A stretch of DNA of 64,000 nucleotides from Chryseobacterium nakagawai (GTDB lineage Bacteria > Bacteroidota > Bacteroidia > Flavobacteriales > Weeksellaceae): contig NZ_LR134386.1 of NCBI RefSeq assembly GCF_900637665.1, positions 2,658,501 through 2,722,500 of the forward strand, read 5' to 3'. Positions within the stretch are counted from its first letter, which is position 1. Every line of letters begins with the position of its first letter. Shown in pieces: positions 1 through 64,000 of this stretch. Under the pieces are notes generated by a model. That model was not told the origin of the DNA, searched no databases, and saw only the letters and a list, made by a program, of their open reading frames with translations. Both the position numbers and the translations under genes were made by a program.

Positions 1-1814
1 TTATTATTAGTTCCCAAATACTGTAGATACTCTGCGGCTAATGGAAGCATTTTGTTGTTCCATTTTCCGGAATCAAAGTGATAGTACATTCTGAATAATG
101 CGTTGTCCGTGTTTTTTACAGAAAGTACCTCTACATCACCTAATTTGTTTTTAGCAATGTCCTTATCATAGTTTAGCCATACCGGGGCGATTGCTTTTTC
201 AGGCATTTCATCAATTTTCTTAAGAAAAGCAGATTGGTCTTCTCTGTTTACAGAAACAGGAGTAATGGTAGGTTTGTCAACCTTTACTATGTTTTTGTCT
301 TCTCCTTTTTTCTTATAAACCGCTACGTAATTGTTGTTTTGAAGATATTTGGAAACAAAGTCCATGATATCTTTTTTGGTAAGCTTAGAAATTTCTTCAA
401 TATATTCTAGGTTTGCCTTGTGATCAACATCAGAAGTGAATTCATCCATTAAGATGCTTGCTCTTGAAGAGTATTTTTCATCCTTTTGAATCGTATTCTT
501 TTTTTCGTTGTTTACGATAGACTGAATAAGGTCATCAGAGAATTCTCCTTTTCTTAGTTTATCGATTTCCTGAAGAAGAAGATTTTTCACTTCATCTAAA
601 GACTGTCCTTCAGTCGGTTTTCCTTGCAGAAGTAATACCGAATAATCTTTCAGGGCATAAGGATAAGCAAAAGCACCAAGTAATTTTTGCTTTTTCACCA
701 GATCAAGATCAATTAATCCAGCTTGCCCGTTGGTCAGCATGCTGCCTACAAAGTTTAATAGTCTTGCATCTTTTGTTGAAGCACCGGGAAATCTGAAGCC
801 AAGCATTACACTTTCTGAGTCAGGTCCTACCACTTCTTTTATGACTGGAGAGGTAATCGCTTTTTCCTGACCTACTTTATATTCCGGAACCGGTTTAGAT
901 TTCATATAAGAGAAAGCTTTGTCAATCTTGGCAATAGCTTCATCCGGATTGAAATCTCCCGACATGATGATTCCCATGTTGTTGGGAACATAATAATTGT
1001 TATAATAATCTCTGATCGCGTGCAGAGAAGGGTTTTTCAAATGCTCAATGGTTCCGATGGTAGTCTGCTTTCCATAATTGTTATTAGGGAAAAGGTTAGC
1101 AAACATCATATCATATACCTTGTCTCCATCATCATCAAGCGTTCTGTTTTTCTCTTCGTATACTGCTTCTAATTCTGTATGGAATAATCTGAGAATGGGC
1201 TCTCTAAATCTTTCTGACTGCAAAGCCAGAAATTTATCCATAACATTGGAAGGGATGTCTTCCGTGTATACTGTTTGTTCAAAAGAGGTGAAAGCGTTTG
1301 ATCCGTCAGCACCCATACCAGCCATCATTTTGTCATATTCATTGGCAATCGCGTATTTGGCAGCTTCTCCGGAAACCCTGTCGATTTCTTTGTAGATCTC
1401 TTTTCTCTTAGCTTCGTCTTTGGTCTGGTTGTATTTCTCATAAAGAGCATCAATCTGGTCTAAAAGAGGTTTTTCCTTCGCCCAGTCTTTAGATCCGAAC
1501 TGATTGGTTCCTTTGAAGAGCATGTGTTCCAGGTAATGAGCAAGACCTGTATGATCTGCAGGATCTGTTTTACTTCCTGCTTTTGTAGCGATATAGGTCT
1601 GGATTCTTGGTTCTTTGTTGGTTGGGCTTAAAATAACTGTTAATCCGTTCTTTAAAGTATAATATCTTGCGGCGGTAGGGTCATTGGTGACAAACTTATA
1701 TTTGTATCCATTGGAAGTTGCTTCCTTCCATTGATAGTCCTGTCCGAAAGCATGGCCTGCAAAACTTGCTGCTGCAATACTGGTAACGATTGTTAATTTT
1801 TTAAACAAATTCAT
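1..1814 (-). CDS. M16 family zinc peptidase (pitrilysin-like), 3' end cut by window
   Basis: Secreted metallopeptidase of the M16 (insulinase/pitrilysin) family. About 604 residues are visible and the frame is still open at base 1, so the C-terminal end is missing. An N-terminal signal peptide (residues 1-24, ending AFGQ) points to export. The inverted zinc motif HxxEH is at residues 93-97 (HYLEH), and a downstream ELEAVYEE stretch fits the third zinc ligand. The visible part covers the active first M16 domain and most of an inactive partner domain, as in the two-domain members of about 900 residues. The ATG at 1814 lies only 35 bp after the upstream aminotransferase stop, so the two may be co-transcribed. 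The natural substrate cannot be read from the sequence. The family call is secure. Confidence 0.93.
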   Translation of the reverse strand, partial: MNLFKKLTIVTSIAAASFAGHAFGQDYQWKEATSNGYKYKFVTNDPTAARYYTLKNGLTVILSPTNKEPRIQTYIATKAGSKTDPADHTGLAHYLEHMLFKGTNQFGSKDWAKEKPLLDQIDALYEKYNQTKDEAKRKEIYKEIDRVSGEAAKYAIANEYDKMMAGMGADGSNAFTSFEQTVYTEDIPSNVMDKFLALQSERFREPILRLFHTELEAVYEEKNRTLDDDGDKVYDMMFANLFPNNNYGKQTTIGTIEHLKNPSLHAIRDYYNNYYVPNNMGIIMSGDFNPDEAIAKIDKAFSYMKSKPVPEYKVGQEKAITSPVIKEVVGPDSESVMLGFRFPGASTKDARLLNFVGSMLTNGQAGLIDLDLVKKQKLLGAFAYPYALKDYSVLLLQGKPTEGQSLDEVKNLLLQEIDKLRKGEFSDDLIQSIVNNEKKNTIQKDEKYSSRASILMDEFTSDVDHKANLEYIEEISKLTKKDIMDFVSKYLQNNNYVAVYKKKGEDKNIVKVDKPTITPVSVNREDQSAFLKKIDEMPEKAIAPVWLNYDKDIAKNKLGDVEVLSVKNTDNALFRMYYHFDSGKWNNKMLPLAAEYLQYLGTNN

Positions 1815-1849
1815 TGGTATGGCTGTGTTTTATTTTAGTTTTTTGATTC

Positions 1850-3043
1850 TTAGTTAAATTGCTCTAATAAATCTTTGATTCGTTTCATTGCTTCTCTTAA
1901 TTCTTCTTCAGATGCTGCATAAGAGAATCTGATACATTCCGGACTTCCAAAAGAGAATCCTCCAACACATCCTACATGAGCGTTTTCCAATAAGAACATG
2001 GCGAAATCATCAGAGTTTTTGATTTCTGTTCCGTTCAGTGTTTTTCCGATATAATGTGAAATGTCCGGGAAGAAATAGAAAGCTGCTTTTGGAAGTAATA
2101 CTTTGAATCCTGGAATTTCCTTGATAAGCTCATATACAAGATCTCTTCTTTTTTTGAAAGCATCAATCATGTATCTGTATTCTGATGGATCGGTTTTTAA
2201 AGCAACAATAGAAGCTCTTTGAGCTACAGTATTAGCTCCGCTTGTCATTTGTCCCTGTACTTTCTCACAGGCTTTAGCCAGCCATTCTGGACATGCAGAA
2301 TATCCGATTCTCCAGCCGGTCATTGCAAAAGCTTTTGACATCCCGTTGATTACGGCAGTTTGCTCATACACTTCAGGGAACTGGGCAATGGAAGTAGTTT
2401 TTGTTTCATAGTTGATGAATTCATAGATTTCATCTGAAATAATCGTTACATGAGGATATTTAGCGACCACTTTAGCAATAGATTTCAATTCATCATAGGT
2501 GTAATATCCTCCTGATGGGTTACATGGTGAACTGAAAAGGATGGCTTTTGTTTTATCAGTAATTGCTTCTTCAAGCTGTTCAGCAGTTACTTTGAAATCG
2601 GTAACATAAGAAGTAGGAAGCATTACAGAAGCTCCTCCCATCATTTTAACCATTTCATCGTAGCTTACCCAATAAGGAGCTGGAAGCAAAACTTCATCAC
2701 CATCATTGATAATAGCAGCTAAAACATTGAGAATAGCCTGTTTTGCGCCATTTGAAACACAGATCTGTGTTGGTTTGTATTCCAGATTATTGTCTCTTTT
2801 TAATTTATAAGCAATCGCTTCGCGCAGTTCCAGGAATCCCGGAACAGGAGAGTAGTGGCTGTAGTTTTGGTTAATGGCATCGAATGCTGCCTGTTTGATA
2901 TTGTCCGGAACATCAAAATCCGGTTCGCCAAGGGTTAAGCTGATGACATCAATTCCGTTCGCCTTCATTTCCCTTGCTTTATTAGACATTACAAAAGTCT
3001 GTGAGTATCCTAGTCTTTTTACTCTATCTGAAAGTTTGTCCAT
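1850..3043 (-). CDS. Class I/II PLP-dependent aminotransferase (aspartate aminotransferase-like)
   Basis: Cytosolic fold-type I aminotransferase, probably aspartate or aromatic/prephenate-type, transferring an amino group between an amino acid and a 2-oxo acid through pyridoxal phosphate. From the chosen start it is 397 residues. The PLP lysine is K237 in GMSKAFAMTGWRIGY; N175 (CNPSGG) and D204/Y207 (IISDEIY) are the other cofactor contacts. The substrate-carboxylate arginine falls in the C-terminal ECIRFSYA. I chose the ATG at 3043 over an in-frame TTG at 3064, because the TTG lies inside a TATATTTG promoter element (3062-3069) and could not be transcribed from it. It precedes the M16 peptidase gene by 35 bp. 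Exact substrate is unresolved. Confidence 0.93.
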   Translation of the reverse strand: MDKLSDRVKRLGYSQTFVMSNKAREMKANGIDVISLTLGEPDFDVPDNIKQAAFDAINQNYSHYSPVPGFLELREAIAYKLKRDNNLEYKPTQICVSNGAKQAILNVLAAIINDGDEVLLPAPYWVSYDEMVKMMGGASVMLPTSYVTDFKVTAEQLEEAITDKTKAILFSSPCNPSGGYYTYDELKSIAKVVAKYPHVTIISDEIYEFINYETKTTSIAQFPEVYEQTAVINGMSKAFAMTGWRIGYSACPEWLAKACEKVQGQMTSGANTVAQRASIVALKTDPSEYRYMIDAFKKRRDLVYELIKEIPGFKVLLPKAAFYFFPDISHYIGKTLNGTEIKNSDDFAMFLLENAHVGCVGGFSFGSPECIRFSYAASEEELREAMKRIKDLLEQFN

Positions 3044-3061
3044 GTATTTTTTGAATTTTAA

Positions 3062-3069
3062 CAAATATA
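3062..3069 (-). promoter_or_regulatory. Bacteroidetes -7 promoter element of the aminotransferase gene
   Basis: TATATTTG on the minus strand, an exact match to TAnnTTTG, 18 bp before the ATG at 3043. No convincing -33 TTG is seen. Its position excludes the TTG at 3064 as a start. Confidence 0.7.
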
Positions 3070-3189
3070 TAATAAAAACACCTTGTAGGAGAAATAAAAA
3101 AGGAGCAGGTTTAAAGATTTTTATCAGGTTTGAAAGGGATGTGATATTTGAAATTAAGGCCTCTTTTTTAATATACTCTTCTTTAAAAT

Positions 3190-3219
3190 TTGAAGAAAGC
3201 CAATAAAAACTTACTTTTG
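3190..3219 (+). promoter_or_regulatory. Promoter of rsmG (TTG, 19 bp, TACTTTTG)
   Basis: TTG at 3190-3192 and TACTTTTG at 3212-3219, separated by 19 bp, match the flavobacterial TTG/TAnnTTTG promoter. The ATG at 3238 follows 18 bp after. The longest reading frame would start at this same TTG, so that start is inside the promoter and is rejected. Confidence 0.8.
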
Positions 3220-3237
3220 CAGATTATAATAATTCAC

Positions 3238-3873
3238 ATGTCTACATCGTTACTATTAAAATATTTTCCGGATCTTACCGAAACACAGCTAGAACAGTTT
3301 GGAAAACTGGAAACCCTGTACCATGAATGGAATGAAAAGATCAATGTAATTTCCAGAAAAGATATGGAATCGCTGTATGAAAAGCATATTCTTCACTCGT
3401 TAGGAGTGGCTAAAGTAATGGAATTTGCTCCTGGAACGAAAGTGTTGGATATTGGTACCGGAGGTGGTTTTCCGGGGATTCCATTGGCAATTCTGTTTCC
3501 TGAAACACAATTTACTCTTATTGATTCCATAGGGAAGAAGATTAGTGTAGTAAATGCTGTAGCGGAAGGAGTAGGGTTGAAAAATGTAACAGCCATCCAC
3601 GGAAGAGCAGAGAAATTAAAAGAAAAATTTCACTTTGTAGTCAGCAGAGCGGTCACTCAGATGCCGGAATTTTTAAGATGGCTGAAAGGAAAATTTGAAA
3701 AAGACCAGTTTAACCCTAAACATAATGGGATTTTATATTTAAAAGGCGGGGATCTTGCTGAAGAACTTGCCGGACTTAAATGTGAAATTTTTAGCCTAAA
3801 AAATTATTTTGATGAAGAGTTTTTTGATACTAAAAAAGTAGTTTATTTATCAAAAGGTAATTTTAATTCTTGA
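3238..3873 (+). CDS. rsmG: 16S rRNA (guanine(527)-N7)-methyltransferase RsmG
   Basis: Cytosolic SAM-dependent methyltransferase that makes m7G527 in 16S rRNA; loss is known in other bacteria to give low-level streptomycin resistance. It is 211 residues, the usual family size. The SAM-binding glycine loop VLDIGTGGGFPG is at residues 69-80, preceded by the RsmG-typical YHEWNEKINVISRKD stretch (about 28-42) and EKHILHSL. SRAVTQMPEFLRW is the conserved segment after the fold centre. The ATG start is set by the promoter at 3190-3219. It stands alone, 62 bp before a small lipoprotein gene, and is divergent from the aminotransferase gene. Confidence 0.95.
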   Translation: MSTSLLLKYFPDLTETQLEQFGKLETLYHEWNEKINVISRKDMESLYEKHILHSLGVAKVMEFAPGTKVLDIGTGGGFPGIPLAILFPETQFTLIDSIGKKISVVNAVAEGVGLKNVTAIHGRAEKLKEKFHFVVSRAVTQMPEFLRWLKGKFEKDQFNPKHNGILYLKGGDLAEELAGLKCEIFSLKNYFDEEFFDTKKVVYLSKGNFNS

Positions 3874-3935
3874 TTTTCTTGGAATAAAGAATAATTTTTA
3901 CTAAATATGTATTGGTAATCAGAAAATTAAAGATT

Positions 3936-4340
3936 ATGAAAAAGTTTCTAAATATTGGATTTTCAGCATTATTGTTTGGCTTTGTATTGATTTCATGTAA
4001 TGATGATGATTATCAGACCATAGAATCTATTGATAAGGTCAAAATAGACAGTGTAAAAATTACCAATGACACTATGGATGTCTTTGCGATACAACGCATA
4101 AAAACTTATTCCACCTATTCTTCTCAGTGCCAGGGGTTTTATGGGTACGATTATATTCATAATGGTAATTTTGAAAGATCAGTTACTGCTTATAAGTACA
4201 TTAGTAATGGTCCCTGTACTCAAAAGAGTTACTCTGCCGTTAATCAGATTAATTTTAATCCGCAGAGAATAGGAAAGTACACCTTTACTTTCTGGAGCGG
4301 AGGAAATAACTGGATTACAAAAACGATTGTAGTGAAATAA
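3936..4340 (+). CDS. Small lipoprotein of unknown function
   Basis: I do not recognise the family. The protein is 134 residues from the ATG at 3936; an upstream in-frame TTG at 3912 would place charged residues before the signal and is less likely. A lipoprotein signal with lipobox LISC is followed by an acidic NDDD, so it is probably anchored in the outer membrane and may be surface-exposed, as acidic residues after the cysteine favour surface export in Bacteroidetes. The rest is beta-rich, with three later cysteines and a C-terminal YTFTFWSGGNNW strand pattern that suggests an immunoglobulin-like fold. Its TAA shares its last base with the ATG of the DUF922 gene (TAATG), so the two are translationally coupled. 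Confidence 0.7.
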   Translation: MKKFLNIGFSALLFGFVLISCNDDDYQTIESIDKVKIDSVKITNDTMDVFAIQRIKTYSTYSSQCQGFYGYDYIHNGNFERSVTAYKYISNGPCTQKSYSAVNQINFNPQRIGKYTFTFWSGGNNWITKTIVVK

Positions 4341-4876
4341 TGAAATTGACTTTTATATTCTGTCTATTGGCGGCAAATGCTGTGTTTGGACAGAAAATTA
4401 TCTGGCAGGAAGGGCAAAAGCTGGTATGGGACAATTTTAAAAGTCCTGTCAACAGAAGAAACAATCCGGATGTTGCGGCTTATACCAATTGTGGTTGGGA
4501 ATATTCTGTAGTGAAATCCTCCAATCCAAAATCTCCTGTAAAAATTGAAATAAAGACAATTTTCAGCGAAGATAAATCGTGGAAGGACGTCAAAAAGATC
4601 AATGATTATATTTTGCTGCATGAGCAGAAACACTTTGATATTGCTGAACTTTTTGTAAGGAAATTCAGAAAAACTATAGCAGAAAAAATCAGGAATTCCG
4701 GCGATTACGATAAGTTATTTAAATCTATTTATAACGCAATCTCCAACGAATATAAGAACTTTCAGATAACCTATGACAGAGATACCCGTCATGGAATGGA
4801 TGAAGGAAAACAGGCAGAATACAACGCTGCTATCTCTCAAGAATTAGAAAACCTTAAAAGCTACCAAGCCCCTTGA
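4340..4876 (+). CDS. DUF922-like secreted protein with HExxH motif
   Basis: A 178-residue exported protein with a Sec signal peptide (about residues 1-17, ending VFGQ). The core carries LLHEQKHFDIAELFVRKFR (about 93-111), which includes HEQKH, a match to the HExxH zinc-metallopeptidase motif and typical of DUF922 proteins; activity is not established for that family. The N-terminal segment KLVWDNFKSPV also fits the family pattern. The start overlaps the preceding lipoprotein stop by one base, and its own TGA overlaps the TTG start of the nuclease gene by three bases, giving a tight three-gene run. A link to the downstream DNA-repair-type nuclease is not apparent from the sequence. Confidence 0.72.
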   Translation: MKLTFIFCLLAANAVFGQKIIWQEGQKLVWDNFKSPVNRRNNPDVAAYTNCGWEYSVVKSSNPKSPVKIEIKTIFSEDKSWKDVKKINDYILLHEQKHFDIAELFVRKFRKTIAEKIRNSGDYDKLFKSIYNAISNEYKNFQITYDRDTRHGMDEGKQAEYNAAISQELENLKSYQAP

Positions 4877-7560
4877 AATTCCTCAATAAGATCATCCACG
4901 AACTGTTGGCACAAAACCCGGATCTATCTGCGTTTAATATCATCCTGCCCGGAAAACGTCCGATTGTATTTATCAGACAGATTCTGGAAGAAAACAACTA
5001 TTCTGGATTTCTTCCCAACTTTTTTACCATCGAGGAACTAATTAACTCAATTGCTGACAAACAGGTTATCCAGGGAATTCCGCTTTGGCTTTTTTCATTC
5101 GACGTGTATCGAAGTCTTAACCTGATCCCCAGAGATAATTTCTCTGACTTTTTGAAGTGGTTTCCAACCTTGCAGAAGGATTGGGATGATATTCTGAAAT
5201 TTTCGGATAGTGACGTGGCGGTTTTACAGTACATGTTTGATGAAGAAAGGATTAAAGAATGGGCCCAGAACCTTGGTGAGGATGATGATGTACCCAGAAA
5301 GAAATTTCTTAATTTCTGGCAGAATATGAATGTTTTTCTTCCCGAATTAAAAAGCAGGTTACAGGAAAAGAACTGGGCGACCTCAGGAATGATTCACGAG
5401 GCTGCTAAAGCAAGTATTGCTGATTTCGCGAAGAATACTTCAGAGCAGTTTATATTCTGCGGATTTAACGCCTTTACGCCAGTTGAAGAAAAATTGGTAA
5501 GAAGTCTTTTGCGGTGGAATAAAGCTCAGTGCTTTTTTCAGGCAGACCGTTATTACTTTAATGATGAAAGACAGGAGGCCGGAAAATTCCTCAGAAATCA
5601 TAAGACATGGAAAGAATTTGATGATAGCAGGGCTTTTCAGTGGATAGAGGATGACTTTAACCAACCTAAAAAGATCAAAGTATATGAAGTTTCCGGAAAT
5701 GTAACGCAAACTAAAGTGTTGCCGGAGATCTTTAAAGAAATCAATAATAAAACCTACTCAAACACAGCAGTAGTTTTGCTGGATGAGAACCTTCTTCCTG
5801 CGAGCCTAGATGTGATGCATGGGGTAGATAACCTGAATATCACGATGGGATTCCCATTGAAGAACCTGTCTTTCTCCAATGCTGTAAAACGACTTTTTTA
5901 TCTGCAGAAACAGCTGGAAAAAAATAAAACTTCGTATTACTACAGGGATGTATTTCCTATTCTTGAAGAGCTTCCGAAATCAGCCAAAGATGAGCTAATC
6001 ATCAATGATTTTAAAGCAAAGATAGAAGAAAGGAATATCGTTTATATCTCTAAAAAGCTTTTGAATGAACTTCTGGGAGAGTTATCTTACTTTGGTCTTC
6101 TGCAAAAAGCTGCAAGCACGAATACTTATCTGGATATTCTGATATCGTTTTGTCACCAGGTGAAATGGCTGGAAATAGATGATATTCAATATGAAAATGT
6201 ATCTCATTTCGAGAATGCCTTCAGGATCATTAAAAACCAATTGACTCCGTATAATATCGAGATTAAAATGGAAACGCTGGAAATTCTCATCAACCAGCAT
6301 ATCAATTCTGAAAGTATCGATTTTCAGGGTGAGCCATTAAGAGGGTTACAGATTATGGGATTGCTGGAAACACGTCTTCTGAATTTTGAAAATGTGATTC
6401 TGCTTTCAGTCAATGAAGGGAAACTTCCATTGGGAAATTCACAAAATACCTATATTCCTTTTGATATCAGAAGATTTTTTGATCTCCATACCTTTTTGGA
6501 AAATGACAGTATTTATGCCTATCACTTTTACAGGCTGATTCAGGATGCCCAAAATGTTCATTTGTTGTACAATGCATTAAGTTCAGGAGTGAATACGGGA
6601 GAGAAAAGCCGTTTTATTACCCAGATCGAAATGGAAAGTTCCCATGAGATTGAACACCTGATTATTGAGAATTCTTCAGAACCGATTATCACAAAGCCTA
6701 TAGAGATTTCCAAGACGGAAAGTGTAAGACAAAAACTTCAGAAATGGAAGGAAAGGGTATCGGCTTCCCACCTAACAAGCTACCTTTATAATCCCATTGA
6801 TTTTTACTTATCCAAGATATTAAATACTTCAGAGTCAGACGAAATTGAAGAGGAACTGTCTGTGAAAAATTATGGAAACTTAGTTCATTATTCACTTCAA
6901 GAAATTTATGAGGTATTGAAGGGTAAGGTTTTAAAAGAAAGTGATTTAGAGAAATCAGTTAAAGCAATAGATAAATATATTAATATTGCTATTGAGAAGC
7001 TTAAACACCAGCCAGAATTCTATGAAAAAGGGATGAACTATATCCACAAGGCTATTGCGAAAAAAGTAATTGAAAACATTTTGAATCATGATCTGGATCT
7101 TATTAGAGGAGGTAATAAATTAGAGATTATTGACATTGAAAGAAAGTTCGAAAATGTGGAGTTTTATCTCGACGGAAATGATAAAATTTCGTTCTTAGGA
7201 TTTATCGACAGAATTGATAAACTAAACGGAACGTTAAGGATCATTGATTATAAAACAGCAAAAATTAAAAATCTCCATGTAAAAATTGATGAGGATAATG
7301 TAGAAGGCTATTTCCATAACAGTGACAGAAAACAGGCATTGCAACTTTGTATTTATCATTATGTGGTACAGCATCTTCCGGAATTTTGGGGCTTTCCAAT
7401 TGAAACGGGTATCTGGAGTTTTGCAGAAGCTAAAAAAGGAATGGTTCCTCTGGTGTTTGATAAGGGAGATATTGATGATGCAATGAGATCTGTTAAAAGT
7501 CTTATACAGGAAATTCTGAATCCTGATATCAATTTTGTGGAAACTGTGAAGTCTTATTAA
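4873..7560 (+). CDS. PD-(D/E)XK nuclease family protein, AddB/RexB-like
   Basis: An 895-residue cytosolic protein resembling the AddB/RexB subunit of helicase-nucleases that process DNA double-strand breaks. The N-terminus has a degenerate P-loop region (IILPGKRP, about residues 23-30), so ATPase function is doubtful. The C-terminal nuclease domain has H672 (NLVH), D779 (GFIDRID), D792 and K794 (IIDYKTAK), then KQALQLCIYHYV, the usual order of PD-(D/E)XK motifs. The start is TTG at 4873, overlapping the upstream TGA; no ATG lies near and the N-terminus looks complete. An AddA-like helicase partner would be expected, and none is in this window. No strong terminator follows. Confidence 0.85.
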   Translation: MKFLNKIIHELLAQNPDLSAFNIILPGKRPIVFIRQILEENNYSGFLPNFFTIEELINSIADKQVIQGIPLWLFSFDVYRSLNLIPRDNFSDFLKWFPTLQKDWDDILKFSDSDVAVLQYMFDEERIKEWAQNLGEDDDVPRKKFLNFWQNMNVFLPELKSRLQEKNWATSGMIHEAAKASIADFAKNTSEQFIFCGFNAFTPVEEKLVRSLLRWNKAQCFFQADRYYFNDERQEAGKFLRNHKTWKEFDDSRAFQWIEDDFNQPKKIKVYEVSGNVTQTKVLPEIFKEINNKTYSNTAVVLLDENLLPASLDVMHGVDNLNITMGFPLKNLSFSNAVKRLFYLQKQLEKNKTSYYYRDVFPILEELPKSAKDELIINDFKAKIEERNIVYISKKLLNELLGELSYFGLLQKAASTNTYLDILISFCHQVKWLEIDDIQYENVSHFENAFRIIKNQLTPYNIEIKMETLEILINQHINSESIDFQGEPLRGLQIMGLLETRLLNFENVILLSVNEGKLPLGNSQNTYIPFDIRRFFDLHTFLENDSIYAYHFYRLIQDAQNVHLLYNALSSGVNTGEKSRFITQIEMESSHEIEHLIIENSSEPIITKPIEISKTESVRQKLQKWKERVSASHLTSYLYNPIDFYLSKILNTSESDEIEEELSVKNYGNLVHYSLQEIYEVLKGKVLKESDLEKSVKAIDKYINIAIEKLKHQPEFYEKGMNYIHKAIAKKVIENILNHDLDLIRGGNKLEIIDIERKFENVEFYLDGNDKISFLGFIDRIDKLNGTLRIIDYKTAKIKNLHVKIDEDNVEGYFHNSDRKQALQLCIYHYVVQHLPEFWGFPIETGIWSFAEAKKGMVPLVFDKGDIDDAMRSVKSLIQEILNPDINFVETVKSY

Positions 7561-7918
7561 TCTTATACAATTTTTTAAATAGTTTTTTGGCTGTGGCCGA
7601 AATTAATGTGACGCAAAGCTTATTTTTGAGTGCACTTTATTTTGAATTGAGCTAAGAAGAAATGGATTAAAAATCGATTCTGATGAAACTTATTTTGGTG
7701 CAGCCAATGATAATATTATAAATGGCTTAAGTACCTTAAATTATTTTAGTAACAATATTCTATTTTCCAAAAAAGTCATACTCATGAAAAGTTATTTTGA
7801 CAATAAATCTTTTTACATTCTTCTTCAATAGGGAAATTGATAATGTTTTTTAGCAGCTTTTACGGTATAATTGTATATTTACTGTGAATTTTTTATACAC
7901 ATAAAAACAGGCTGTCTC
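7561..7918. other. Intergenic region with a relic reading frame
   Basis: AT-rich 358-bp gap. On the plus strand about 7643-7830 is open for some 60 codons with protein-like composition (it includes ETYFGAANDNIINGLSTLNY) but lacks a good start codon, so it may be a decayed gene end. Just before the patatin gene TATATTTA (about 7874-7881) is one base off the -7 consensus. I see no RNA gene or terminator. Confidence 0.35.
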
Positions 7919-10285
7919 ATGAAAAAATTCCTGCTTTTGGGAACTGTCATTTTTTCTCTTTTTCTTAAATCCCAACAGATTAACGACTCTCTGAATATCA
8001 GATTACAAAATGTAACGAAGGATACCAAATTTGGTTTGGCTCTGAGTGGAGGGGGTGCCAAAGGGTTTGCTCACATTGGAATTTTGAAAATGATCGATTC
8101 CTTAGGAATTAAGGTAGATTATATTACCGGAACCAGTATGGGGGGGATTTTGGGAGGTTTGTATGCAATGGGATATAATGCCGACGAATTGAAGAAAACT
8201 ATTTATAAAGTAGACTGGAACAGGATTCTGAGCAATAAAATCCCCTACAGCAAGGTGAATATCAGTGAGAAGGATGAGTATGATAAATATATTCTTGAAT
8301 TTCCGGTCGTAAAAGGAGTTCCAACGCTTCCCAGCTCCTACATTGAAGGGCAGTATATGGGGGAGGTCTTGAATACACTAACCTTTAACGCAAAACATAT
8401 CAATGATTTCAGTAAATTGAGGATTCCTGTAGAGCTTACTTCTTCAGATATTGAAAACGGAGGGCTGATTATGCAGAAGAAGGGATCTCTTCCCTTGGCT
8501 ATTCGTTCTACTTTGGCTATTCCTGCAGCTTTTGCTCCGGTGTATATTGATGGAAAGTTATTAGTTGATGGCGGGTTAGACCGAAACTATCCGGCTAATG
8601 AAGTTCGTCAGATGGGAGCAGATTTTGTTATCGGTGGCTATACCGGATTCAGGCTTTTTACCAAAAAAGAGATTGAAAATCCTATGAAAATGATCTACCA
8701 GACGCATGCTATCCGTTCTGTAGAGGATTTTAAGCATCAGAAGGCTTTATCCAACATTCTGGTTGACTTTGTAGACCCTTTGGGGGATATTACCACAAAA
8801 GACTTTGCAAGGTTCAGAAGGATCATTAAAATAGGAGAAGTAGAAGCCAGGAAGCATCTCCCTGAATTTGTTGCATTGGCAGAAGCTCAGAAAAGATTAG
8901 GGATCAAGTATGAACATGAAAAAATTGAGGAAGTAAAGCTTCCTACCACAAAATTTACCTTTAACGAGGAAAACGGAACTCCACTTAGCGATGAAGTAGA
9001 AATTGCTGTGATTAAAAAGGAACTTGGGCTGACGGAAGGGAAGTATTATGATGTGAAAACCGTCAATGAAGCAATAGACAGAGTGTTTGGAGTGCGTCAA
9101 TATGAAAAAGTTTATTACACTTATACCAATGAGGGCAATGGACTTACAATGAATATTTTCGTTAAAAAAGCTAAGAAAGGAGCTTTTAAGTTGGCTCTTC
9201 ATTATGATACAGAGCAGTCGGTGGGGATTATTGTAAATTATACGTACCGGAATATCCTGGCAAACAGATCAAGGTTCCTGGCTACTATCGATATTTCAGA
9301 GCGTTTTAAGGCAAGGCTGGCTTACCAGCTTTTTTTAGGAAGCGGCGACCATTGGTGGATTGATCTTGAGGCTAAAATGATACATCTTAAAAGTAATGAT
9401 TTAACATTTAGAACATTGGGATATGATGATGAAGATTATACCACGAAATTTCCTAACCATATTTATAGAAATATCACAGGAAAAGTGGCTTTAAATTATA
9501 ATATCAACCCCAATGCTTTTATTTCTTTAGGAACAGAATTCAGCACGGAAAGAATGTATACTTTGCTGGATAAAATAGATCAGGCAAGGGCAGATATTTT
9601 TAGCAAAAAGCTCTATAATCACAGTAATTTTAACGCATTTCTGAAGTTTGAGCAGAATAATCTGAATAAGAGGTACTTTTTTACCAAAGGGAATCATCTT
9701 CAGGTAAGTACAAGACTCTATTTTGGAGATCAATATAAGTTGTATGACCTGCAAGTAGTGCAGCCTCAGTTATATCCTATCTTAAATCCTAACAACCCTG
9801 GTTATTTTGTACCTAAGAATCTGGTGTCGTTTACGCTGAATGAAAATTTTGCTTATCCTATTACAAGAAGGCTGGCAGCAAAGGTGAATCTTTTTCTGGG
9901 AACTAGTTTTGGTTCCTACAAAGAAGATACAATCCCTTACTTTTTTCTGAACCAGAAATATAATTTAGGAGGAAGTGAGTACAACTATGATTTGTTAAAC
10001 CCAGAATTTAACGGACTTCGCCAGAAAGAGCTTCCTATGAACTCTGTTGCCAAAGCTGGAGTGTCGCTTCAGTATAGAATTATGAAGAGATTATACATAA
10101 CCCCTTCATTCAGTTATGGAAAAGTGAGTGAAGAGTTTTCTCCTTTTAATGACAGTTTTGAAATGTTCGGATACGGAGTCAACCTTGGCTATGAATCTCT
10201 TATAGGTCCTATTAATCTTAATATTTCCAGAAATAACCAACTTGATTTTTCAAGGATCTATTTCAGTATTGGGTTTAAGTTTTAA
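7919..10285 (+). CDS. Patatin-like phospholipase with C-terminal outer-membrane barrel (PlpD-like)
   Basis: A 788-residue exported protein combining an N-terminal patatin lipase with an Omp85-type barrel, the plan of type Vd autotransporters such as PlpD. A signal peptide (about 1-18) is followed by the patatin domain with oxyanion loop GGGAKG (44-49), nucleophile S73 in GTSMG and catalytic D217 in DGG. A POTRA-like linker (about 350-430) leads to a beta-barrel of alternating aromatic strands that ends in phenylalanine (YFSIGFKF), typical for BAM-dependent insertion. The likely activity is phospholipase A. I start at the ATG 7919, where a normal signal peptide begins, not the in-frame TTG at 7871. 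In this protein the lipase may stay attached rather than be released. Confidence 0.9.
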   Translation: MKKFLLLGTVIFSLFLKSQQINDSLNIRLQNVTKDTKFGLALSGGGAKGFAHIGILKMIDSLGIKVDYITGTSMGGILGGLYAMGYNADELKKTIYKVDWNRILSNKIPYSKVNISEKDEYDKYILEFPVVKGVPTLPSSYIEGQYMGEVLNTLTFNAKHINDFSKLRIPVELTSSDIENGGLIMQKKGSLPLAIRSTLAIPAAFAPVYIDGKLLVDGGLDRNYPANEVRQMGADFVIGGYTGFRLFTKKEIENPMKMIYQTHAIRSVEDFKHQKALSNILVDFVDPLGDITTKDFARFRRIIKIGEVEARKHLPEFVALAEAQKRLGIKYEHEKIEEVKLPTTKFTFNEENGTPLSDEVEIAVIKKELGLTEGKYYDVKTVNEAIDRVFGVRQYEKVYYTYTNEGNGLTMNIFVKKAKKGAFKLALHYDTEQSVGIIVNYTYRNILANRSRFLATIDISERFKARLAYQLFLGSGDHWWIDLEAKMIHLKSNDLTFRTLGYDDEDYTTKFPNHIYRNITGKVALNYNINPNAFISLGTEFSTERMYTLLDKIDQARADIFSKKLYNHSNFNAFLKFEQNNLNKRYFFTKGNHLQVSTRLYFGDQYKLYDLQVVQPQLYPILNPNNPGYFVPKNLVSFTLNENFAYPITRRLAAKVNLFLGTSFGSYKEDTIPYFFLNQKYNLGGSEYNYDLLNPEFNGLRQKELPMNSVAKAGVSLQYRIMKRLYITPSFSYGKVSEEFSPFNDSFEMFGYGVNLGYESLIGPINLNISRNNQLDFSRIYFSIGFKF

Positions 10286-10396
10286 GAGAATAAAGAACCC
10301 ACAAAGCTAGATGCTATAAAGAAGCTGGAGATTGTTTTATGGTAAGGAAGCTAAAAAATTAATGAAGATGATGCTACTTAATCATTTAAATTAATG

Positions 10397-10440
10397 AAAA
10401 AAGGCTGCCGGAAATCATTTTTCAATCATAACTTCCAGCC
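10397..10440 (-). terminator. Terminator of the di-heme peroxidase operon
   Basis: On the minus strand GGCTGGAA pairs with TTCCGGCAGCC (with a small bulge) across a long loop and runs into TTTTTT at 10397-10402. It sits 19 bp after the stop at 10459. The T-tract is only on this side, so it serves the minus-strand operon. Confidence 0.65.
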
Positions 10441-10458
10441 TCCTTCTTCCAGCCCAAT

Positions 10459-11595
10459 TTATTGTCTTGGAATTTCAGGTCTCGGCATTTTATAATAACT
10501 TCCTGACATGCTTTTCAGAAAAGCCACAATGGCATCTATTTCCTCATTATTGAGCTGTAATGCCTTCATCCTTTGATCGGTGACCGGAAATTTAGGATCA
10601 GCTTTCTTTTCTTCAGGACTGGGGTTAATCATTTGCATTCCGCTATTGTATAAATTAACAACTCCATGCAGATCATCCATTAATCCGTTGTGCATCCAAG
10701 GAGCAGTGTAATTCAAATCTCTTAAAGAAGGAGTTTTAAACTTGCCTACATCATTGGGATTGTTGGTAATATGATAAAGCCCAAGGTCTTCATATTCACG
10801 TTGGTAATAGGTGAGTCCTATGTTGTGAAATGATTCATCAGTCAGATATTTACCGTAATGACAATTCATACATCTTGCCTTAGTACGAAACAGGTGCATC
10901 CCATAGATTTCCTTATCACTCATGGCTTTGTGATCTCCTTTAATGAATTTATCCAGTTTACTCGGCTGGCTTCTGAGAGTACGCTGAAAGGTAGCCAGGG
11001 CATTGGCAATTTGGTTAAACGTAATCTTATCTGTATGATACACATCCTTGAAACGTTGCTTGTATTCCTTATATTTTGAAAGTTTCCCGGCCAGTTTTTC
11101 CGGTTTCATATTCATTTCGTTGTGAGCAGAGATGGGACCTACAAGCTGTTCTTCCAGCGTTTTAGCTCTTCCATCCCAGAAATAAGAAGTTCTGTCTGCA
11201 ATATTATAAAGGGACTGTGTATTTCTTTTTCCCAACAGATGGTCGTTTCCTAATGCCACTTCCTGCCCGTCACTCCAACCTAATTCAGGATTATGGCAGC
11301 TGCTGCATGAAACCTGACCTGATGCGGATAATTTCGGGTCAAAGAACAGTTTTTTCCCCAGCATTACCTCAGGAAGCTCCTGGGTTTCATAATAATTGGA
11401 ATCCCATTCTATTGCTTCAAATTCTTTCCAGTCGACATCTCCATCTATGGAAGGTTTAGGCCAATACTGTATAGGTTTCTTGTATTGTGCTGCCACTTCT
11501 CCATAATCTGTAGTGTAGGTTCGTAAAGTATGCTGCATACAAAATAGGGCAATTGTGCCTATCAGCAGTATTAATTTAATATCTGAAAATTTCAT
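10459..11595 (-). CDS. Di-heme cytochrome c peroxidase family protein
   Basis: A 378-residue periplasmic protein of the bacterial di-heme peroxidase (CcpA/MauG-like) family. Two c-type heme sites are visible: CSSCH at 97-101 and CMNCH at 242-246. FWDGRAKTLEEQ (139-150) and the C-terminal FKTPSLRDLNYTAPWMHNG are family signatures; the methionine-containing tail is the region that in classical enzymes ligates the high-potential heme. A membrane-type signal (about 7-22) targets it to the periplasm. It is the last gene of a four-gene operon, 9 bp behind the DUF6850-like gene. Known members reduce peroxide or oxidise protein or metal-bound substrates; the position after a TonB receptor suggests a role beyond detoxification. 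Confidence 0.92.
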   Translation of the reverse strand: MKFSDIKLILLIGTIALFCMQHTLRTYTTDYGEVAAQYKKPIQYWPKPSIDGDVDWKEFEAIEWDSNYYETQELPEVMLGKKLFFDPKLSASGQVSCSSCHNPELGWSDGQEVALGNDHLLGKRNTQSLYNIADRTSYFWDGRAKTLEEQLVGPISAHNEMNMKPEKLAGKLSKYKEYKQRFKDVYHTDKITFNQIANALATFQRTLRSQPSKLDKFIKGDHKAMSDKEIYGMHLFRTKARCMNCHYGKYLTDESFHNIGLTYYQREYEDLGLYHITNNPNDVGKFKTPSLRDLNYTAPWMHNGLMDDLHGVVNLYNSGMQMINPSPEEKKADPKFPVTDQRMKALQLNNEEIDAIVAFLKSMSGSYYKMPRPEIPRQ

Positions 11596-11604
11596 GTTTT
11601 TTAC

Positions 11605-13119
11605 TTAAAAAATACCTCCTATGGTGGCTGCAAAAAGCATATTATTACCATTTTGGAAATTACTGTACATCATTTTACCCCCTACATAAGCATTCTTAAT
11701 AACCGGAGCGTTGAAATGAAAATTAAGATCAAGTTTGGCCTGCCAGATGTCAGAAGACTGATATTTGTAATTTTCCTGTAGCATTTGCTGAATAGCAGGT
11801 TTTCCGGAAATATTGAAGACCGAATTTTTTTTATAGACATCCGTTACAGAAATTCCCGTAGAAATAGAAAGTGCAAGTTTATCTGTGAATGTTTTTAGCC
11901 ATTGAAAATCTGCGCCGTAGACCAGTTTATTTAAATCAATGATAGAAAGAGGAGTATTATATTTTTCTTTTTCCTGAATCCATCCGAAGAAAGGAATCAG
12001 GGACGATTTTGCCTCTGGATGTTCCATTGTAATGAGCCCTTTCAATACCAGATTGGTTATTTGATGAGTGTATTTTTCTGCGGAACCAATTTGTATATAA
12101 TTCCTTGAATTGTCATTAAGAAATAAGTTCTCAGTTCCTTTTCTGTTGATATGGTTTCCGATAACAGAAATTCCCCAGGAGATTCTGTCTGTTTCAAAAA
12201 ACTTTCCTAACGAAAAATTAAATTGTTGTTCATCAATTTTGGAGGCATTAAGATCTGCATATTCGGTCAGAAGCTTATCAAGATTCAGTTTCTTGATTCC
12301 CGCAGTAAGATACCATGATCTGTTTTCTGCTTCAAAAACCTGTAAACCACCACCATAAGTCCATCCCTCATAATACGCCTGACGAAGTTTTCCTGAAAGC
12401 AATTCATTATAGTTTCCCAGACCGTTCATATTGTAGATCATTGGAAACCCCTGATTGCTTACAAAACTCAGATAATGCTTTTGGGTATATTTTTCAGCTT
12501 CTACATAAGCCCCGATCTTAAACTTCTCAAACATCATTTTATTAGCTCCCAGAGCCAATGAAAAGGTAGCAGAAGTATTCTTAGGTCTCGGATCAATATC
12601 ACGATAGCTCAAACTAGCGCTGTAACTTCCCGTAATCCCCAGGGTAAATGAATTGATTTTCTTAGAATATCCCCCTGAAAATGCATAATTTTCAAACTTC
12701 ATGTCGCCCCCCACACTGTCTGCTGCTACGTAGGGGTAGATGATGTCATAATCAGCATTTTCATTCCATACTAGCTGCTTGTTTTTTCCTTGTGAGTAAG
12801 AAGCATTCCCCCAAACCACAGTTTTCGGATCCAATATCTGGTGGGTACGTGCTTCTGCCCCCCAGAGATTTTTTCCTTTGCCCTTTTGCTGGATTTCATT
12901 GGGAGTATCATTGTTTTGGGTGAATATATTAAAAACTGTAATCTGATACTTCCTTGAACCCAACCTATTGGCCGGGTTGGTATTGATGTCGTTTTTGAGT
13001 ATCCTTTCATAGCTATACTCCTCACGAATCTTCTTCATGATCGTATCATTGTCCTGACCATATATTTCAGAGCCAAGAAAAAGAACAGGCAGGATAAGTA
13101 TGGATTGAAAATGTTTCAT
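11605..13119 (-). CDS. Outer-membrane beta-barrel protein, DUF6850-like
   Basis: A 504-residue exported protein with a Sec signal (about 1-21, ending EIYGQ). Almost the whole chain alternates polar and aromatic residues in strand-length blocks (for example SWYLTAGIKKLN, NAYVGGKMMYSNFQ) and it ends in phenylalanine (ATIGGIF), which fits an outer-membrane barrel. I match it from memory to the DUF6850 outer-membrane barrel family, whose function is unknown; this name is moderately certain, the barrel is more certain. One base separates it from the upstream DUF4876-like gene and 9 bp from the peroxidase gene, so the three products are made together and probably act in one envelope pathway. Confidence 0.78.
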   Translation of the reverse strand: MKHFQSILILPVLFLGSEIYGQDNDTIMKKIREEYSYERILKNDINTNPANRLGSRKYQITVFNIFTQNNDTPNEIQQKGKGKNLWGAEARTHQILDPKTVVWGNASYSQGKNKQLVWNENADYDIIYPYVAADSVGGDMKFENYAFSGGYSKKINSFTLGITGSYSASLSYRDIDPRPKNTSATFSLALGANKMMFEKFKIGAYVEAEKYTQKHYLSFVSNQGFPMIYNMNGLGNYNELLSGKLRQAYYEGWTYGGGLQVFEAENRSWYLTAGIKKLNLDKLLTEYADLNASKIDEQQFNFSLGKFFETDRISWGISVIGNHINRKGTENLFLNDNSRNYIQIGSAEKYTHQITNLVLKGLITMEHPEAKSSLIPFFGWIQEKEKYNTPLSIIDLNKLVYGADFQWLKTFTDKLALSISTGISVTDVYKKNSVFNISGKPAIQQMLQENYKYQSSDIWQAKLDLNFHFNAPVIKNAYVGGKMMYSNFQNGNNMLFAATIGGIF

Positions 13120-13120
13120 T

Positions 13121-14341
13121 TTAGTTGAATAATGAAGGTTTTACACCATGTTCAAAATCTGCGGTGGAGTTATTGGTATCTTTTAAGATATCTTTACCTT
13201 CGGCATTTTTTCCTATAACTTTTCTGCGGACTGCTTTTCCAAAACGGTTTTTATCACCATCAAAAGATGTTACTGAGGTCCATCCCATGTCTAAAGAAGG
13301 AGAAGTAACCAACCATAGGAAAGAATCCTGTACACTTAAGTTCACTGCATCTGTGATCCATTCGTTCGGAATTTTAACAGCTGTTCCGTCCATAGGATAA
13401 ACATCTCCTCCGAAAGTAAGATTGTAAGTATAAGTGTACGAGTTCTGGCTGATTAATGACTCATTGGTCATTCCCTGTGGCATACGTGCTAAAGCGTAAG
13501 CATAATATCCCTGCGTGTGGATTACCATTTTTTCAAATACATTCACCATTTTAGGGACTGCAGGATTATCAATATCATCAGAATCTTCCTTGAAGATCTG
13601 GAAATTAGCGTGAGATAAATTGATAGATGACGGATTGAATTCTTTATGATTAATGGCATCTTCTGCAATGATAATAGAGGCTCCAGGTAATACCGGATAC
13701 GTTGTTCCATTTCCTGGAATTCTGATAATGGCTCCGGCAGAGAATGTAGTTCCCATGATATTAGGACTGTATTCCTGCTTTTCATTCGTCATAAATGCAG
13801 ATTGTATCAGCAGCATCCCGTCAGCATATAATGTTTTGTCTGTATTATTGGTTATTTTAAAATATTGGTCACCAAAATACATGGCTCCTTGTGGAGTTTT
13901 AGTTCCCGTAAAGAATACTTCTTCAAGGATAAGGTCGCTGCTTCCGGCTTTCATTGAAATGTCAAGAATTTTGGTCTGTTCAGTGCCATTGATGACAACT
14001 CCGGTCTGAACTCCACCTACTTTTGCTTCTGTGGCCACCGAATTATCAGTATAGATAATGCTTCCTTCCACAGTGATATTATAAGTTCCCGTTGGAAGAA
14101 CCTTTTTCAGAGAATTGGTGTTTTTAAGCACCTCAGTAGCTGTAAAACCGGTATTCAATTCCTTAAAGCTTACCGTAAGAGTTTTATATTCTTTGACCTG
14201 AATGTTTTCCGGAACTACTTTCAGCTGAAGATTTAACGTGGTTTGTGCCTGGGTTTCCGGGGCATCGGAATCTGACGAACATGCCGCAAGACTTAATACA
14301 GCACACAATAGTAATAGTGTTCTAAATAATTGTTTTAACAT
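13121..14341 (-). CDS. DUF4876-like surface lipoprotein
   Basis: A 406-residue lipoprotein: the signal ends in lipobox LAAC with acidic residues soon after (SSDSD), consistent with surface exposure. The N-terminal 30-140 region looks like an immunoglobulin or carboxypeptidase-regulatory fold (PTGTYNITVEG). The following segment (LEEVFFTGT, YFGDQYFKITNNTDKTLYADG) resembles lamin-tail-type beta domains and is characteristic of DUF4876 proteins, which are seen beside TonB receptors in Bacteroidetes; function is unknown. By position, 20 bp after the receptor gene, it may be the ligand-capturing partner of that receptor, comparable in role to SusD for SusC, although it has no SusD fold. That role is inference. 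Confidence 0.8.
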   Translation of the reverse strand: MLKQLFRTLLLLCAVLSLAACSSDSDAPETQAQTTLNLQLKVVPENIQVKEYKTLTVSFKELNTGFTATEVLKNTNSLKKVLPTGTYNITVEGSIIYTDNSVATEAKVGGVQTGVVINGTEQTKILDISMKAGSSDLILEEVFFTGTKTPQGAMYFGDQYFKITNNTDKTLYADGMLLIQSAFMTNEKQEYSPNIMGTTFSAGAIIRIPGNGTTYPVLPGASIIIAEDAINHKEFNPSSINLSHANFQIFKEDSDDIDNPAVPKMVNVFEKMVIHTQGYYAYALARMPQGMTNESLISQNSYTYTYNLTFGGDVYPMDGTAVKIPNEWITDAVNLSVQDSFLWLVTSPSLDMGWTSVTSFDGDKNRFGKAVRRKVIGKNAEGKDILKDTNNSTADFEHGVKPSLFN

Positions 14342-14361
14342 AACTTATTGGTTTGAAATTG

Positions 14362-17154
14362 TTATAAATTGAAATTGATCTCCATTCCGAAATACGGATC
14401 ATAAGTCCCTTTTCTGTTGATCGTAAATCCATTAACGCTATAAGGAGCGTAATAACTGAAAAGTCTGTTGGCAAACATGGAAACAATAACAGTCTTATTC
14501 CTGAAGCTTTTGGTTACTTTAAGATTAAGATTGGCTTCCAATGGTCTTCTGGTAGCATTATACCGGTCCTCATTCTGAGGAATAATCAATCTTTCAAGAA
14601 TGGTTTCTCTGGCTATACCAGGGTCGAATGGGAATATATTACCGTTTTGATCTACATAATGGCTTGGAATTCCGTTCATCGGATCTAGTTTTCTCATCGA
14701 ATACCATGAAAACTGGAAAGAGGTAGAGAAGATCAGATCCAACTTTGGAATGTAGGTATCCATCATCAGATTTGTATTCAGTATTTCGTTTACAGAATTA
14801 GGCTCCATTCCATTATAAAGGCCAAGATAAGGATAAGGTCTCCCGTTAATCAATAGATCAGGTCTTTTGTAGACTGGCAGGCTGTTCCCATACTTTGTAC
14901 GAAACCAGGCACCACTCAATGTAAATCTTGTATTAATGACAGGAATTCTGTTGGAAGAATATTGAAATTCTACCCCTTCCTTGTCTATTTTACTTCCATT
15001 TCGCTGGGCAGAATACATGAAGTTCTCTGTCATAAGCTGATAGGGAAGTGTGTTGACATCCGGTGGAGAAGTTATGGTTTCGTGGTTAAGAGCAGAGGTA
15101 TCGTATTTTTTATATTGATAGCCAGCATATTCATTCATAGACCGGAATGCGCTGTGCATCTTTTCCTTAAAAACAGTTACGGATAATTGATGAAGCCCAA
15201 AGGTAAAGTCGATCCTTGTTTCGAACTTTTCATTGACAGCAGGCTCTATTTCCGGATTCTGAGGATTATAGATCATCGTTTTATAGTTCACTCTTCTATA
15301 ATTCTGATTAGAATGGAAATAATTGAGTTGCTGGATATCTTTATAAATCAATTCCGGATATAGCAGATTAAGGTCCGGGAATAAACTCTGTTTACCATAG
15401 CCTAATGTTAATGCAAGTTGAGCCTTTTTATGCATCAGGCTGAATTCCGGAAGATTCCATTGAAGGTTGATTCTTGGGTCCAGATATACTTTTCCGTTCA
15501 TTTTAAACTGAGTAGGAAGATTGAGCATTGAGTTTCCTCTTAATCCCAATGCTAATGCCAGCTGATGCTGACCAAGATTTGCCGTGCTGATCGTTTCTAA
15601 AAACAAAGCAGAAGTAGAATAGGCCGGAACATCACGATAGGCGCGTGGTCTGAAGGTGGCTTTAGGATCTATGGGCTTATAAACATCAAATAATTGTCCC
15701 TGACCCCAGTTTTTACTTAATTGCCAGTCGAATCCTGTGTTGATTTCATTTTTTACAGCTTTAAAATTCCATTGGAAGTTATTAACCATTTTTACAAAAA
15801 TATCAAGCGGTTTACCATCTACCGTATAGTCTGAAATGTATCGCGCCTCAGGATAATAACCGTCATATTCACCCTCAGTTCTTGAAAGTGGGAAAGCAGT
15901 GGCGTTTTCCAACTGGATAAATTTGGTTTGTTTTATTTTGTCAAATCTTTGATTGACTGTTGCCTGAATCTCTGTTGATCTGTAAAAAGAAGGTTCTGTT
16001 TTTATGTAATTAAATACATTCGAAAGGCTTACCAAATGATTGTTGACTTCATATGAATTTAATTGAGATAGATCTACATCCGGATCGGTCTTTGAGCCAT
16101 CCAGTGAACCTGTATAACTCAAATGGGTCTGCCATCTGAATATGCCATGATTGCGTTGTTTTTCTTTTGCTAAAGCAAAATTGGCTGTAATTCTTTTATA
16201 GTTTTCCAGCTGGTCTCTTGGATCAGATTTAGCATTCAGATAATCAATTCCGGCATTGATTTTTAGGTTTTGCTCCTTATCTTCAAATCCCTTGCTAATA
16301 GCGAATAGTTTACTGTAACCGTCTGCTTTAAATCTGGATTTCCATGGGGTATATCCTGATTTATTGGTGATTTTAACAATTCCGGAGGTAAGGTTTCCGT
16401 AAATTACTGAAGGAATCCCACGCAGAATCTCCACTTTTTCAATCTGGTCTGTTGAAATGCTTCGCATATCTACACCGCTTGTTAGATTGAGCCGTCTTTT
16501 CAGTCCGTTATTGCTCTTGTCTAAAAAATCATAGGTATATTGAAGGTTAGCCCCGGAGTTCAATGGAGCACCATCTACCAGAAATGTAGTTCCCATGGCA
16601 GAAGTATTGTAATCATTACCAGGATTACCTGTTTCACGAAGCGTTATTTTATTCACCTGATTCAGGACAGGGTCTCCGGATCGTCCTCCCGGAAGAAGCT
16701 CCAGAAGATCTGTAAAACTGGAGGGCTGCAAATGCTGCATAGCACGCTGATTGATGATAGAAGATGAAGTTAACCCCTGACTTTCTTTGGCTGTAATAAT
16801 CACTTCTTCAATGGAATTGATTTTGTCTGCCAGTGAAAAGGTAAATACTTCAGGTTTTGTGATGCTAATCTTACCAGAATATTGAACGATATTATTTTTA
16901 TGAATTTCAATAGTATACTGACCGGGGATAGCAGAAATAACCGCAACACCTTTATCGTTGGTAGAGGCGGAGTATATAGTTTTAGCGGATAGAATTTTAA
17001 TTTCTGAATCGGTAGCCGGTTCAGAATGATTATTTTTTATTTCAAATGAAACAGTCGCAGACCTGTCTTGCGATTGAGCTGTTGAAAATGCAGTGAGAAA
17101 TAAAAATGTGAAAATTTGTGTTTTAAAAGGGAATCGAGGATCGTTTGGTACCAT
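14362..17154 (-). CDS. TonB-dependent outer-membrane receptor
   Basis: A 930-residue outer-membrane transporter energised by TonB. A signal peptide (about 12-29, ending AQSQ) is followed by a carboxypeptidase-regulatory-like domain (about 32-110), a plug domain (about 118-260; MGTTFLVDGAPLN, IEKVEILRGIPSVIYG) and a long barrel ending in FGMEINFNL. It is not a SusC-type protein: no SusD gene follows, and the plug has the ILRGIPSVIYG form common to siderophore or metal-chelate receptors. The ATG at 17154 lies 18 bp after a TACCTTTG element. First gene of the operon with the DUF4876-like, DUF6850-like and peroxidase genes. No Fur-box-like palindrome is obvious to me upstream, so the ligand stays open. 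Confidence 0.93.
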   Translation of the reverse strand: MVPNDPRFPFKTQIFTFLFLTAFSTAQSQDRSATVSFEIKNNHSEPATDSEIKILSAKTIYSASTNDKGVAVISAIPGQYTIEIHKNNIVQYSGKISITKPEVFTFSLADKINSIEEVIITAKESQGLTSSSIINQRAMQHLQPSSFTDLLELLPGGRSGDPVLNQVNKITLRETGNPGNDYNTSAMGTTFLVDGAPLNSGANLQYTYDFLDKSNNGLKRRLNLTSGVDMRSISTDQIEKVEILRGIPSVIYGNLTSGIVKITNKSGYTPWKSRFKADGYSKLFAISKGFEDKEQNLKINAGIDYLNAKSDPRDQLENYKRITANFALAKEKQRNHGIFRWQTHLSYTGSLDGSKTDPDVDLSQLNSYEVNNHLVSLSNVFNYIKTEPSFYRSTEIQATVNQRFDKIKQTKFIQLENATAFPLSRTEGEYDGYYPEARYISDYTVDGKPLDIFVKMVNNFQWNFKAVKNEINTGFDWQLSKNWGQGQLFDVYKPIDPKATFRPRAYRDVPAYSTSALFLETISTANLGQHQLALALGLRGNSMLNLPTQFKMNGKVYLDPRINLQWNLPEFSLMHKKAQLALTLGYGKQSLFPDLNLLYPELIYKDIQQLNYFHSNQNYRRVNYKTMIYNPQNPEIEPAVNEKFETRIDFTFGLHQLSVTVFKEKMHSAFRSMNEYAGYQYKKYDTSALNHETITSPPDVNTLPYQLMTENFMYSAQRNGSKIDKEGVEFQYSSNRIPVINTRFTLSGAWFRTKYGNSLPVYKRPDLLINGRPYPYLGLYNGMEPNSVNEILNTNLMMDTYIPKLDLIFSTSFQFSWYSMRKLDPMNGIPSHYVDQNGNIFPFDPGIARETILERLIIPQNEDRYNATRRPLEANLNLKVTKSFRNKTVIVSMFANRLFSYYAPYSVNGFTINRKGTYDPYFGMEINFNL

Positions 17155-17172
17155 CTGGCATTATTCTTCCGG

Positions 17173-17180
17173 CAAAGGTA
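17173..17180 (-). promoter_or_regulatory. -7 promoter element of the TonB receptor operon
   Basis: TACCTTTG followed by C on the minus strand, an exact TAnnTTTG match 18 bp before the ATG. No TTG at the usual -33 distance, which may mean an activator is needed. Confidence 0.7.
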
Positions 17181-17636
17181 GGAGGCTACAGATAAGATAA
17201 CTAATTTTATTTAGAATAATTTAAAATAATTGATAAAAATCAGTTTACTTGCTTTATTGATTTTATCTTTTTTTGACCTTAAAAATTAGGTTTGTTTTGG
17301 TGTATATTGTTGTTTAATAGTGTTTTATTTTTATTTCATATGAAAGTTGTGAAATTGTATTTCTAATTTTTATTGTTAGAATTATTCTTTACAGAATGAG
17401 ATGCTTTTGTTAAAGAATAGCATAAATTTAAACCATTATGACCTAATAAGATTTTAAGTAAAATTAAGTTTCATCAAATGTGAAAAGGGAGATAGCTTAA
17501 CCAATAGTTTTAGCTATGAACTTCACTTTTCTTAATCCTTAAACAGAAGCTTAATGGCTTAAATTATCGTAAACGTCTTGGAAATTCGTGTAATCTGTGG
17601 GAGATAAATTATTGTCAATAAAATAGTTGGTTGATC
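17181..17636. other. Long intergenic region with degenerate repeat remnants
   Basis: AT-rich and without an acceptable reading frame. From about 17480 it contains an imperfect palindrome (GTGAA..ATAGCT..AGCTAT..TTCAC, 17479-17527), then tandem CTTAAT-type words and a GTGTAATCTGTGGGAGA stretch. Similar word strings recur in other gaps of this window (near 53041, 58590 and 59620) and look like remnants of interspersed repeats. Confidence 0.4.
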
Positions 17637-17662
17637 AAAAAAGCACTCCATTGCTGGAGTGC
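17637..17662 (-). terminator. Terminator of the T9SS hydrolase gene
   Basis: Perfect 8-bp stem GCACTCCA/TGGAGTGC with a four-base loop, followed on the minus strand by TTTTTT (17637-17642). It lies 40 bp after the stop at 17702. Confidence 0.9.
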
Positions 17663-17701
17663 CAAAATTAACTTGAAAATGATATATAAAAAGGATTGAT
17701 G

Positions 17702-19657
17702 CTATAGTTTAACTTTTTTATTGATTGTTTTTCCATTGGAAAGAGTCATTTGTACTACATAAACTCCCTGTTCCATATTTTTTGATTCGAATTGCTGCGA
17801 ATTCACTTCCTGCTGAAGGAGTAAAGTTCCTGAGATACTGTATATGCTGATATTTTTAATATTATTATTAGCTCTGGCTCTGATCTGTTTGTTCTGAGCA
17901 AAGATATCTGTACGGTTTTCCAGTTTGTTACTTCCAATATTTTTATTGAACTGCAGATTATAATAGGAGGTCACTATTTCGAATGTATATTTCTGTGCAT
18001 CCAGATCTTGTAAGCTGATGCCATTGTTTTCCTGATACTGATCTTTGGAAATCGTTTGAACCAGATTTTTGTTTTCATCAAAAATATGAACCGCTGAAAG
18101 TTCGTTCTCATCAATCTTTAATTTTAAAACTGAATTGTTTTCCGATTGTACAACTTCACTTTCAGCCACTTCTTTAGGACTATTCTTGATGTATGGAAGC
18201 ATTTTATCCTTATGGTTTTCCGATACTTTTAACAGATATACACCATCTTTTAGAGTGGTTAAGCTACGATCATTTGCTGATCTGCTGCCAGCATTTTCTG
18301 TATTGAAATCAGTAACTTCAATCAACTGCATATTTCCGAGGTCAGGTTTTATCTGGGAGGAAAATAGAGTAGGCGTTTCTGATGAAGATGCTGTTGACTG
18401 TTTTCCAAAAATAGAGCCCACTACAGCCCATTGATTAAAAAGACCGCCGCTTCTTAAGGTGTTGAATTTGGCATTAGAAGCCAGAACAAATGGAACAATA
18501 CCTCCTACATGCCCGATAGGTCCCCAGTAGAAAGAGTCCAGTTTATATTTATTCAGATCCCACCATGCATAATAACCACGTTGTACATCAATAGTTTTGG
18601 AAGTATTTTCAGGTGGAATGGCTAAATCTACTGTAGAATGGCCTAGCGTCATAGGAGTTTTATTATACCAGTCGTATACATCTTTAGGTTTCAGACATTG
18701 TCTGAATGTATGATTGGGATTATTGGTCACATCATTCACAAAATTGGTTGTGAACATTTTTCTCCATAGAAACGGTCCCCACAGCAGACCTCCGTTGTCC
18801 TGAACAACATGATAATTGTATTTGTCAAGATATTCTGCGGAAATAACTTCCGAAATATCATTAGTATATGTTTTATATCCTGTATTGTTACAGCTGTGAA
18901 GAACATTGGCCAGGAAGGAACTAAACGGATAAATATCTTTTTCTAAAACACCTTTCTTTAAAGTGGTTTCCGACATGTCGTAAGGTCCGTCTCCCATATA
19001 AGCATACTTAAATTTCAGGTTGCCGGGATTGGAAACGTTCAGCCTTTTTAGAGTAGACATTGCTGCATGAGCCCCTTGTGAATAGCCTGCTAAGAAATAT
19101 TCATCATAGCGTTTTACTCCCAATTGGGCCAGTGCTTTATTAGCTGCAGTAACAAAATCAATCGTAGCACCCGCTTCAGTAGCATAATCTACATAAGGAT
19201 GTACACCATCTCCGTCACCCATTCCTACATAATCGGGAGCCATTAAAATGTAGCCGTTGAGAACATAAGAAAGCTCTACAACAAATCCGGCTGTCAGGGT
19301 TCCTTTAAAATTGGAAGGAACATTATGCCTGCTATCAGTAGTTCCGTGGTCGGAAACTACGGTGGAAAGTTTCATATTGACATTAGGATACATCAGCAGA
19401 CCTGTTGCTTTTACAAGAATATTGTTTTCATTTTTGGTATAATAGGTTATTTTATATCCTTTTAAACCCACATTAAACCCATTCAGATAATTTACAAAAT
19501 CCGGGGCATTTTGTTCACCAAGATTATTGGCAATAAAATTAATAACTCCCTGCGGCGTTAAATCCAGTTTCTGTTCGGCGCTTACAAGGTCTCCTGCCTG
19601 TTGAGCAAAGTAGAATGGAGCTGTAAGTCCTATTAAAAAAGTTGTTATTTTCTTCAT
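17702..19657 (-). CDS. Secreted alpha/beta hydrolase (lipase-like) with T9SS sorting domain
   Basis: A 651-residue secreted enzyme. A signal peptide (about 1-18, ending YFAQ) is followed by an alpha/beta-hydrolase fold with nucleophile S193 in GYSQG and an upstream DYVGMGDGDGVHPY segment as in secretory lipases and related esterases; a late GHVGG (about 385-390) could hold the catalytic histidine region. The C-terminal about 80 residues (ISIYSISGTLLLQQEV ... GVYVVQMTLSNGK ... KKVKL) form a type A T9SS signal, so the protein is exported across the outer membrane and the tail removed or lipid-linked. I use the ATG at 19657, where the signal peptide begins, since upstream codons (to 19726) overlap the promoter. 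Single gene with its own promoter and terminator. Confidence 0.88.
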   Translation of the reverse strand: MKKITTFLIGLTAPFYFAQQAGDLVSAEQKLDLTPQGVINFIANNLGEQNAPDFVNYLNGFNVGLKGYKITYYTKNENNILVKATGLLMYPNVNMKLSTVVSDHGTTDSRHNVPSNFKGTLTAGFVVELSYVLNGYILMAPDYVGMGDGDGVHPYVDYATEAGATIDFVTAANKALAQLGVKRYDEYFLAGYSQGAHAAMSTLKRLNVSNPGNLKFKYAYMGDGPYDMSETTLKKGVLEKDIYPFSSFLANVLHSCNNTGYKTYTNDISEVISAEYLDKYNYHVVQDNGGLLWGPFLWRKMFTTNFVNDVTNNPNHTFRQCLKPKDVYDWYNKTPMTLGHSTVDLAIPPENTSKTIDVQRGYYAWWDLNKYKLDSFYWGPIGHVGGIVPFVLASNAKFNTLRSGGLFNQWAVVGSIFGKQSTASSSETPTLFSSQIKPDLGNMQLIEVTDFNTENAGSRSANDRSLTTLKDGVYLLKVSENHKDKMLPYIKNSPKEVAESEVVQSENNSVLKLKIDENELSAVHIFDENKNLVQTISKDQYQENNGISLQDLDAQKYTFEIVTSYYNLQFNKNIGSNKLENRTDIFAQNKQIRARANNNIKNISIYSISGTLLLQQEVNSQQFESKNMEQGVYVVQMTLSNGKTINKKVKL

Positions 19658-19703
19658 ATAGTGATTTTTTAATAGTGTTAAGGTAATAACTTCAATAAAT
19701 TCA

Positions 19704-19711
19704 CAAAAATA
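19704..19711 (-). promoter_or_regulatory. -7 promoter element of the T9SS hydrolase gene
   Basis: TATTTTTG on the minus strand, an exact TAnnTTTG match, 46 bp before the chosen ATG at 19657. No -33 TTG is visible. It supports the shorter start because a frame starting at 19726 would lie upstream of it. Confidence 0.55.
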
Positions 19712-19762
19712 TTCGGACAATAACAATTATTCATTGAATATTAAATTCTCCGGAAAGTGAGT

Positions 19763-19795
19763 AAAATAAAAGAGCCTGATCCAAAGACCAGACTC
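19763..19795 (-). terminator. Terminator of glutaryl-CoA dehydrogenase gene
   Basis: On the minus strand a 10-bp stem (GAGTCTGGTC with GATCAGGCTC, two G-U pairs) with loop TTTG runs into TTTTATTTT at 19763-19771, 22 bp after the stop. Confidence 0.85.
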
Positions 19796-19817
19796 TCAGT
19801 TTTATATTTTACTTTTC

Positions 19818-20996
19818 TTAGAAAGCGTTGATACCTGTAATATCTAAACCGGTGATTAACAAATGAACGTCATGAGTTCCTTCATAAGTAATAACAGACT
19901 CCAGATTGGCAGCATGTCTCATCATCGGGAATTCCCCCATGATACCCATTCCTCCCAGAATCTGTCTTGATTCTCTTGCAATGTCAATCGCCACTTTTAC
20001 GTTGTTACGTTTAGCCATTGAAATTTGTGCTGGAGTTGCCTTGTGTTCATTTTTAAGGTTTCCTAATTGAAGACATAGTAACTGGGCTTTTGTAATCTCA
20101 GTTAAGAATTCAGCTAATTTTTTCTGTTGAAGCTGGTAAGAACCGATAGGCTTACCAAACTGCTTTCTCTCTTTAGAATACTGAACAGCTGTACAGTAGC
20201 AGTCAATAGCTGCTCCGATTACTCCCCATGAAATTCCGTATCTGGCAGAGTTCAGACAAGATAAAGGACCTTTTAGCCCTGTCACTCCCGGAAGTAGGTT
20301 TTCTTTAGGAACTTTTACGTCATTGAATACCAATTCTCCGGTTTTTGAAGCTCTTAAACTCCATTTATTGTGTGTTTCCGGAGTAGTGAATCCTTCCATT
20401 CCTCTTTCAACGATTACTCCCTGTATTTTTCCTTCCTCATTCTTTGCCCATACCACTGCAATGTCGCAAAGAGGAGAATTCGTGATCCACATTTTAGCCC
20501 CATTCAAAAGATAATGATCGCCCATATCTTTGATATAAGTTTCCATAGAACTCGGATCAGAACCATGGTTAGGCTCAGTTAATCCAAAAGAACCAATCAT
20601 TTCTCCCGAAGCAAGCTTTGGAAGATATTTTTTCTTTTGCTCTTCAGAACCGAACTCATTAATGGGAAACATAACCAAAGAACTCTGTACAGAAGCTGCA
20701 GAACGAACTGCAGAATCTCCTCTTTCCAACTCCTGCATAATAAGACCATAAGATATCTGATCTAATCCGGAACCACCATACTCAACCGGAATATATGGAC
20801 CTAATGCTCCTATTTTTCCTAGTTCTCTCATAAGACCGGGAAGATCTGTATGATTTTGAGCTGCCTGATCTATCTGCGGCATTACAAAACTTTCAACCCA
20901 ATCTCTGATAGATTGGCGGATCAGTTTGTGTTCTTCAGTAAGTAAAGCATCAATTCCATAATAATCAGGGATGCTTGTAAGAGGATAATATGACAT
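19818..20996 (-). CDS. gcdH: Glutaryl-CoA dehydrogenase (acyl-CoA dehydrogenase family)
   Basis: Cytosolic flavoprotein of 392 residues that oxidises and decarboxylates glutaryl-CoA to crotonyl-CoA in lysine and tryptophan breakdown. The catalytic base is E372 in TYEGTHDVH, the form seen in glutaryl-CoA dehydrogenases. R98 in VRSAASVQSS matches the arginine that binds the substrate gamma-carboxylate and separates this enzyme from ordinary acyl-CoA dehydrogenases. GSFGLTEPNHGSDP and KMWITNSP are flavin and acyl-CoA contact segments. ATG start at 20996; a TATTTTTA-like element, one base off consensus, lies about 20 bp upstream. Single gene with a clear terminator. No electron-transfer flavoprotein gene is nearby. 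Confidence 0.92.
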   Translation of the reverse strand: MSYYPLTSIPDYYGIDALLTEEHKLIRQSIRDWVESFVMPQIDQAAQNHTDLPGLMRELGKIGALGPYIPVEYGGSGLDQISYGLIMQELERGDSAVRSAASVQSSLVMFPINEFGSEEQKKKYLPKLASGEMIGSFGLTEPNHGSDPSSMETYIKDMGDHYLLNGAKMWITNSPLCDIAVVWAKNEEGKIQGVIVERGMEGFTTPETHNKWSLRASKTGELVFNDVKVPKENLLPGVTGLKGPLSCLNSARYGISWGVIGAAIDCYCTAVQYSKERKQFGKPIGSYQLQQKKLAEFLTEITKAQLLCLQLGNLKNEHKATPAQISMAKRNNVKVAIDIARESRQILGGMGIMGEFPMMRHAANLESVITYEGTHDVHLLITGLDITGINAF

Positions 20997-21124
20997 GATT
21001 TTTTGATTTTGTTAAAAATAACATTTTTCGTGGTGTTTGAGAAATTTTTTTGAAAACTTATCTAAAGACTGGTTTTCAAAGAGATAATGCTGTTTTTTCC
21101 TGTTTAAGGGATAAAATTAACATT

Positions 21125-21913
21125 TTAAGTTTCCTCATCATTGGAGATAGGGTACTGATTAGTGGCATTGTGTACCTCAGTTTTAAATTTATAGAGGTAC
21201 GGAGCTTTATTAGCAGAACCGTCGTATAGTTTTTCTAATCTGTCAAGAATATTGAGACTTAATATTTTTCGCTGGAAATTATTTCTTCTGAATTTCTGCC
21301 CTAAAATAGTTTCATAAAGAGCCTGAAGATCCTTCATGGTAAATTTTTCAGGAAGAAGGTTACTGGCTGCTACTTCGGTATTGATATTCATTCTAAGGTA
21401 TTCCAGCCCGGTTTCTATGATTCTGTCGTGGTCGAAAGCCATCTTGGGAAGATTGTTCACTTCAAACCATTCACAGCTTTCATTAAAGGCATCCGGAAAA
21501 GTATTGGTCAATGAAAAATCGATAAGACTGCAATAGCCTACTGTAATAAATCTTTGAAAGATCCAGTGATCTTCCGGCACTTCTATCCCTTTATTTCTAA
21601 GGAGGATTTGGTGAACATTATTTTCTGTACGATCAATCCTTCCAAATGTATGGAATTGTTTTAAAAACAAACCTTTAAGATGGGTTCGCTCGTACAAAAC
21701 CCGCTCCGCAGCTTCCCTAAGATCCTCATCATTGAAAACAAAACCACCTGGGAGTGACCACAGATCCAGATCGTGATACTTCAATAACAATACTTTCAGA
21801 ATGTTATTGTGAAATCCGAATATCGTACAGTCTACAGAAATATGAGCAACGAAATCCTTGGTGTCGATCAGTTCCTGAAGTGTTTCTTTACTTTTTGTGT
21901 CTTTGATTTTCAT
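21125..21913 (-). CDS. NUDIX-domain transcriptional regulator (NrtR-like), likely regulator of the adjacent glycan locus
   Basis: A 262-residue protein with an N-terminal NUDIX fold (about 20-160) and a C-terminal winged-helix region (about 170-240; FTMKDLQALYETILGQ, FRRNNFQRKIL), the plan of NrtR and AraR regulators. The NUDIX box (57-79) starts correctly with G-x5-E, but the metal-binding RE..EE.G core reads RVLYERTHL: one glutamate is V, one is R, and the glycine is H. Hydrolase activity is therefore unlikely. Such regulators sense sugars, nucleotides or ADP-ribose through the dead NUDIX domain. It follows the MFS gene by 16 bp, and both are divergent from the SusCD/GH operon, so it is the best local candidate for that operon's regulator. 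Confidence 0.85.
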   Translation of the reverse strand: MKIKDTKSKETLQELIDTKDFVAHISVDCTIFGFHNNILKVLLLKYHDLDLWSLPGGFVFNDEDLREAAERVLYERTHLKGLFLKQFHTFGRIDRTENNVHQILLRNKGIEVPEDHWIFQRFITVGYCSLIDFSLTNTFPDAFNESCEWFEVNNLPKMAFDHDRIIETGLEYLRMNINTEVAASNLLPEKFTMKDLQALYETILGQKFRRNNFQRKILSLNILDRLEKLYDGSANKAPYLYKFKTEVHNATNQYPISNDEET

Positions 21914-21929
21914 GGTTGTAAAAATAAAA

Positions 21930-23123
21930 CTATTTTCTATATTTTCTTTTTGAGACGTTAAAATATATCAAACTAATCACAAAAAGAAGAATTACAGAGC
22001 ATAAAATATATAATGGATAAAAGTTTAATAGCTGCTTTCCAAAGAGTATAGCCATAATAATAGAGCTCACTGAACTTCCCAGAGAAGAGAAAATAACAAT
22101 AAGAGAAGTAAATAGATTGATCTTTTCCTTATCTACTAAAGCAATCATTTTTGAATTGACAACAGGATAGAGTGGTGACAGAAATAATCCTATCACTGGA
22201 AATAGAAAGAGAATCATTCTAGAATCTTCAGAATCAAAATACTGAATTCCTAAAATTACAAGCAATAGAGCAATAATAAGGGATATGCATGTAATATAAT
22301 ATTTTGATAGTGAAAATCTACGGATAATATTAGCAGTAACGGTTCTTCCTGCATAGGAGAAAAGGGATAGAAAGGAGGTAGCCTGAAGTGCAAAAAATGA
22401 ATTCACTTTCAGATGGTTCTTATAAAAAGAGGGAAGCCACGAATTGAATCCTTGTTCTACAAAAACAATAAAGAAGATCACGGCAAGAAATAAAGCAACC
22501 ACAGGGGTTGTGAATCCTGATAATTCAACAAAAATACTTTTACTTTCCGATGGCTTAGATTCCGTTATTTCTGCTTTAGAAAGTAGGAATATGGTTACAG
22601 CCGATAAGGCGGCAATCAACAGAAATCCAAATCTCCAGAATTCAGAATACTGGCTAGAGATGAGCCATCCAAAACCTGTATTTACTGCAAAGATCCCTAT
22701 CATAAAGGAAGCTTCTACACTGTTCATCGTTTTGGCTAAAGATTTTTCATCAGAAATATTATTTCTGATGATTCCGAATACACATATTTTCCCAATTGCG
22801 AAACAAGCTCCGATAATAGCAAACCATACTTTATAAAACCAAAATTCTTCTATAAAAGGAAGCAGGCAAGAACAGAATCCTACGATAGCCAAAGCAGCAA
22901 TCAATGCTCTTTTTGATCCTGTTTTATTGATAAGGCTTACGGCAAACAGAGAGATAAATGCAATAGGAAGATCTTTAAAAGATTCCAAAAATCCGAGCTC
23001 TCCATAGGTGATCTTGGTATCTGCAAGCTGAAGAATAATAAGTCCCATACAGTTTAGCACCATAGAGAAAATAAGGAAGGTAAGTTTTAACGGGAGAGAA
23101 ATTTTAGAAAGCTTAGCGGTCAT
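21930..23123 (-). CDS. MFS transporter, probable sugar importer of the beta-glucan locus
   Basis: A 397-residue inner-membrane protein with about 12 hydrophobic segments, the major-facilitator size. The loop after helix 2 carries LINKTGSKRALI, a variant of the G-x-L-x-D-r-x-G-R motif, and a charged central loop near KAEITESKPSESKS separates the two halves. Substrate cannot be fixed from sequence. Position beside the regulator gene (16 bp) and divergent from the glycan-degradation operon suggests it imports glucose or a short beta-linked gluco-oligosaccharide freed by the GH3, GH16 and GH30 enzymes. A TATCTTCG element (complement of 23175-23182) upstream is one base off the -7 consensus. Confidence 0.85.
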   Translation of the reverse strand: MTAKLSKISLPLKLTFLIFSMVLNCMGLIILQLADTKITYGELGFLESFKDLPIAFISLFAVSLINKTGSKRALIAALAIVGFCSCLLPFIEEFWFYKVWFAIIGACFAIGKICVFGIIRNNISDEKSLAKTMNSVEASFMIGIFAVNTGFGWLISSQYSEFWRFGFLLIAALSAVTIFLLSKAEITESKPSESKSIFVELSGFTTPVVALFLAVIFFIVFVEQGFNSWLPSFYKNHLKVNSFFALQATSFLSLFSYAGRTVTANIIRRFSLSKYYITCISLIIALLLVILGIQYFDSEDSRMILFLFPVIGLFLSPLYPVVNSKMIALVDKEKINLFTSLIVIFSSLGSSVSSIIMAILFGKQLLNFYPLYILCSVILLFVISLIYFNVSKRKYRK

Positions 23124-23244
23124 TTCGGGAGTTAACTTTATTGAATTTTTATAGCTTTTTGTGAATAATTGATGCGAAGATATGGCTTTTAGCCCTCAAT
23201 AATAAACGAAATTTCAAAATATTTATTAATATAATGTTAATTAA

Positions 23245-23281
23245 TTGAAAAAAAATATATTTTTATTGTCTCAATTTGAGA
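23245..23281 (+). promoter_or_regulatory. Candidate promoter and operator of the SusC/SusD glucan operon
   Basis: A perfect 13-bp inverted repeat TCTCAATTTGAGA (23269-23281) ends 20 bp before the SusC ATG. It overlaps TCAATTTG (23271-23278), one base off the -7 consensus, and a TTG lies at 23245-23247 with 23 bp between. A protein bound to the palindrome would cover the -7 region, so repression is the simplest reading. The NUDIX-type regulator encoded across the gap is the obvious candidate to bind it. Confidence 0.5.
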
Positions 23282-23301
23282 ATTAAAACAAATAGCTGTA
23301 T

Positions 23302-26217
23302 ATGAATGTAAGAATATCGAGAAATTTAGGAGTGATTGCCGTCCTCTATTTTACGGCTAACTTCAGTGGCCAAACAAAAAAGGACACGCTTTCTAAAGAG
23401 AATAAAATAGATGAGATTGTAGTCATTGGTTACGGAACTCAGAAGAAGTCTAACGTCACCGGAGCTATCGCAAGTATTAAAGCGAGTGACATAGAAAACA
23501 TCCCAACCGGTAAGCCGGAACAGGTATTGCAGGGAAGGGCTGCAGGGGTTTCTGTTGTTACCAATTCCGGGCAGCCGGGTGCTGCAGCAACGGTTCGAGT
23601 CCGTGGTATTACCAGTTTTGGAGCCGGAAGTAATAGTCCGTTATGGGTAGTAGATGGTATTGTAGTGGATAATATCGGGTGGCTTAACCAGTCTGACATA
23701 GAAAGTATTGAAGTGTTGAAAGACGGGGCATCATCCGCAATCTATGGAGTTTCTGCTGCAAAAGGGGTAATTCTGGTTACCACAAAAAAAGGGAAAAAAG
23801 GGAAACTGGTACTTTCTTATAATGGATTTTATGGGTTCTCAAATGCGTCTAAAAAATTGGACCTTCTGGATGCCACTCAGTATGCAAAAATTATTAATGA
23901 AGGTTTTGTAAATGATGGAGGTACTCCTAGATTTGCTAATCCTGAATCATTTGGAAAAGGTACAAACTGGCAGGATACTATTTTTGGGACAGGAGAAAAA
24001 TCCTCTCATGAGATAAGTATCACTGGAGGTAATGATAAATCAAGCTATTATACATCGTTTGGATATTTTGATCAGACGGGTATTGTAATGACTGATATAT
24101 CCTACTATAAAAGAATCAATGCCAGATTCAATTCCACTCACAAGGTTACAGACTACTTAACGTTAGGGCAAACCTTTGCTTATACCCATACCAAATCTCA
24201 GGGTGTAAGTGCCAATGAAGAATATGGAGGACCTTTAGCTTCGGCGGTTAACCTGGATCCAATTACACCGGAAGTGGTTACAGATTGGTCGAAGGTAGAT
24301 CCAAGCGGGTACACAGATCCTTATATCATTCGTGATCCCAATGGCAATCCGTACGGGATTTCGCGGTATGTAAACAATGAAATGACAAATCCAAGAGCTT
24401 TTCGTTCCATTCAGCAGGGCAATTACAACTGGTCTGATGATTTTGTAGGAAATGTTTTTGCTGAGCTTAAGTTTCTTGACCATTTTACCTTCAAGTCAAG
24501 TTTAAATGGTAAAAAATCGTATTGGGGAAGCCGCACCTTTACTCCTAAATATTATTTAAGTCCCAACTACAGAAATACAGGTTTCAACAGTCTGAACAAA
24601 GTGGATGAAAATAAGTTTGAATGGAGCATGGAAAATACATTAACCTATCAGAATAAATTTGGGGATCACAACTTAAGCATTTTGATAGGACAAGGAGTAT
24701 ATCGATATAATGTATCAGGTGGGGCCAGCTTAACTTACAGTAATTTACCTATTGATAGCTGGCAGGATGCTTCTTTTAACTTTGATATTCCTCAGGATGA
24801 TATTACAGCTAAAGGATGGGATGGGATTCAAACCCGTAAAGCTTCTTATTTTGGTAGAATTATTTATGATTATGCTGATAAGTATTTATTTACAGGAACC
24901 ATTCGTAGAGACGGTTCTTCAAAATTTGCCACCAACCAGCATTGGGGAACTTTCCCGTCTATGTCTTTAGGATGGAATGCGCATAAAGAAGACTTCTGGC
25001 CAGAAAATAAGGTGATTAATAGTTTGAAACTAAGAGGAGGATATGGTGTTTTAGGAAATGACGAAATGGAGAACTTCAGATTTGCAAGTTTTATGGTTTC
25101 AGGAAGTAACTATACCAATTCAGGGAATAATATCATTATAGGATATGCTCCGAGTACATTGGAAAACCCAAATCTGAAATGGGAACAAACCAGCCAGCTG
25201 AATATTGCCGCAGACCTTAAGCTATTCAATAATTTCACTCTTACCGCAGATTGGTATAAGAAGAAAACAACTGATATTTTAAGACAGATCAACATTCCCG
25301 GTTATGTAGGGGTTCCTAATTTACCTTGGTCAAACGTAGGGGATATGGAAAACTCAGGATTGGAACTCGAATTGGGATACAAAAAGAATTGGGAAGACTT
25401 CAGTATATCTGTAAACGGAAATTTTGCAACAATCAAAAACAAAGTTTTGCGATTAGAGAATGATATTGATTATTTCAATCTTGCTTCTTTCCAGACGATG
25501 GGAGCTGTATCAAGAGTCGCGGTAGGGCAGCCTTACGGGTCTTTTTACGGACAGACCTACAGTGGTGTGTTTCAAAATCAGGCGCAAATTGATGCCTATG
25601 TAAATGCTAGTGGTGGTAAGCTGTTGCCTAATGCTAAACCAGGAGATTTTATCTGGCAGGATAATAACGGCGATGGTAAAATTGATGAGGAAGACAAAAT
25701 GAATTTAGGAAGTTCTATCCCAAAATACACCTTTGGACTTACCGTTAATATGAATTATAAAAACTTTGATTTCATGATATTTGCTCAAGGGCAAGCTGGC
25801 AACAAAATTTTCCAGGGGTTAAGAAGACTGGATATTCTTGATGCGAATTATCAGACAAAGATTTTAGACCGATGGACAGGAGAGGGTTCTACCAATACAA
25901 ATCCGAGAGTTACCAGAGATGATCCTAACCATAATTATTCATGGATGTCTAACTATTACCTTCAGAAAGGAGATTATGTACGTATAAAAATTATTCAGTT
26001 GGGGTATACACTTCCTCAGGACGTTACGAGCCGATTTGGAATGAGTAAAGTGAGATTATATATCACCGGAGAAAACCTTTTCACTTTTACAAAATATACT
26101 GGATATGATCCGGAAATTGCAGGAAGAAATAACTCTGAACAAGATATTATCGGAGTTGACAGAGCTTACTATCCACAGGCAAGAACATTCTTACTGGGGG
26201 CAAACATTCAATTTTAA
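23302..26217 (+). CDS. SusC/RagA-type TonB-linked outer-membrane transporter
   Basis: A 971-residue outer-membrane protein that imports oligosaccharides with its SusD partner. After a signal peptide (about 1-23) the chain goes almost directly to the TonB box region and plug: IDEIVVIGYGTQKKSNVTG (about 37-55), VRVRGITSFG, WVVDGIVVD and IEVLKDGASSAIYG, all SusC signatures. The barrel runs to the C-terminus QARTFLLGANIQF with a terminal phenylalanine. It lacks the carboxypeptidase-regulatory domain usually found between signal and plug in SusC. First gene of the operon; SusD follows after 11 bp. The gene content downstream points to beta-glucan oligosaccharides as cargo. Confidence 0.95.
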   Translation: MNVRISRNLGVIAVLYFTANFSGQTKKDTLSKENKIDEIVVIGYGTQKKSNVTGAIASIKASDIENIPTGKPEQVLQGRAAGVSVVTNSGQPGAAATVRVRGITSFGAGSNSPLWVVDGIVVDNIGWLNQSDIESIEVLKDGASSAIYGVSAAKGVILVTTKKGKKGKLVLSYNGFYGFSNASKKLDLLDATQYAKIINEGFVNDGGTPRFANPESFGKGTNWQDTIFGTGEKSSHEISITGGNDKSSYYTSFGYFDQTGIVMTDISYYKRINARFNSTHKVTDYLTLGQTFAYTHTKSQGVSANEEYGGPLASAVNLDPITPEVVTDWSKVDPSGYTDPYIIRDPNGNPYGISRYVNNEMTNPRAFRSIQQGNYNWSDDFVGNVFAELKFLDHFTFKSSLNGKKSYWGSRTFTPKYYLSPNYRNTGFNSLNKVDENKFEWSMENTLTYQNKFGDHNLSILIGQGVYRYNVSGGASLTYSNLPIDSWQDASFNFDIPQDDITAKGWDGIQTRKASYFGRIIYDYADKYLFTGTIRRDGSSKFATNQHWGTFPSMSLGWNAHKEDFWPENKVINSLKLRGGYGVLGNDEMENFRFASFMVSGSNYTNSGNNIIIGYAPSTLENPNLKWEQTSQLNIAADLKLFNNFTLTADWYKKKTTDILRQINIPGYVGVPNLPWSNVGDMENSGLELELGYKKNWEDFSISVNGNFATIKNKVLRLENDIDYFNLASFQTMGAVSRVAVGQPYGSFYGQTYSGVFQNQAQIDAYVNASGGKLLPNAKPGDFIWQDNNGDGKIDEEDKMNLGSSIPKYTFGLTVNMNYKNFDFMIFAQGQAGNKIFQGLRRLDILDANYQTKILDRWTGEGSTNTNPRVTRDDPNHNYSWMSNYYLQKGDYVRIKIIQLGYTLPQDVTSRFGMSKVRLYITGENLFTFTKYTGYDPEIAGRNNSEQDIIGVDRAYYPQARTFLLGANIQF

Positions 26218-26228
26218 TACGTAATAAC

Positions 26229-27782
26229 ATGAAAAATAAAAGTTTTATATATAAAGGGCTTGCTGTAACTTTTTTGGCAGGTCTGAGCTTTAGCAATATT
26301 GCTTGTAGTGGTTCTTATCTGGATGAGGTACAGAATTCAGGAGCTTTTAAAACGGAGACTTATTTTCAGAATGAGAGACAGTCATTTAGTGCACTGGTTT
26401 CTGTATATGATATTTTAAGAAAATATTCCGGGGGATTTGAGAATACAGTTACCTTTTTTAATGCCGGATCTGATGATTTTTATTCCGGAGGTGGAAATTC
26501 TAATGACGGGGCAGGTATTCAGGGAATCAATAATTATTCACTAAACCCTAATACAATGCCTGCAAGCTATTGGAGAGATTATTATCAGGGTATAGCACGT
26601 GCCAATCTTTTAATGGAGAGAGTGTCCGGAGCGAATATGGATGAAGGCCTCAAAAAAAGATACAGTGCCGAAGCAAAGGTTTTAAGGTCTTTATATTACT
26701 TTGAATTGGTAAGGATGTTTGGAAATATTCCTTTGGTTCTTAAGAGTGTAAAATTTGATGATGATTATTGGAACATTCCACAGGCAAAACCAGGCGAAGT
26801 CTATACGCAGATAGAAAACGATATCGTTGCTGCACTTCCTGATCTTATGTTAATAGCTACAGGTAATGATAGAGGAAGAATTACACAGGGAACAGCCAGA
26901 GCAATATTAGGAAAGATCTATCTTTATGATAAGAAAATGCCGGAAGCCGCAGCACAATTTGAACAGGTGAACGGTACACCGGGAGGTACCAGCCAATATG
27001 GATACAAATTGGTAGCAAATTATGGAGATTTATTTAAAGTAGGACCAGAAACGGTAGATCCTTATAAGTTTTCAACGGAATCTATTCTGGAAGTTATGCA
27101 TACCAACAAAGGGAATTCTGACTGGGGCTTCTGGGGACAGGGAAAAGATGAAGGAAACTCTATCAATGCAATGCTGGGACCCCGTTCTTACTCCATTAAC
27201 AAAAAGATTAAAGATAATGATGCTCCTGATTTATATCCGGGGTGGGCATTTAATACAGTGACTGAAGACCTGTATAATTTTATGCAGGATGACCCGCGAA
27301 TGAATGCAACTATTTTTAATATGAAACCGTTGTTAGCAGAGGATAAGGTTACTTATAGCCCTGCATTTTCGGATACCGGATATTTTTTAAATAAATATTT
27401 ACCTACCAATGATTTGAAAAGTTCACTTCCCGGAGCAGCGGAACTCAACTTCAGACAAAATTATGTAGCCATAAGATTAGCTGACACCTATCTTATGGAG
27501 GCAGAGGCTTTGGGAGGATCAGGAGCGAGAGCTCAGGCTTTATTGGATGCGGTAAGAGCAAGGGTAGGATTAAGTTCGGTTCCGGTTTCTATGCAGGCAA
27601 TAAAAGATGAAAGAAGGAGAGAACTTGCCGGTGAAGGACACCGATGGTTTGATCTTGTAAGATGGGGTGATGCTCCTATAAAGCTTGCGTTCAAAGGATT
27701 TAAAGCTGGTAAAAATGAAATTTTACCCATTCCGTTTAATGAATTGCCGAATACAGCGTTGCACCAAAATCCGGGATATTAA
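26229..27782 (+). CDS. SusD/RagB-type surface glycan-binding lipoprotein
   Basis: A 517-residue surface lipoprotein (lipobox IAC at about residue 26) that captures glycan at the mouth of the SusC channel. SusD features are the N-terminal block YWRDYYQGIARANLLMERV, the TPR-like segment KRYSAEAKVLRSLYYFELVRMFGNIPL, LGKIYLYDKKMPEAA, and the C-terminal ERRRELAGEGHRWFDLVRWG with the final LPIPFNELPNTALHQNPGY; all are the family's hallmarks. Signal and cysteine are near the normal position. It lies 11 bp after susC and 2 bp before the first GH30 gene. Ligand is inferred as beta-1,3/1,6-glucan from the neighbouring enzymes, not from the binding site itself. Confidence 0.95.
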   Translation: MKNKSFIYKGLAVTFLAGLSFSNIACSGSYLDEVQNSGAFKTETYFQNERQSFSALVSVYDILRKYSGGFENTVTFFNAGSDDFYSGGGNSNDGAGIQGINNYSLNPNTMPASYWRDYYQGIARANLLMERVSGANMDEGLKKRYSAEAKVLRSLYYFELVRMFGNIPLVLKSVKFDDDYWNIPQAKPGEVYTQIENDIVAALPDLMLIATGNDRGRITQGTARAILGKIYLYDKKMPEAAAQFEQVNGTPGGTSQYGYKLVANYGDLFKVGPETVDPYKFSTESILEVMHTNKGNSDWGFWGQGKDEGNSINAMLGPRSYSINKKIKDNDAPDLYPGWAFNTVTEDLYNFMQDDPRMNATIFNMKPLLAEDKVTYSPAFSDTGYFLNKYLPTNDLKSSLPGAAELNFRQNYVAIRLADTYLMEAEALGGSGARAQALLDAVRARVGLSSVPVSMQAIKDERRRELAGEGHRWFDLVRWGDAPIKLAFKGFKAGKNEILPIPFNELPNTALHQNPGY

Positions 27783-27784
27783 AT

Positions 27785-29209
27785 ATGGAGTTTCACAACT
27801 TATATAGTTTCTTTAAAGGTACTGCACTGCTTTGCGGTGTGGTACTTTTTCCTTTATCGTGTACCTCAGTTACTCAGAATAAAGGAAATGAAGTGAATTA
27901 CTGGCTTACTAAAGGAGATGAAAGTGTAAGGTTACAGTTTCAGACCCCCATCAGATTTGTAAATACATCTAATAGCCTTCAGAATATTGAAATTGATGAT
28001 ACCCAAAAGTTTCAATATGTTGATGGTTTCGGATATACATTGACAGGAGGGAGTGTTGAGGTGATTAACCGTTTATCTCCAGCGAAAAGAAAGGATCTGT
28101 TGAATGAACTTTTTGGAAACGATAAAAATTCTATTTCCATTAGCTATCTGAGAGTAAGCATTGGAGCTTCAGATCTTGATGGGGAAGTTTTTTCCTACGA
28201 TGATCTTCCGGAAGGGCAGACTGATGTTTCTCTTTCCAAATTCAGTTTAGTAAAAGATAAAGCTCTGATTGCGATGTTGAAGGAAATTTTAGCGATCAAT
28301 CCTAAGATTAAAATTATTGCAGCTCCGTGGTCAGCCCCGGTTTGGATGAAAGATAACGGAAAGACAAAAGGAGGGAGTTTAAAACCTGAATTTTATGAAA
28401 CGTATGCCCGCTACTTTGTAAAGTATATTCAGGGAATGCATAATGAAGGAATTACTATTGATGCCATCACTCCTCAGAATGAGCCTTTACATCCGGGAAA
28501 TAATCCGAGTTTGTATATGCCATCAGAAAAACAGAGAGATTTTATTAAGGGGCATTTAGGACCTGTTTTTAAAGCAAACAATGTTAGAACGAAGATTGTT
28601 GTATACGATCATAATTGTAACAAACTTGAGTATGCTCTTGATATTTTAAAAGATCCTGAAGCCTATCAATATATTGACGGTTCCGCTTTTCATTTATATG
28701 AAGGTGATATTTCAGCATTAAGTACAGTACATAATGCCTTCCCGGATAAGAATCTCTATTTTACTGAGCAGTGGACAGGTTCAAAAGGAACTTTCAATGA
28801 AGACCTGAACTGGCACATGAAGAATGTAATTATCGGATCCATGAGAAACTGGAGCAGAATAGCTCTGGAATGGAACCTAGCTAATGATTCAAAATATGGT
28901 CCCCATACAGACGGTGGGTGTACGGAATGTAAAGGGGCAATAACCATTGCAAACAGTGAGAATCTTACCAGGAATGTTGCCTATTATATTGTAGCACACG
29001 CCTCTAAATTTGTACCTGCGGGATCTCAACGTATTGCTTCAACCCAGACAAAATATTTATCGACTGCAGCATTCAAAACTCCAATCGGAAAAACGGTGCT
29101 GATTGTTCAGAACGATAATAAAGAAATTGAAAATTTTAATATTAAATTTGCCGGAAAGATCGCTACAGTAAACATTCCTGGGCAATCTGCCGCAACTTAT
29201 ATTTTTTAA
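27785..29209 (+). CDS. GH30 family glycoside hydrolase, lipoprotein (beta-1,6-glucanase-like)
   Basis: A 474-residue exported enzyme with a lipobox-like LSC at about residues 24-26, so probably membrane-anchored and perhaps on the surface. GH30 retaining active site: acid/base E233 in TPQNEP and nucleophile E328 in YFTEQW. VDGFGYTLTGGSVEVI (79-94) and APWSAPVWMKDNG are typical family segments, and a short beta-domain tail (VLIVQNDNKEIENFNIKF) completes it. Bacteroidetes GH30 enzymes act on beta-1,6-glucan or glucosylceramide-like bonds; with the GH16 and GH3 neighbours, beta-1,6-glucosidic linkages are the best guess. Starts 2 bp after susD. It differs clearly from the second GH30 of the operon at 32366-33805. 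Confidence 0.9.
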   Translation: MEFHNLYSFFKGTALLCGVVLFPLSCTSVTQNKGNEVNYWLTKGDESVRLQFQTPIRFVNTSNSLQNIEIDDTQKFQYVDGFGYTLTGGSVEVINRLSPAKRKDLLNELFGNDKNSISISYLRVSIGASDLDGEVFSYDDLPEGQTDVSLSKFSLVKDKALIAMLKEILAINPKIKIIAAPWSAPVWMKDNGKTKGGSLKPEFYETYARYFVKYIQGMHNEGITIDAITPQNEPLHPGNNPSLYMPSEKQRDFIKGHLGPVFKANNVRTKIVVYDHNCNKLEYALDILKDPEAYQYIDGSAFHLYEGDISALSTVHNAFPDKNLYFTEQWTGSKGTFNEDLNWHMKNVIIGSMRNWSRIALEWNLANDSKYGPHTDGGCTECKGAITIANSENLTRNVAYYIVAHASKFVPAGSQRIASTQTKYLSTAAFKTPIGKTVLIVQNDNKEIENFNIKFAGKIATVNIPGQSAATYIF

Positions 29210-29219
29210 CCGAATAAGT

Positions 29220-31442
29220 ATGAAAAGAGTTTATTTCTTACTGGCATTCTCAGCATTTGGAATGAATGTCTACGGACAGAAAACAACAGATCAGAAAGTC
29301 GCAGAGCTTTTGTCTAAAATGACACTGGAAGAAAAAGTAGGGCAGATGGTGCAATATAGTGGATTTGAATATGCCACAGGGCCTCAGCATTCTAATTCAG
29401 CTGCAGTGTTAGAAGAAATAAAAAAGGGAAAAGTGGGCTCTATGCTGAATGTTGCCGGAGCAGAAGAAACCAGAGCATTTCAGAAACTGGCCATGCAATC
29501 ACGATTGAAGATTCCATTATTGTTCGGACAAGATGTTATTCATGGATACAGAACTACTTTTCCTGTTAATATCGGGCAGGCTGCAAGTTGGGATCTGGGA
29601 ATGATAGAAAAATCAGAAAGAATTGCCGCTACAGAAGCCTCTGCTTATGGTATTCACTGGACTTTTGCCCCGATGGTAGATATTGCCAGAGACCCTAGGT
29701 GGGGAAGAGTGATGGAAGGTTCAGGAGAAGATACTTATCTGGGAACTCAAATCGGATTGGCAAGAATTAAAGGATTTCAGGGGAAAGGATTAGGAAATCT
29801 TGATGCGGTTATGGCTTGTGCAAAACATTTTGCAGCCTATGGTGCAGCGGTAGGCGGCAGAGATTATAATTCTGTTGACATGAGCCTTAGGCAACTGAAT
29901 GAAACTTATCTTCCACCCTTCAAAGCTGCTGCCGAAGCAGGAGTGGCTACGTTTATGAACTCTTTCAATGATATCAATGGAATTCCAGCTACTGCCAATC
30001 AATATATCCAAAGGAATTTACTAAAAGGAAAATGGAATTATAAAGGTTTTGTGGTTTCGGACTGGGGCAGTATTGGGGAGATGATTCCTCACGGATATGC
30101 AAAAGATGGTGCTGAAGCCGCTGAAAAAGCAATTCAGGGAGGCAGTGATATGGATATGGAAAGCAGGGTATATATGGCAGAACTCCCGAAACTTGTTAAA
30201 GAAGGAAAAGTTGATCCTAAATTAGTAGATGATGCCACAGGAAGAATTTTAGCCAAAAAATTCGAGATGGGGCTTTTCGACGATCCTTACCGATTCAGTA
30301 ATGAAAAAAGACAAAAAGAACAAACTAATAACCAGGAAAATAGAAAATTCGGAAGGGAATTCGGGTCTAAAAGTATCGTTCTCCTTAAAAATAAGGACAA
30401 TATCCTTCCGCTTTCAAAAACAGCAAAAACAGTGGCTTTGATTGGTCCGTTTGGAAAGGAAATCGTAGCCAATCATGGGTTTTGGTCTATAGCATTTAAA
30501 GATGATACCCAACGAATTGTTTCACAGTTTGATGGAATTAGAAATCAACTCGATAAAAACTCTACCTTATTATATTCAAAAGGCTGTAATGTAGATGATC
30601 AGGACAAAACGATGTTTGCAGAAGCAATAGAGACCGCCAGAAAAGCAGATGTGGTAATTATGACTTTAGGAGAGGGACATGCGATGAGTGGTGAAGCAAA
30701 AAGCCGAAGTACTATTGGCTTTTCCGGAGTACAGGAAGATTTGTTGAAAGAAATTGCCAAAACAGGAAAACCAATTGTGCTCATGATTAATGCAGGAAGA
30801 CCTTTGATTTTCAACTGGGCGGCAGACCATATTCCAGCTATTGTTTATACCTGGTGGCTGGGAACAGAAGCGGGAAATTCTATTGCCGATATTCTTTTTG
30901 GAACCGTAAATCCGGGTGGAAAGCTTCCTATGACTTTCCCGAGAGCTGAAGGGCAGATTCCAGTGTATTATAATCACTATAATACGGGAAGACCTGCAAA
31001 AAATAATACGGACAGAAATTATGTTTCAGCGTATATTGATCTTGACAACGATCCGAAATTTCCGTTTGGATTTGGGTTAAGCTATACAAATTTTGCCTAT
31101 TCCGATATGGTTTTGAGTTCTGAAAACCTGAAAGGAAATCAGATATTAACCATAAATGTTACAGTTTCCAATACCGGGAAATATGATGGTGAGGAAGTGG
31201 TACAGTTATATATACGAGATCTTTTTGGGAAAGTAGTAAGACCTGTAAAAGAATTAAAAGGATTTAAAAAAGTATTCATCAAAAAAGGAGAAGCTAAAAA
31301 AGTAGAATTTACATTAACTCCGGATGATCTGAAATTTTTTGATGAAGATCTGAACTTCGATTGGGAAAGCGGTGATTTCGACATAATGATCGGAACCAAT
31401 TCTCAGAATGTACAAACCAAAAGAATTAATTGGATGAAATAA
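29220..31442 (+). CDS. bglX: GH3 beta-glucosidase (BglX-like)
   Basis: A 740-residue exported enzyme (signal about 1-19, ending VYGQ), probably periplasmic. Catalytic nucleophile D281 in GFVVSDWGSIGEM. Family landmarks: KIPLLFGQDVIHGYRTTFP (about 97-115), APMVDIARDPRWGRVMEG (150-167), AKHFAAYGA; the second domain has PIVLMINAGRPL and YTWWLGTEAGNSIADI; a C-terminal fibronectin-like domain (YVSAYID ... DDLKFFDEDL) follows. Length and order match BglX. It should release glucose from the non-reducing ends of imported gluco-oligosaccharides. It begins 10 bp after the GH30 gene. Confidence 0.93.
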   Translation: MKRVYFLLAFSAFGMNVYGQKTTDQKVAELLSKMTLEEKVGQMVQYSGFEYATGPQHSNSAAVLEEIKKGKVGSMLNVAGAEETRAFQKLAMQSRLKIPLLFGQDVIHGYRTTFPVNIGQAASWDLGMIEKSERIAATEASAYGIHWTFAPMVDIARDPRWGRVMEGSGEDTYLGTQIGLARIKGFQGKGLGNLDAVMACAKHFAAYGAAVGGRDYNSVDMSLRQLNETYLPPFKAAAEAGVATFMNSFNDINGIPATANQYIQRNLLKGKWNYKGFVVSDWGSIGEMIPHGYAKDGAEAAEKAIQGGSDMDMESRVYMAELPKLVKEGKVDPKLVDDATGRILAKKFEMGLFDDPYRFSNEKRQKEQTNNQENRKFGREFGSKSIVLLKNKDNILPLSKTAKTVALIGPFGKEIVANHGFWSIAFKDDTQRIVSQFDGIRNQLDKNSTLLYSKGCNVDDQDKTMFAEAIETARKADVVIMTLGEGHAMSGEAKSRSTIGFSGVQEDLLKEIAKTGKPIVLMINAGRPLIFNWAADHIPAIVYTWWLGTEAGNSIADILFGTVNPGGKLPMTFPRAEGQIPVYYNHYNTGRPAKNNTDRNYVSAYIDLDNDPKFPFGFGLSYTNFAYSDMVLSSENLKGNQILTINVTVSNTGKYDGEEVVQLYIRDLFGKVVRPVKELKGFKKVFIKKGEAKKVEFTLTPDDLKFFDEDLNFDWESGDFDIMIGTNSQNVQTKRINWMK

Positions 31443-31518
31443 ATATTTAGTAAGATCGGTCTTTGTCCTGGTCACAATAAACTAAAGAAATAAAGAGGCT
31501 TTAGCAAAACCTAACAAT

Positions 31519-32328
31519 ATGAATATTAAATTTCGAAATACCATTCAATTTTGTGCAGCAGGAATATTAGCCTTATTTGCATTAAATTGTGCTTCCAACA
31601 AAGCAGATTCCGGGAGAAAACTGATCTGGAGTGATGAATTTAACGGAAAAGGCCTTCCGGATTCACTAAAATGGAACTACGATGTGGGTGGTGATGGCTA
31701 TGGAAATGATGAAGCTCAGTTTTATACCAAAAACAGACTGGAAAATGCCCGTATGGAAAATGGAAACCTTGTTATTGAAGCTAAAAAAGAAAATTGGGAA
31801 AAGAATACATACACTTCTGCCAGACTTTTAACCAAAGGAAAATTTTCTTTTCAATATGGAACGATAGAAGTGCGTGCAAAGCTTCCGAAGGGCCGGGGAA
31901 CGTGGCCGGCGATTTGGATGATGAGTGAAAATATGAAGAAATGGCCGGATGATGGTGAACTTGACATTATGGAACATGTAGGATTTAATCCAGGATACAT
32001 CCATGCTTCGGTGCATACTAAAAAATACAATCATATTCTGGGAACTCAGAAGACAGATACTTTGATGGTAAAAGATGTAAACGAAAAATTCCATGTGTAT
32101 AAAGCAGATTGGACCCCGGAAAAAATTAATGTTTACATTGATGATCAAAAAATTTTCACGTATGAAAATAAAGAAAAAACCTATGAAGCATGGCCTTTTG
32201 ACCAGCCTTATTTTATTATTTTAAATCTGGCAGTAGGCGGTTTCTGGGGCGGAAAAGAGGGTATAGATGACACTATCTTTCCACAAAAGTATTATATAGA
32301 CTATGTAAGAGTCTATCAAAATAAATAA
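31519..32328 (+). CDS. GH16 family endo-beta-1,3-glucanase (laminarinase-like) lipoprotein
   Basis: A 269-residue lipoprotein (lipobox LNC, cysteine 24). GH16 catalytic motif ELDIMEH: nucleophile E147, D149, acid/base E152. The extra methionine in E-x-D-x-x-E marks the laminarinase/beta-1,3-glucanase branch. WSDEFNGKGLPDSLKWNYDVG and the late FDQPYFIILNLAVGGFWGG with IDYVRVYQ are typical. It should cleave internal beta-1,3 bonds of laminarin or fungal wall glucan at the cell surface, making oligosaccharides for the SusCD complex. A 76-bp gap precedes it; I see no TAnnTTTG element there, so it is probably transcribed with the upstream genes. Confidence 0.93.
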   Translation: MNIKFRNTIQFCAAGILALFALNCASNKADSGRKLIWSDEFNGKGLPDSLKWNYDVGGDGYGNDEAQFYTKNRLENARMENGNLVIEAKKENWEKNTYTSARLLTKGKFSFQYGTIEVRAKLPKGRGTWPAIWMMSENMKKWPDDGELDIMEHVGFNPGYIHASVHTKKYNHILGTQKTDTLMVKDVNEKFHVYKADWTPEKINVYIDDQKIFTYENKEKTYEAWPFDQPYFIILNLAVGGFWGGKEGIDDTIFPQKYYIDYVRVYQNK

Positions 32329-32365
32329 TGAAAAAGAGGACATACGGTCCACAAACAAAAAAATC

Positions 32366-33805
32366 ATGAGAAAACTAATTGTAAGTTGTTTTGTAATCGG
32401 GGTTGCCATCAATGTCAATGCCCAGAATTATTGGAAAAAGCATGAAGGAAAAACAGCTAAGGTCATTGTTACCAACTCTAAAGTGAATGAAAGAATGGTA
32501 GATAAAGGTTCCGTAAAATTTGAGCAGTTCGGACAGCCCAAGGAAACGGAAGCCTGTATTTTTGTAGCTCCTGGTTTTAAATATCAAAAGCTGATCGGAA
32601 TTGGAGGGGCTATTACGGATGCGTCCGCAGAAACATTCTACAAAATGCCAAAGAACAAGCAAAAAGAAATTCTGGAAGCTTATTTTGGAAAAAACGGATT
32701 GGGATATACCGTTGTACGTACCAATATGAACTCCTGTGACTTCTCCAGCGATTCCTATACCTATGTAGAAGATAACGATACTTCTTTGAAAACATTCAAC
32801 CTTGCTCATGACGAAAAGTATAAAATTCCAATGATTAAGGAAGCTCAGAAGGCAATCGGAAATAATTTTACATTTTATTTCTCCCCATGGAGCCCACCGG
32901 CCTGGATGAAGTCCAATAAAAGTTTATACAAAGGAGGCAGATTGGAAAACCAATATTATCAGACCTGGGCAGATTATTATATTAAATTCATTAAAGAATA
33001 TGAAAAAAGAGGAATTAATGTTTGGGGCTTAACCGTTCAGAATGAACCTATGGCGACCCAATCCTGGGAATCATGTATTTATACTGCCGAAGAAGAAGGG
33101 GAGTTTCTGAAGAATAATCTTGGCCCAACCCTTTGGAAAAACGGGTATAAAGATAAAAAGGTAATGATCTGGGATCACAACAGAGATCTGATTTATCAAA
33201 GAGCAACTACCACACTTGGTGATCCTGAAACTTCAAAGTATGCTCATGGAATCGGCTATCATTGGTATGAAACATGGAATAATAAAACTCAGCTATTTGA
33301 TAACCTCGCAGAAACCCACAGAGCTTTTCCGGATAAGTTCCTTGCTTTCACGGAAGGCTGTAAAGAACAGTTTGCTATGGACAGGATTTACGATGTAAGC
33401 CTTGGTGAACTGTACAGCAAAAATATGCTGAACGATTTTAATAAAGGAAATGCTTTATGGACAGACTGGAATATTCTTCTGGATGAAACCGGAGGCCCCA
33501 ACCATAAAGGAAATTTTTGTTTTGCTCCTATCATTGCCGATACGAAAACAGGAGAGGTATTTTATACTTATGAGTATTACTACATCGGACACGTTTCAAA
33601 ATACATCAAACCTAATGCTCAAAGGATAGGCTCATCTTCCAACAGAGCGGCATTGACATCTTCTGCTTTTATGAATGAAAACGGTCAGCTGGTTACTGTG
33701 ATTATGAACGACTCCGATAATGATATCGAAACAAATCTTTGGATTGAAGGGATGGCAGCTAAGCTAAATGCCCCGGCACACTCTATACAGACCGTAATTT
33801 TATAA
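32366..33805 (+). CDS. GH30 family glycoside hydrolase, secreted (second paralog)
   Basis: A 479-residue exported enzyme with a Sec signal (about 1-20, ending VNAQ). GH30 active site: acid/base E227 in TVQNEP and nucleophile E330 in AFTEGC. IGIGGAITDASAETFYKMP (about 77-95) and FSPWSPPAWMKSN are the glucocerebrosidase-like GH30 pattern. It shares only short motifs with the other GH30 of this operon and is likely another subfamily with a different linkage or product preference, for example beta-1,6-glucanase versus glucosidase action. It is 37 bp after the GH16 gene, is the last gene of the operon, and is followed by a strong terminator at 33829. Confidence 0.92.
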   Translation: MRKLIVSCFVIGVAINVNAQNYWKKHEGKTAKVIVTNSKVNERMVDKGSVKFEQFGQPKETEACIFVAPGFKYQKLIGIGGAITDASAETFYKMPKNKQKEILEAYFGKNGLGYTVVRTNMNSCDFSSDSYTYVEDNDTSLKTFNLAHDEKYKIPMIKEAQKAIGNNFTFYFSPWSPPAWMKSNKSLYKGGRLENQYYQTWADYYIKFIKEYEKRGINVWGLTVQNEPMATQSWESCIYTAEEEGEFLKNNLGPTLWKNGYKDKKVMIWDHNRDLIYQRATTTLGDPETSKYAHGIGYHWYETWNNKTQLFDNLAETHRAFPDKFLAFTEGCKEQFAMDRIYDVSLGELYSKNMLNDFNKGNALWTDWNILLDETGGPNHKGNFCFAPIIADTKTGEVFYTYEYYYIGHVSKYIKPNAQRIGSSSNRAALTSSAFMNENGQLVTVIMNDSDNDIETNLWIEGMAAKLNAPAHSIQTVIL

Positions 33806-33828
33806 TATCATATTAACATTATTTTAAA

Positions 33829-33867
33829 CAGAATCGGCGGCCTCGTAGAGGCCGCCGATTCTGTTTT
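33829..33867. terminator. Strong terminator between GH30 operon and fabI
   Basis: Perfect 16-bp GC-rich stem (33829-33844 with 33848-33863) around loop GTA, followed by TTTTA on the plus strand. On the minus strand the following TTTAAAAT is weaker. It lies between convergent stops at 33805 and 33886 and can stop both, mainly the plus-strand glycan operon. Confidence 0.92.
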
Positions 33868-33885
33868 ATCGTATATTAAATGCTA

Positions 33886-34695
33886 TTATTCAGCATCATA
33901 TTTACCAATCACTTTCTGAGTAACCCCTGAACTGCTGAATCCTCCATCATGGAAAAGATTCTGCATCGTTACTTTTTTAGTAAGATCAGAGAATAAAGTT
34001 ACACAATAGTCTGCACATTCAAGAGCTGTAGCATTTCCTAGTGGAGACATGTCTTCAGCGTAGCCAAGGAATCCTCCGAAACCTTTCACACCGCTACCTG
34101 CAGTGGTCATTGTTGGAGACTGAGAAACCGTGTTAACACGTACTTTTCTTTCGCCCCAGTAATTTCCGAAAGTTCTTGCGATACTTTCCAGATAAGCTTT
34201 GTTATCAGACATATCGTTGTAGTCCGGGAATGTTCTTTGAGCTGCAATATAAGTAAGAGCCAGGATGCTTCCCCATTCATTCATACAGTCTTTTTCCCAA
34301 GCCACACGCATTACTTTATGGAAAGATACTGCTGAAATATCCCAGCCTTTTTCTAACCAATCGTAGTTCATTTCTGTATAATGTTTTCCTTTTCTTACAT
34401 TGATAGACATTCCGATGGAATGAAGGATAAAGTCGATTTTACCAAATTTTGCAACAGCAGCATCAAAAAGTTTCTCAAGATCTTCTATAGAAGTAGCATC
34501 TGCAGCAATCACTTCAGAACCTGTTTTTTCAGCTAAACCATTAAGTTCTCCCATTCTCAAAGCGATAGGAGCATTAGATAAGATGAATTCTGCGCCTTCC
34601 TCATGACATCTCTCAGCAACTTTCCATGCGATAGATTGTTCATTAAGGGCTCCAAATATAATTCCCTTTTTGCCTTTAAGTAAACCGTATGACAT
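33886..34695 (-). CDS. fabI: Enoyl-[acyl-carrier-protein] reductase (NADH) FabI
   Basis: Cytosolic short-chain dehydrogenase family enzyme of 269 residues that makes the last reduction of each fatty-acid elongation cycle. N-terminal nucleotide-binding segment GKKGIIFGALNEQSIAWKVA (8-27) has the FabI form (G-x5-SI). Catalytic Y159 and K166 are spaced Y-x6-K (YNDMSDNK), with the second tyrosine at Y149 (TYIAAQ). RKVRVNTVSQSPTMTTAGSG is the substrate-loop region targeted by triclosan and related inhibitors in other FabI proteins. A TACATTTG element lies 24 bp before the ATG. Single gene. Confidence 0.95.
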   Translation of the reverse strand: MSYGLLKGKKGIIFGALNEQSIAWKVAERCHEEGAEFILSNAPIALRMGELNGLAEKTGSEVIAADATSIEDLEKLFDAAVAKFGKIDFILHSIGMSINVRKGKHYTEMNYDWLEKGWDISAVSFHKVMRVAWEKDCMNEWGSILALTYIAAQRTFPDYNDMSDNKAYLESIARTFGNYWGERKVRVNTVSQSPTMTTAGSGVKGFGGFLGYAEDMSPLGNATALECADYCVTLFSDLTKKVTMQNLFHDGGFSSSGVTQKVIGKYDAE

Positions 34696-34719
34696 AATTT
34701 TTTAATGTTTATTGAAATA

Positions 34720-34727
34720 CAAATGTA
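34720..34727 (-). promoter_or_regulatory. -7 promoter element of fabI
   Basis: TACATTTG on the minus strand, exact TAnnTTTG match, 24 bp before the fabI ATG. No TTG at the usual -33 spacing. Confidence 0.7.
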
Positions 34728-34815
34728 GCAATAATTGTGGTTATGACATAATAAAAATGGAGCCTTATCAATTATAAGACCCCATTTTCTTGAAAATATT
34801 TATATGACTGAAATT

Positions 34816-35115
34816 TTAATTCGTTTTCTTATTCCATTCTGCCTTCACATCCTCTGCTGCATCTTTTGTTTTTTCCCACGCTTCATCTGCTTTATCCTTA
34901 ATATCTTCCCATGCATCGGATACATTAGCTTTTACCCTGTCCAACCAGTCTTCCTGTTTGGCTTCTTCGTCATTATTTCTTTTTTCATTAATATAGTCTT
35001 TGGCTCTGTCTGCCAATTCATTGATTTTCCATTTGGCTTTGTCCGATGCATTCTGTAAAGAATTTTCTACATTGTTTACTGCATTTTCCGCTTTGTTATA
35101 ATCTGAATTGTTCAT
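34816..35115 (-). CDS. Small charged helical protein of unknown function
   Basis: A 99-residue hydrophilic protein rich in K, E, D and A, with repeated DKA/DAWE words (NVSDAWEDIKDKADEAWEKTKDAAEDVK) that should form long amphipathic helices, as in LEA-like, CsbD-like and YtxH-tail proteins. No signal or membrane segment, so probably cytosolic. I prefer the ATG at 35115 (MNNSDYNKAENA) because the upstream in-frame codons to 35160 encode an unrelated hydrophobic stretch. Some such proteins respond to stress, but nothing here shows that. Divergent from tag with a 138-bp gap. Confidence 0.65.
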   Translation of the reverse strand: MNNSDYNKAENAVNNVENSLQNASDKAKWKINELADRAKDYINEKRNNDEEAKQEDWLDRVKANVSDAWEDIKDKADEAWEKTKDAAEDVKAEWNKKTN

Positions 35116-35253
35116 AATAGTATAAATTTGGTTTGGTAGTATTGAATAAACAATAACCATTCCTAAAATCAGATGGCTTTGTTAAACTTTTCATAATCTT
35201 TTGTTATATTTTTATAAATCAACCTTACCTTTATCCTACAAAATTTGATAATT

Positions 35254-35811
35254 ATGGAAAAAATCCGTTGTGGGTGGTGTGAAAAAGATGATCTCTACAG
35301 GAAATACCATGATGAAGAGTGGGGAAAGCCCGTTTACGATGATGAAACTATTTTTGAATTCCTTATTCTCGAAAGTTTTCAGGCAGGTTTGAGCTGGTAT
35401 ACCATCCTTTCTAAAAGAGAAAATTTCAGAAAAGCATTTGATCATTTTGATTATCATAAAATCGCTGATTATTCTGAAAAGAAAATAGAAGAGTTGATGA
35501 ATAATTCAGGAATTATTAGAAACAGACTTAAAATATTAGCGACAATCATCAATGCCCAAAAATTGATAGAGGTTCAGAAAGAATTTGGAAGTTTTTCAAA
35601 ATATATCTGGGGATTTATTGGGGGAAGTCCCATTGATAATACCCCAAAAGCTTTAGCGGATATCCCTGCAACCACTGAAATTTCTGATATGATTTCCAAA
35701 GATCTGAAAAAAAGAGGATTTAAATTTGTGGGTTCAACGGTTATTTATGCTCACATGCAAGCCACAGGGATGGTAAATGATCATATTGAAACTTGCTTTA
35801 TTAGAAAATAA
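35254..35811 (+). CDS. tag: DNA-3-methyladenine glycosylase I
   Basis: A 185-residue base-excision-repair enzyme that removes 3-methyladenine from alkylated DNA. RCGWCEKDDLYRKYHDEEWGKP (near residues 4-25) holds the Tag signature and the zinc-site cysteine and histidine; ESFQAGLSWYTILSKRENFRKAF is the helix-hairpin region, and the C-terminal HMQATGMVNDHIETC carries the other zinc ligands. Full family length. I use the ATG at 35254, not the TTG nine bases upstream, because MEKIRCGWC is the normal start. A TACCTTTA element, one base off the -7 consensus, lies about 25 bp before the ATG with TTG 22 bp further up. Confidence 0.94.
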   Translation: MEKIRCGWCEKDDLYRKYHDEEWGKPVYDDETIFEFLILESFQAGLSWYTILSKRENFRKAFDHFDYHKIADYSEKKIEELMNNSGIIRNRLKILATIINAQKLIEVQKEFGSFSKYIWGFIGGSPIDNTPKALADIPATTEISDMISKDLKKRGFKFVGSTVIYAHMQATGMVNDHIETCFIRK

Positions 35812-36040
35812 TGTGTTGTGTTTTATTCAATTTTTAGTGATGTTTTATGGTAATTGTATAATAGTTGGTTTTGAGATGTATAAGTATTTAATTCACCAAA
35901 TAGCAATAAATAAAGAGGTATTTAAACTATTGTTAATTAGCTTTTTTTCAAATAAATGTGAGTATTTTTAGTTTTAGTCACATTAATGTGTTTTAAATTA
36001 TTATATTTACAATAAAAGTGGTAGTTTATTAAAAAGTTTG

Positions 36041-36048
36041 TATATTTG
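36041..36048 (+). promoter_or_regulatory. -7 promoter element of the repeat-protein gene
   Basis: TATATTTG followed by C, exact TAnnTTTG match, 20 bp before the ATG at 36069. No -33 TTG at 17-23 bp. The rest of the 35812-36040 gap is AT-rich with nothing else recognised. Confidence 0.7.
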
Positions 36049-36068
36049 CATCCTCAAAAACATAGGTG

Positions 36069-37343
36069 ATGCAAAGAAATTATAAATTAAGATTTAGTCT
36101 TCTCTTTTTACTCTTTACGCTTTTTACATATGCTCAGATTGGGATTGGGCTATCAAGTCCGGATACTTCTGCTATGCTTCATGTAAGTGCTAAAGATAAA
36201 GGAGTACTTCTTCCAAGTATTGCCTTGACCTCAGATACGGATGTTGCTACAGTTCCTTCTCCCGCAGATGGCCTTATTGTATGGAACAATGGAAAGGCTG
36301 GATTAACAGAAGCTGGATTTTATTATTGGTTTGCTTCCAAATGGAATAAAATTTCAACGTCTGCCAGCACTAATAAAGGGAATGATGGTACTGGATGGAA
36401 CACAATAGGAGAGAATGTAGGAACATATAGTGGTGCTAATACAGCTTTATCATTAGGAACAAAAACAATGGATGACCTGATCTTTAAAGTAAATGCTGCC
36501 ACAGCGGGAAGGCTAGGTATAGATAATTCTGTAAGTTTTGGATTGGGGGCAAATGCTGGCCAGAACGGAATTGCTATCGGAAGTTCAAGTTCTGCATTTC
36601 AGGGGATTTCTATTGGTAGTGCAGCTGCAGTTACGGCAAATGATGCATTGGCTATAGGAAATAAATCAACAGCAGGTGCTTTTAAGTCAACAGCTATTGG
36701 GTACAATGCCCAAACCAGTAAAAATGAATCCACAGCGATTGGTAATAATGCCTCAGCAGGAGGTTTTCAGTCTATTGCTGTGGGATATAATGCAAAAACA
36801 AATACAAACAGCGAAACTGCTTTAGGATATAATGCGGTTACCAATAAAGAAAACTCTACAGCAGTAGGATCAGAAGCAAATGCTTTGGGACAATTTTCAA
36901 CTGCGATAGGATATGGAGCAACTACCTCACAGGCCAATGCTATAGTGTTGGGGAATAATAATGCAAATGTAGGCATTGGCACGGGGGCTCCGAATACTTC
37001 TGCAAGATTAGATGTAAACGGACAGTATAAACTTGGAGAAAAGGGGAGTGTACAGAAAAACCAAATCAGTTTTGAAGTATGGCCTGGCGTTTCCATTAAT
37101 AATATGCCTCCGGGAAAATCTGCTACACTGGAAATTGCTGTTCCATCAGGGTTTCAGCCAGGTTCAACAAGAGCAGTTGTAGTGGTCTCTCCAGCCGGAG
37201 ACTTTGCAGGGAATTCAACATTTTCGATTTCTAATCCAAGAATGACTTCCACTTCGAGTATTGTAATTAATCTTACCAATATCTCAGGAAGTGCAAACAG
37301 TCTCTACTCAAGTCATTTTTATGTGATGATTAATGAGTTTTAA
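36069..37343 (+). CDS. Secreted protein with YadA-head-like repeats
   Basis: A 424-residue exported protein (signal about 1-20, ending TYAQ). The N-terminal part (GIGLSSPDTSAMLHVSAKDKGVLLPSIALTS, then LIVWNNGKAGLTEAGFYYWFASKW) is a module common at the start of Bacteroidetes surface and tail-fibre-like proteins. About residues 160-300 contain roughly ten repeats near 14 residues long of the STAIGYNAxTxxx type, as in the left-handed beta-roll of YadA-family trimeric adhesin heads. The C-terminal about 120 residues are beta-rich and end YVMINEF. There is no YadA membrane anchor and no clear T9SS tail, so how it is held outside the cell is unknown. ATG 36069 is preferred to the adjacent GTG. Confidence 0.75.
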   Translation: MQRNYKLRFSLLFLLFTLFTYAQIGIGLSSPDTSAMLHVSAKDKGVLLPSIALTSDTDVATVPSPADGLIVWNNGKAGLTEAGFYYWFASKWNKISTSASTNKGNDGTGWNTIGENVGTYSGANTALSLGTKTMDDLIFKVNAATAGRLGIDNSVSFGLGANAGQNGIAIGSSSSAFQGISIGSAAAVTANDALAIGNKSTAGAFKSTAIGYNAQTSKNESTAIGNNASAGGFQSIAVGYNAKTNTNSETALGYNAVTNKENSTAVGSEANALGQFSTAIGYGATTSQANAIVLGNNNANVGIGTGAPNTSARLDVNGQYKLGEKGSVQKNQISFEVWPGVSINNMPPGKSATLEIAVPSGFQPGSTRAVVVVSPAGDFAGNSTFSISNPRMTSTSSIVINLTNISGSANSLYSSHFYVMINEF

Positions 37344-37381
37344 ATTTGATAATAAATTTTTATTATAGTTGATATGGTGTT

Positions 37382-37414
37382 AAAGACCTCCAATTTTGGA
37401 GGTCTTTTCTTTTT
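37382..37414 (+). terminator. Terminator of the repeat-protein gene
   Basis: Stem AAAGACCTCCAA/TTGGAGGTCTTT (12 bp, minimal loop) followed by TCTTTTT, 38 bp after the stop at 37343. Confidence 0.9.
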
Positions 37415-37437
37415 AATTATTAGGTATAATAATATGA

Positions 37438-37472
37438 TTCAATAGAAACAAGCTTGAGCCCGTTTAACCTAT
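37438..37472. repeat. Interspersed intergenic repeat, copy A (degenerate)
   Basis: TTCAATAGAAACAAGCTTGAGCCCGTTT resembles copies at 52154 and 59580: CAATAG, then a short hairpin of the GGGCTTTAGCCC type, then GTT and an AT-rich tail. In this copy the left arm has decayed. Confidence 0.5.
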
Positions 37473-37508
37473 CAAAAAAATCCATTGACATTAGCCCAAA
37501 CCTATAAG

Positions 37509-37544
37509 AAATCCTCCGGGAATAATCTTCGGAGGATTTTATTT
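37509..37544. terminator. Stem-loop between convergent genes
   Basis: Perfect 10-bp stem AAATCCTCCG/CGGAGGATTT with an 11-base loop, followed by TATTT on the plus strand and TTCTTAT on the minus strand. It lies 34 bp after the stop of the minus-strand operon at 37574 and probably ends that transcript; it may also back up the plus-strand terminator. Confidence 0.65.
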
Positions 37545-37573
37545 AATAGAATCAGTATACACTATTCCATTAT

Positions 37574-38086
37574 TTATCTAAAATATTCCTTTTCCGCAAA
37601 ACTATAGGCGTGAAATTTATCCATTCCTATCCAGTTGAAATTAAGTCCAATTTTTTCGCGGTATTTTTCAATATTAGCGTAGTTCTTTTTAGAAAAATCA
37701 TTTTCATCAAAAACAATGGAATCTTTTATGATTTTACCATCCAGTATGGCCAGAAAATAATCATCCATTGGCATGCTGGCAAAATCTGCAGTGTGTTCAA
37801 TGATGAAATTCCTGATATCATGATCTTCAATGAGTTTTATGATATCTAAAACGGTGTGTTTTTCATCCATATCCCATGAGATCAGATCATCAGGTTGATA
37901 TTGCTTGAAATAGCTAAATAGATCTTGCGCTGTTTCATATTGGTAAGCATCTTCAATCAACCAGGAAATAGAAGAGCCCATAATGTCGAAAGGAACAAAC
38001 AGGACATCTCTGATCTTAAAATGAACAATGTCTTTATCCAATTCAAGAGGTTGATCGGTGATCAAGCAAGTGATGTCCTGTCCCAT
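37574..38086 (-). CDS. Hypothetical protein in nucleoside phosphorylase operon
   Basis: I do not recognise this 170-residue protein. It is acidic and soluble-looking, with no signal peptide and no clear membrane segment, so cytosolic by default. An N-terminal beta-rich stretch (CLITDQPLELDKDIVHFKIRD) is followed by aromatic/aspartate-rich helices and an FNWIGMDKFHAYSF segment. It starts 6 bp after the phosphorylase stop, so it is translated from the same mRNA. Tight linkage suggests a related role, but nothing in the sequence names it. Confidence 0.65.
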   Translation of the reverse strand: MGQDITCLITDQPLELDKDIVHFKIRDVLFVPFDIMGSSISWLIEDAYQYETAQDLFSYFKQYQPDDLISWDMDEKHTVLDIIKLIEDHDIRNFIIEHTADFASMPMDDYFLAILDGKIIKDSIVFDENDFSKKNYANIEKYREKIGLNFNWIGMDKFHAYSFAEKEYFR

Positions 38087-38092
38087 AAATAT

Positions 38093-38947
38093 TTATTTAA
38101 TAATTCTGTCAAGAACCCAAGTAATAAGGTTTTTCTCAGAATTGTGGTGGTCTGTAGAAAATTCTCCACGTCTTCTGTTGGCCACAACGTTGTTTACAGT
38201 AATAGCTTTGTGTCCTAATAATTTTGAAAATGCATAGATTGCGGAAGTTTCCATTTCAAAGTTTGTAACTCCAAGGTCGTTCAGTGTTTCAAGGAATTGG
38301 TCATCTACCGCCTTTAGACGAAGCTGTCTTCCCTGTGGAGCATAGAACCCTGGGAATGTAGCTGTATTTCCGTGGTATTTAGCATCTTTGTAATATTCAC
38401 CCATTTCTTCTGCCCAGTCTGAGAAGTACAACATAGGTTTGATTTTTTCGTAAGGAAATCTCTCCATGAAGCTTTTTGAAAACTCATTCTCAAAGCTGTA
38501 GTCTTGGTAGAAGTGCATTAAACCATCTAATCCTACTACGTTTTGGGTAACTAGCATATTGTCAACCTGTACATCAGGATTCACACTTCCACAGGTTCCC
38601 ATACGGAATAATTCAAGGGCCTTATGTTCTGTTTTGAACTCCTTGTTTTTAAGATCGATATTTACTAACGCATCCAGCTCATTCATTACAATATCGATGT
38701 TTTCAGTTCCGATACCAGTAGACATTACCGTGATTCTTTCTCCACGAAGGGTTCCTGTATGCGTATAAAATTCTCTTTTGTTTTTTTTGATTTCTACAGT
38801 ATCAAAGTACTTTGAAACCTTTGCTACTCTGTCCGGGTCACCCACAAGGATGATTTTATCAGCAATATCTTCGGGTAAAAGATTTAAGTGGTATACACTT
38901 CCGTCTTCATTCAGAATAAGTTCTGAAGCAGCAAGTTTGTTTAGCAT
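38093..38947 (-). CDS. Nucleoside phosphorylase (uridine phosphorylase-like, NP-I family)
   Basis: A 284-residue cytosolic enzyme of the PNP/UDP family that splits nucleosides with phosphate to base and ribose-1-phosphate for salvage. VGDPDRVAKVSKYFD (about 35-49) is the phosphate-binding segment, STGIGTENIDIVMNEL (about 76-91) and FRMGTCGSV (about 114-122, with the phosphate arginine) follow, and NFEMETSAIYA (near 229-239) binds ribose through the M-E pair. The overall layout is closest to uridine phosphorylases, but base specificity is not certain. It lies 19 bp after a small secreted protein gene and 6 bp before an unknown gene. Confidence 0.9.
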   Translation of the reverse strand: MLNKLAASELILNEDGSVYHLNLLPEDIADKIILVGDPDRVAKVSKYFDTVEIKKNKREFYTHTGTLRGERITVMSTGIGTENIDIVMNELDALVNIDLKNKEFKTEHKALELFRMGTCGSVNPDVQVDNMLVTQNVVGLDGLMHFYQDYSFENEFSKSFMERFPYEKIKPMLYFSDWAEEMGEYYKDAKYHGNTATFPGFYAPQGRQLRLKAVDDQFLETLNDLGVTNFEMETSAIYAFSKLLGHKAITVNNVVANRRRGEFSTDHHNSEKNLITWVLDRIIK

Positions 38948-38966
38948 AATTTATATTTTTTTTGTT

Positions 38967-39449
38967 TTAATCAATGAAAATTGCTTCTTTATAAGGCGAA
39001 GCCATAAGTTGATAAATAGAGTCATATTCTTCAACAATCCTTTTTTGACCATCCATCAGTTCATATACAGTAACAACAGTCTTTTCAAAGTTTTTCGGAT
39101 CCTTTCTCTGTGAAGTGATTTCATAAAAATGATTGTCTTTTTTAAGAACAGAAACCAATTCTTCTTTGGTTGAATTATTAGAAGACATCATCCCTGGAAA
39201 TTCCATTACAACGTCTTTAAGGTCTGTATAGCTTTTATATGGTTTGGTTATTCCGCTAGAATAGACGTACACATTGGGTACTGCTTTATCCTGTTCCAGA
39301 CGGATCAGATAGTAATCATTTCCTTTTTTCTCAGCGTATATTGCCATTTCCTGTTGTTTTACAGATTTTTCTGCCTGCTTTTTCTTTTGTGAAAATGCTG
39401 TAAGAGAAAGGAAACTGGCTGTAATAGCAAACAATAATTTTGTTTTCAT
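38967..39449 (-). CDS. Small exported protein of unknown function
   Basis: A 160-residue protein with a clear Sec signal (about 1-20, ending AFSQ) followed by a lysine/glutamine-rich linker (KKKQAEKSVKQQE). The rest looks like a compact mixed fold with IYAEKKGNDYYLIRL and VYELMDGQKRIVEEYDSIYQL segments. No lipobox and no known motif. It is first in an operon with the cytosolic nucleoside phosphorylase, an unexpected pairing for a periplasmic protein. I see no consensus promoter directly upstream. Confidence 0.65.
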   Translation of the reverse strand: MKTKLLFAITASFLSLTAFSQKKKQAEKSVKQQEMAIYAEKKGNDYYLIRLEQDKAVPNVYVYSSGITKPYKSYTDLKDVVMEFPGMMSSNNSTKEELVSVLKKDNHFYEITSQRKDPKNFEKTVVTVYELMDGQKRIVEEYDSIYQLMASPYKEAIFID

Positions 39450-39522
39450 ACTCTTATTTTAGTTTTGATGTGTTGAATTTAATTAAAAAAATCCTCTCCC
39501 AATAACCCCTCGCCATTATTTT

Positions 39523-39546
39523 AACGGTATTTTAGAATAAACCGTT
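39523..39546. promoter_or_regulatory. Inverted repeat in divergent intergenic region
   Basis: AACGGT and ACCGTT, a 6-bp inverted repeat with a 12-base spacer, lie between the operon starting at 39449 and the peroxidase gene at 39679. The spacing would suit a dimeric regulator, but it could be chance. Confidence 0.25.
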
Positions 39547-39637
39547 CCTTAAAGAATAATGAATCTGATTTCGGGGTTTAAAATTAGTAAAAAATATTGT
39601 ATCAAAAATATAAACATTATTTAATCTGCTATTAAAA

Positions 39638-39665
39638 TTGAGATAACATCAGATTGATAGTTTTG
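39638..39665 (+). promoter_or_regulatory. Promoter of the large di-heme peroxidase gene
   Basis: TTG at 39638-39640 and TAGTTTTG at 39658-39665 with 17 bp between, a full match to the flavobacterial promoter. The ATG at 39679 is 13 bp downstream. Confidence 0.78.
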
Positions 39666-39678
39666 CCGCTAAAAATTC

Positions 39679-41508
39679 ATGAGATCTTATCCACTGCTTG
39701 TTGTTATCCTTTTAATAGGATTTGCAGTAATGTCTTTTAATCCTGTTTACAAAGGAAAAGAAAGTGAGAATACATTTATAAATAAAGGATTATCTGATTT
39801 TAAAGGTACGCTTGAGCAGCTGAAGTCAGATGTCCGTAAGTTCTCTGAAGACCGTATTTCCCTTGAAGAACTGCAGGAATCATTAAGAAGTACAAGAAAT
39901 TCATTTAAGGAAATAGAATTTTATATTGCTTATCATTATCCCGAATTCACCAAGTCTCACCTCAATGCAGCTCCTTTGTTTCATATTGAAGCTGCTGGCA
40001 CATCAGCTTATACACTTCCACCGGAAGGACTACAGGTTTTAGATGAATTGATATTTTCTGAAGAAGCAGGAGATGAGAAAGAAAAGATCAAAACAATTGC
40101 CGATTTTTTATACAACAGCTATTCAGGTTTTTATCTGAGTGCTATGAAAAACGGAATGAGTAAAGGAAACAATAAAACGTTGCCATTGCGTATAGAATTG
40201 ATCAGGATCTATTCTCTGGGAGTAACAGGTTTTGACACTCCGGGTTCGTTGAATATTTCCGAAGAAGCCAGTCATGCCCTTTCAGGAATGCAAAAATATA
40301 TCAATGATGATCCTTATTTTAAAAATTATAATACCCAACAAGCAGATCAGACTTTCGCAGAGGCTATAAGTTATCTTTCAAAAAATAAAGATTTTGAAAC
40401 CTTCGATAGAATTGAGTTCTATAAAAAATATATTCAGCCTTTATATGAAGAATTAGGAAGATGGGATGGCAGACCTGATGATATGAAAGAATTTTCTGGC
40501 TGGAATGTCAATAATAAAAACCTTTTTAGTAGTGATTTTTTAGATCCTTATTTTTATACATTGCTGAAATCTTCAGAAGATAGTCCGAATCTTCGTAATC
40601 TTGGAAAATCGATTTTCTATGACCAGAATTTAAGTGGTAATGAGAAAATGAGCTGTGCAACATGCCATCTTCAGGAAAATGCTTTTACAGACCTTAAAGC
40701 TAAGTCGGCAAGTAACGTGGAGGGTAAAACAGTATTGAGGAATTCACCGTCCTTATACAATGCAGTTTTTGCCAAAAGATTTTTTTATGACCTGCGTGCT
40801 TTTTATCTTGAACAGCAGGCTGAACATGTGATATATAACGCAGATGAGTTTAATACAAGCTACGAAAGTATCATTCAAAAGTTAAAAACAAAATCTGAAT
40901 ATAAAAAAGCATTCCGTACCGCTTTTAAAGACGGAAAAATCAATAAAGAAAATTTTTCAAAAGCTTTAAGCTCCTACGTTGCATCCTTATATTCTTTTGA
41001 CAGTGATTTTGACCGGTTCATGAGAAATGAAAAAAATGTTTCGGAAGAGGTGAAAAGAGGATTCAATCTGTTTATGGGAAAAGCGAACTGCGCAACCTGC
41101 CATTTTGCGCCTCATTTTTCAGGGTTGGTACCGCCATTTTTTAATGAAAACGAATCTGAAGTGCTGGGTGTGACTACTCAACCTATTAAAAAACTTCCTA
41201 TAGAACTGGATCAGGATTTGGGAAGAGGAAACAGTCCTGTGAAAAAAGAAAGATCCTGGATCTATGATTATTCTTTTAAAACCGTTACCGTAAGAAATAT
41301 TGCCCTTACAAAACCTTATTTCCATAATGGAGCATTTAATACTTTAGAAGAGGTTCTTGATTTCTATAATGAAGGCGGAGGAGAAGGGTTGGGGCTCAAG
41401 ATGAAAAATCAGACCCTTGCTCCGGATAAATTAAATCTTACTCAAACGGAAATGAACCAAATAATTGCCTTTCTGAATGCACTTACAGATGTGAGTAAAG
41501 CAAAGTAG
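39679..41508 (+). CDS. Di-heme cytochrome c peroxidase with long N-terminal domain
   Basis: A 609-residue periplasmic protein. The C-terminal half is a di-heme peroxidase: CATCH at 326-330 and CATCH at 471-475, NSPSLYNAVFAKRFFYDLRA between them, and TVRNIALTKPYFHNGAFNTLEEVLDFYN near the end. The N-terminal about 280 residues (after a membrane-type signal, 5-20) form an extra all-helical domain that the 378-residue paralog at 10459 lacks; I do not recognise it. Such fusions suggest a specific redox partner or a substrate other than free peroxide. It has its own promoter and terminator. A PhoX-like gene follows 284 bp later, separated by a terminator, so they are not one operon. Confidence 0.9.
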   Translation: MRSYPLLVVILLIGFAVMSFNPVYKGKESENTFINKGLSDFKGTLEQLKSDVRKFSEDRISLEELQESLRSTRNSFKEIEFYIAYHYPEFTKSHLNAAPLFHIEAAGTSAYTLPPEGLQVLDELIFSEEAGDEKEKIKTIADFLYNSYSGFYLSAMKNGMSKGNNKTLPLRIELIRIYSLGVTGFDTPGSLNISEEASHALSGMQKYINDDPYFKNYNTQQADQTFAEAISYLSKNKDFETFDRIEFYKKYIQPLYEELGRWDGRPDDMKEFSGWNVNNKNLFSSDFLDPYFYTLLKSSEDSPNLRNLGKSIFYDQNLSGNEKMSCATCHLQENAFTDLKAKSASNVEGKTVLRNSPSLYNAVFAKRFFYDLRAFYLEQQAEHVIYNADEFNTSYESIIQKLKTKSEYKKAFRTAFKDGKINKENFSKALSSYVASLYSFDSDFDRFMRNEKNVSEEVKRGFNLFMGKANCATCHFAPHFSGLVPPFFNENESEVLGVTTQPIKKLPIELDQDLGRGNSPVKKERSWIYDYSFKTVTVRNIALTKPYFHNGAFNTLEEVLDFYNEGGGEGLGLKMKNQTLAPDKLNLTQTEMNQIIAFLNALTDVSKAK

Positions 41509-41561
41509 AAGAGTTTCGGTATACAGAAGTTGAGCTATAGCTTTTTTTGGATATCTAATTT

Positions 41562-41600
41562 AAACCTAATAGGTTTCTAAAACCTGTTAGGTTTTCTTGT
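41562..41600 (+). terminator. Terminator of the large di-heme peroxidase gene
   Basis: 15-bp stem (41562-41576 with 41580-41594, one T-G pair) around loop CTA, followed by TCTTG, 54 bp after the stop at 41508. A weak AGCTATAGCT stem with TTTTTT at 41533-41548 lies just before it. Confidence 0.75.
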
Positions 41601-41760
41601 GTATGGAATAGAAATATTAACCATAACAATTCATGCATCATAAAAAAGAGATTCCGCAATTTAACAGAAACTTAATCCCCTTAACATTAGGTTTTAAATT
41701 AATTAATATTCTCCCGCCTATATTTAAAATCTTATTAACAGAAGGGTAGTCTTTAAAAAA

Positions 41761-41768
41761 TAGTTTTG
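41761..41768 (+). promoter_or_regulatory. -7 promoter element of the PhoX-like gene
   Basis: TAGTTTTG, exact TAnnTTTG match, 24 bp before the ATG at 41793. It overlaps the TTG at 41766 from which the longest reading frame would begin, so that start is rejected. Confidence 0.7.
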
Positions 41769-41792
41769 CAAGGTCTAATAAATCAAATTAAA

Positions 41793-43958
41793 ATGAAGAA
41801 AAAACTACTAACAATTGGAGCTTTAGCTCTGCTTGCCGGGTCAACTATTCAGGCACAGACCGTTATTTTTGATAAAGGAACGTCCTGGAGTTATAAAGAT
41901 CTGGATCAGGCGCAACCGGATGCATGGAAAACTCAAAACTATGACATTTCTTCGTGGCCTGTTGGTAATGCACCATTAGGATATGGAGATCCTGTTGCTA
42001 CTACCATTCATGGAGGGGCTACCGGATTGGTTACAGCGTATTTTGCAAAAGATTTTAATGTAAACTTATCCACACTTTCCGATGATATGGAACTTGGAGT
42101 GATGAGAGACGATGGTATTGTAGTATATCTTAACGGCCAGGAAGTAGTAAGAGATAATATGCCTGCCGGAGTCATTACATTTAATACTTTGTCCAGTACC
42201 ACAATTGACGGGGCTGCAGAAAATGTATATAATATTTTTTCTATTCCAAAATCAAAATTCATAAACGGAGTTAACAGAATTTCTGTTGAATTACATAACA
42301 GAAGTATAACCAGCTCAGACCTTAGAATTGATGCCTATCTGAAAACAACATCCACTAGTACGCCTACACCTGTAGTGTGCAACGGGTCACACATCAGCTG
42401 TTTTACCTCTATTGTTCCTACGGCACAAACAGGTAAACTTATTATTCCGGCAGAACATAAATATCAGCTTATCCTGAAGGAAGGTGATAATTATACTGAA
42501 GGTGGTGGAATGGTAGGAGGTCAGAATGACTTTACAGCTTACGTAGCCAAATCGGGAAGCAGTACAAATGGGTACCTTTCAGTAAACCACGAAACAAATC
42601 CTGGTGGCGTTACTATGGCTGAGATTAATTATAATGCTGGTACAAAACTTTGGCAGTTAACAAGATCAAGAGCCGTAAGTTTCTCAGATCCTAGCTTGGT
42701 ACAGACGATCAGAAACTGTTCAGGAGGAATTACTCCCTGGGGAACTGTAGTAACAGCAGAAGAGTCTGTAACCGCTAACGATACGAATGGAGACGGATAT
42801 AAAGACTACGGATGGCTTGTAGAAATTGATCCTGCAACAGCACAGGTTATTTCTAAAAATGCTGATGGTTCCAAGGGGAAACTTTGGCAGATGGGAATCA
42901 TGAACCATGAAAACGTGGTGATTAATAATGCTGGAACTACTGCCTATTACGGAGAAGATGGAGGTACTCACATGGTATATAAATATGTGATGGATACCCC
43001 AAATAATCTTTCTTCCGGGAATCTTTATGTATTAAAACTAGACCAGGGATTAACAGCGGCAGGTGATCCGGTAGGAACTACTGCAACATGGATTCAGGTT
43101 CCTAATAAGACCCAGGCAGATCAGAATAACACCAATAATTTGGCACAATCAGTAGGTGGAACTAAATTTAATGGAATCGAAGATGTGGATATCAGTCCAT
43201 TGGATGGTAGAATCTATTTTACAGCAAAAGGATTAGACAGGGTATACCGTTTACAGGACAACGGAACTACAGCTTCTCAGGTAGAAACATTCGTAGGAGG
43301 TTCTAATTCTGTATACTCTTTCGAAACCGCACAGGGAACAAAATCTGAAGCATGGGGAGATGGGAATGATAACCTTACCTTTGATGAACTTGGAAATCTT
43401 TGGGTACTTCAGGATGGGGGTAAAAACTATATTTGGGTTATTGCTCCGGATCATACACAGGCCAATCCGAAAGTAAAGCTATTTGCTTCTATGCCGGCAG
43501 GATCTGAGCCTACAGGATTAACGTTCACTCCAGATCATAAATTTGGTTTCTTTTCAGTTCAGCATCCAAGTTCTACCATTTCTACAGATGTTGATGCTAC
43601 AGGAAATACCATTGATTACAGAGGGAAATCTGCAACAGTTGTGATTGCTCTTAAAGGAAACTTAGGAACGCAAGGAACTCTGGGAACAATTGAAAATAAA
43701 GCAGCTGAAAATACAGTAACGGTAGCTCCGAACCCTACCTCGGGAATGGTGAAGATCAATTCGCCAAAAGGCTTAAAAGATATTTCAGTAACAGCTTACA
43801 GTGTGGACGGAAAAATTGTTTATACTAAGAGGTTCAATGGATTGAACAAAGCATTAGATCTTGATTTTACATCGCAATTGGAAGGATCTCGTGTTTTAAT
43901 TCTGAATATTGAAGCAGAAGGAGGATTCCAGCAAACGGTAAAACTATTAAAGAAGTAA
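41793..43958 (+). CDS. PhoX-like (DUF839) secreted phosphatase with T9SS sorting domain
   Basis: A 721-residue exported protein. A Sec signal (about 1-21, ending IQAQ) is followed by a galactose-binding-like beta domain (about 40-190; VMRDDGIVVYLNGQEVV) and then a PhoX/DUF839 beta-propeller (about 215-620): GGITPWGTVVTAEE, MGIMNHENVVI, YYGEDGGTHMVYKYV and the late GSEPTGLTFTPDHK are family marks. Known PhoX enzymes are iron- and calcium-dependent alkaline phosphatases. The C-terminus (VAPNPTSGMVKINSP ... ISVTAYSVDGKIVYTK ... QQTVKLLKK) is a type A T9SS signal. Many PhoX proteins leave by the Tat system; this one has no twin-arginine and uses Sec plus T9SS. Confidence 0.87.
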   Translation: MKKKLLTIGALALLAGSTIQAQTVIFDKGTSWSYKDLDQAQPDAWKTQNYDISSWPVGNAPLGYGDPVATTIHGGATGLVTAYFAKDFNVNLSTLSDDMELGVMRDDGIVVYLNGQEVVRDNMPAGVITFNTLSSTTIDGAAENVYNIFSIPKSKFINGVNRISVELHNRSITSSDLRIDAYLKTTSTSTPTPVVCNGSHISCFTSIVPTAQTGKLIIPAEHKYQLILKEGDNYTEGGGMVGGQNDFTAYVAKSGSSTNGYLSVNHETNPGGVTMAEINYNAGTKLWQLTRSRAVSFSDPSLVQTIRNCSGGITPWGTVVTAEESVTANDTNGDGYKDYGWLVEIDPATAQVISKNADGSKGKLWQMGIMNHENVVINNAGTTAYYGEDGGTHMVYKYVMDTPNNLSSGNLYVLKLDQGLTAAGDPVGTTATWIQVPNKTQADQNNTNNLAQSVGGTKFNGIEDVDISPLDGRIYFTAKGLDRVYRLQDNGTTASQVETFVGGSNSVYSFETAQGTKSEAWGDGNDNLTFDELGNLWVLQDGGKNYIWVIAPDHTQANPKVKLFASMPAGSEPTGLTFTPDHKFGFFSVQHPSSTISTDVDATGNTIDYRGKSATVVIALKGNLGTQGTLGTIENKAAENTVTVAPNPTSGMVKINSPKGLKDISVTAYSVDGKIVYTKRFNGLNKALDLDFTSQLEGSRVLILNIEAEGGFQQTVKLLKK

Positions 43959-43973
43959 AATTAGTAATAATTC

Positions 43974-44009
43974 TGCCTGCTGGTAACGAAAGTGACTGGC
44001 AGGCATTTT
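43974..44009 (+). terminator. Probable terminator of the PhoX-like gene
   Basis: 7-bp GC-rich stem TGCCTGC/GCAGGCA with an 18-base loop, followed by TTTTC, 16 bp after the stop at 43958. The long loop makes it weaker than others here. Confidence 0.55.
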
Positions 44010-44101
44010 CTGTTGATGAAATCGCTATGATTTGCAAAGACAAGTAAAGATTAAGATGATGCAATTCAATATGGCCTTAAAAAAATTATAAACGTCTTCG
44101 T

Positions 44102-45001
44102 ATGAAAAAGTTTTTTTTACTTATTTCTATTTTATCACTTTCTCAGTTTAACGCTCAGATTGATCCTGTTAAATATCCTACTTTTACCAATATTGAAGAT
44201 GCTCTGAATAGTAAAAAAGCTGTTTACAGCATGAGTTTCAGAGAAAAAGGATTGTTTAATCTTCCTCCTCAGATTGTAAAACTGGATTCATTATTCTTTC
44301 TAAATATGATGGCAAATAAGTTTGAAAGAATGGATAATGAGCTTTTTACGCTGAAAGAACTGGAGTTTTTGAATGTAAATGAAAACAGCATCAAGTATAT
44401 TCCGGATGAAATTAGCCAGCTTAAAAAGTTGACTACATTTTCTATGAATCTGAACAGTTTAACGAGCATCAATCCTAATATTGCAAAGTTGCAAAATCTG
44501 AAAGTTGTTCATTTTGATGCCAATAACTTGAATACATTTCCTGAGGCATTGATGGAAATTCCCACTTTAGAGGAAATAAATTTACAGGGAAATCAGATCA
44601 GTTTTATCGCTGACCGGTTGTATCAGATTAAGAATCTAAAGTTTTTAAACCTGGCTAATAACCAGATCAATGACTTAGAAAGTCTTTCTTTCCCAAAAAA
44701 AATTAAATATCTTGAATTGCAGCAAAATGCCATTGTCACACTATCGGAGAACCTGTTTAAAGCTGAAGAACTTGAATTTCTGAATGTAAGTGACAATAAT
44801 ATCACACAAATTTCATCCAGAATAAAAGGATTAAAGAAGATTGTCAGTATGAATCTGGCCAACAATAAACTGAAAGATATTCCTGTAGAAATCAGTCAGC
44901 TTAAAAACCTGAAAACCTTGATTCTTACAGGAAATCCTATAGAAAAATCTAAAATTGAAAAATTAAAAACGTTACTGCCGGACGCCCAGGTTTATTTCTA
45001 A
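44102..45001 (+). CDS. Secreted leucine-rich-repeat protein
   Basis: A 299-residue exported protein (signal about 1-19, ending FNAQ) built almost entirely of about ten leucine-rich repeats near 23 residues with the LxxLxxLxLxxNxLxxIP pattern, for example LKELEFLNVNENSIKYIPDE and LKNLKTLILTGNPIE. This is the bacterial small-LRR type, a curved protein-binding scaffold. There is no lipobox, T9SS tail or membrane anchor, so it may be periplasmic. No enzymatic domain is present, and the partner is unknown. Its stop at 45001 is only 2 bp from the convergent SUI1-family gene, with no terminator between. Confidence 0.88.
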   Translation: MKKFFLLISILSLSQFNAQIDPVKYPTFTNIEDALNSKKAVYSMSFREKGLFNLPPQIVKLDSLFFLNMMANKFERMDNELFTLKELEFLNVNENSIKYIPDEISQLKKLTTFSMNLNSLTSINPNIAKLQNLKVVHFDANNLNTFPEALMEIPTLEEINLQGNQISFIADRLYQIKNLKFLNLANNQINDLESLSFPKKIKYLELQQNAIVTLSENLFKAEELEFLNVSDNNITQISSRIKGLKKIVSMNLANNKLKDIPVEISQLKNLKTLILTGNPIEKSKIEKLKTLLPDAQVYF

Positions 45002-45003
45002 AC

Positions 45004-45327
45004 CTACCCGCCAACACGTTTGGTTTTATAACCCATATCTTTAAGGATAGCCATTATTTTATCACGGTTGTCTCCCTGGATGATAATCGTTCCGTCCTTC
45101 TCAGAACCGCCTATTCCTAAGGTGGTTTTTATTTTCTTTGAGATTTTTTTTAGGTCCTCTTCACTCCCTTCCCAGCCTTCAACAATAGTTACAGGCTTAC
45201 CATTTCTTCCCTTCTTCTCAAATTTACACACTAAAGGTTCTTTCTGCTTGAATTCTTCTTCAGGCATTTCAAAATCCTGCTCTTCATGTTCAGGAAAAAG
45301 ATTCTTCAATTGATCACGTAAGTCCAT
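45004..45327 (-). CDS. SUI1/eIF1-family translation factor (YciH-like)
   Basis: A 107-residue cytosolic protein with a C-terminal SUI1 domain (about 30-107): KGRNGKPVTIVEGWEG, DLKKISKKIKTTLGIGGSEKDG and TIIIQGDNRDKIMAILKDMGYKTKRVGG match YciH/eIF1, which in E. coli affects start-site fidelity and stress translation. The N-terminal 30 residues are acidic. It has its own promoter very close to the ATG (TAATTTTG, 4 bp upstream), so the mRNA may have almost no leader, which is striking for an initiation factor. Convergent with the LRR gene. Confidence 0.93.
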   Translation of the reverse strand: MDLRDQLKNLFPEHEEQDFEMPEEEFKQKEPLVCKFEKKGRNGKPVTIVEGWEGSEEDLKKISKKIKTTLGIGGSEKDGTIIIQGDNRDKIMAILKDMGYKTKRVGG

Positions 45328-45331
45328 ACCG

Positions 45332-45339
45332 CAAAATTA
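45332..45339 (-). promoter_or_regulatory. -7 promoter element of the SUI1-family gene, abutting its ATG
   Basis: TAATTTTG followed by C on the minus strand, exact TAnnTTTG match, ending only 4 bp before the ATG at 45327. Transcription would begin at or within the start codon region. Confidence 0.6.
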
Positions 45340-45458
45340 AAAAAGATTTATGGATTTATAAAAGATCTGTTTCTGAAATTATAAACCTTTTTAGAAGAAT
45401 AGGAAAAGTTTGATGCTGAAAAATATGTTTTCAAATTTAAATGAGGTACAATTTTTCA

Positions 45459-45466
45459 TATTTTTG
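45459..45466 (+). promoter_or_regulatory. -7 promoter element of the HExxH protein gene
   Basis: TATTTTTG, exact TAnnTTTG match, 22 bp before the ATG at 45489. No -33 TTG at the usual spacing. Confidence 0.6.
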
Positions 45467-45488
45467 ATCGTTAATTTTAAAAACTAAT

Positions 45489-46418
45489 ATGAAGACTCAT
45501 CATATCCTTGCTGCCTTACTTTTGACCTTCGGAATGACAAACGCTCAAACCGGTTTTTCTACAGATCCTTTGGGAGCTGTTTTTGAAACAAAAGATACCG
45601 AAAACTTCTGGAAAGCATTTGATAAAATGGATACCTCAAAACAAAATCCTTTTATAGACTATATGAAAAATGGTTCTCCTGGAGTGAAGGGCTTTACGGA
45701 AAACCGAATCATCAATGCTGATTCCTTATATACGATGGTGAAAAAGAGAAAAGCAGATTATCTGGAAAGCCGTAATGTGTTGTCAGGATTAAAGCAAAAA
45801 GAAAAAAGAATCCGATCTATTTATAGTGGAATGAAATATTGGTATCCTGAAGCTAAATTCCCACCCATCTATTTTGTGTATGGAAGATTCAACACTGGTG
45901 GGACTTTTACTAAAGACGGAGTAATGATTGGAACAGAAAATCTTAGAAACCTGGATGGAATTGTTGGTCTTATTTCTCATGAATTGGTTCATTTTCAGCA
46001 AGACATTAAAGGGAAAGATAATTTACTGAAATACTGCCTTATGGAAGGAAGTGCAGATTTTATCAGTGAACTGGTTTCAGGAGAGACGAATAACAGCCCA
46101 TTTTATCAATATGGTGAGGCTCATTCTGATGCATTATACAGAGAATTCGTAACCGTATTAAAAACAAGCAGTCCTATGGATTGGCTTTACGGAACTACTA
46201 AAAAGGACGATCGTCCCAATGACCTTGGGTATTGGATGGGATATAAGATTAGTGAGGCTTATTTCAATAAACAGATAGATAAACATAAAGCGGTTCATGA
46301 TATTTTGCATATTACTGATCCCTTAAAGTTCTTAAAAGAAAGTGGTTTTCTAGATTCCTATATCAAAGAATACACTAAGAAGAACAATATGAAATTCGAA
46401 GACTTTTTTAAAGAATAA
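45489..46418 (+). CDS. Secreted putative zinc metallopeptidase (HExxH, DUF2268-like)
   Basis: A 309-residue exported protein (signal about 1-20, ending TNAQ). ISHELVHFQQ places HExxH at H164, E165, H168, and E186 in MEGSADF is 18 residues on, the gluzincin arrangement with a glutamate as third ligand. An aromatic stretch before it (PPIYFVYGRFNTGGTFTKDGVMIG) resembles the strand that lines the active site in DUF2268/DUF5700-type proteins. Substrate is unknown. Single gene with its own promoter and a terminator-like hairpin. Confidence 0.75.
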   Translation: MKTHHILAALLLTFGMTNAQTGFSTDPLGAVFETKDTENFWKAFDKMDTSKQNPFIDYMKNGSPGVKGFTENRIINADSLYTMVKKRKADYLESRNVLSGLKQKEKRIRSIYSGMKYWYPEAKFPPIYFVYGRFNTGGTFTKDGVMIGTENLRNLDGIVGLISHELVHFQQDIKGKDNLLKYCLMEGSADFISELVSGETNNSPFYQYGEAHSDALYREFVTVLKTSSPMDWLYGTTKKDDRPNDLGYWMGYKISEAYFNKQIDKHKAVHDILHITDPLKFLKESGFLDSYIKEYTKKNNMKFEDFFKE

Positions 46419-46482
46419 TCGTATTGGGAAACTAAATCAAGATAATAATATAGGTAAGATCTTCCAGGTATTACCAAATTAC

Positions 46483-46517
46483 AAACCCTGGCCTTGTTTC
46501 AAGGGTAGGGTTTTGAT
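46483..46517 (+). terminator. Terminator-like hairpin after the HExxH gene
   Basis: AAACCCTGGCCTTG and CAAGGGTAGGGTTT pair over 14 positions (one mismatch, one G-T) around loop TTT, followed by TTGATT. The T-run is short, so efficiency may be moderate. Confidence 0.6.
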
Positions 46518-46573
46518 TATAAGAGTAGTATAAAATTGGAGGTTTCAAATTCGTCTATTCATCGGAAATTCAA

Positions 46574-46581
46574 TAAATTTG
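46574..46581 (+). promoter_or_regulatory. -7 promoter element of gpmI
   Basis: TAAATTTG, exact TAnnTTTG match, 19 bp before the gpmI ATG. No -33 TTG at the usual distance. Confidence 0.68.
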
Positions 46582-46600
46582 TGTACTAAAGTTTTACAAA

Positions 46601-48142
46601 ATGTCAAAAAAAGCAATATTAGCAATCCTTGACGGATGGGGACTGGGAACAAACCCTGAAGTTTCTGCCATAGACAAAGCAAATACACCATTTATAGATA
46701 GCTGTTATCAAAAATTTCCACATACAACCCTTGAAGCAAGCGGTTTAGCGGTTGGTCTTCCTGTAGGACAAATGGGGAATTCTGAAGTAGGACACATGAA
46801 TCTTGGAGCCGGAAGAGTCGTTTATCAAAACCTGGTAAAATTGAATATGGCTGTTGAAAACGGGACCCTGGGACAGGAAAAAGTGATTCAGGATGCTTTT
46901 GATTATGCTAAAAAAGAAAACAAAAAAATACACTTTATAGGATTGGTATCCAATGGAGGAGTACACTCACATATCAATCACTTAAAAGGATTATTGACTG
47001 CAGCTAAAGAATTCGGATTGGACGAAAATGTTTTTGTACACGCATTCACAGACGGAAGAGACTGCGATCCACATTCCGGATTAGGTTTTATTGAAGAACT
47101 TCAGAACCATATGGAAGCAACTACCGGAAAACTGGCTACTGTTGTAGGAAGATACTACGCAATGGACAGAGATAAGAGATGGGAACGTGTGAAATTGGCT
47201 TATGATGCTCTTGTAGAAGGAATTGGATTCGAAACAACCGATGCATTAGCAGCGATCAAAGATTCATATGATAATAATGTAACAGATGAATTCCTTAAAC
47301 CTATTATTTTAGTCAATACAACCGCTACAGGAAACGTTGTTCCGGTGGCAAAAATTATCGATAATGATGTGGTAATCTGCTTCAACTTCCGTACAGACAG
47401 AGGAAGAGAAATTACAGAAGTACTTTCACAGAAAGACTTTCCTGAATACTCAATGAAGAAACTAAACCTTAATTATATTACGTTGACCAACTACGATAAA
47501 ACATTCCAGAATGTTCAGGTAGTATTTGACGAAAATGTATTAACAGAAACAATGGGGGAAGTTTTGGAGAATAACGGGAAAACTCAGATCAGAATTGCTG
47601 AAACAGAAAAATATCCACACGTTACTTTCTTCTTCTCAGGAGGAAGAGAAGAAGAATTCAATGGAGAAAAAAGACTGTTATGTCCAAGTCCAAAAGACGT
47701 TCCTACATATGATTTAAAACCTGAAATGTCCGCTTACGACATTACCAATGCAATTGTTCCGGAACTGGAACAAGGAACCGCAGATTTTGTATGTCTGAAT
47801 TTTGCGAATACAGATATGGTAGGACATACAGGAGTATTTGAAGCCGCTGTAAAAGCTGCCGAAACAGTAGATGCATGTATTGAAAAAGTAGCTACAGCAG
47901 CCTATGAAAACGGATATGCCGTATTTATTCTGGCTGACCACGGAAATTCAGATGTTATGCTGAATCCTGATGGAACTCCTAATACTCAACACTCAACCAA
48001 TCTGGTCCCTTTCATTGTCATGGATAAAGACCGTACATGGAACTTAAAACCAGGAAAACTGGGGGATGTAGCCCCTACAATCCTCAATGTAATGGGGGTT
48101 GAAATACCAAATGCAATGACAGGAGATATTTTAGTTAGCTAA
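46601..48142 (+). CDS. gpmI: 2,3-bisphosphoglycerate-independent phosphoglycerate mutase
   Basis: Cytosolic glycolytic enzyme of 513 residues that interconverts 3- and 2-phosphoglycerate with two manganese ions. It is an alkaline-phosphatase superfamily protein: D11 (LAILDGWG) and S61 (MGNSEVGHMN) form the N-terminal metal and phospho-serine site; the inserted phosphotransferase domain has SNGGVHSHINHL and HAFTDGRDCDP; the C-terminal metal site shows FANTDMVGHTG and LADHGNSDVM. Full length and well conserved. A single gene with its own promoter and terminator. Confidence 0.97.
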   Translation: MSKKAILAILDGWGLGTNPEVSAIDKANTPFIDSCYQKFPHTTLEASGLAVGLPVGQMGNSEVGHMNLGAGRVVYQNLVKLNMAVENGTLGQEKVIQDAFDYAKKENKKIHFIGLVSNGGVHSHINHLKGLLTAAKEFGLDENVFVHAFTDGRDCDPHSGLGFIEELQNHMEATTGKLATVVGRYYAMDRDKRWERVKLAYDALVEGIGFETTDALAAIKDSYDNNVTDEFLKPIILVNTTATGNVVPVAKIIDNDVVICFNFRTDRGREITEVLSQKDFPEYSMKKLNLNYITLTNYDKTFQNVQVVFDENVLTETMGEVLENNGKTQIRIAETEKYPHVTFFFSGGREEEFNGEKRLLCPSPKDVPTYDLKPEMSAYDITNAIVPELEQGTADFVCLNFANTDMVGHTGVFEAAVKAAETVDACIEKVATAAYENGYAVFILADHGNSDVMLNPDGTPNTQHSTNLVPFIVMDKDRTWNLKPGKLGDVAPTILNVMGVEIPNAMTGDILVS

Positions 48143-48165
48143 AATTCAATAATATTGTTAAAAGA

Positions 48166-48197
48166 ATGCCGTTATACTTGTATATCGGCGTTTTTTT
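48166..48197 (+). terminator. Terminator of gpmI
   Basis: An imperfect stem of about 10 bp (TGCCGTTATA with TATATCGGCG, loop CTTG) followed by seven T, 23 bp after the gpmI stop. Confidence 0.78.
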
Positions 48198-48261
48198 ATG
48201 ATTTATGTCAGATAAGGTATGAGTTGCATACTTTATTATGCGTTAAATAATAAATAAATCA

Positions 48262-48269
48262 TATCTTTG
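48262..48269 (+). promoter_or_regulatory. -7 promoter element of the acyl-ACP desaturase gene
   Basis: TATCTTTG followed by C, exact TAnnTTTG match, 23 bp before the ATG at 48293. Confidence 0.68.
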
Positions 48270-48292
48270 CTAATTAAAAACTGAATATAAAA

Positions 48293-49270
48293 ATGTATCA
48301 AAAGCTTGTTAGGAAAGAAGTAATGGGAATATTGGAAAAGGAAGTAGGTTCTTTTCTTGATAAATTTTTAACGCCAATTGAAAAAATTTGGCAGCCTTCT
48401 GATTATTTGCCAGATCCTTCAAGCGATGAATTTAAACATGATCTTGAAGAAATTCAGACTTTTGCCCGTGAAATGCCGTACGATCTTTTTGTAACATTGA
48501 TCGGAGACTGTATCACAGAAGAGGCACTTCCTTCCTATGAATCTTGGTTAATGGGTGTTGACGGTATTAATCAGGAAGAGAAATTAGGCTGGGCAAACTG
48601 GGTAAGAGCTTGGACGGCAGAAGAGAACAGACACGGAGACTTATTGAATAAATACCTTTACCTGTGTGGTAGAGTAAATATGAGAGAGGTAGAAATTACC
48701 ACTCAATATCTTATTAATGATGGATTTGATTTGGGAACAAGCATGGACCCATACAGAAATTTCATTTATACAAGTTTCCAGGAAACGGCAACCAATATCT
48801 CTCACAGAAGAGTAGGAACATTAGCAAAACAATCCGGAAACGGAAAATTAGCTAAAATGTGCGGTGTAATTGCAGCAGACGAAGCGAGACACGCAAAAGC
48901 TTACAAGCATTTCGTAGCTAAAATCCTTGAAATAGATCCATCAGAAATGATTCTTGCCTTCGAAGATATGATGCGTAAGAAGATTGTAATGCCTGCTCAC
49001 CTGATGAGACAATCGGGACAGAAAGCAGGTGAACTTTGGGGACACTTCTCAGATGCAGCACAAAGATGTATGGTATATACCGGTCAGGATTATATCAACA
49101 TTATGAAAGATCTATTGGATGAATGGAAAATTGAGCACGTAAAAGGTCTTACAGAAAAAGCAGAAAAAGCTCAGGAATACCTGATGAAGCTTCCTTCAAG
49201 ATTACAGAAGGTTACAGACAGAGTTTCTACTCCGGATCTTCAGTTCCAGTTTAACTGGGTTAAAAGCTAA
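48293..49270 (+). CDS. Acyl-[acyl-carrier-protein] desaturase (ferritin-like di-iron)
   Basis: A 325-residue soluble desaturase that introduces a cis double bond into acyl-ACP using oxygen and reduced ferredoxin. The two di-iron half-sites are visible: EENRH at 110-114 and DEARH at 196-200, with the further glutamates in GDCITEEALPSYE and FQETATNISH. Length and helix pattern match plant stearoyl-ACP desaturase and its bacterial DesA relatives. Unlike membrane desaturases it has no hydrophobic spans. Single gene with its own promoter and terminator. It likely adjusts membrane fluidity in an aerobic organism, complementing FabI-made chains. Confidence 0.94.
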   Translation: MYQKLVRKEVMGILEKEVGSFLDKFLTPIEKIWQPSDYLPDPSSDEFKHDLEEIQTFAREMPYDLFVTLIGDCITEEALPSYESWLMGVDGINQEEKLGWANWVRAWTAEENRHGDLLNKYLYLCGRVNMREVEITTQYLINDGFDLGTSMDPYRNFIYTSFQETATNISHRRVGTLAKQSGNGKLAKMCGVIAADEARHAKAYKHFVAKILEIDPSEMILAFEDMMRKKIVMPAHLMRQSGQKAGELWGHFSDAAQRCMVYTGQDYINIMKDLLDEWKIEHVKGLTEKAEKAQEYLMKLPSRLQKVTDRVSTPDLQFQFNWVKS

Positions 49271-49307
49271 GTAGCCCATATTATTATTTTAAATTATAAA
49301 AGTATTG

Positions 49308-49336
49308 AGTGCCTTTCTATTTGGCACTCTTTTTTA
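49308..49336 (+). terminator. Terminator of the desaturase gene
   Basis: Perfect 7-bp stem GAGTGCC/GGCACTC with a nine-base loop, followed by TTTTTT, 38 bp after the stop. Confidence 0.88.
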
Positions 49337-49342
49337 TTTCTT

Positions 49343-49350
49343 ATCTTTGC
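49343..49350 (+). promoter_or_regulatory. -7 promoter element of the small HAD-like hydrolase gene
   Basis: TATCTTTG followed by C, exact TAnnTTTG match, 20 bp before the ATG at 49371 and just after the preceding terminator. Confidence 0.72.
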
Positions 49351-49370
49351 AAAGCTAAAAAAAGAACAAA

Positions 49371-49802
49371 ATGTTAAATAATAAAAAGATTGCTGTTGAC
49401 TTTGACGGAACTATTGTTGATGATGCTTACCCAGGAATTGGAAAGGCAAAGATCTTCGCTTTCGAGACCTTGAAAAGATTACAGGCAGAAGGATTCAGGC
49501 TTATTCTTTGGACATACAGACACGGAAAAACGTTAGATGAAGCAGTAGAATTCTGCAAAAAAAATGGATTGGAATTTTATGCAGTGAATTCAAGCTTCGA
49601 AGGAGAGGTTTTTGATTCCGCAAATCAATCGAGAAAATTAGATGCAGACTGGTTCATTGATGACAGAAATATTGGTGGGTTCCCGGGATGGGGTGAAATC
49701 TACAATATTATTCAGGAAAGAATAGAATTCCGTGTAGAAGGAGGAGAAGTTTTGGCTTATTCAAAACTTAAAAAAGAAAAGAAAAAAGGACTTTTCTGGT
49801 AA
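49371..49802 (+). CDS. Small HAD-superfamily hydrolase (BT0820-like)
   Basis: A 143-residue cytosolic phosphatase-type protein. Motif I KIAVDFDGTIVDD (about 6-18) supplies the nucleophile aspartate and general-acid aspartate; motif II is LILWTYR; motif IV is WFIDDRNIGGFPGWGEI (near 114-130). There is no large cap domain, and the size matches the BT0820 group of small HAD proteins, which likely act on larger or nucleotide-like substrates. A lysine-rich tail KLKKEKKKGLFW ends the chain. Substrate unknown. Confidence 0.85.
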   Translation: MLNNKKIAVDFDGTIVDDAYPGIGKAKIFAFETLKRLQAEGFRLILWTYRHGKTLDEAVEFCKKNGLEFYAVNSSFEGEVFDSANQSRKLDADWFIDDRNIGGFPGWGEIYNIIQERIEFRVEGGEVLAYSKLKKEKKKGLFW

Positions 49803-49888
49803 AATAAAAATATAACAATTTAACAGTGTACCAATTTATCGATCAATATGGATACACTGATACATTAATACATTGGTAAATTAATACA

Positions 49889-50698
49889 ATGATTCAATTA
49901 AAAACAATAGACGAACTGCGTCTGATGAAGGAGAGCGCCCGATTGGTTTCTAAAACATTGGGAATGTTGGCAAAAGAAATTAAGCCGGGAATTACAACTT
50001 TATATTTGGATAAGTTAGCACACGATTTTATTAAAGATCATGGTGCGCAACCTGCATTTTTAGGATACGGAGGTTTCCCGAACTCTCTTTGTATTTCTCC
50101 TAATGAGCAGGTAGTTCACGGTTTTCCGAATAATGAAGTGGTAAAAGAAGGAGATGTTCTTTCCGTAGACTGTGGAGTAATCCTTAACGGATTTGTGGGA
50201 GATCATGCCTATACTTTTGAAATCGGGGAAGTAAAGCCGGAAGTTAAAAAGCTGTTGAAAGTTGCGAAAGAATCTCTTTATAAAGGGATTGAGCAATGTA
50301 TCAGAGGAAAAAGAATCGGAGATATCTCTCATGCTATCCAGACACATTGTGAAAAAGAAGGATATGGTGTCGTAAGAGAGCTTGTAGGACATGGTTTAGG
50401 AAGACAGATGCACGAAGATCCACAGGTTCCTAACTATGGAAAACAAGGAAGTGGAAAGGTGATTAAAGACGGTTTAGCCATTGCTATTGAACCGATGATT
50501 AACCTTGGAACTGAAAAAGTGAAATTCCATAATGATGGCTGGACGGTAACTACTTTAGATAACCTGCCTTCTGCACATTTTGAGCACGATGTAGCAGTAA
50601 TCAATGGTAAGCCGGTATTGCTTTCTACATTTGATTATGTATATGAAGCGTTAGGGATCGTAAGTGACGAAGAGAAGCCTTTCCAACTGGACTTTTAA
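49889..50698 (+). CDS. map: Methionine aminopeptidase, type I
   Basis: A 269-residue cytosolic enzyme that removes the initiator methionine from new proteins. The five metal ligands are all present: D94 (SVDCG), D105 (GDHAY), H168 (GHGLGR), E201 (AIEPM) and E232 (HFEHD). Slightly longer than the E. coli enzyme because of a C-terminal tail. Here it is not in the ribosomal-protein cluster where map is often found, so this may be a second copy or a relocated gene. Its TAA shares a base with the ATG of the methyltransferase gene (TAATG), so the two are coupled. The 86-bp upstream gap has AT-rich near-repeated words. Confidence 0.95.
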   Translation: MIQLKTIDELRLMKESARLVSKTLGMLAKEIKPGITTLYLDKLAHDFIKDHGAQPAFLGYGGFPNSLCISPNEQVVHGFPNNEVVKEGDVLSVDCGVILNGFVGDHAYTFEIGEVKPEVKKLLKVAKESLYKGIEQCIRGKRIGDISHAIQTHCEKEGYGVVRELVGHGLGRQMHEDPQVPNYGKQGSGKVIKDGLAIAIEPMINLGTEKVKFHNDGWTVTTLDNLPSAHFEHDVAVINGKPVLLSTFDYVYEALGIVSDEEKPFQLDF

Positions 50699-51465
50699 TG
50701 AAGAAGATAACTAAGCTTTTACTGAATAAAATTCCACGTCCTATGCTTATTAAAATGAGCATCTGGGCAAGACCGCTTATTTATCAGTTTTTCAAAGGAG
50801 ATGAATTTTATGATCCAATCGATGGAAGATCATATCGCAAATTTTTACCTTATGGCTACGGGAAACAAAGAGAAAATGCTCTTTCTCCGGGAACCTTGAG
50901 TCTGGAGAGACATCGCCAGATGTGGCTGTATCTTCAGAACGAAACCGATTTTTTCATTAAAAATTATAAAGTACTGCATATTGCTCCTGAACAAGAATTT
51001 TTGAGAAAATTCAAGAGAATGAGTAATCTGAATTATATTTCGGCAGACTTATATTCTCCTATTGTAGATGTGAAGGCTGATATTCTTGATTTACCTTTCG
51101 AGAACGACAGCTTTGATATTGTTTTCTGTAATCATGTTTTGGAACACATTGAAGACGATGCAAAAGCAATGAGCGAATTGTACAGGGTAATGAAACCCGG
51201 AGGATGGGGAATTCTTCAGGTTCCGATGAAAAATTCACTGGCAACAACCTATGAAGATTTTACCATCAAAGATCCAAAAGAACGCCAGAAACATTTTGGA
51301 CAATACGATCATGTCCGTTGGTATGGAATGGATTATTTTGACCGTTTAAGAAATGCAGGATTTGAAACAGATATCAATTTCTATTCGCAGAAATTTTCAG
51401 AAGAAGAAATAAAGAAATATGGATTAAGAAGCAATGAAATCTTACCTTTAGTCTTCAAAAAATAA
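50698..51465 (+). CDS. Class I SAM-dependent methyltransferase
   Basis: A 255-residue cytosolic protein of the UbiE/type-11 methyltransferase group. The SAM-binding region is KVLHIAPEQEFLRKF (about 91-105), a variant with APEQ in place of the usual GxGxG; acidic D at SADLYSP (about 115-121) and the motif IV region NDSFDIVFCNHVLEHIEDD (about 138-156) followed by LYRVMKPGGWGILQVP are typical. The substrate is not evident; proteins with LHIAPE-type motifs occur near glycan or lipid genes. Translationally coupled to map. Confidence 0.85.
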   Translation: MKKITKLLLNKIPRPMLIKMSIWARPLIYQFFKGDEFYDPIDGRSYRKFLPYGYGKQRENALSPGTLSLERHRQMWLYLQNETDFFIKNYKVLHIAPEQEFLRKFKRMSNLNYISADLYSPIVDVKADILDLPFENDSFDIVFCNHVLEHIEDDAKAMSELYRVMKPGGWGILQVPMKNSLATTYEDFTIKDPKERQKHFGQYDHVRWYGMDYFDRLRNAGFETDINFYSQKFSEEEIKKYGLRSNEILPLVFKK

Positions 51466-51504
51466 TAAAAAATATAAATAGAGAAGCAGAGCACTCAGCA
51501 ATAT

Positions 51505-51547
51505 AAAAAAACAAAACCGTCTTCATAACGAAGGCGGTTTCATTTTT
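51505..51547. terminator. Bidirectional terminator between methyltransferase and SMR genes
   Basis: 11-bp stem AAACCGTCTTC/GAAGGCGGTTT (one T-G pair) with loop ATAAC. CATTTTT follows on the plus strand and TTGTTTTTTT on the minus strand, so it can stop both convergent genes. Confidence 0.9.
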
Positions 51548-51576
51548 AAATATAGATAGAAGTTTATATTTTTATC

Positions 51577-51909
51577 TTAATGTGATGAAGAAACCGCTTT
51601 TAAACCTACAACTGATCCAATAAGGGTTACAATAAAAAATACTCTCCAGAAACTTACAGGATCTTTAAATAAGATAATTCCCATTAAAGCTGTTCCTACC
51701 GCTCCAATTCCTGTCCATACCGCATAAGCAGTACCAATAGGTAATGTTTGTGTAGCTTTGATCAGAAGAAGCATACTGATAGTCATCGTTATCAGAAAGC
51801 CGGTGTACCAAAGATACATTTCCGTTCCTGATGTCTCTTTTGCCTTTCCTAAGCAAGAGGCAAAGGCAACCTCAAATAATCCTGCGATAACTAATATTAT
51901 CCAATTCAT
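51577..51909 (-). CDS. SMR-family transporter, guanidinium exporter (SugE/Gdx)-like
   Basis: A 110-residue inner-membrane protein with four hydrophobic helices, the size of small multidrug resistance transporters that work as antiparallel dimers by proton exchange. The essential glutamate is E13 in GLFEVAF. LPIGTAYAVWTGIGAVGTALMG (about 61-82) is the pattern of the SugE/Gdx branch, which exports guanidinium, rather than the EmrE multidrug branch. I did not find a guanidine riboswitch upstream. The upstream Crp-family gene on the same strand, 339 bp away, could regulate it. Confidence 0.85.
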   Translation of the reverse strand: MNWIILVIAGLFEVAFASCLGKAKETSGTEMYLWYTGFLITMTISMLLLIKATQTLPIGTAYAVWTGIGAVGTALMGIILFKDPVSFWRVFFIVTLIGSVVGLKAVSSSH

Positions 51910-52248
51910 TTTTTTAAATTTTTCTGTTACAAATTTCAGAAATTGAACGGAGAAAAAATTTTACAATTGTTAAAAAATGAGTTTTTTTAGGAAGTAGGCT
52001 AGAGGTTGGGAACTGGAATAGGGGTGTTATAGTAGTTAGAATAGATGATGTTCTATTGCTTAATTCATGAGAGCTTTTTAGATAAAAGCTGTTAGCTGCT
52101 TGTTTTTATTTCAATAAATAATCATCAATATTGATATCAAATACACCATAATATCAATAGGAGCGGATTTTAGTCTGCTTTCAATATAAATTAGCTTTCC
52201 TCTGGCTTTAGCCAAAACTTAAAACGCTTCTATCCTTAAACATAACTT
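51910..52248. other. Intergenic region with interspersed repeat, copy B
   Basis: Low-complexity AT-rich gap. At about 52154-52195 it contains CAATAGGAGCGGATTTTAGT and CTGCTTTCAATATAAATTAGC, a copy of the element also at 37438 and 59580 whose hairpin arms have changed. A second short hairpin TGGC-TTTA-GCCA is at 52203-52214. No open reading frame worth calling. Confidence 0.5.
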
Positions 52249-52812
52249 TTACTTAATCTCCGCACGGATTCTGCTTAGACTCACCTGTGTAATTCCAAGA
52301 TAGGAGGCAATATATCCAAGCTGAACTCTTTTGAGTAGCTCCGGTTGATACTGGATAATATCTTTATACCGTTCCAGTGAGGTTTTAAATTGTCTTGAGA
52401 TAATCAGCTCTTCAGATTTTATCATTTCCAATTCCGCCAGCTTTCTACCCCAATTGGCAATATGAATATCCTCATTAAACAGTTTTTTGAGATTTTCGGT
52501 CTCAAGTCTGTACAGATCGCAGTCTTCCAGTAGTTCAATGCTTTCATAACCTGGTTTATCTTCCACATAACTTTTCATAGAAAGGACGCACTGACCTTCA
52601 CTGCCGAACCAGAACGTAATATCATTATCTGAAGTAGAAGAGTAGGCACGGGCAATTCCTTTACGGATAAAATAAACGTAAGGGATAACCTTATCTGCTT
52701 CCATCAAACAGTATCCTTTGGGATGGGAAACTTCAGAGATATAGGTTTTTAAACTATTTTTCGAGTCTTCAGGGAGTGTATAAATCTGGTCAAGAATCTG
52801 GTCTATATTCAT
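52249..52812 (-). CDS. Crp/Fnr-family transcriptional regulator (first copy)
   Basis: A 187-residue cytosolic DNA-binding protein: an N-terminal cyclic-nucleotide-binding-like beta roll (about 25-115; YFIRKGIARAYSS, ESIELLEDCDLYRL) and a C-terminal helix-turn-helix (about 165-185; QLGYIASYLGITQVSLSRIR). The GE-x6-RS phosphate cassette for cAMP is not present, so cAMP binding is unlikely. Bacteroidetes have many such regulators with unknown ligands. Its promoter (TATTTTTG with TTG 21 bp above) precedes the ATG by 20 bp. The same-strand SMR exporter downstream is the obvious candidate target. Confidence 0.88.
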   Translation of the reverse strand: MNIDQILDQIYTLPEDSKNSLKTYISEVSHPKGYCLMEADKVIPYVYFIRKGIARAYSSTSDNDITFWFGSEGQCVLSMKSYVEDKPGYESIELLEDCDLYRLETENLKKLFNEDIHIANWGRKLAELEMIKSEELIISRQFKTSLERYKDIIQYQPELLKRVQLGYIASYLGITQVSLSRIRAEIK

Positions 52813-52832
52813 AAAAGATGAATTCTAATATT

Positions 52833-52864
52833 CAAAAATATCAGTTTTAGGTAATGCAATACAA
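52833..52864 (-). promoter_or_regulatory. Promoter of the first Crp-family gene
   Basis: On the minus strand TATTTTTG (52833-52840) with TTG at 52862-52864, 21 bp apart. The ATG at 52812 is 20 bp downstream. Confidence 0.72.
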
Positions 52865-53208
52865 GATTATTTTGTAGTTTTTTGTGAGAAAGGTAGAAAG
52901 AAAGTGCCTATCAATCTGTAACTCCATTAAAGGAGGAGAATATTAAATTTTTGATATTCTGTTGCATATCCATGAAAATCTGAGATTTTCAAAAAAGCTT
53001 GAGTGTTCTTCTTGCAGTATTATTTTAAATTTTTTAAAGTGAACTTAAGTGTTTAAGAATTTTTGAGACTTTGTGGTTAAAACGTATAAGTCCAAAAATC
53101 AGTGTCATAATTTTTTCAAAAATATTTTTGAAGTGTACTCCAAAGACAAATAACTCGCTTTTTTCTTTTAAATATTGAGATTAACGGTAAAGACCAATTT
53201 TGTTTTAC
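52865..53208. other. Intergenic region before era with repeat remnants
   Basis: AT-rich gap with no acceptable reading frame. It holds a perfect 7-bp hairpin GAAAATC-TGA-GATTTTC (52974-52990) without a T-tract in the right direction, and a string around 53041-53090 (CTTAAGTGTTTAAG, then GAGACTTTGTGGTTAAAACG) resembling interspersed repeat words seen elsewhere in the window. Confidence 0.4.
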
Positions 53209-53216
53209 TAACTTTG
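53209..53216 (+). promoter_or_regulatory. -7 promoter element of era
   Basis: TAACTTTG followed by C, exact TAnnTTTG match, 20 bp before the era ATG. Confidence 0.7.
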
Positions 53217-53236
53217 CAGTTCGTAATATTATTTTT

Positions 53237-54112
53237 ATGCACAAAGCTGGATTTGTAAACATAGTTGGAAAGCCCAATGCGGGAAAATCAACACTTCTAA
53301 ACCAATTAATGGGAGAGAAATTGGCGATTGTAACGCAGAAAGCCCAGACAACCCGTCACAGAATTTTTGGTATTTATAATGAAGAGGACCTTCAGATCGT
53401 ATTTTCCGATACTCCGGGAGTATTGGATCCTAAATATGGATTGCAGGAAAAAATGATGGATTTTGTAAAGGATTCCCTTCAGGATGCCGATGTATTCCTG
53501 TTTATTGTTGATGTAACGGACAAAGCTGAACCTTCCGAGTTCTTAATTGATAAATTAAATAAAATCCCTGTCCCTGTCCTTTTATTATTAAATAAAGTAG
53601 ATCAGACTGATCAGGCAGGACTTGAAAAATTAGTAGAAGATTGGCACAATAAGATTCCAAAAGCGGAAATTCTTCCTATTTCTGCTCTTAATGCCTTTAA
53701 TACTGAGGTTATTTTACCTAAGCTAAAATCTTTATTGCCTGAGAACCCACCTTATTATGATAAGGATCAGTATACAGATAAACCAGAAAGATTCTTTGTA
53801 AACGAGGCCATTCGTGAGAAAATTCTTTTGAATTATGATAAAGAAATTCCATATTCTGTGGAAGTAGTAACTGAGCAGTTCAAAGAAAAAGAAGGTATTA
53901 TCTTCATTGATTCTATCATTTATGTGGAAAGAGATACCCAAAAGGGAATTATTATTGGACATAAAGGAGAGGCTATCAAAAAAGTAGGTACAGAAGCAAG
54001 ATTAGACCTGGAGAAGTTCTTTTCTAAGAAAATTCACTTAAATTTATTTGTTAAGGTGAAAAAAGACTGGAGAAAGAATGACAGAGATCTTAAGAATTTT
54101 GGTTACAGATAG
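53237..54112 (+). CDS. era: GTPase Era
   Basis: A 291-residue essential GTPase that binds the 3' end of 16S rRNA and helps 30S subunit assembly. G1 is GKPNAGKST (about 10-18), G2 TTRHRIFG, G3 DTPG (about 58-61), G4 NKVD (about 118-121) and G5 SALN. The C-terminal KH domain (about 205-290) includes YVERDTQKGIIIGHKGEAIKKVG, the GxxG RNA-binding loop being GHKG. Full length. It stands alone with its own promoter, not in the rnc-era operon of proteobacteria. Confidence 0.97.
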   Translation: MHKAGFVNIVGKPNAGKSTLLNQLMGEKLAIVTQKAQTTRHRIFGIYNEEDLQIVFSDTPGVLDPKYGLQEKMMDFVKDSLQDADVFLFIVDVTDKAEPSEFLIDKLNKIPVPVLLLLNKVDQTDQAGLEKLVEDWHNKIPKAEILPISALNAFNTEVILPKLKSLLPENPPYYDKDQYTDKPERFFVNEAIREKILLNYDKEIPYSVEVVTEQFKEKEGIIFIDSIIYVERDTQKGIIIGHKGEAIKKVGTEARLDLEKFFSKKIHLNLFVKVKKDWRKNDRDLKNFGYR

Positions 54113-54179
54113 ACTAAAAATGCTGTAAAACCCGTTGTATTAAAAGATTTTTATTACCTTAGTCTAAATTTTTTAGTAA

Positions 54180-54608
54180 ATGAACTACAATAATTCAAAT
54201 TCGAGCTCAATACCTAAAGATATTATTTTATTAGCAGTAAGAGTATTTGTTGGTTTTGCAATGCTTTCTCATGGATATCCAAAACTTCAGATGCTGTTGG
54301 CGGGTGGAAAAATTGAATTTTTTGACTTCTTGGGAATGGGACCGCAAATTACCCTGATCCTTACAGTACTTGCTGAGTTTGTTTGTTCAATTCTGCTGAT
54401 ATTAGGGCTTTTTACGAGAGTTGCCTTAGGTTTCTTGATCTTTACAATGGTCATTGCCGGATTTGTAGTTCATGGAGCAGATCCTTTTGAAAAAAGAGAG
54501 ATGAGTCTTATCTATCTTTCTGTATATCTTCTTCTGATGATTATCGGAGCCGGAAAAGTTTCTGTAGATCATATGATTGAAAGAAGAAAAAGAGCTTCAG
54601 ATTGGTAA
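54180..54608 (+). CDS. DoxX family membrane protein
   Basis: A 142-residue inner-membrane protein with four hydrophobic helices. The first holds VRVFVGFAMLSHGYPKLQ, the DoxX hallmark, followed by LTVLAEFVCSILLILGLFTR and HGADPFEKREMSLIYLSVYLLLMIIGAGKVSVD. DoxX proteins have been linked to thiol and oxidative stress handling, but function in this group is mostly unproven. It follows era by 67 bp and may be partly co-transcribed. A strong terminator comes 21 bp after the stop. Confidence 0.9.
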   Translation: MNYNNSNSSSIPKDIILLAVRVFVGFAMLSHGYPKLQMLLAGGKIEFFDFLGMGPQITLILTVLAEFVCSILLILGLFTRVALGFLIFTMVIAGFVVHGADPFEKREMSLIYLSVYLLLMIIGAGKVSVDHMIERRKRASDW

Positions 54609-54629
54609 AAACCTTATTATATATAATGA

Positions 54630-54656
54630 AAAGAGCATCCTCGGGTGCTCTTTTTT
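54630..54656 (+). terminator. Terminator of the DoxX gene
   Basis: Stem of about 10 bp AAAGAGCATC/GGTGCTCTTT with a short loop, followed by TTTTTT. Confidence 0.9.
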
Positions 54657-54759
54657 ATTGGAGTTATTTTTATAAATGTCTTTATTATTGGGGATTATAG
54701 ATGGATTTTTATAGTAAATTTATCTTAAAAATCACTACATTCGTAGAAAATAAATCTAT

Positions 54760-57162
54760 ATGAAGATAAAACTGACAATTTGCCTGCTGGCATTTCTCAA
54801 TTTTTATGATGCACAGGAGAATATTACTTATCAAAAACCTTCTGCTGAAATCCTGAAACTTGCAGATTACGAAAGACCGCCATCTGTCTTAATGAATAAC
54901 AAAAAAGACTGGGTGGTTTTTACCTATCGTTCAACATATAAGACGTTGGATGATCTTAATCAACAGGAAATGAAACTGGGTGGATTAAGAATCAATCCGG
55001 TTACAAATATTGCCAGTACGGTAACCTATTTTAACAATCTTAAAATAAGAAAGTTCAGTGATAAAAATGAAGTTCAGGTAAAGAATTTGCCTACAGGAGC
55101 TAAAATTGCTTATGTTCAGTTTTCACCGGACGAAAAGAAACTGACTTTTACCAATACCACCAACAAAGGAGTAGAATTATGGCTTGTAGACCTGGAATCT
55201 GCTACAGCCAAAAAGATTACAGGAGATATCCTGAATGCCAATTTAGGAAACCCATATCTTTGGTATAATGATTCCAAAAGTCTTCTTATTAGAACGCTGC
55301 CTCAAAACAGACCTGCTCTGATTGACTCAGGAAAAGACCTGCCTACAGGACCCATTGTTTCTACAGCAGATGGAAAAGTTTCCCAAAATAGAACATACCA
55401 GGATCTTTTAAAGAACCCTCAGGATGAAAAGAACTTTGAAACATTGGTAACCTCTGAAGTCTTCAACGTAGATCTTAATGGTACTCTTAAAAAGGTAATG
55501 AACCAGGATTTGTACACAGGATTAAGTTTTTCCCCGGATGGAAATTACCTGCTGTCTTCAGTCATTAAAAAGCCATTTTCTTATATCGTCCCGTTAAACA
55601 GGTTTCCTATGACTACAACGGTATATGATACGAAAGGAAATACTGTAAAAGTTGTGAATGAAATTCCTTTGAATGAAATTATGCCTAAAGGATTTTCATC
55701 TGTAAGAACAGGAAAAAGAGAAATGACTTGGAGAAGTGATGCTCCGGCGACTTTAGTTTTTACAGAAGCCCTTGACGGTGGAGATCAATATAAAACTGCA
55801 GAATACAGAGATGAAATCTTTACCTGGGATGCACCGTTTGCAGCAGCTCCTAAATCATTCTTCAAAATCAAACAGAGATTTGAGGATATAGATTGGACGA
55901 ATGACCATTATGCGTTAGTATCTGAAGAATGGTATGATACCAGAAATACCAAAACTTTCCTGGTTGATCTTAACAATGGAGAATCAAAGGTTATAGATGA
56001 TAGAAACTCTCAGGATGTATATAGTGATCCGGGAAATTTCAACACTGTGAAAAACCAATACGGTAGATCCGTTATCGATATGAAAGGCGGAAAAGCATAT
56101 CTGATCGGGGATGGGTTTACAAAAGATGGGCAGCATCCGTTTATTGATGAAATGGATATCAAGTCTTTGAAGAAAAGAAGACTGTATACATCTAACCTTA
56201 AAGGGGCTAAAGAAAAGATTGTAGATATTTTAAACCCTTCAAAAGGGGAGATCTTAACAATACAGGAATCATCAAGCCAATATCCGAACTATTATAAAAA
56301 GAATGTCAAGTCTAATAAAGCTGAAACGGTAACTCATTTTGCAAACCCTTTTGAGAGCATTAAAGATGTTCACAAAGAAGTCATTACCTATAAAAGAAAT
56401 GATGGTGTTACATTAACGGGAACTCTTTATCTGCCGGCAAACTACGATAGAAAGGCGAAGAAAGAAAAATTACCGTTATTGATCTGGGCGTATCCAAGAG
56501 AATTTAAAGATAAGAATACAGCGGGACAGAGTACTCAGAATGACAACGACTTTACCTTCCCGTATTATGGCTCTTTCGTATACTGGGTGACTAAAGGATA
56601 TGCTGTTTTAGATAATGCTGCATTCCCGATTATTGGAGAAGGAAAAACAGAACCCAATGATACCTTTATTACACAATTGGTAGCCGATGCTGATGCGGCA
56701 ATTAATGCTGTAGATCAATTGGGGTATATTGATAAAAAGAAAGTTGCTGTTGGAGGTCACTCTTATGGAGCATTTATGACAGCTAACTTATTAACACATT
56801 CTAATCTTTTTGCTTGTGGTATTGCACGAAGTGGTGCTTATAACAGAACGTTAACACCATTTGGATTTCAGAGTGAGCAAAGAAATTACTGGGATGTTCC
56901 AGAGATCTACAACACCATGTCTCCGTTTATGAATGCAAACAAAATGAAAACCCCTTTGCTTCTGATTCACGGTGATGCAGATAACAACCCGGGAACCTTT
57001 ACCTTGCAGACGGAAAGATATTTCCAGGCTTTGAAAAACCTTGGAGCACCGGTAAGAATGGTTCTTCTTCCAAAAGAATCCCACGGATACCAGGCTAAAG
57101 AGAATATATTCCACGTTTTATGGGAACAGGATCAGTTCCTTGAAAAATGTCTGAAAAAATAA
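54760..57162 (+). CDS. Secreted S9 family serine peptidase (prolyl oligopeptidase-like)
   Basis: An 800-residue exported peptidase with a signal peptide (about 1-19). The N-terminal about 500 residues form a beta-propeller of WD/YWTD-like blades (for example KIAYVQFSPDEKKLTFTN, YTGLSFSPDGNYLLSS). The C-terminal alpha/beta-hydrolase carries the catalytic triad S668 (GGHSYGA), D739 (HGDADNNPGT) and H775 (ESHGY). The layout is closest to S9 glutamyl-endopeptidase and acyl-aminoacyl peptidase relatives. It probably degrades peptides in the periplasm. A TACATTCG element about 17 bp before the ATG is one base off the -7 consensus. Followed by a perfect terminator. Confidence 0.92.
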   Translation: MKIKLTICLLAFLNFYDAQENITYQKPSAEILKLADYERPPSVLMNNKKDWVVFTYRSTYKTLDDLNQQEMKLGGLRINPVTNIASTVTYFNNLKIRKFSDKNEVQVKNLPTGAKIAYVQFSPDEKKLTFTNTTNKGVELWLVDLESATAKKITGDILNANLGNPYLWYNDSKSLLIRTLPQNRPALIDSGKDLPTGPIVSTADGKVSQNRTYQDLLKNPQDEKNFETLVTSEVFNVDLNGTLKKVMNQDLYTGLSFSPDGNYLLSSVIKKPFSYIVPLNRFPMTTTVYDTKGNTVKVVNEIPLNEIMPKGFSSVRTGKREMTWRSDAPATLVFTEALDGGDQYKTAEYRDEIFTWDAPFAAAPKSFFKIKQRFEDIDWTNDHYALVSEEWYDTRNTKTFLVDLNNGESKVIDDRNSQDVYSDPGNFNTVKNQYGRSVIDMKGGKAYLIGDGFTKDGQHPFIDEMDIKSLKKRRLYTSNLKGAKEKIVDILNPSKGEILTIQESSSQYPNYYKKNVKSNKAETVTHFANPFESIKDVHKEVITYKRNDGVTLTGTLYLPANYDRKAKKEKLPLLIWAYPREFKDKNTAGQSTQNDNDFTFPYYGSFVYWVTKGYAVLDNAAFPIIGEGKTEPNDTFITQLVADADAAINAVDQLGYIDKKKVAVGGHSYGAFMTANLLTHSNLFACGIARSGAYNRTLTPFGFQSEQRNYWDVPEIYNTMSPFMNANKMKTPLLLIHGDADNNPGTFTLQTERYFQALKNLGAPVRMVLLPKESHGYQAKENIFHVLWEQDQFLEKCLKK

Positions 57163-57165
57163 TAG

Positions 57166-57198
57166 AAAAAGGCTATTCATCACTGAATAGCCTTTTTT
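57166..57198. terminator. Bidirectional terminator between S9 peptidase and HAD genes
   Basis: Perfect 12-bp stem AAAGGCTATTCA/TGAATAGCCTTT with loop TCAC. T-tracts flank it on both strands. Confidence 0.93.
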
Positions 57199-57254
57199 AT
57201 ATCTTAGCAAAATAAGAAACTCTACAATTCTTAAGAACTTAATTAATTTTTAGC

Positions 57255-57944
57255 TTAAAGAAATTGTAAGATTTCATTAATACTTTTCAATTCTGTAAAG
57301 TTTTCATCTTCAATATTTAAATCATGCTGCTCATGGTTCCAAGTAACATGATAAGGAATATGAGCTGCTGATCCGCCGATTTCCAGTACAGGTAAGATAT
57401 CCGACTTGATAGAATTTCCAAGCATAAGGAAGTTTTCCGGCTGACAATCAAGATGCTTTAGCAGTTTTTTATAATCATGTTCCTTTTTATCACTCATGAT
57501 TTCAATATGATGGAAATAGTTCTGTAATCCTGAATTTTTCAACTTACGTTCCTGATCCAGTAAATCTCCTTTTGTAGCCACAACGAGCCTGTATTTTCCT
57601 TTCAGACTTTCAAGCGTTTCTGTGACTCCATCTAATAATTCAATCGGTTTTTGGAGAAGTTCCTGACCTAATTCAATGGCTTTATTAACCAATTGTAAGG
57701 ATGCTGTATTATTTGATACTCTTCCAATAGTCTCAACCATACAAAGCATAAAGCCTTTTACCCCATAACCATACAAATGAAGGTTTTTCATCTCAGTTTT
57801 AAACAATTCCTGAGAGACAGAATGTTGGGGGAGATAATCTTCAAGCAGTATAGAGAATTCCTTCTCTGCTTCCTGAAAGTAGGGTTCATTAATCCAAAGA
57901 GTATCATCTGCATCAAAGGCTATAGTTGTAATGTGATTATTCAT
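57255..57944 (-). CDS. HAD-superfamily hydrolase
   Basis: A 229-residue cytosolic hydrolase of the haloacid-dehalogenase superfamily. Motif I is FDADDTLW (about 9-16), motif II the ATKGD threonine, motif III the lysine of KKEHDYKKLLKHL, and motif IV GNSIKSDI. A helical cap (about 20-90) between motifs I and II marks subclass I, which includes phosphoglycolate-like phosphatases. I start at the ATG 57944; the upstream in-frame codons to 58004 overlap the divergent regulatory region. Substrate unknown. Divergent from a Crp-family gene, with a perfect palindrome between them. Confidence 0.87.
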   Translation of the reverse strand: MNNHITTIAFDADDTLWINEPYFQEAEKEFSILLEDYLPQHSVSQELFKTEMKNLHLYGYGVKGFMLCMVETIGRVSNNTASLQLVNKAIELGQELLQKPIELLDGVTETLESLKGKYRLVVATKGDLLDQERKLKNSGLQNYFHHIEIMSDKKEHDYKKLLKHLDCQPENFLMLGNSIKSDILPVLEIGGSAAHIPYHVTWNHEQHDLNIEDENFTELKSINEILQFL

Positions 57945-57998
57945 TTTAGTTTTGTAAATTTCTGTTTCAAATTTCTTTATAAAAAATAAACCCACAAA

Positions 57999-58010
57999 GG
58001 ACAATTGTCC
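57999..58010. promoter_or_regulatory. Perfect 12-bp palindrome in the HAD/Crp divergent region
   Basis: GGACAATTGTCC, fully self-complementary, 10 bp before the ATG of the Crp-family gene (58020) and 54 bp from the HAD start. The position fits an autoregulatory operator of the divergent pair. No consensus -7 element is visible on either strand here, so binding may activate transcription. Confidence 0.42.
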
Positions 58011-58019
58011 CGAAGAATA

Positions 58020-58580
58020 ATGTTACGAACAAATCAATCATTTTTAAGTCATCTTGAAGACCTTTATCATAAACAGACTGGAGGAAATATTATCCTGCAA
58101 TCCTTCTCTGAGGGGCAGAAATTATTAATTCAGGACCAATCTGTTGCTAGAGTTATGCTGATTAAAGAAGGAATCACAAAATGCTACTTTGAAGAAGAAA
58201 ACGGAAAAGAATATATTGTTGAGTTTCTGGGAAGCGGTGAAATTCTGGGCGAAGTGGAATTAATTAAAAATATTCCTTGCCTCTGCAATATTGAAGCGTT
58301 AACAGAAGTTCTGGTATATACCATTAGTCTTACCTACTTTAATGAACTGATTCAAAAAGACCTTATCTTAAATAACCTTTTATTGAATTCGTTTGCAGAT
58401 CGAATTATCAATACCTCAAGCAGAGCTTCATACCAACAGCTTTACACTGTAGAACATACGCTGACTCAGTTGCTTAAAATGCAGGTTAAACAGAATATTC
58501 AGATTTCAAAAGAAGATATGGCAGCATATCTGGGAATCACAGTAAGAAGCCTGAATAGGATTCTGAAGGATTTGAAATAA
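58020..58580 (+). CDS. Crp/Fnr-family transcriptional regulator (second copy)
   Basis: A 186-residue cytosolic regulator with a cyclic-nucleotide-binding-like N-terminal domain (about 20-120; MLIKEGITKCYFEEENGKEYIVEFLGSGEILGEVELI) and a C-terminal helix-turn-helix (about 160-185; ISKEDMAAYLGITVRSLNRILKDL). It keeps the GEILGE form of the beta-roll, but not the arginine expected for cAMP. I use the ATG at 58020; an in-frame TTG at 58005 is inside the palindrome and is less likely. It is distinct from the copy at 52249. Likely targets are its own promoter and the divergent HAD gene. Confidence 0.87.
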   Translation: MLRTNQSFLSHLEDLYHKQTGGNIILQSFSEGQKLLIQDQSVARVMLIKEGITKCYFEEENGKEYIVEFLGSGEILGEVELIKNIPCLCNIEALTEVLVYTISLTYFNELIQKDLILNNLLLNSFADRIINTSSRASYQQLYTVEHTLTQLLKMQVKQNIQISKEDMAAYLGITVRSLNRILKDLK

Positions 58581-58970
58581 TGTTTGTTAGTTAGCGCAAG
58601 GGCGAAAAAAAATATAATGTTAACTGTTTTAAGGCGCAAGAGAATCAAAGAAAATAAGACTTTTAAACTAGCTTTTATTCACCTTATTCTATGTATCTAT
58701 ATGGTGAAAACTATTCTTTTTAACCAAATAGTCACATAGGTTTTATACGCTGATAAATTATTTGTCCATTCGTAGCATTAGAAGTAGGATACAGTTTTAT
58801 CGTTGATATAATCCTTGTGCTTTAAAATATATCCAGCCATATAATTTTATTGAGCCTTTGTGCATTCCAATATAGAATTTTTATTTGCTTTTGTTGGTTG
58901 TGGTTGTTTATTTAGGGGTGATTTGGTTTTTTGTTTTAAAATTTATTTTTTTTAGTAAAAATTAATAGGG
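58581..58970. other. Intergenic region with degenerate repeats
   Basis: Over 400 bp with no credible gene. Near 58593-58660 two similar words about 50 bp apart (GCGCAAGGGCGAAAAAAAATA and GGCGCAAGAGAATCAAAGAAAATAAGA) form a decayed direct repeat, and 58680-58760 holds further repeat-like text. The final part before the acetyltransferase gene is very AT-rich. Confidence 0.4.
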
Positions 58971-58994
58971 TAATTTTGAAAATTATTATTTTTG
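58971..58994 (+). promoter_or_regulatory. Tandem -7-like elements before the acetyltransferase gene
   Basis: TAATTTTG (58971-58978) and TATTTTTG (58987-58994) both match TAnnTTTG exactly. The second is 26 bp before the ATG at 59021. Neither has a clear -33 TTG. Confidence 0.5.
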
Positions 58995-59020
58995 TATCAT
59001 AAAAGTTGAAGACAATACCA

Positions 59021-59524
59021 ATGGAATTACTAAAGTTCAGAAATGCCGAATTAGCCGATCTCAATAAAATTGTAGCAATCTATAATTCAACCATTGCTTC
59101 AAGAATGGTGACTGCTGATGTAGAAGAAGTTTCTGTAGAAAGTAAAGTACAGTGGTTTAATGAACATAACGCTAAAGCCAGACCGCTTTGGATTGTAGAA
59201 GATGGGGATGAACAGATTGTAGGCTGGGTAAGTTTCAGTTCTTTTCATGAAAGGGCTGCTTATAGCGGAACGGTGGAAGTAAGTATTTATCTGGATGAAA
59301 GCTGTAGAGGAAAAGGCTATGGTAAAACGATTCTTCAGTATTGTATAGATAATGCAGGGAAATTTGGAGTGAATAATCTCGTAGCCCTGATTTTTCTTCA
59401 TAATGAGCCAAGTTTGAAACTATTCAGATATTTTGGATTTGAAGATTGGGGAACTCTTCCGAATGTAGCTATTTTGGATGGTATTGAACGAAGTCTGAAG
59501 ATTTTAGGAAAAAGAATTCAATAA
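59021..59524 (+). CDS. GNAT family N-acetyltransferase (phosphinothricin acetyltransferase-like)
   Basis: A 167-residue cytosolic acetyltransferase. The acetyl-CoA loop is CRGKGYGKTIL (about 97-107), the Q/RxxGxG/A motif, preceded by the VEVSIYLDE strand. WVSFSSFHERAAYSGTVE matches the phosphinothricin/MddA-type group, which acetylates amino-acid-like amines. The substrate of this protein cannot be deduced. I start at the ATG 59021 (MELLKFRNAE); the in-frame TTG at 59006 would add five unrelated residues. Single gene with its own terminator. Confidence 0.88.
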   Translation: MELLKFRNAELADLNKIVAIYNSTIASRMVTADVEEVSVESKVQWFNEHNAKARPLWIVEDGDEQIVGWVSFSSFHERAAYSGTVEVSIYLDESCRGKGYGKTILQYCIDNAGKFGVNNLVALIFLHNEPSLKLFRYFGFEDWGTLPNVAILDGIERSLKILGKRIQ

Positions 59525-59529
59525 AATAT

Positions 59530-59560
59530 AAAAGGTTATCCGCTTGAGATAACCTTTTTT
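59530..59560 (+). terminator. Terminator of the acetyltransferase gene
   Basis: Perfect 11-bp stem AAAAGGTTATC/GATAACCTTTT with a 7-base loop, followed by TT, 5 bp after the stop. Confidence 0.9.
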
Positions 59561-59577
59561 CTTATTACTGTATTAAA

Positions 59578-59645
59578 ACTCAATAGAAATGGGCTTTAGC
59601 CCGTTCAAAATAAATAATCTGCGTAATCTCCGAGATCTGCGAGAA
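59578..59645. repeat. Interspersed intergenic repeat, copy C (best conserved)
   Basis: CTCAATAGAAATGGGCTTTA followed by GCCCGTTCAAAATAAATAAT: CAATAG, a 4-bp GGGC/GCCC hairpin with TTTA loop, GTT and AT-rich tail, then a second unit AATCTGCGTAATCTCCGAGA and TCTGCGAGA. Related copies are at 37438 and 52154. Confidence 0.55.
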
Positions 59646-59677
59646 AAATAAAAAAGGCTGTTTCTACTGAAACAGCC
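59646..59677 (-). terminator. Terminator of the MATE transporter gene
   Basis: Perfect 9-bp stem GGCTGTTTC/GAAACAGCC with loop TACT. On the minus strand it runs into TTTTTTATTTTT. It lies 9 bp after the stop at 59687. Confidence 0.9.
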
Positions 59678-59686
59678 TCTTAAATA

Positions 59687-61048
59687 TTATGTATTCTGCT
59701 TAATTCGTTTGGCAGACATATTCAGGAATCGTTTAACCAGGAATACGGCAGAAACCGTTAATCCTAATCCAAGAGCGATCCACATTCCGAAAGCTCCCAT
59801 TTCCAATGTTACACAGAATAAATAGCCTAAAGGAATTGTAATCACCCAATAGGCAATAAAAGTATAGATTGACGGGATCTTCACATCCTGTAACCCTCTC
59901 AGCATTCCTAAAGCGGTTACCTGAATCCCATCTGATAGCTGGAATAGGGCCGCAATAATCATCAATTTGGAAGCCAGGGTGATTACTTCAACCTCTTCTT
60001 TTTTCGTGAAGAATGTTGGCAGTATGTTTCGTCCCAGGATAAAAACCAATCCACAGATACACATAAAGATAAAAGCTATCTTTAGGTTATTAATCCCGAC
60101 TTTTCTTAGCTCAACAAAGTTTTGTTCACCCAGTTTCCTTCCAATCATTACCGTAGAAGCCACACTAAATCCAACACAAAGGTTGAAGGTAAACGAAGCC
60201 ATACTCAAAGCAATCTGGTGAGAGGCAATATCATGTGCAGAAATTAATCCGCAGATGAATGCTGCACCGGCAAAAGCAGTTACCTCAAAGAACATCTGTA
60301 ATGCGGTAGGCAACCCTAATCTTACCATTTTATTAAACATTGCTTTTGAGAAACTTTGAATTTTTAATGAAAAATCCTTGATATAGCGTCTCGTTCTCTT
60401 TTCCTTCAGCAATACAAAATAAAGGAAAACCACCATGAAAATTCTGGAAATTAAGGTTGCTAAAGCAGATCCTTTTACGCCCATTGGAGGGAATCCCCAA
60501 AGTCCTTTGATGAATACATAGTTTAAGACAATATTGATAATGTTAGCAATGATGGTAGCCTTAGTTACTCCAATAGTGTATGAAAGGCCTTCAGAAACCT
60601 CACGAAGCGTCTGAAAAGCCATGAATGGAATCATACTGATGACCATAATGCTTAAGAAGTCTACCGTATCAGGAATAATCTTTGCAGGCTGTCCCGAGTG
60701 ATAGAGTAGAGGCATTCCTAGTAAAAGAATAATTGTAAGCAATATTCCCACCGTCATATTAATGATAAAACCGTGACTGAATACAGAATTAATTGTATCA
60801 TGATCATGTTTTGAATGTGCTTCTGAAACCAATGGTGGTATGGCAAATGAAAATCCAAGGGCCAATACAAATATAGAGAAGAACACAGCATTACCTAATG
60901 AAACAGACGCCAATGCATCAGCGCCTAAAAGCTTTCCAACAATAATATTGTCGAATAAATTCACTGAAACTTGCCCTACCTGGGTAAGCATTACAGGTAG
61001 AGCCAAAGTCAGGCATTCTTTTGTGTAGTTTTTGTTTAAAAATTTCAT
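59687..61048 (-). CDS. MATE family efflux transporter (NorM-like)
   Basis: A 453-residue inner-membrane exporter with about 12 hydrophobic spans in two homologous halves. N-terminal LTLALPVMLTQVGQVSVNLFDNIIVGKLLGADALASVSLG is the typical MATE helix 1-2 region, and the second half begins KMVRLGLPTALQMFFEVTAFAGAAFICG. MATE pumps use sodium or proton gradients to export drugs and cationic metabolites. Substrate is unknown. Ends with the perfect terminator at 59646. Not linked by operon to the response-regulator gene upstream (separate terminator at 61089). Confidence 0.94.
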   Translation of the reverse strand: MKFLNKNYTKECLTLALPVMLTQVGQVSVNLFDNIIVGKLLGADALASVSLGNAVFFSIFVLALGFSFAIPPLVSEAHSKHDHDTINSVFSHGFIINMTVGILLTIILLLGMPLLYHSGQPAKIIPDTVDFLSIMVISMIPFMAFQTLREVSEGLSYTIGVTKATIIANIINIVLNYVFIKGLWGFPPMGVKGSALATLISRIFMVVFLYFVLLKEKRTRRYIKDFSLKIQSFSKAMFNKMVRLGLPTALQMFFEVTAFAGAAFICGLISAHDIASHQIALSMASFTFNLCVGFSVASTVMIGRKLGEQNFVELRKVGINNLKIAFIFMCICGLVFILGRNILPTFFTKKEEVEVITLASKLMIIAALFQLSDGIQVTALGMLRGLQDVKIPSIYTFIAYWVITIPLGYLFCVTLEMGAFGMWIALGLGLTVSAVFLVKRFLNMSAKRIKQNT

Positions 61049-61088
61049 AGTATTTTAAGATTCATATCGTTTATTATTCAAAATAGTC

Positions 61089-61125
61089 AAAAAAAAAATT
61101 TGCAGTAGTGGTACTGCAAATTTTT
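61089..61125. terminator. Bidirectional terminator after the sigma-54 regulator gene
   Basis: Perfect 13-bp stem AAAATTTGCAGTA/TACTGCAAATTTT with loop GTGG, flanked by a run of about ten A (61089-61098), giving a long T-tract on the minus strand 23 bp after the stop. Confidence 0.92.
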
Positions 61126-61147
61126 ATAATATGTAATAATAGTTGTA

Positions 61148-62332
61148 TTATTTCCTTACAAAACTTGCAACGTCACTTTCAGAAACAGTGTTTCCACCAA
61201 GAATAATCAATCTTTCCACAACATTCCTTAGCTCTCTGATATTTCCAGTCCATGAAAGAGCTTTTAAAGCATCAATAGCTTTATCATCAAACTTTTTCAT
61301 AGCAGTACCATGCTCATCAGCAATCATACCGGAGAAATGTTCAACCAATAATTTGATGTCGTCTTTTCTGTCATCCAATGGGGGAACATAAATTTCAATC
61401 ACAGAAAGTCTGTGGTAAAGATCTTCTCTGAATTTCCCTTCCTCAATCTCTTTCTGCATATTTTTGTTTGTTGCTGCAATGACTCTCACATCAACTTTTA
61501 TCTCTTTGTCGCTTCCGACAGGAGATACTTTACTTTCCTGAAGAGCTCTCAATACCTTAGCCTGAGCAATAAGACTCATATCTCCAATTTCATCAAGGAA
61601 GATCGTTCCTCCGTTAGCCTGTTCAAATTTCCCCTGCTTGTCTTTAATAGCACCCGTGAAAGAACCTTTCACATGCCCGAAAAGTTCAGATTCAATAAGC
61701 TCAGACGGGATAGCAGCACAGTTTACCTCTACCATTGGTCCTCTTGCACGCTCACTTTGATTGTGAATGGCGTGAGCTACCAATTCCTTTCCGGCACCGT
61801 TGGGTCCTGTAATCAAAACTCTGGCGTCAGAAACTGCTACCTTTTCGATCATATCCTGAATCTTCTGCAGGGCAGGAGAGTTCCCGATCATCTGGTATTT
61901 TTTATTTACTTTTCTCTTTAACGTTTTATTTTCAGTCTGAAGGTTTTTGTTTTCTTTCTTCAGAGATTCTTTTGCTAAAGCATTTTTTACGCTTGTAATA
62001 AGCCTGTTGATATCAATAGGCTTAGAAATAAAATCGTATGCACCCTCTTTCAGGCAGGAAACGGCAGAATCAATGTCTGCATGGCCTGAAATCATGATAA
62101 ATGTTGTTTCAGGTTTTAATAAGAGACTCTGCTTCAAAAGCTCAGTTCCTGAAAGTTTAGGCATTTTGATATCAGAGATCACCAACGCGAAATCTTCTTT
62201 TTCTATCTGTTTGTAACCTTCAAGGCCATCTTCGGCGATAACAAATTCATAATCTGTAAGTTCGTCAGAAAGAATACTGTGAAGTACTCCTGAGATTGCT
62301 TTTTCGTCTTCTACTATAAGGATTTTTTGCAT
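61148..62332 (-). CDS. Sigma-54-dependent response regulator lacking a DNA-binding domain
   Basis: A 394-residue cytosolic regulator: receiver domain (1-120; phospho-acceptor D54 in ISDIKMP, K104 in SKPID), coiled-coil linker (about 121-145, KKENKNLQTENKTLKRKV), and an AAA+ sigma-54-activating ATPase (about 148-385) with Walker A GPNGAGKE (176-183), GSFTGA loop (223-228) and Walker B TIFLDEIG (243-250). It stops at VSESDVASFVRK, where NtrC-type proteins would continue with a Fis helix-turn-helix. The GAFTGA loop has S in place of A. The histidine kinase partner is not in the window. The ATG follows TAAATTTG by 5 bp. Confidence 0.93.
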   Translation of the reverse strand: MQKILIVEDEKAISGVLHSILSDELTDYEFVIAEDGLEGYKQIEKEDFALVISDIKMPKLSGTELLKQSLLLKPETTFIMISGHADIDSAVSCLKEGAYDFISKPIDINRLITSVKNALAKESLKKENKNLQTENKTLKRKVNKKYQMIGNSPALQKIQDMIEKVAVSDARVLITGPNGAGKELVAHAIHNQSERARGPMVEVNCAAIPSELIESELFGHVKGSFTGAIKDKQGKFEQANGGTIFLDEIGDMSLIAQAKVLRALQESKVSPVGSDKEIKVDVRVIAATNKNMQKEIEEGKFREDLYHRLSVIEIYVPPLDDRKDDIKLLVEHFSGMIADEHGTAMKKFDDKAIDALKALSWTGNIRELRNVVERLIILGGNTVSESDVASFVRK

Positions 62333-62337
62333 AGTCG

Positions 62338-62370
62338 CAAATTTAAATTTTTTGTTTCAATTATTAGCAA
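62338..62370 (-). promoter_or_regulatory. Promoter of the sigma-54 regulator gene, abutting its ATG
   Basis: On the minus strand TAAATTTG followed by C (62338-62345) with TTG at 62368-62370, 22 bp apart. Only 5 bp separate it from the ATG at 62332, so a leaderless or near-leaderless mRNA is expected. Confidence 0.68.
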
Positions 62371-62388
62371 AAACTGTACCTAAATATT

Positions 62389-63048
62389 CTATTGGGAATA
62401 GTCTCTTCTTCCAAAAATTGCAGATCCTACCCTTACAGAGTTGGCTCCACATTCAATAGCCACTGGGAAATCATCACTCATTCCCATTGATAATGTTTTT
62501 AAAGGCTTTAGTTGATTTAATTCATCAAAAAGGGCTTTTAAAGTTAAAAATTCTTTCTTCACCTGTTGCTCATTATCCGTAAAAGTTGCCATTCCCATCA
62601 ATCCTGTAATTTCAATATCAGGGAATTTTCCATCAATATATTGTTGGAAAATTGCTTGAGCTTCTGAGACATCAAGCCCGAATTTACTTTCCTCTGCAGC
62701 AATTTTTACCTGAAGTAATACCTTAATACGTCTATTGTTTTTGCCTGCCTCCTTGTTAATTTCAGCCAATAGCTTTTCTGAATCTACACTTTGGATGGTA
62801 TCTATGAATGGAGCAATATATTTTACTTTGTTGGTCTGCAGATGCCCGATCAGGTGCCATTGAATATCCTGAGGCAGAAGAGGCGCTTTTTCCATCAATT
62901 CCTGAACCTTGTTTTCTCCAAAGACTCTTTGGCCAAGATCATAAACCTCCTGAATAGCAAAAACCGGATGCGTTTTTGAAACGGCAACCAGTTGAACGTG
63001 TGACATAAGCTGATCCTGTATCGCTTTATAATTTTCCTTAATACTCAT
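62389..63048 (-). CDS. YggS/PROSC family PLP-homeostasis protein
   Basis: A 219-residue cytosolic single-domain alanine-racemase-like barrel that binds pyridoxal phosphate and helps PLP supply; it has no known catalysis. PLP lysine is K25 in LVAVSKTHP. GQRVFGENKVQELMEKA, WHLIGHLQTNKVKYI, LSMGMSDDFPVAIECGANSVRVGSAIFG are family signatures. Full length. Its own upstream GAAATTTG on the minus strand misses the -7 consensus by one or two bases, so the promoter is uncertain. Confidence 0.94.
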   Translation of the reverse strand: MSIKENYKAIQDQLMSHVQLVAVSKTHPVFAIQEVYDLGQRVFGENKVQELMEKAPLLPQDIQWHLIGHLQTNKVKYIAPFIDTIQSVDSEKLLAEINKEAGKNNRRIKVLLQVKIAAEESKFGLDVSEAQAIFQQYIDGKFPDIEITGLMGMATFTDNEQQVKKEFLTLKALFDELNQLKPLKTLSMGMSDDFPVAIECGANSVRVGSAIFGRRDYSQ

Positions 63049-63096
63049 AAATGCAAATTTCTGAAATTTAGTGTAAGGTTCAAAGTCTAAAATGAT

Positions 63097-63129
63097 AGAA
63101 AACAGGTTTTTCTTGTGAAGAACCTGTTT
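63097..63129 (-). terminator. Terminator of the polysaccharide deacetylase gene
   Basis: 13-bp stem AAACAGGTTTTTC/GAAGAACCTGTTT (one T-G pair) with loop TTGT; on the minus strand it continues TTCTATCATTTT. It lies 23 bp after the stop at 63153. Confidence 0.75.
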
Positions 63130-63152
63130 AATCTATTCTTTAAATTTCTGAA

Positions 63153-64000
63153 CTAATTCAATATTTCATTGATTTTCGGATACTGTGAAATCTTTCTGAA
63201 AACAAACTTGTTGCTTTTCTGTAGCTTTTCAATAAACAAATCCAATTCGTTAATAGAATCCGTATCTCTCAGATATTGGTCATGAGTAAGGAAAACAAGG
63301 TGTCTTGAAGTTTTTTCAAGATCATTTAAAAAAATGCTGTCAACTTTTTTCAGCATGGCTTCATGACTCCCTTTTAATGTCATCTTGTGAGTAGGCCTCC
63401 ATTCCAGATCCCAACCAATAACTTTGTATCCTGCTCTTTTAAGGCCATCTGCCGCAGTGGTGGAGCTTTTGATATCTGTTACATTAATATTGTTAAGCCT
63501 CCAGATGTTTCTCCCAGGAGTTCTTGCTATTTTATTGTGAAGCTTCAGGCTATCTTTAGCAATATCAAAATCGCGGACAACAGCATCTGCAGTTTTATAA
63601 AAATCAGAGTATTTGTTGTGAGCATGGGTGAAGCTGTGGTTGGCCAATTCAATTAAAGGATTTTCTTTTAAAAGTTTAAAATCTTTTTTTTGTTTTGTAC
63701 TTCCATAGGCATGTCTTCCAACCAAAAAAGCGGTGGCACACACATTTCTTTTGTCTAAAATTTTTAAAAGATTTTCTGTTCCCTGATTAGGGCCATCGTC
63801 AAAAGTAAGGTAGATCACTCTTTTATCAGGATCTACGCTTTCATCGTCCATTTTGGGAGCGGTTTCTGCGGTAGGATGTTCCTGTGAACTCAACGTTTCG
63901 TTCACATCATTTTTAAAATTACAGCTGTTTAATACTACTGAAGTTGCACTCATCAATGCAAACATCCCGAGAAAAGCCTTATTTGTTGACTTTCCCGCAA
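63153..64000 (-). CDS. Polysaccharide deacetylase family lipoprotein, 5' end cut by window
   Basis: A carbohydrate esterase family 4 protein, 282 residues visible. The conserved TFDDGP (metal and catalytic aspartates) and HSFTHAH metal site are present, and the RTPGR region follows. The final third (GWDLEWRPTH, RHLVFLTHD) completes the NodB fold. An in-frame ATG at 63965 exists, but the frame stays open to base 64000 with residues typical of a signal (KSTNKAFLGMFALMSATSVVLNSC), so the true start probably lies just outside and the lipobox is LNSC. Likely substrates are acetylated sugars of peptidoglycan or other wall glycans; not decided here. Confidence 0.85.
   Translation of the reverse strand, partial: AGKSTNKAFLGMFALMSATSVVLNSCNFKNDVNETLSSQEHPTAETAPKMDDESVDPDKRVIYLTFDDGPNQGTENLLKILDKRNVCATAFLVGRHAYGSTKQKKDFKLLKENPLIELANHSFTHAHNKYSDFYKTADAVVRDFDIAKDSLKLHNKIARTPGRNIWRLNNINVTDIKSSTTAADGLKRAGYKVIGWDLEWRPTHKMTLKGSHEAMLKKVDSIFLNDLEKTSRHLVFLTHDQYLRDTDSINELDLFIEKLQKSNKFVFRKISQYPKINEILN

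Follow-up and report, generated by a model that had tools for sequence, protein, structure and literature searches.

A predicted Fur-controlled operon of Chryseobacterium nakagawai that may link outer-membrane iron uptake to a MauG-type di-heme enzyme

In Bacteroidales, gene sets that hold a TonB-dependent receptor and a DUF4876 lipoprotein have been associated with the response to low iron. In the available text of one report, PG1019-22 is raised 20.8-214.5-fold under low iron and BT3625-33 36.7-128-fold, and induction of BT1933-39, which includes BT1938, is just 3.5-7.4-fold (PMC10434189). One DUF4876 gene of P. gingivalis ranks with the strongest hemin-responsive genes in the accessible part of another study (PMC10470040). 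In the accessible literature we found three papers on DUF4876 and none on DUF6850.

Here, we report the analysis of an operon in a 64,000-nucleotide stretch of the C. nakagawai genome (the window), in which such a pair is followed by genes for a DUF6850 protein and a di-heme c-type enzyme. A preliminary description had called it the best candidate for an undescribed system, which is too strong, as relatives of the receptor/DUF4876 genes have been reported as iron-stimulon loci and the structure of BT_1938 has been solved (4q1z). The reading that we prefer, and consider fairly probable, is a Fur-repressed outer-membrane iron-acquisition system with periplasmic di-heme processing of the import. 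A role in iron acquisition is in itself likely, and action of the di-heme enzyme on the imported compound is a reasonable possibility that we hold with some doubt.

Gene content and control region of the operon

The four genes lie on the minus strand with intergenic gaps, from receptor to enzyme, of 20, 1 and 9 bp, an arrangement noted earlier and confirmed here by the ORFs and by Pfam matches on all four. The first (14362..17154, 930 aa) encodes a TonB-dependent receptor (PF07715 Plug, E 5e-11), which we count as an outer-membrane barrel from its Plug domain; its NCBIfam matches are weak and all far under cut-off (TonB-siderophor 24 bits, PqqU 18, B12 14). The second (13121..14341, 406 aa) encodes a putative lipoprotein, with Cys21 as the predicted lipid-bearing residue, that belongs to DUF4876 (PF16215, E 1e-56) by curated profile score and by fold, the latter matching BT_1938, itself a DUF4876 protein. 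In the Pfam search of this protein DUF4876 alone passed the cut-off; HmuY and DUF4374 (XusB) domains were not found, and two weak, unrelated matches fell below it. The third (11605..13119, 504 aa) is a DUF6850 member (PF21012, 258.3 bits against a cut-off of 27, E 2e-76) predicted by modelling to form an outer-membrane beta barrel. The fourth (10459..11595, 378 aa) encodes the MauG-type di-heme c enzyme, with two CXXCH motifs (PF03150 CCP_MauG, E 2e-53). A second copy of the operon is present elsewhere in the same genome.

One promoter element at 17173 and one terminator at 10397 had been proposed, and both were located. The candidate -7 element TACCTTTG (17173..17180, minus strand) was read from the sequence using TAnnTTTG, which we take to be the consensus. 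A putative intrinsic terminator, a hairpin with a T run, lies at about 10395..10451 on the minus strand, and the 79-nt terminator region folds at -31.4 kcal/mol (z -6.0), with none of 200 shuffles equally stable.

Immediately upstream of the promoter lies a candidate Fur-type operator, TTATTTTAAATTATTCTAAATAA (17207..17229, minus strand), identified as a palindrome match. The degenerate Fur palindrome has two exact matches in the 5.6 Mb genome, one at the studied operon and one at its second copy, and the reversed-pattern control has none genome-wide. One-mismatch sites number 11 more, and some precede genes that, by reading of ORF translations, were named feoAB-like, TonB-receptor and siderophore-interacting-like. 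A scan of the window allowing up to three mismatches to the box pattern gave two matches, a number equalled by 7 of 100 shuffles, and the exact match alone is informative.

The best upstream match to the Riemerella Fur consensus at the studied operon covers 17 of 19 positions. At least 15 of 19 are matched upstream of 46 of the 52 family-sample operons, versus 12 of 348 other genes in the same loci; outside the family sample such a match is rare (3/27 operons, against 2/182 controls). According to the accessible text of the Riemerella study, all four promoters tested by EMSA were bound by Fur, and its box is alike to TTATTTTAAATTATTCTAAATAA (PMC5609570). The studied operon is not named in the available portions of the iron transcriptomes of Elizabethkingia and Riemerella CH-1 or of a heme-receptor paper on F. 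psychrophilum. Its upstream box places the operon in the predicted Fur regulon, and we infer that Fur would bind at this site. The preliminary description had overlooked the box, the second operon copy and the reports that relatives are iron-regulated.

Conservation of the gene set

It had been suggested to check whether the four families stay together. Among 82 loci picked for holding DUF4876, so that the counts give what accompanies DUF4876 and not a background, the order TonB receptor-DUF4876-DUF6850 recurs in 79 and the full four-gene order in 52, which argues that the association is not due to chance. Every DUF4876 site of the family sample was included, and 14 of the phylum sample were left out; ORFs of relatives were called mechanically, and related genomes are not independent. 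The di-heme enzyme is absent from 29 of the 82 loci (6 of 53 in the family sample) and is therefore not essential to the receptor core. Its own occurrence is closely coupled to the operon: 31 of 33 enzyme matches at 57% identity or above sit inside DUF4876 operons, and one (G111) of 104 family genomes without DUF4876 has a nearly full-length enzyme at that identity or above. The envelope route envisaged earlier stands as regards its lipoprotein, its MauG-like enzyme and its two barrels (DUF6850 as modelled, the receptor through its Plug domain), except that the enzyme is not a fixed part of it.

Many Bacteroidales relatives have an M16 protease or PepSY/ABC genes at the place of the di-heme enzyme. 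In a Bacteroidales-rich set (the best 80 of 507 by similarity to a Bacteroides-type sequence, with 78 scored and 2 without a called DUF4876 ORF), 32 of the 78 scored loci have an M16 protease gene on the operon's strand among the five genes that come next. Of 36 M16 members, 30 retain HxxEH; the family was assigned from a Pfam match to one of them. The other neighbour clusters were likewise scanned with Pfam through one representative each, except k2, which is taken as an ABC ATPase from its sequence; k3 and k5 gave no match. A comparison by hhalign of DUF4920 with the Bacteroides gene k3, as possible members of one family, gave a probability of 40%. A Bacteroides fragilis locus (L137) has the same gene order as BT3633-BT3625.

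The protease bears on an alternative that we rate as somewhat unlikely, import in Fus/PAIS style of an iron protein or of peptide-bound iron or heme, with a protease or the di-heme enzyme dismantling the carrier in the periplasm. In the available text, FusC is an M16 protease belonging to Fus, a system by which iron is obtained from plant ferredoxin (PMC6071955), and the 32 protease-bearing loci are in keeping with such a route. However, the studied operon has the di-heme enzyme in the protease's stead, adjacency of a protease is no proof of a common substrate, and a PDB sequence search with the receptor gave no match at E 0.01.

Class and possible roles of the di-heme enzyme

The enzyme is a member of the CCP_MauG superfamily (181.2 bits against a cut-off of 25.6), and its CXXCH motifs, at residues 97 and 242, are both kept in all 52 operon enzymes that were aligned. 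The axial ligand of the second heme is Tyr in MauG and Met in classical bacterial cytochrome c peroxidase. Tyr316 aligns with MauG Tyr294 and is Tyr in all 52 operon enzymes, and the alignment suggests MauG-type ligation, in which Tyr replaces Met at the second heme. Assignment to the classical peroxidases was rejected, as Tyr stands where the Geobacter enzyme has Met. The scores for the MauG TTQ equivalog (TIGR03791, 222.3 bits, cut-off 443.9) and the MbnH family (TIGR04039, 204.8 bits, cut-off 362.9) do not reach their cut-offs. The reactive heme of MauG has no distal His, and an open MauG-like heme, proposed from the loss of that residue in one alignment, was withdrawn on the family alignment: the studied enzyme has Asn at the classical distal-His loop position, and among the 52 operon enzymes this position is Asn in 24 and His in 15, while 36 have His two residues further on.

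Because of the 15 enzymes with His at that position, a closed peroxidase-like heme being possible, more weight was given to the enzyme as a peroxidase that shields the envelope against H2O2 while iron is scarce or being taken up and leaves the substrate untouched, which we nonetheless regard as unlikely. Di-heme peroxidases are the best PDB sequence matches of the full protein, the enzyme occurs mainly in Flavobacteriales, which are mostly aerobic, and an oxidant-using enzyme could equally well serve peroxide defence. The Tyr ligand argues otherwise, and tight operon coupling would be needless for such a role. In the accessible part of an oxidative-stress study (PMC10101095), PG1019 and PG1020 appear in a list of genes changed in the transcriptome of a PG0686 mutant, which would fit the peroxidase role.

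We think it improbable that the enzyme acts on one of its operon partners (the receptor, DUF4876 or DUF6850) to make a metal-binding or redox residue, as MauG does for TTQ or as proposed for CorB/SACCP on CorA/MopE. The MauG-type Tyr ligand is in line with such a function, and in the available text on CorA/CorB and MopE/SACCP a surface copper protein is paired with a di-heme peroxidase-like protein under copper repression, and a kynurenine formed from Trp lies close to the copper (PMC3912023). The clearest signal from any one residue is that of DUF6850 position 350, which is Tyr in 48 of 50 enzyme-bearing loci versus 9 of 28 without the enzyme; however, Tyr145 and Tyr350 are also kept in Bacteroides-type and family loci without an adjacent enzyme and hence track lineage. 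In enzyme-bearing loci none of the partners has a near-invariant Trp (the best, DUF4876 Trp328, reaches 68%), and when the three partner alignments were split by enzyme presence, not one Trp, Tyr, Met, His or Cys was both near-invariant in loci that have the enzyme and missing from those that lack it. Between the two operon copies of this genome the enzymes are 58% identical and the partners 28-39%, unlike a tight enzyme-partner pair. Import of another metal or cofactor (copper, manganese, cobalamin) beside an incidental Fur-like box is very improbable, for although the di-heme relatives CorB and MbnH belong to copper systems and the receptor scores are all weak, the Fur box statistics and the iron and hemin response of relatives speak against it.

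Proposed mechanism and comparison with known systems

In the iron-acquisition system that we favour, iron scarcity would take Fur off the promoter-adjacent box and a single transcript of all four genes would be made. The DUF4876 lipoprotein, probably at the surface, would capture an iron-bearing compound for import by the TonB-dependent receptor, and the accessory DUF6850 barrel may help in capture or give passage to a product. The periplasmic MauG-type enzyme may then process the import oxidatively and so release iron from the chelator or carrier that holds it, although we know of no such chemistry in iron uptake. Relatives that swap the enzyme for an M16 protease or PepSY/ABC genes would keep the receptor core constant and exchange the processing step. 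The earlier idea of metal complex or cofactor import is thereby narrowed: uptake of a metal-bearing compound is probable, and the evidence favours iron specifically.

More tentatively, this may be a phylum-wide iron-piracy platform, in which a constant TonB receptor/DUF4876/DUF6850 core is served by an exchangeable periplasmic enzyme, in Flavobacteriales a MauG-type oxidase that frees iron by oxidising the chelator or carrier, and in Bacteroidales an M16 protease or a reductase/ABC set. An exchangeable slot suggests that one import platform could suit various iron carriers, or oxic and anoxic life. DUF4876 and DUF6850, whose gut and oral Bacteroidota relatives are strongly iron-induced, thus gain a testable role, and if the enzyme does act on an imported iron compound, MauG-type chemistry would reach iron acquisition, beyond its part in making cofactors and in handling copper.

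HmuYR heme uptake and XusABC xenosiderophore uptake are likewise iron-regulated Bacteroidota systems of a TonB receptor with a lipoprotein or hemophore, but the studied lipoprotein matches neither HmuY nor DUF4374, and to our knowledge both systems lack DUF6850 and di-heme parts. MauG, the BthA-like enzyme (6e1c) and MbnH resemble the studied enzyme in their two CXXCH motifs and in the Tyr at the MauG Tyr294 position; however, it scores far under the MauG and MbnH cut-offs, and both its partners and its Fur-type control set it apart. In methanotrophs, CorA/CorB and MopE/SACCP likewise combine in one transcript a surface metal protein under metal repression and a di-heme peroxidase-like protein, but their metal is copper rather than iron, the available text mentions neither a TonB receptor nor a barrel for them, and the studied operon has no conserved Trp. 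Fus and protease-associated import are matched by the Bacteroidales relatives, in which an M16 protease follows the TonB receptor set, whereas the studied operon has a di-heme enzyme instead, with DUF4876 and DUF6850 as additional parts. PG1019-PG1022, BT1938-BT1939 and BT3625-BT3633 of Bacteroidales share the TonB receptor and DUF4876 lipoprotein, theirs being iron-regulated; while the accessible text mentions no di-heme gene for them, the C. nakagawai operon carries one.

Gene order and copies of the operon

ORFs, profiles and a closing terminator hairpin bore out the preliminary description of four minus-strand genes with intergenic gaps of 20, 1 and 9 bp: the TonB receptor (14362-17154), the DUF4876 lipoprotein (13121-14341), DUF6850 (11605-13119) and the CCP_MauG di-heme enzyme (10459-11595). 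The lipoprotein has a 99% match to Chryseobacterium sp. Marseille-Q3244. A second copy of all four genes, with its own exact Fur-type box, is carried on the same 5.6-Mb contig (locus L003, G000:C1:4760677-4767451; DUF4876 at C1:4764164, DUF6850 at 4764930, enzyme at 4766549, receptor ahead), and the proteins of the two copies are 28-58% identical.

Upstream of the operon is encoded a protein that resembles secretory lipases and carries a type IX sorting tail (17702-19726), and a patatin fused to an Omp85-type barrel (7871-10285) is convergent with the operon; the clusters of both genes also adjoin the operon in L047 and L048. In L060, L077, L080, L082 and L086 the gene immediately after the di-heme gene belongs to one further cluster, whose L077 member is DUF4920.

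DUF4876 was found in 44 of 148 family genomes, and comparison of the two lists placed DUF6850 over its cut-off in the same 44. In the phylum sample, DUF4876 occurred in 37 of 395 genomes, with DUF6850 (E 0.001) within about 5 kb in 35 of the 37 (exceptions G156 and G181); G222 and G338 had DUF6850 over cut-off without DUF4876. Gene order was scored in 82 loci, all picked for DUF4876 (the window, the second copy in its genome, 51 further loci of the family and 29 from outside it). The receptor-DUF4876-DUF6850 core was present in this order in 79/82 of these DUF4876-chosen loci, and the complete four-gene order in 52/82. A Bacteroides-first alignment scan supplied the named loci (best 80 of 507, 78 scored), whose shares depend on the ranking of the scan; the core order was present in 68/78, the exceptions being mostly loci cut by contig ends.

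Fur-type boxes and the iron response of relatives

The minus strand carries a Fur-type box, TTATTTTAAATTATTCTAAATAA, at 17207-17229. A degenerate palindrome searched against the whole genome gave two exact matches, one ahead of each operon copy, and the reversed pattern, used as a control, gave no match in the genome. One mismatch admitted 11 more sites. Judged by ORF translations, the genes near them include several TonB receptors, feoAB-like genes and one siderophore-interacting-like protein, together with a few that are not obviously linked to iron, such as two secreted proteins and a phenylacetate-CoA-ligase-like gene. The Fur box of Riemerella anatipestifer has been reported as ATTTAGAATTATTCTAAAT, with Fur binding all four EMSA-tested promoters, although the abstract of the same paper gives a classical GATAAT-type consensus instead (PMC5609570). 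When the best match to the Riemerella consensus within 200 bp upstream was scored, at least 15/19 positions agreed in 46/52 family operons versus 12/348 other genes of the same loci. Beyond the family the figures were 3/27 operons versus 2/182 other genes, and since the box is rare there, other lineages may use different sites or regulators.

Low iron is reported to induce PG1019-22 by 20.8-214.5-fold, BT3625-33 by 36.7-128-fold and BT1933-39 by 3.5-7.4-fold (PMC10434189). A P. gingivalis DUF4876 gene is listed with the genes that respond most strongly to hemin (log2 change -5.42; PMC10470040), and the PG1019 protein shifts alongside HmuY and flavodoxin in RNA-binding-protein strains (PMC12119571). 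The Bacteroides fragilis locus L137 is ordered receptor, DUF4876, DUF6850, k3, k6, k2, k5, k4, where k2-k6 are neighbour gene clusters (k6 representative PepSY-type, k4 representative DUF4857, k2 reading as an ABC ATPase), and this agrees with the listed order BT3633-BT3625. The low-iron study (PMC10434189) terms BT3625-BT3633 a putative fimbrillin locus, confined to B. thetaiotaomicron among its three species; among the named loci, B. fragilis and further Bacteroidales have related gene orders.

The interpretation in the preliminary description was partly right, and its imported "metal complex" is narrowed to iron by the box statistics and the iron or hemin response of relatives. The operon probably serves TonB-dependent iron acquisition in a form not seen before, and "undescribed system" overstates the case, its relatives having already been seen in transcriptomes.

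The di-heme enzyme

The enzyme was present in 53/82 DUF4876-chosen loci, i.e. 47/53 in the family and 6/29 among others (two in the taxonomic order of the window, two in its class and two elsewhere in the phylum). A search of the 148 family genomes with the window enzyme (E 1e-70) returned 67 rows, and operon membership was assigned by coordinates against the DUF4876 places. At 57% identity or above, 31 of 33 matches lay inside DUF4876 operons (exceptions G111:C3 and G099:C6), compared with 15 of 22 at 44-51% and 0 of 11 at 37-43%; the remaining row was a fragment (G049). Across the 104 family genomes without DUF4876, a match of at least 57% occurred only in G111 (query residues 61-376), plus the G049 fragment. 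This operon-type gene (G111:C3:76659-77606) and the fragment of one (G049:C1:663585-664043) possibly reflect decay of the operon. Operons L088 and L089 (genomes G004 and G053) lack the enzyme, and a 48-49% identical enzyme elsewhere in those genomes may act in trans.

Over its whole length the enzyme has di-heme peroxidases as top PDB matches, and its C-terminal part aligns best to MauG and to the di-heme enzyme 6e1c, which we take to be BthA. Tyr316 aligns with MauG Tyr294 and is Tyr in 52/52 operon enzymes; judged by sequence, the enzyme is MauG-type as regards the Tyr ligand, while scoring far under the MauG and MbnH family cut-offs. The position of the loop histidine of classical peroxidases is Asn in the window enzyme and His in 15/52 operon enzymes, which gives no firm basis for an open reactive heme in the operon enzyme. 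A second CCP_MauG-type protein in the window (39679-41508, 609 aa) has an N-terminal extension of about 300 residues and no WPKP motif.

Pairwise divergences of the four proteins correlated across 47 four-protein loci (r 0.93-0.98; 0/999 permutations as high), as expected of any unit inherited together, and the enzyme was the slowest-evolving part. Its slow evolution beside fast-changing receptors is consistent with a possible action of the enzyme on the imported compound, and it agrees equally with peroxide defence. Modification of an operon partner, as proposed for CorA/CorB (PMC3912023), finds no support in the residue conservation of the partners.

The exchangeable position after the core

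Among the scored named loci (best 80 of 507), 32/78 encoded an M16 protease family on the same strand, no more than five genes further on. HxxEH was kept in 30/36 M16 members, several of which are fragments; members occur beside receptor-DUF4876-DUF6850 sets in L094, L115 and 33 loci of L133-L212. The full set of k3, k6 (PepSY), k2 (ABC) and k4 (DUF4857) was found in 9/80 named loci and the di-heme enzyme in six (Flavobacterium, Tenacibaculum and Chryseobacterium); protease and enzyme occurred together in none of these best 80 of 507. Under the proposed mechanism, the constant core would capture an iron source and import it by a TonB-driven route, and the variable gene after the core would process the import. 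The nearest model for the operon version with the M16 protease is the Fus system, in which an M16 protease is reported to help extract iron from imported ferredoxin (PMC6071955).
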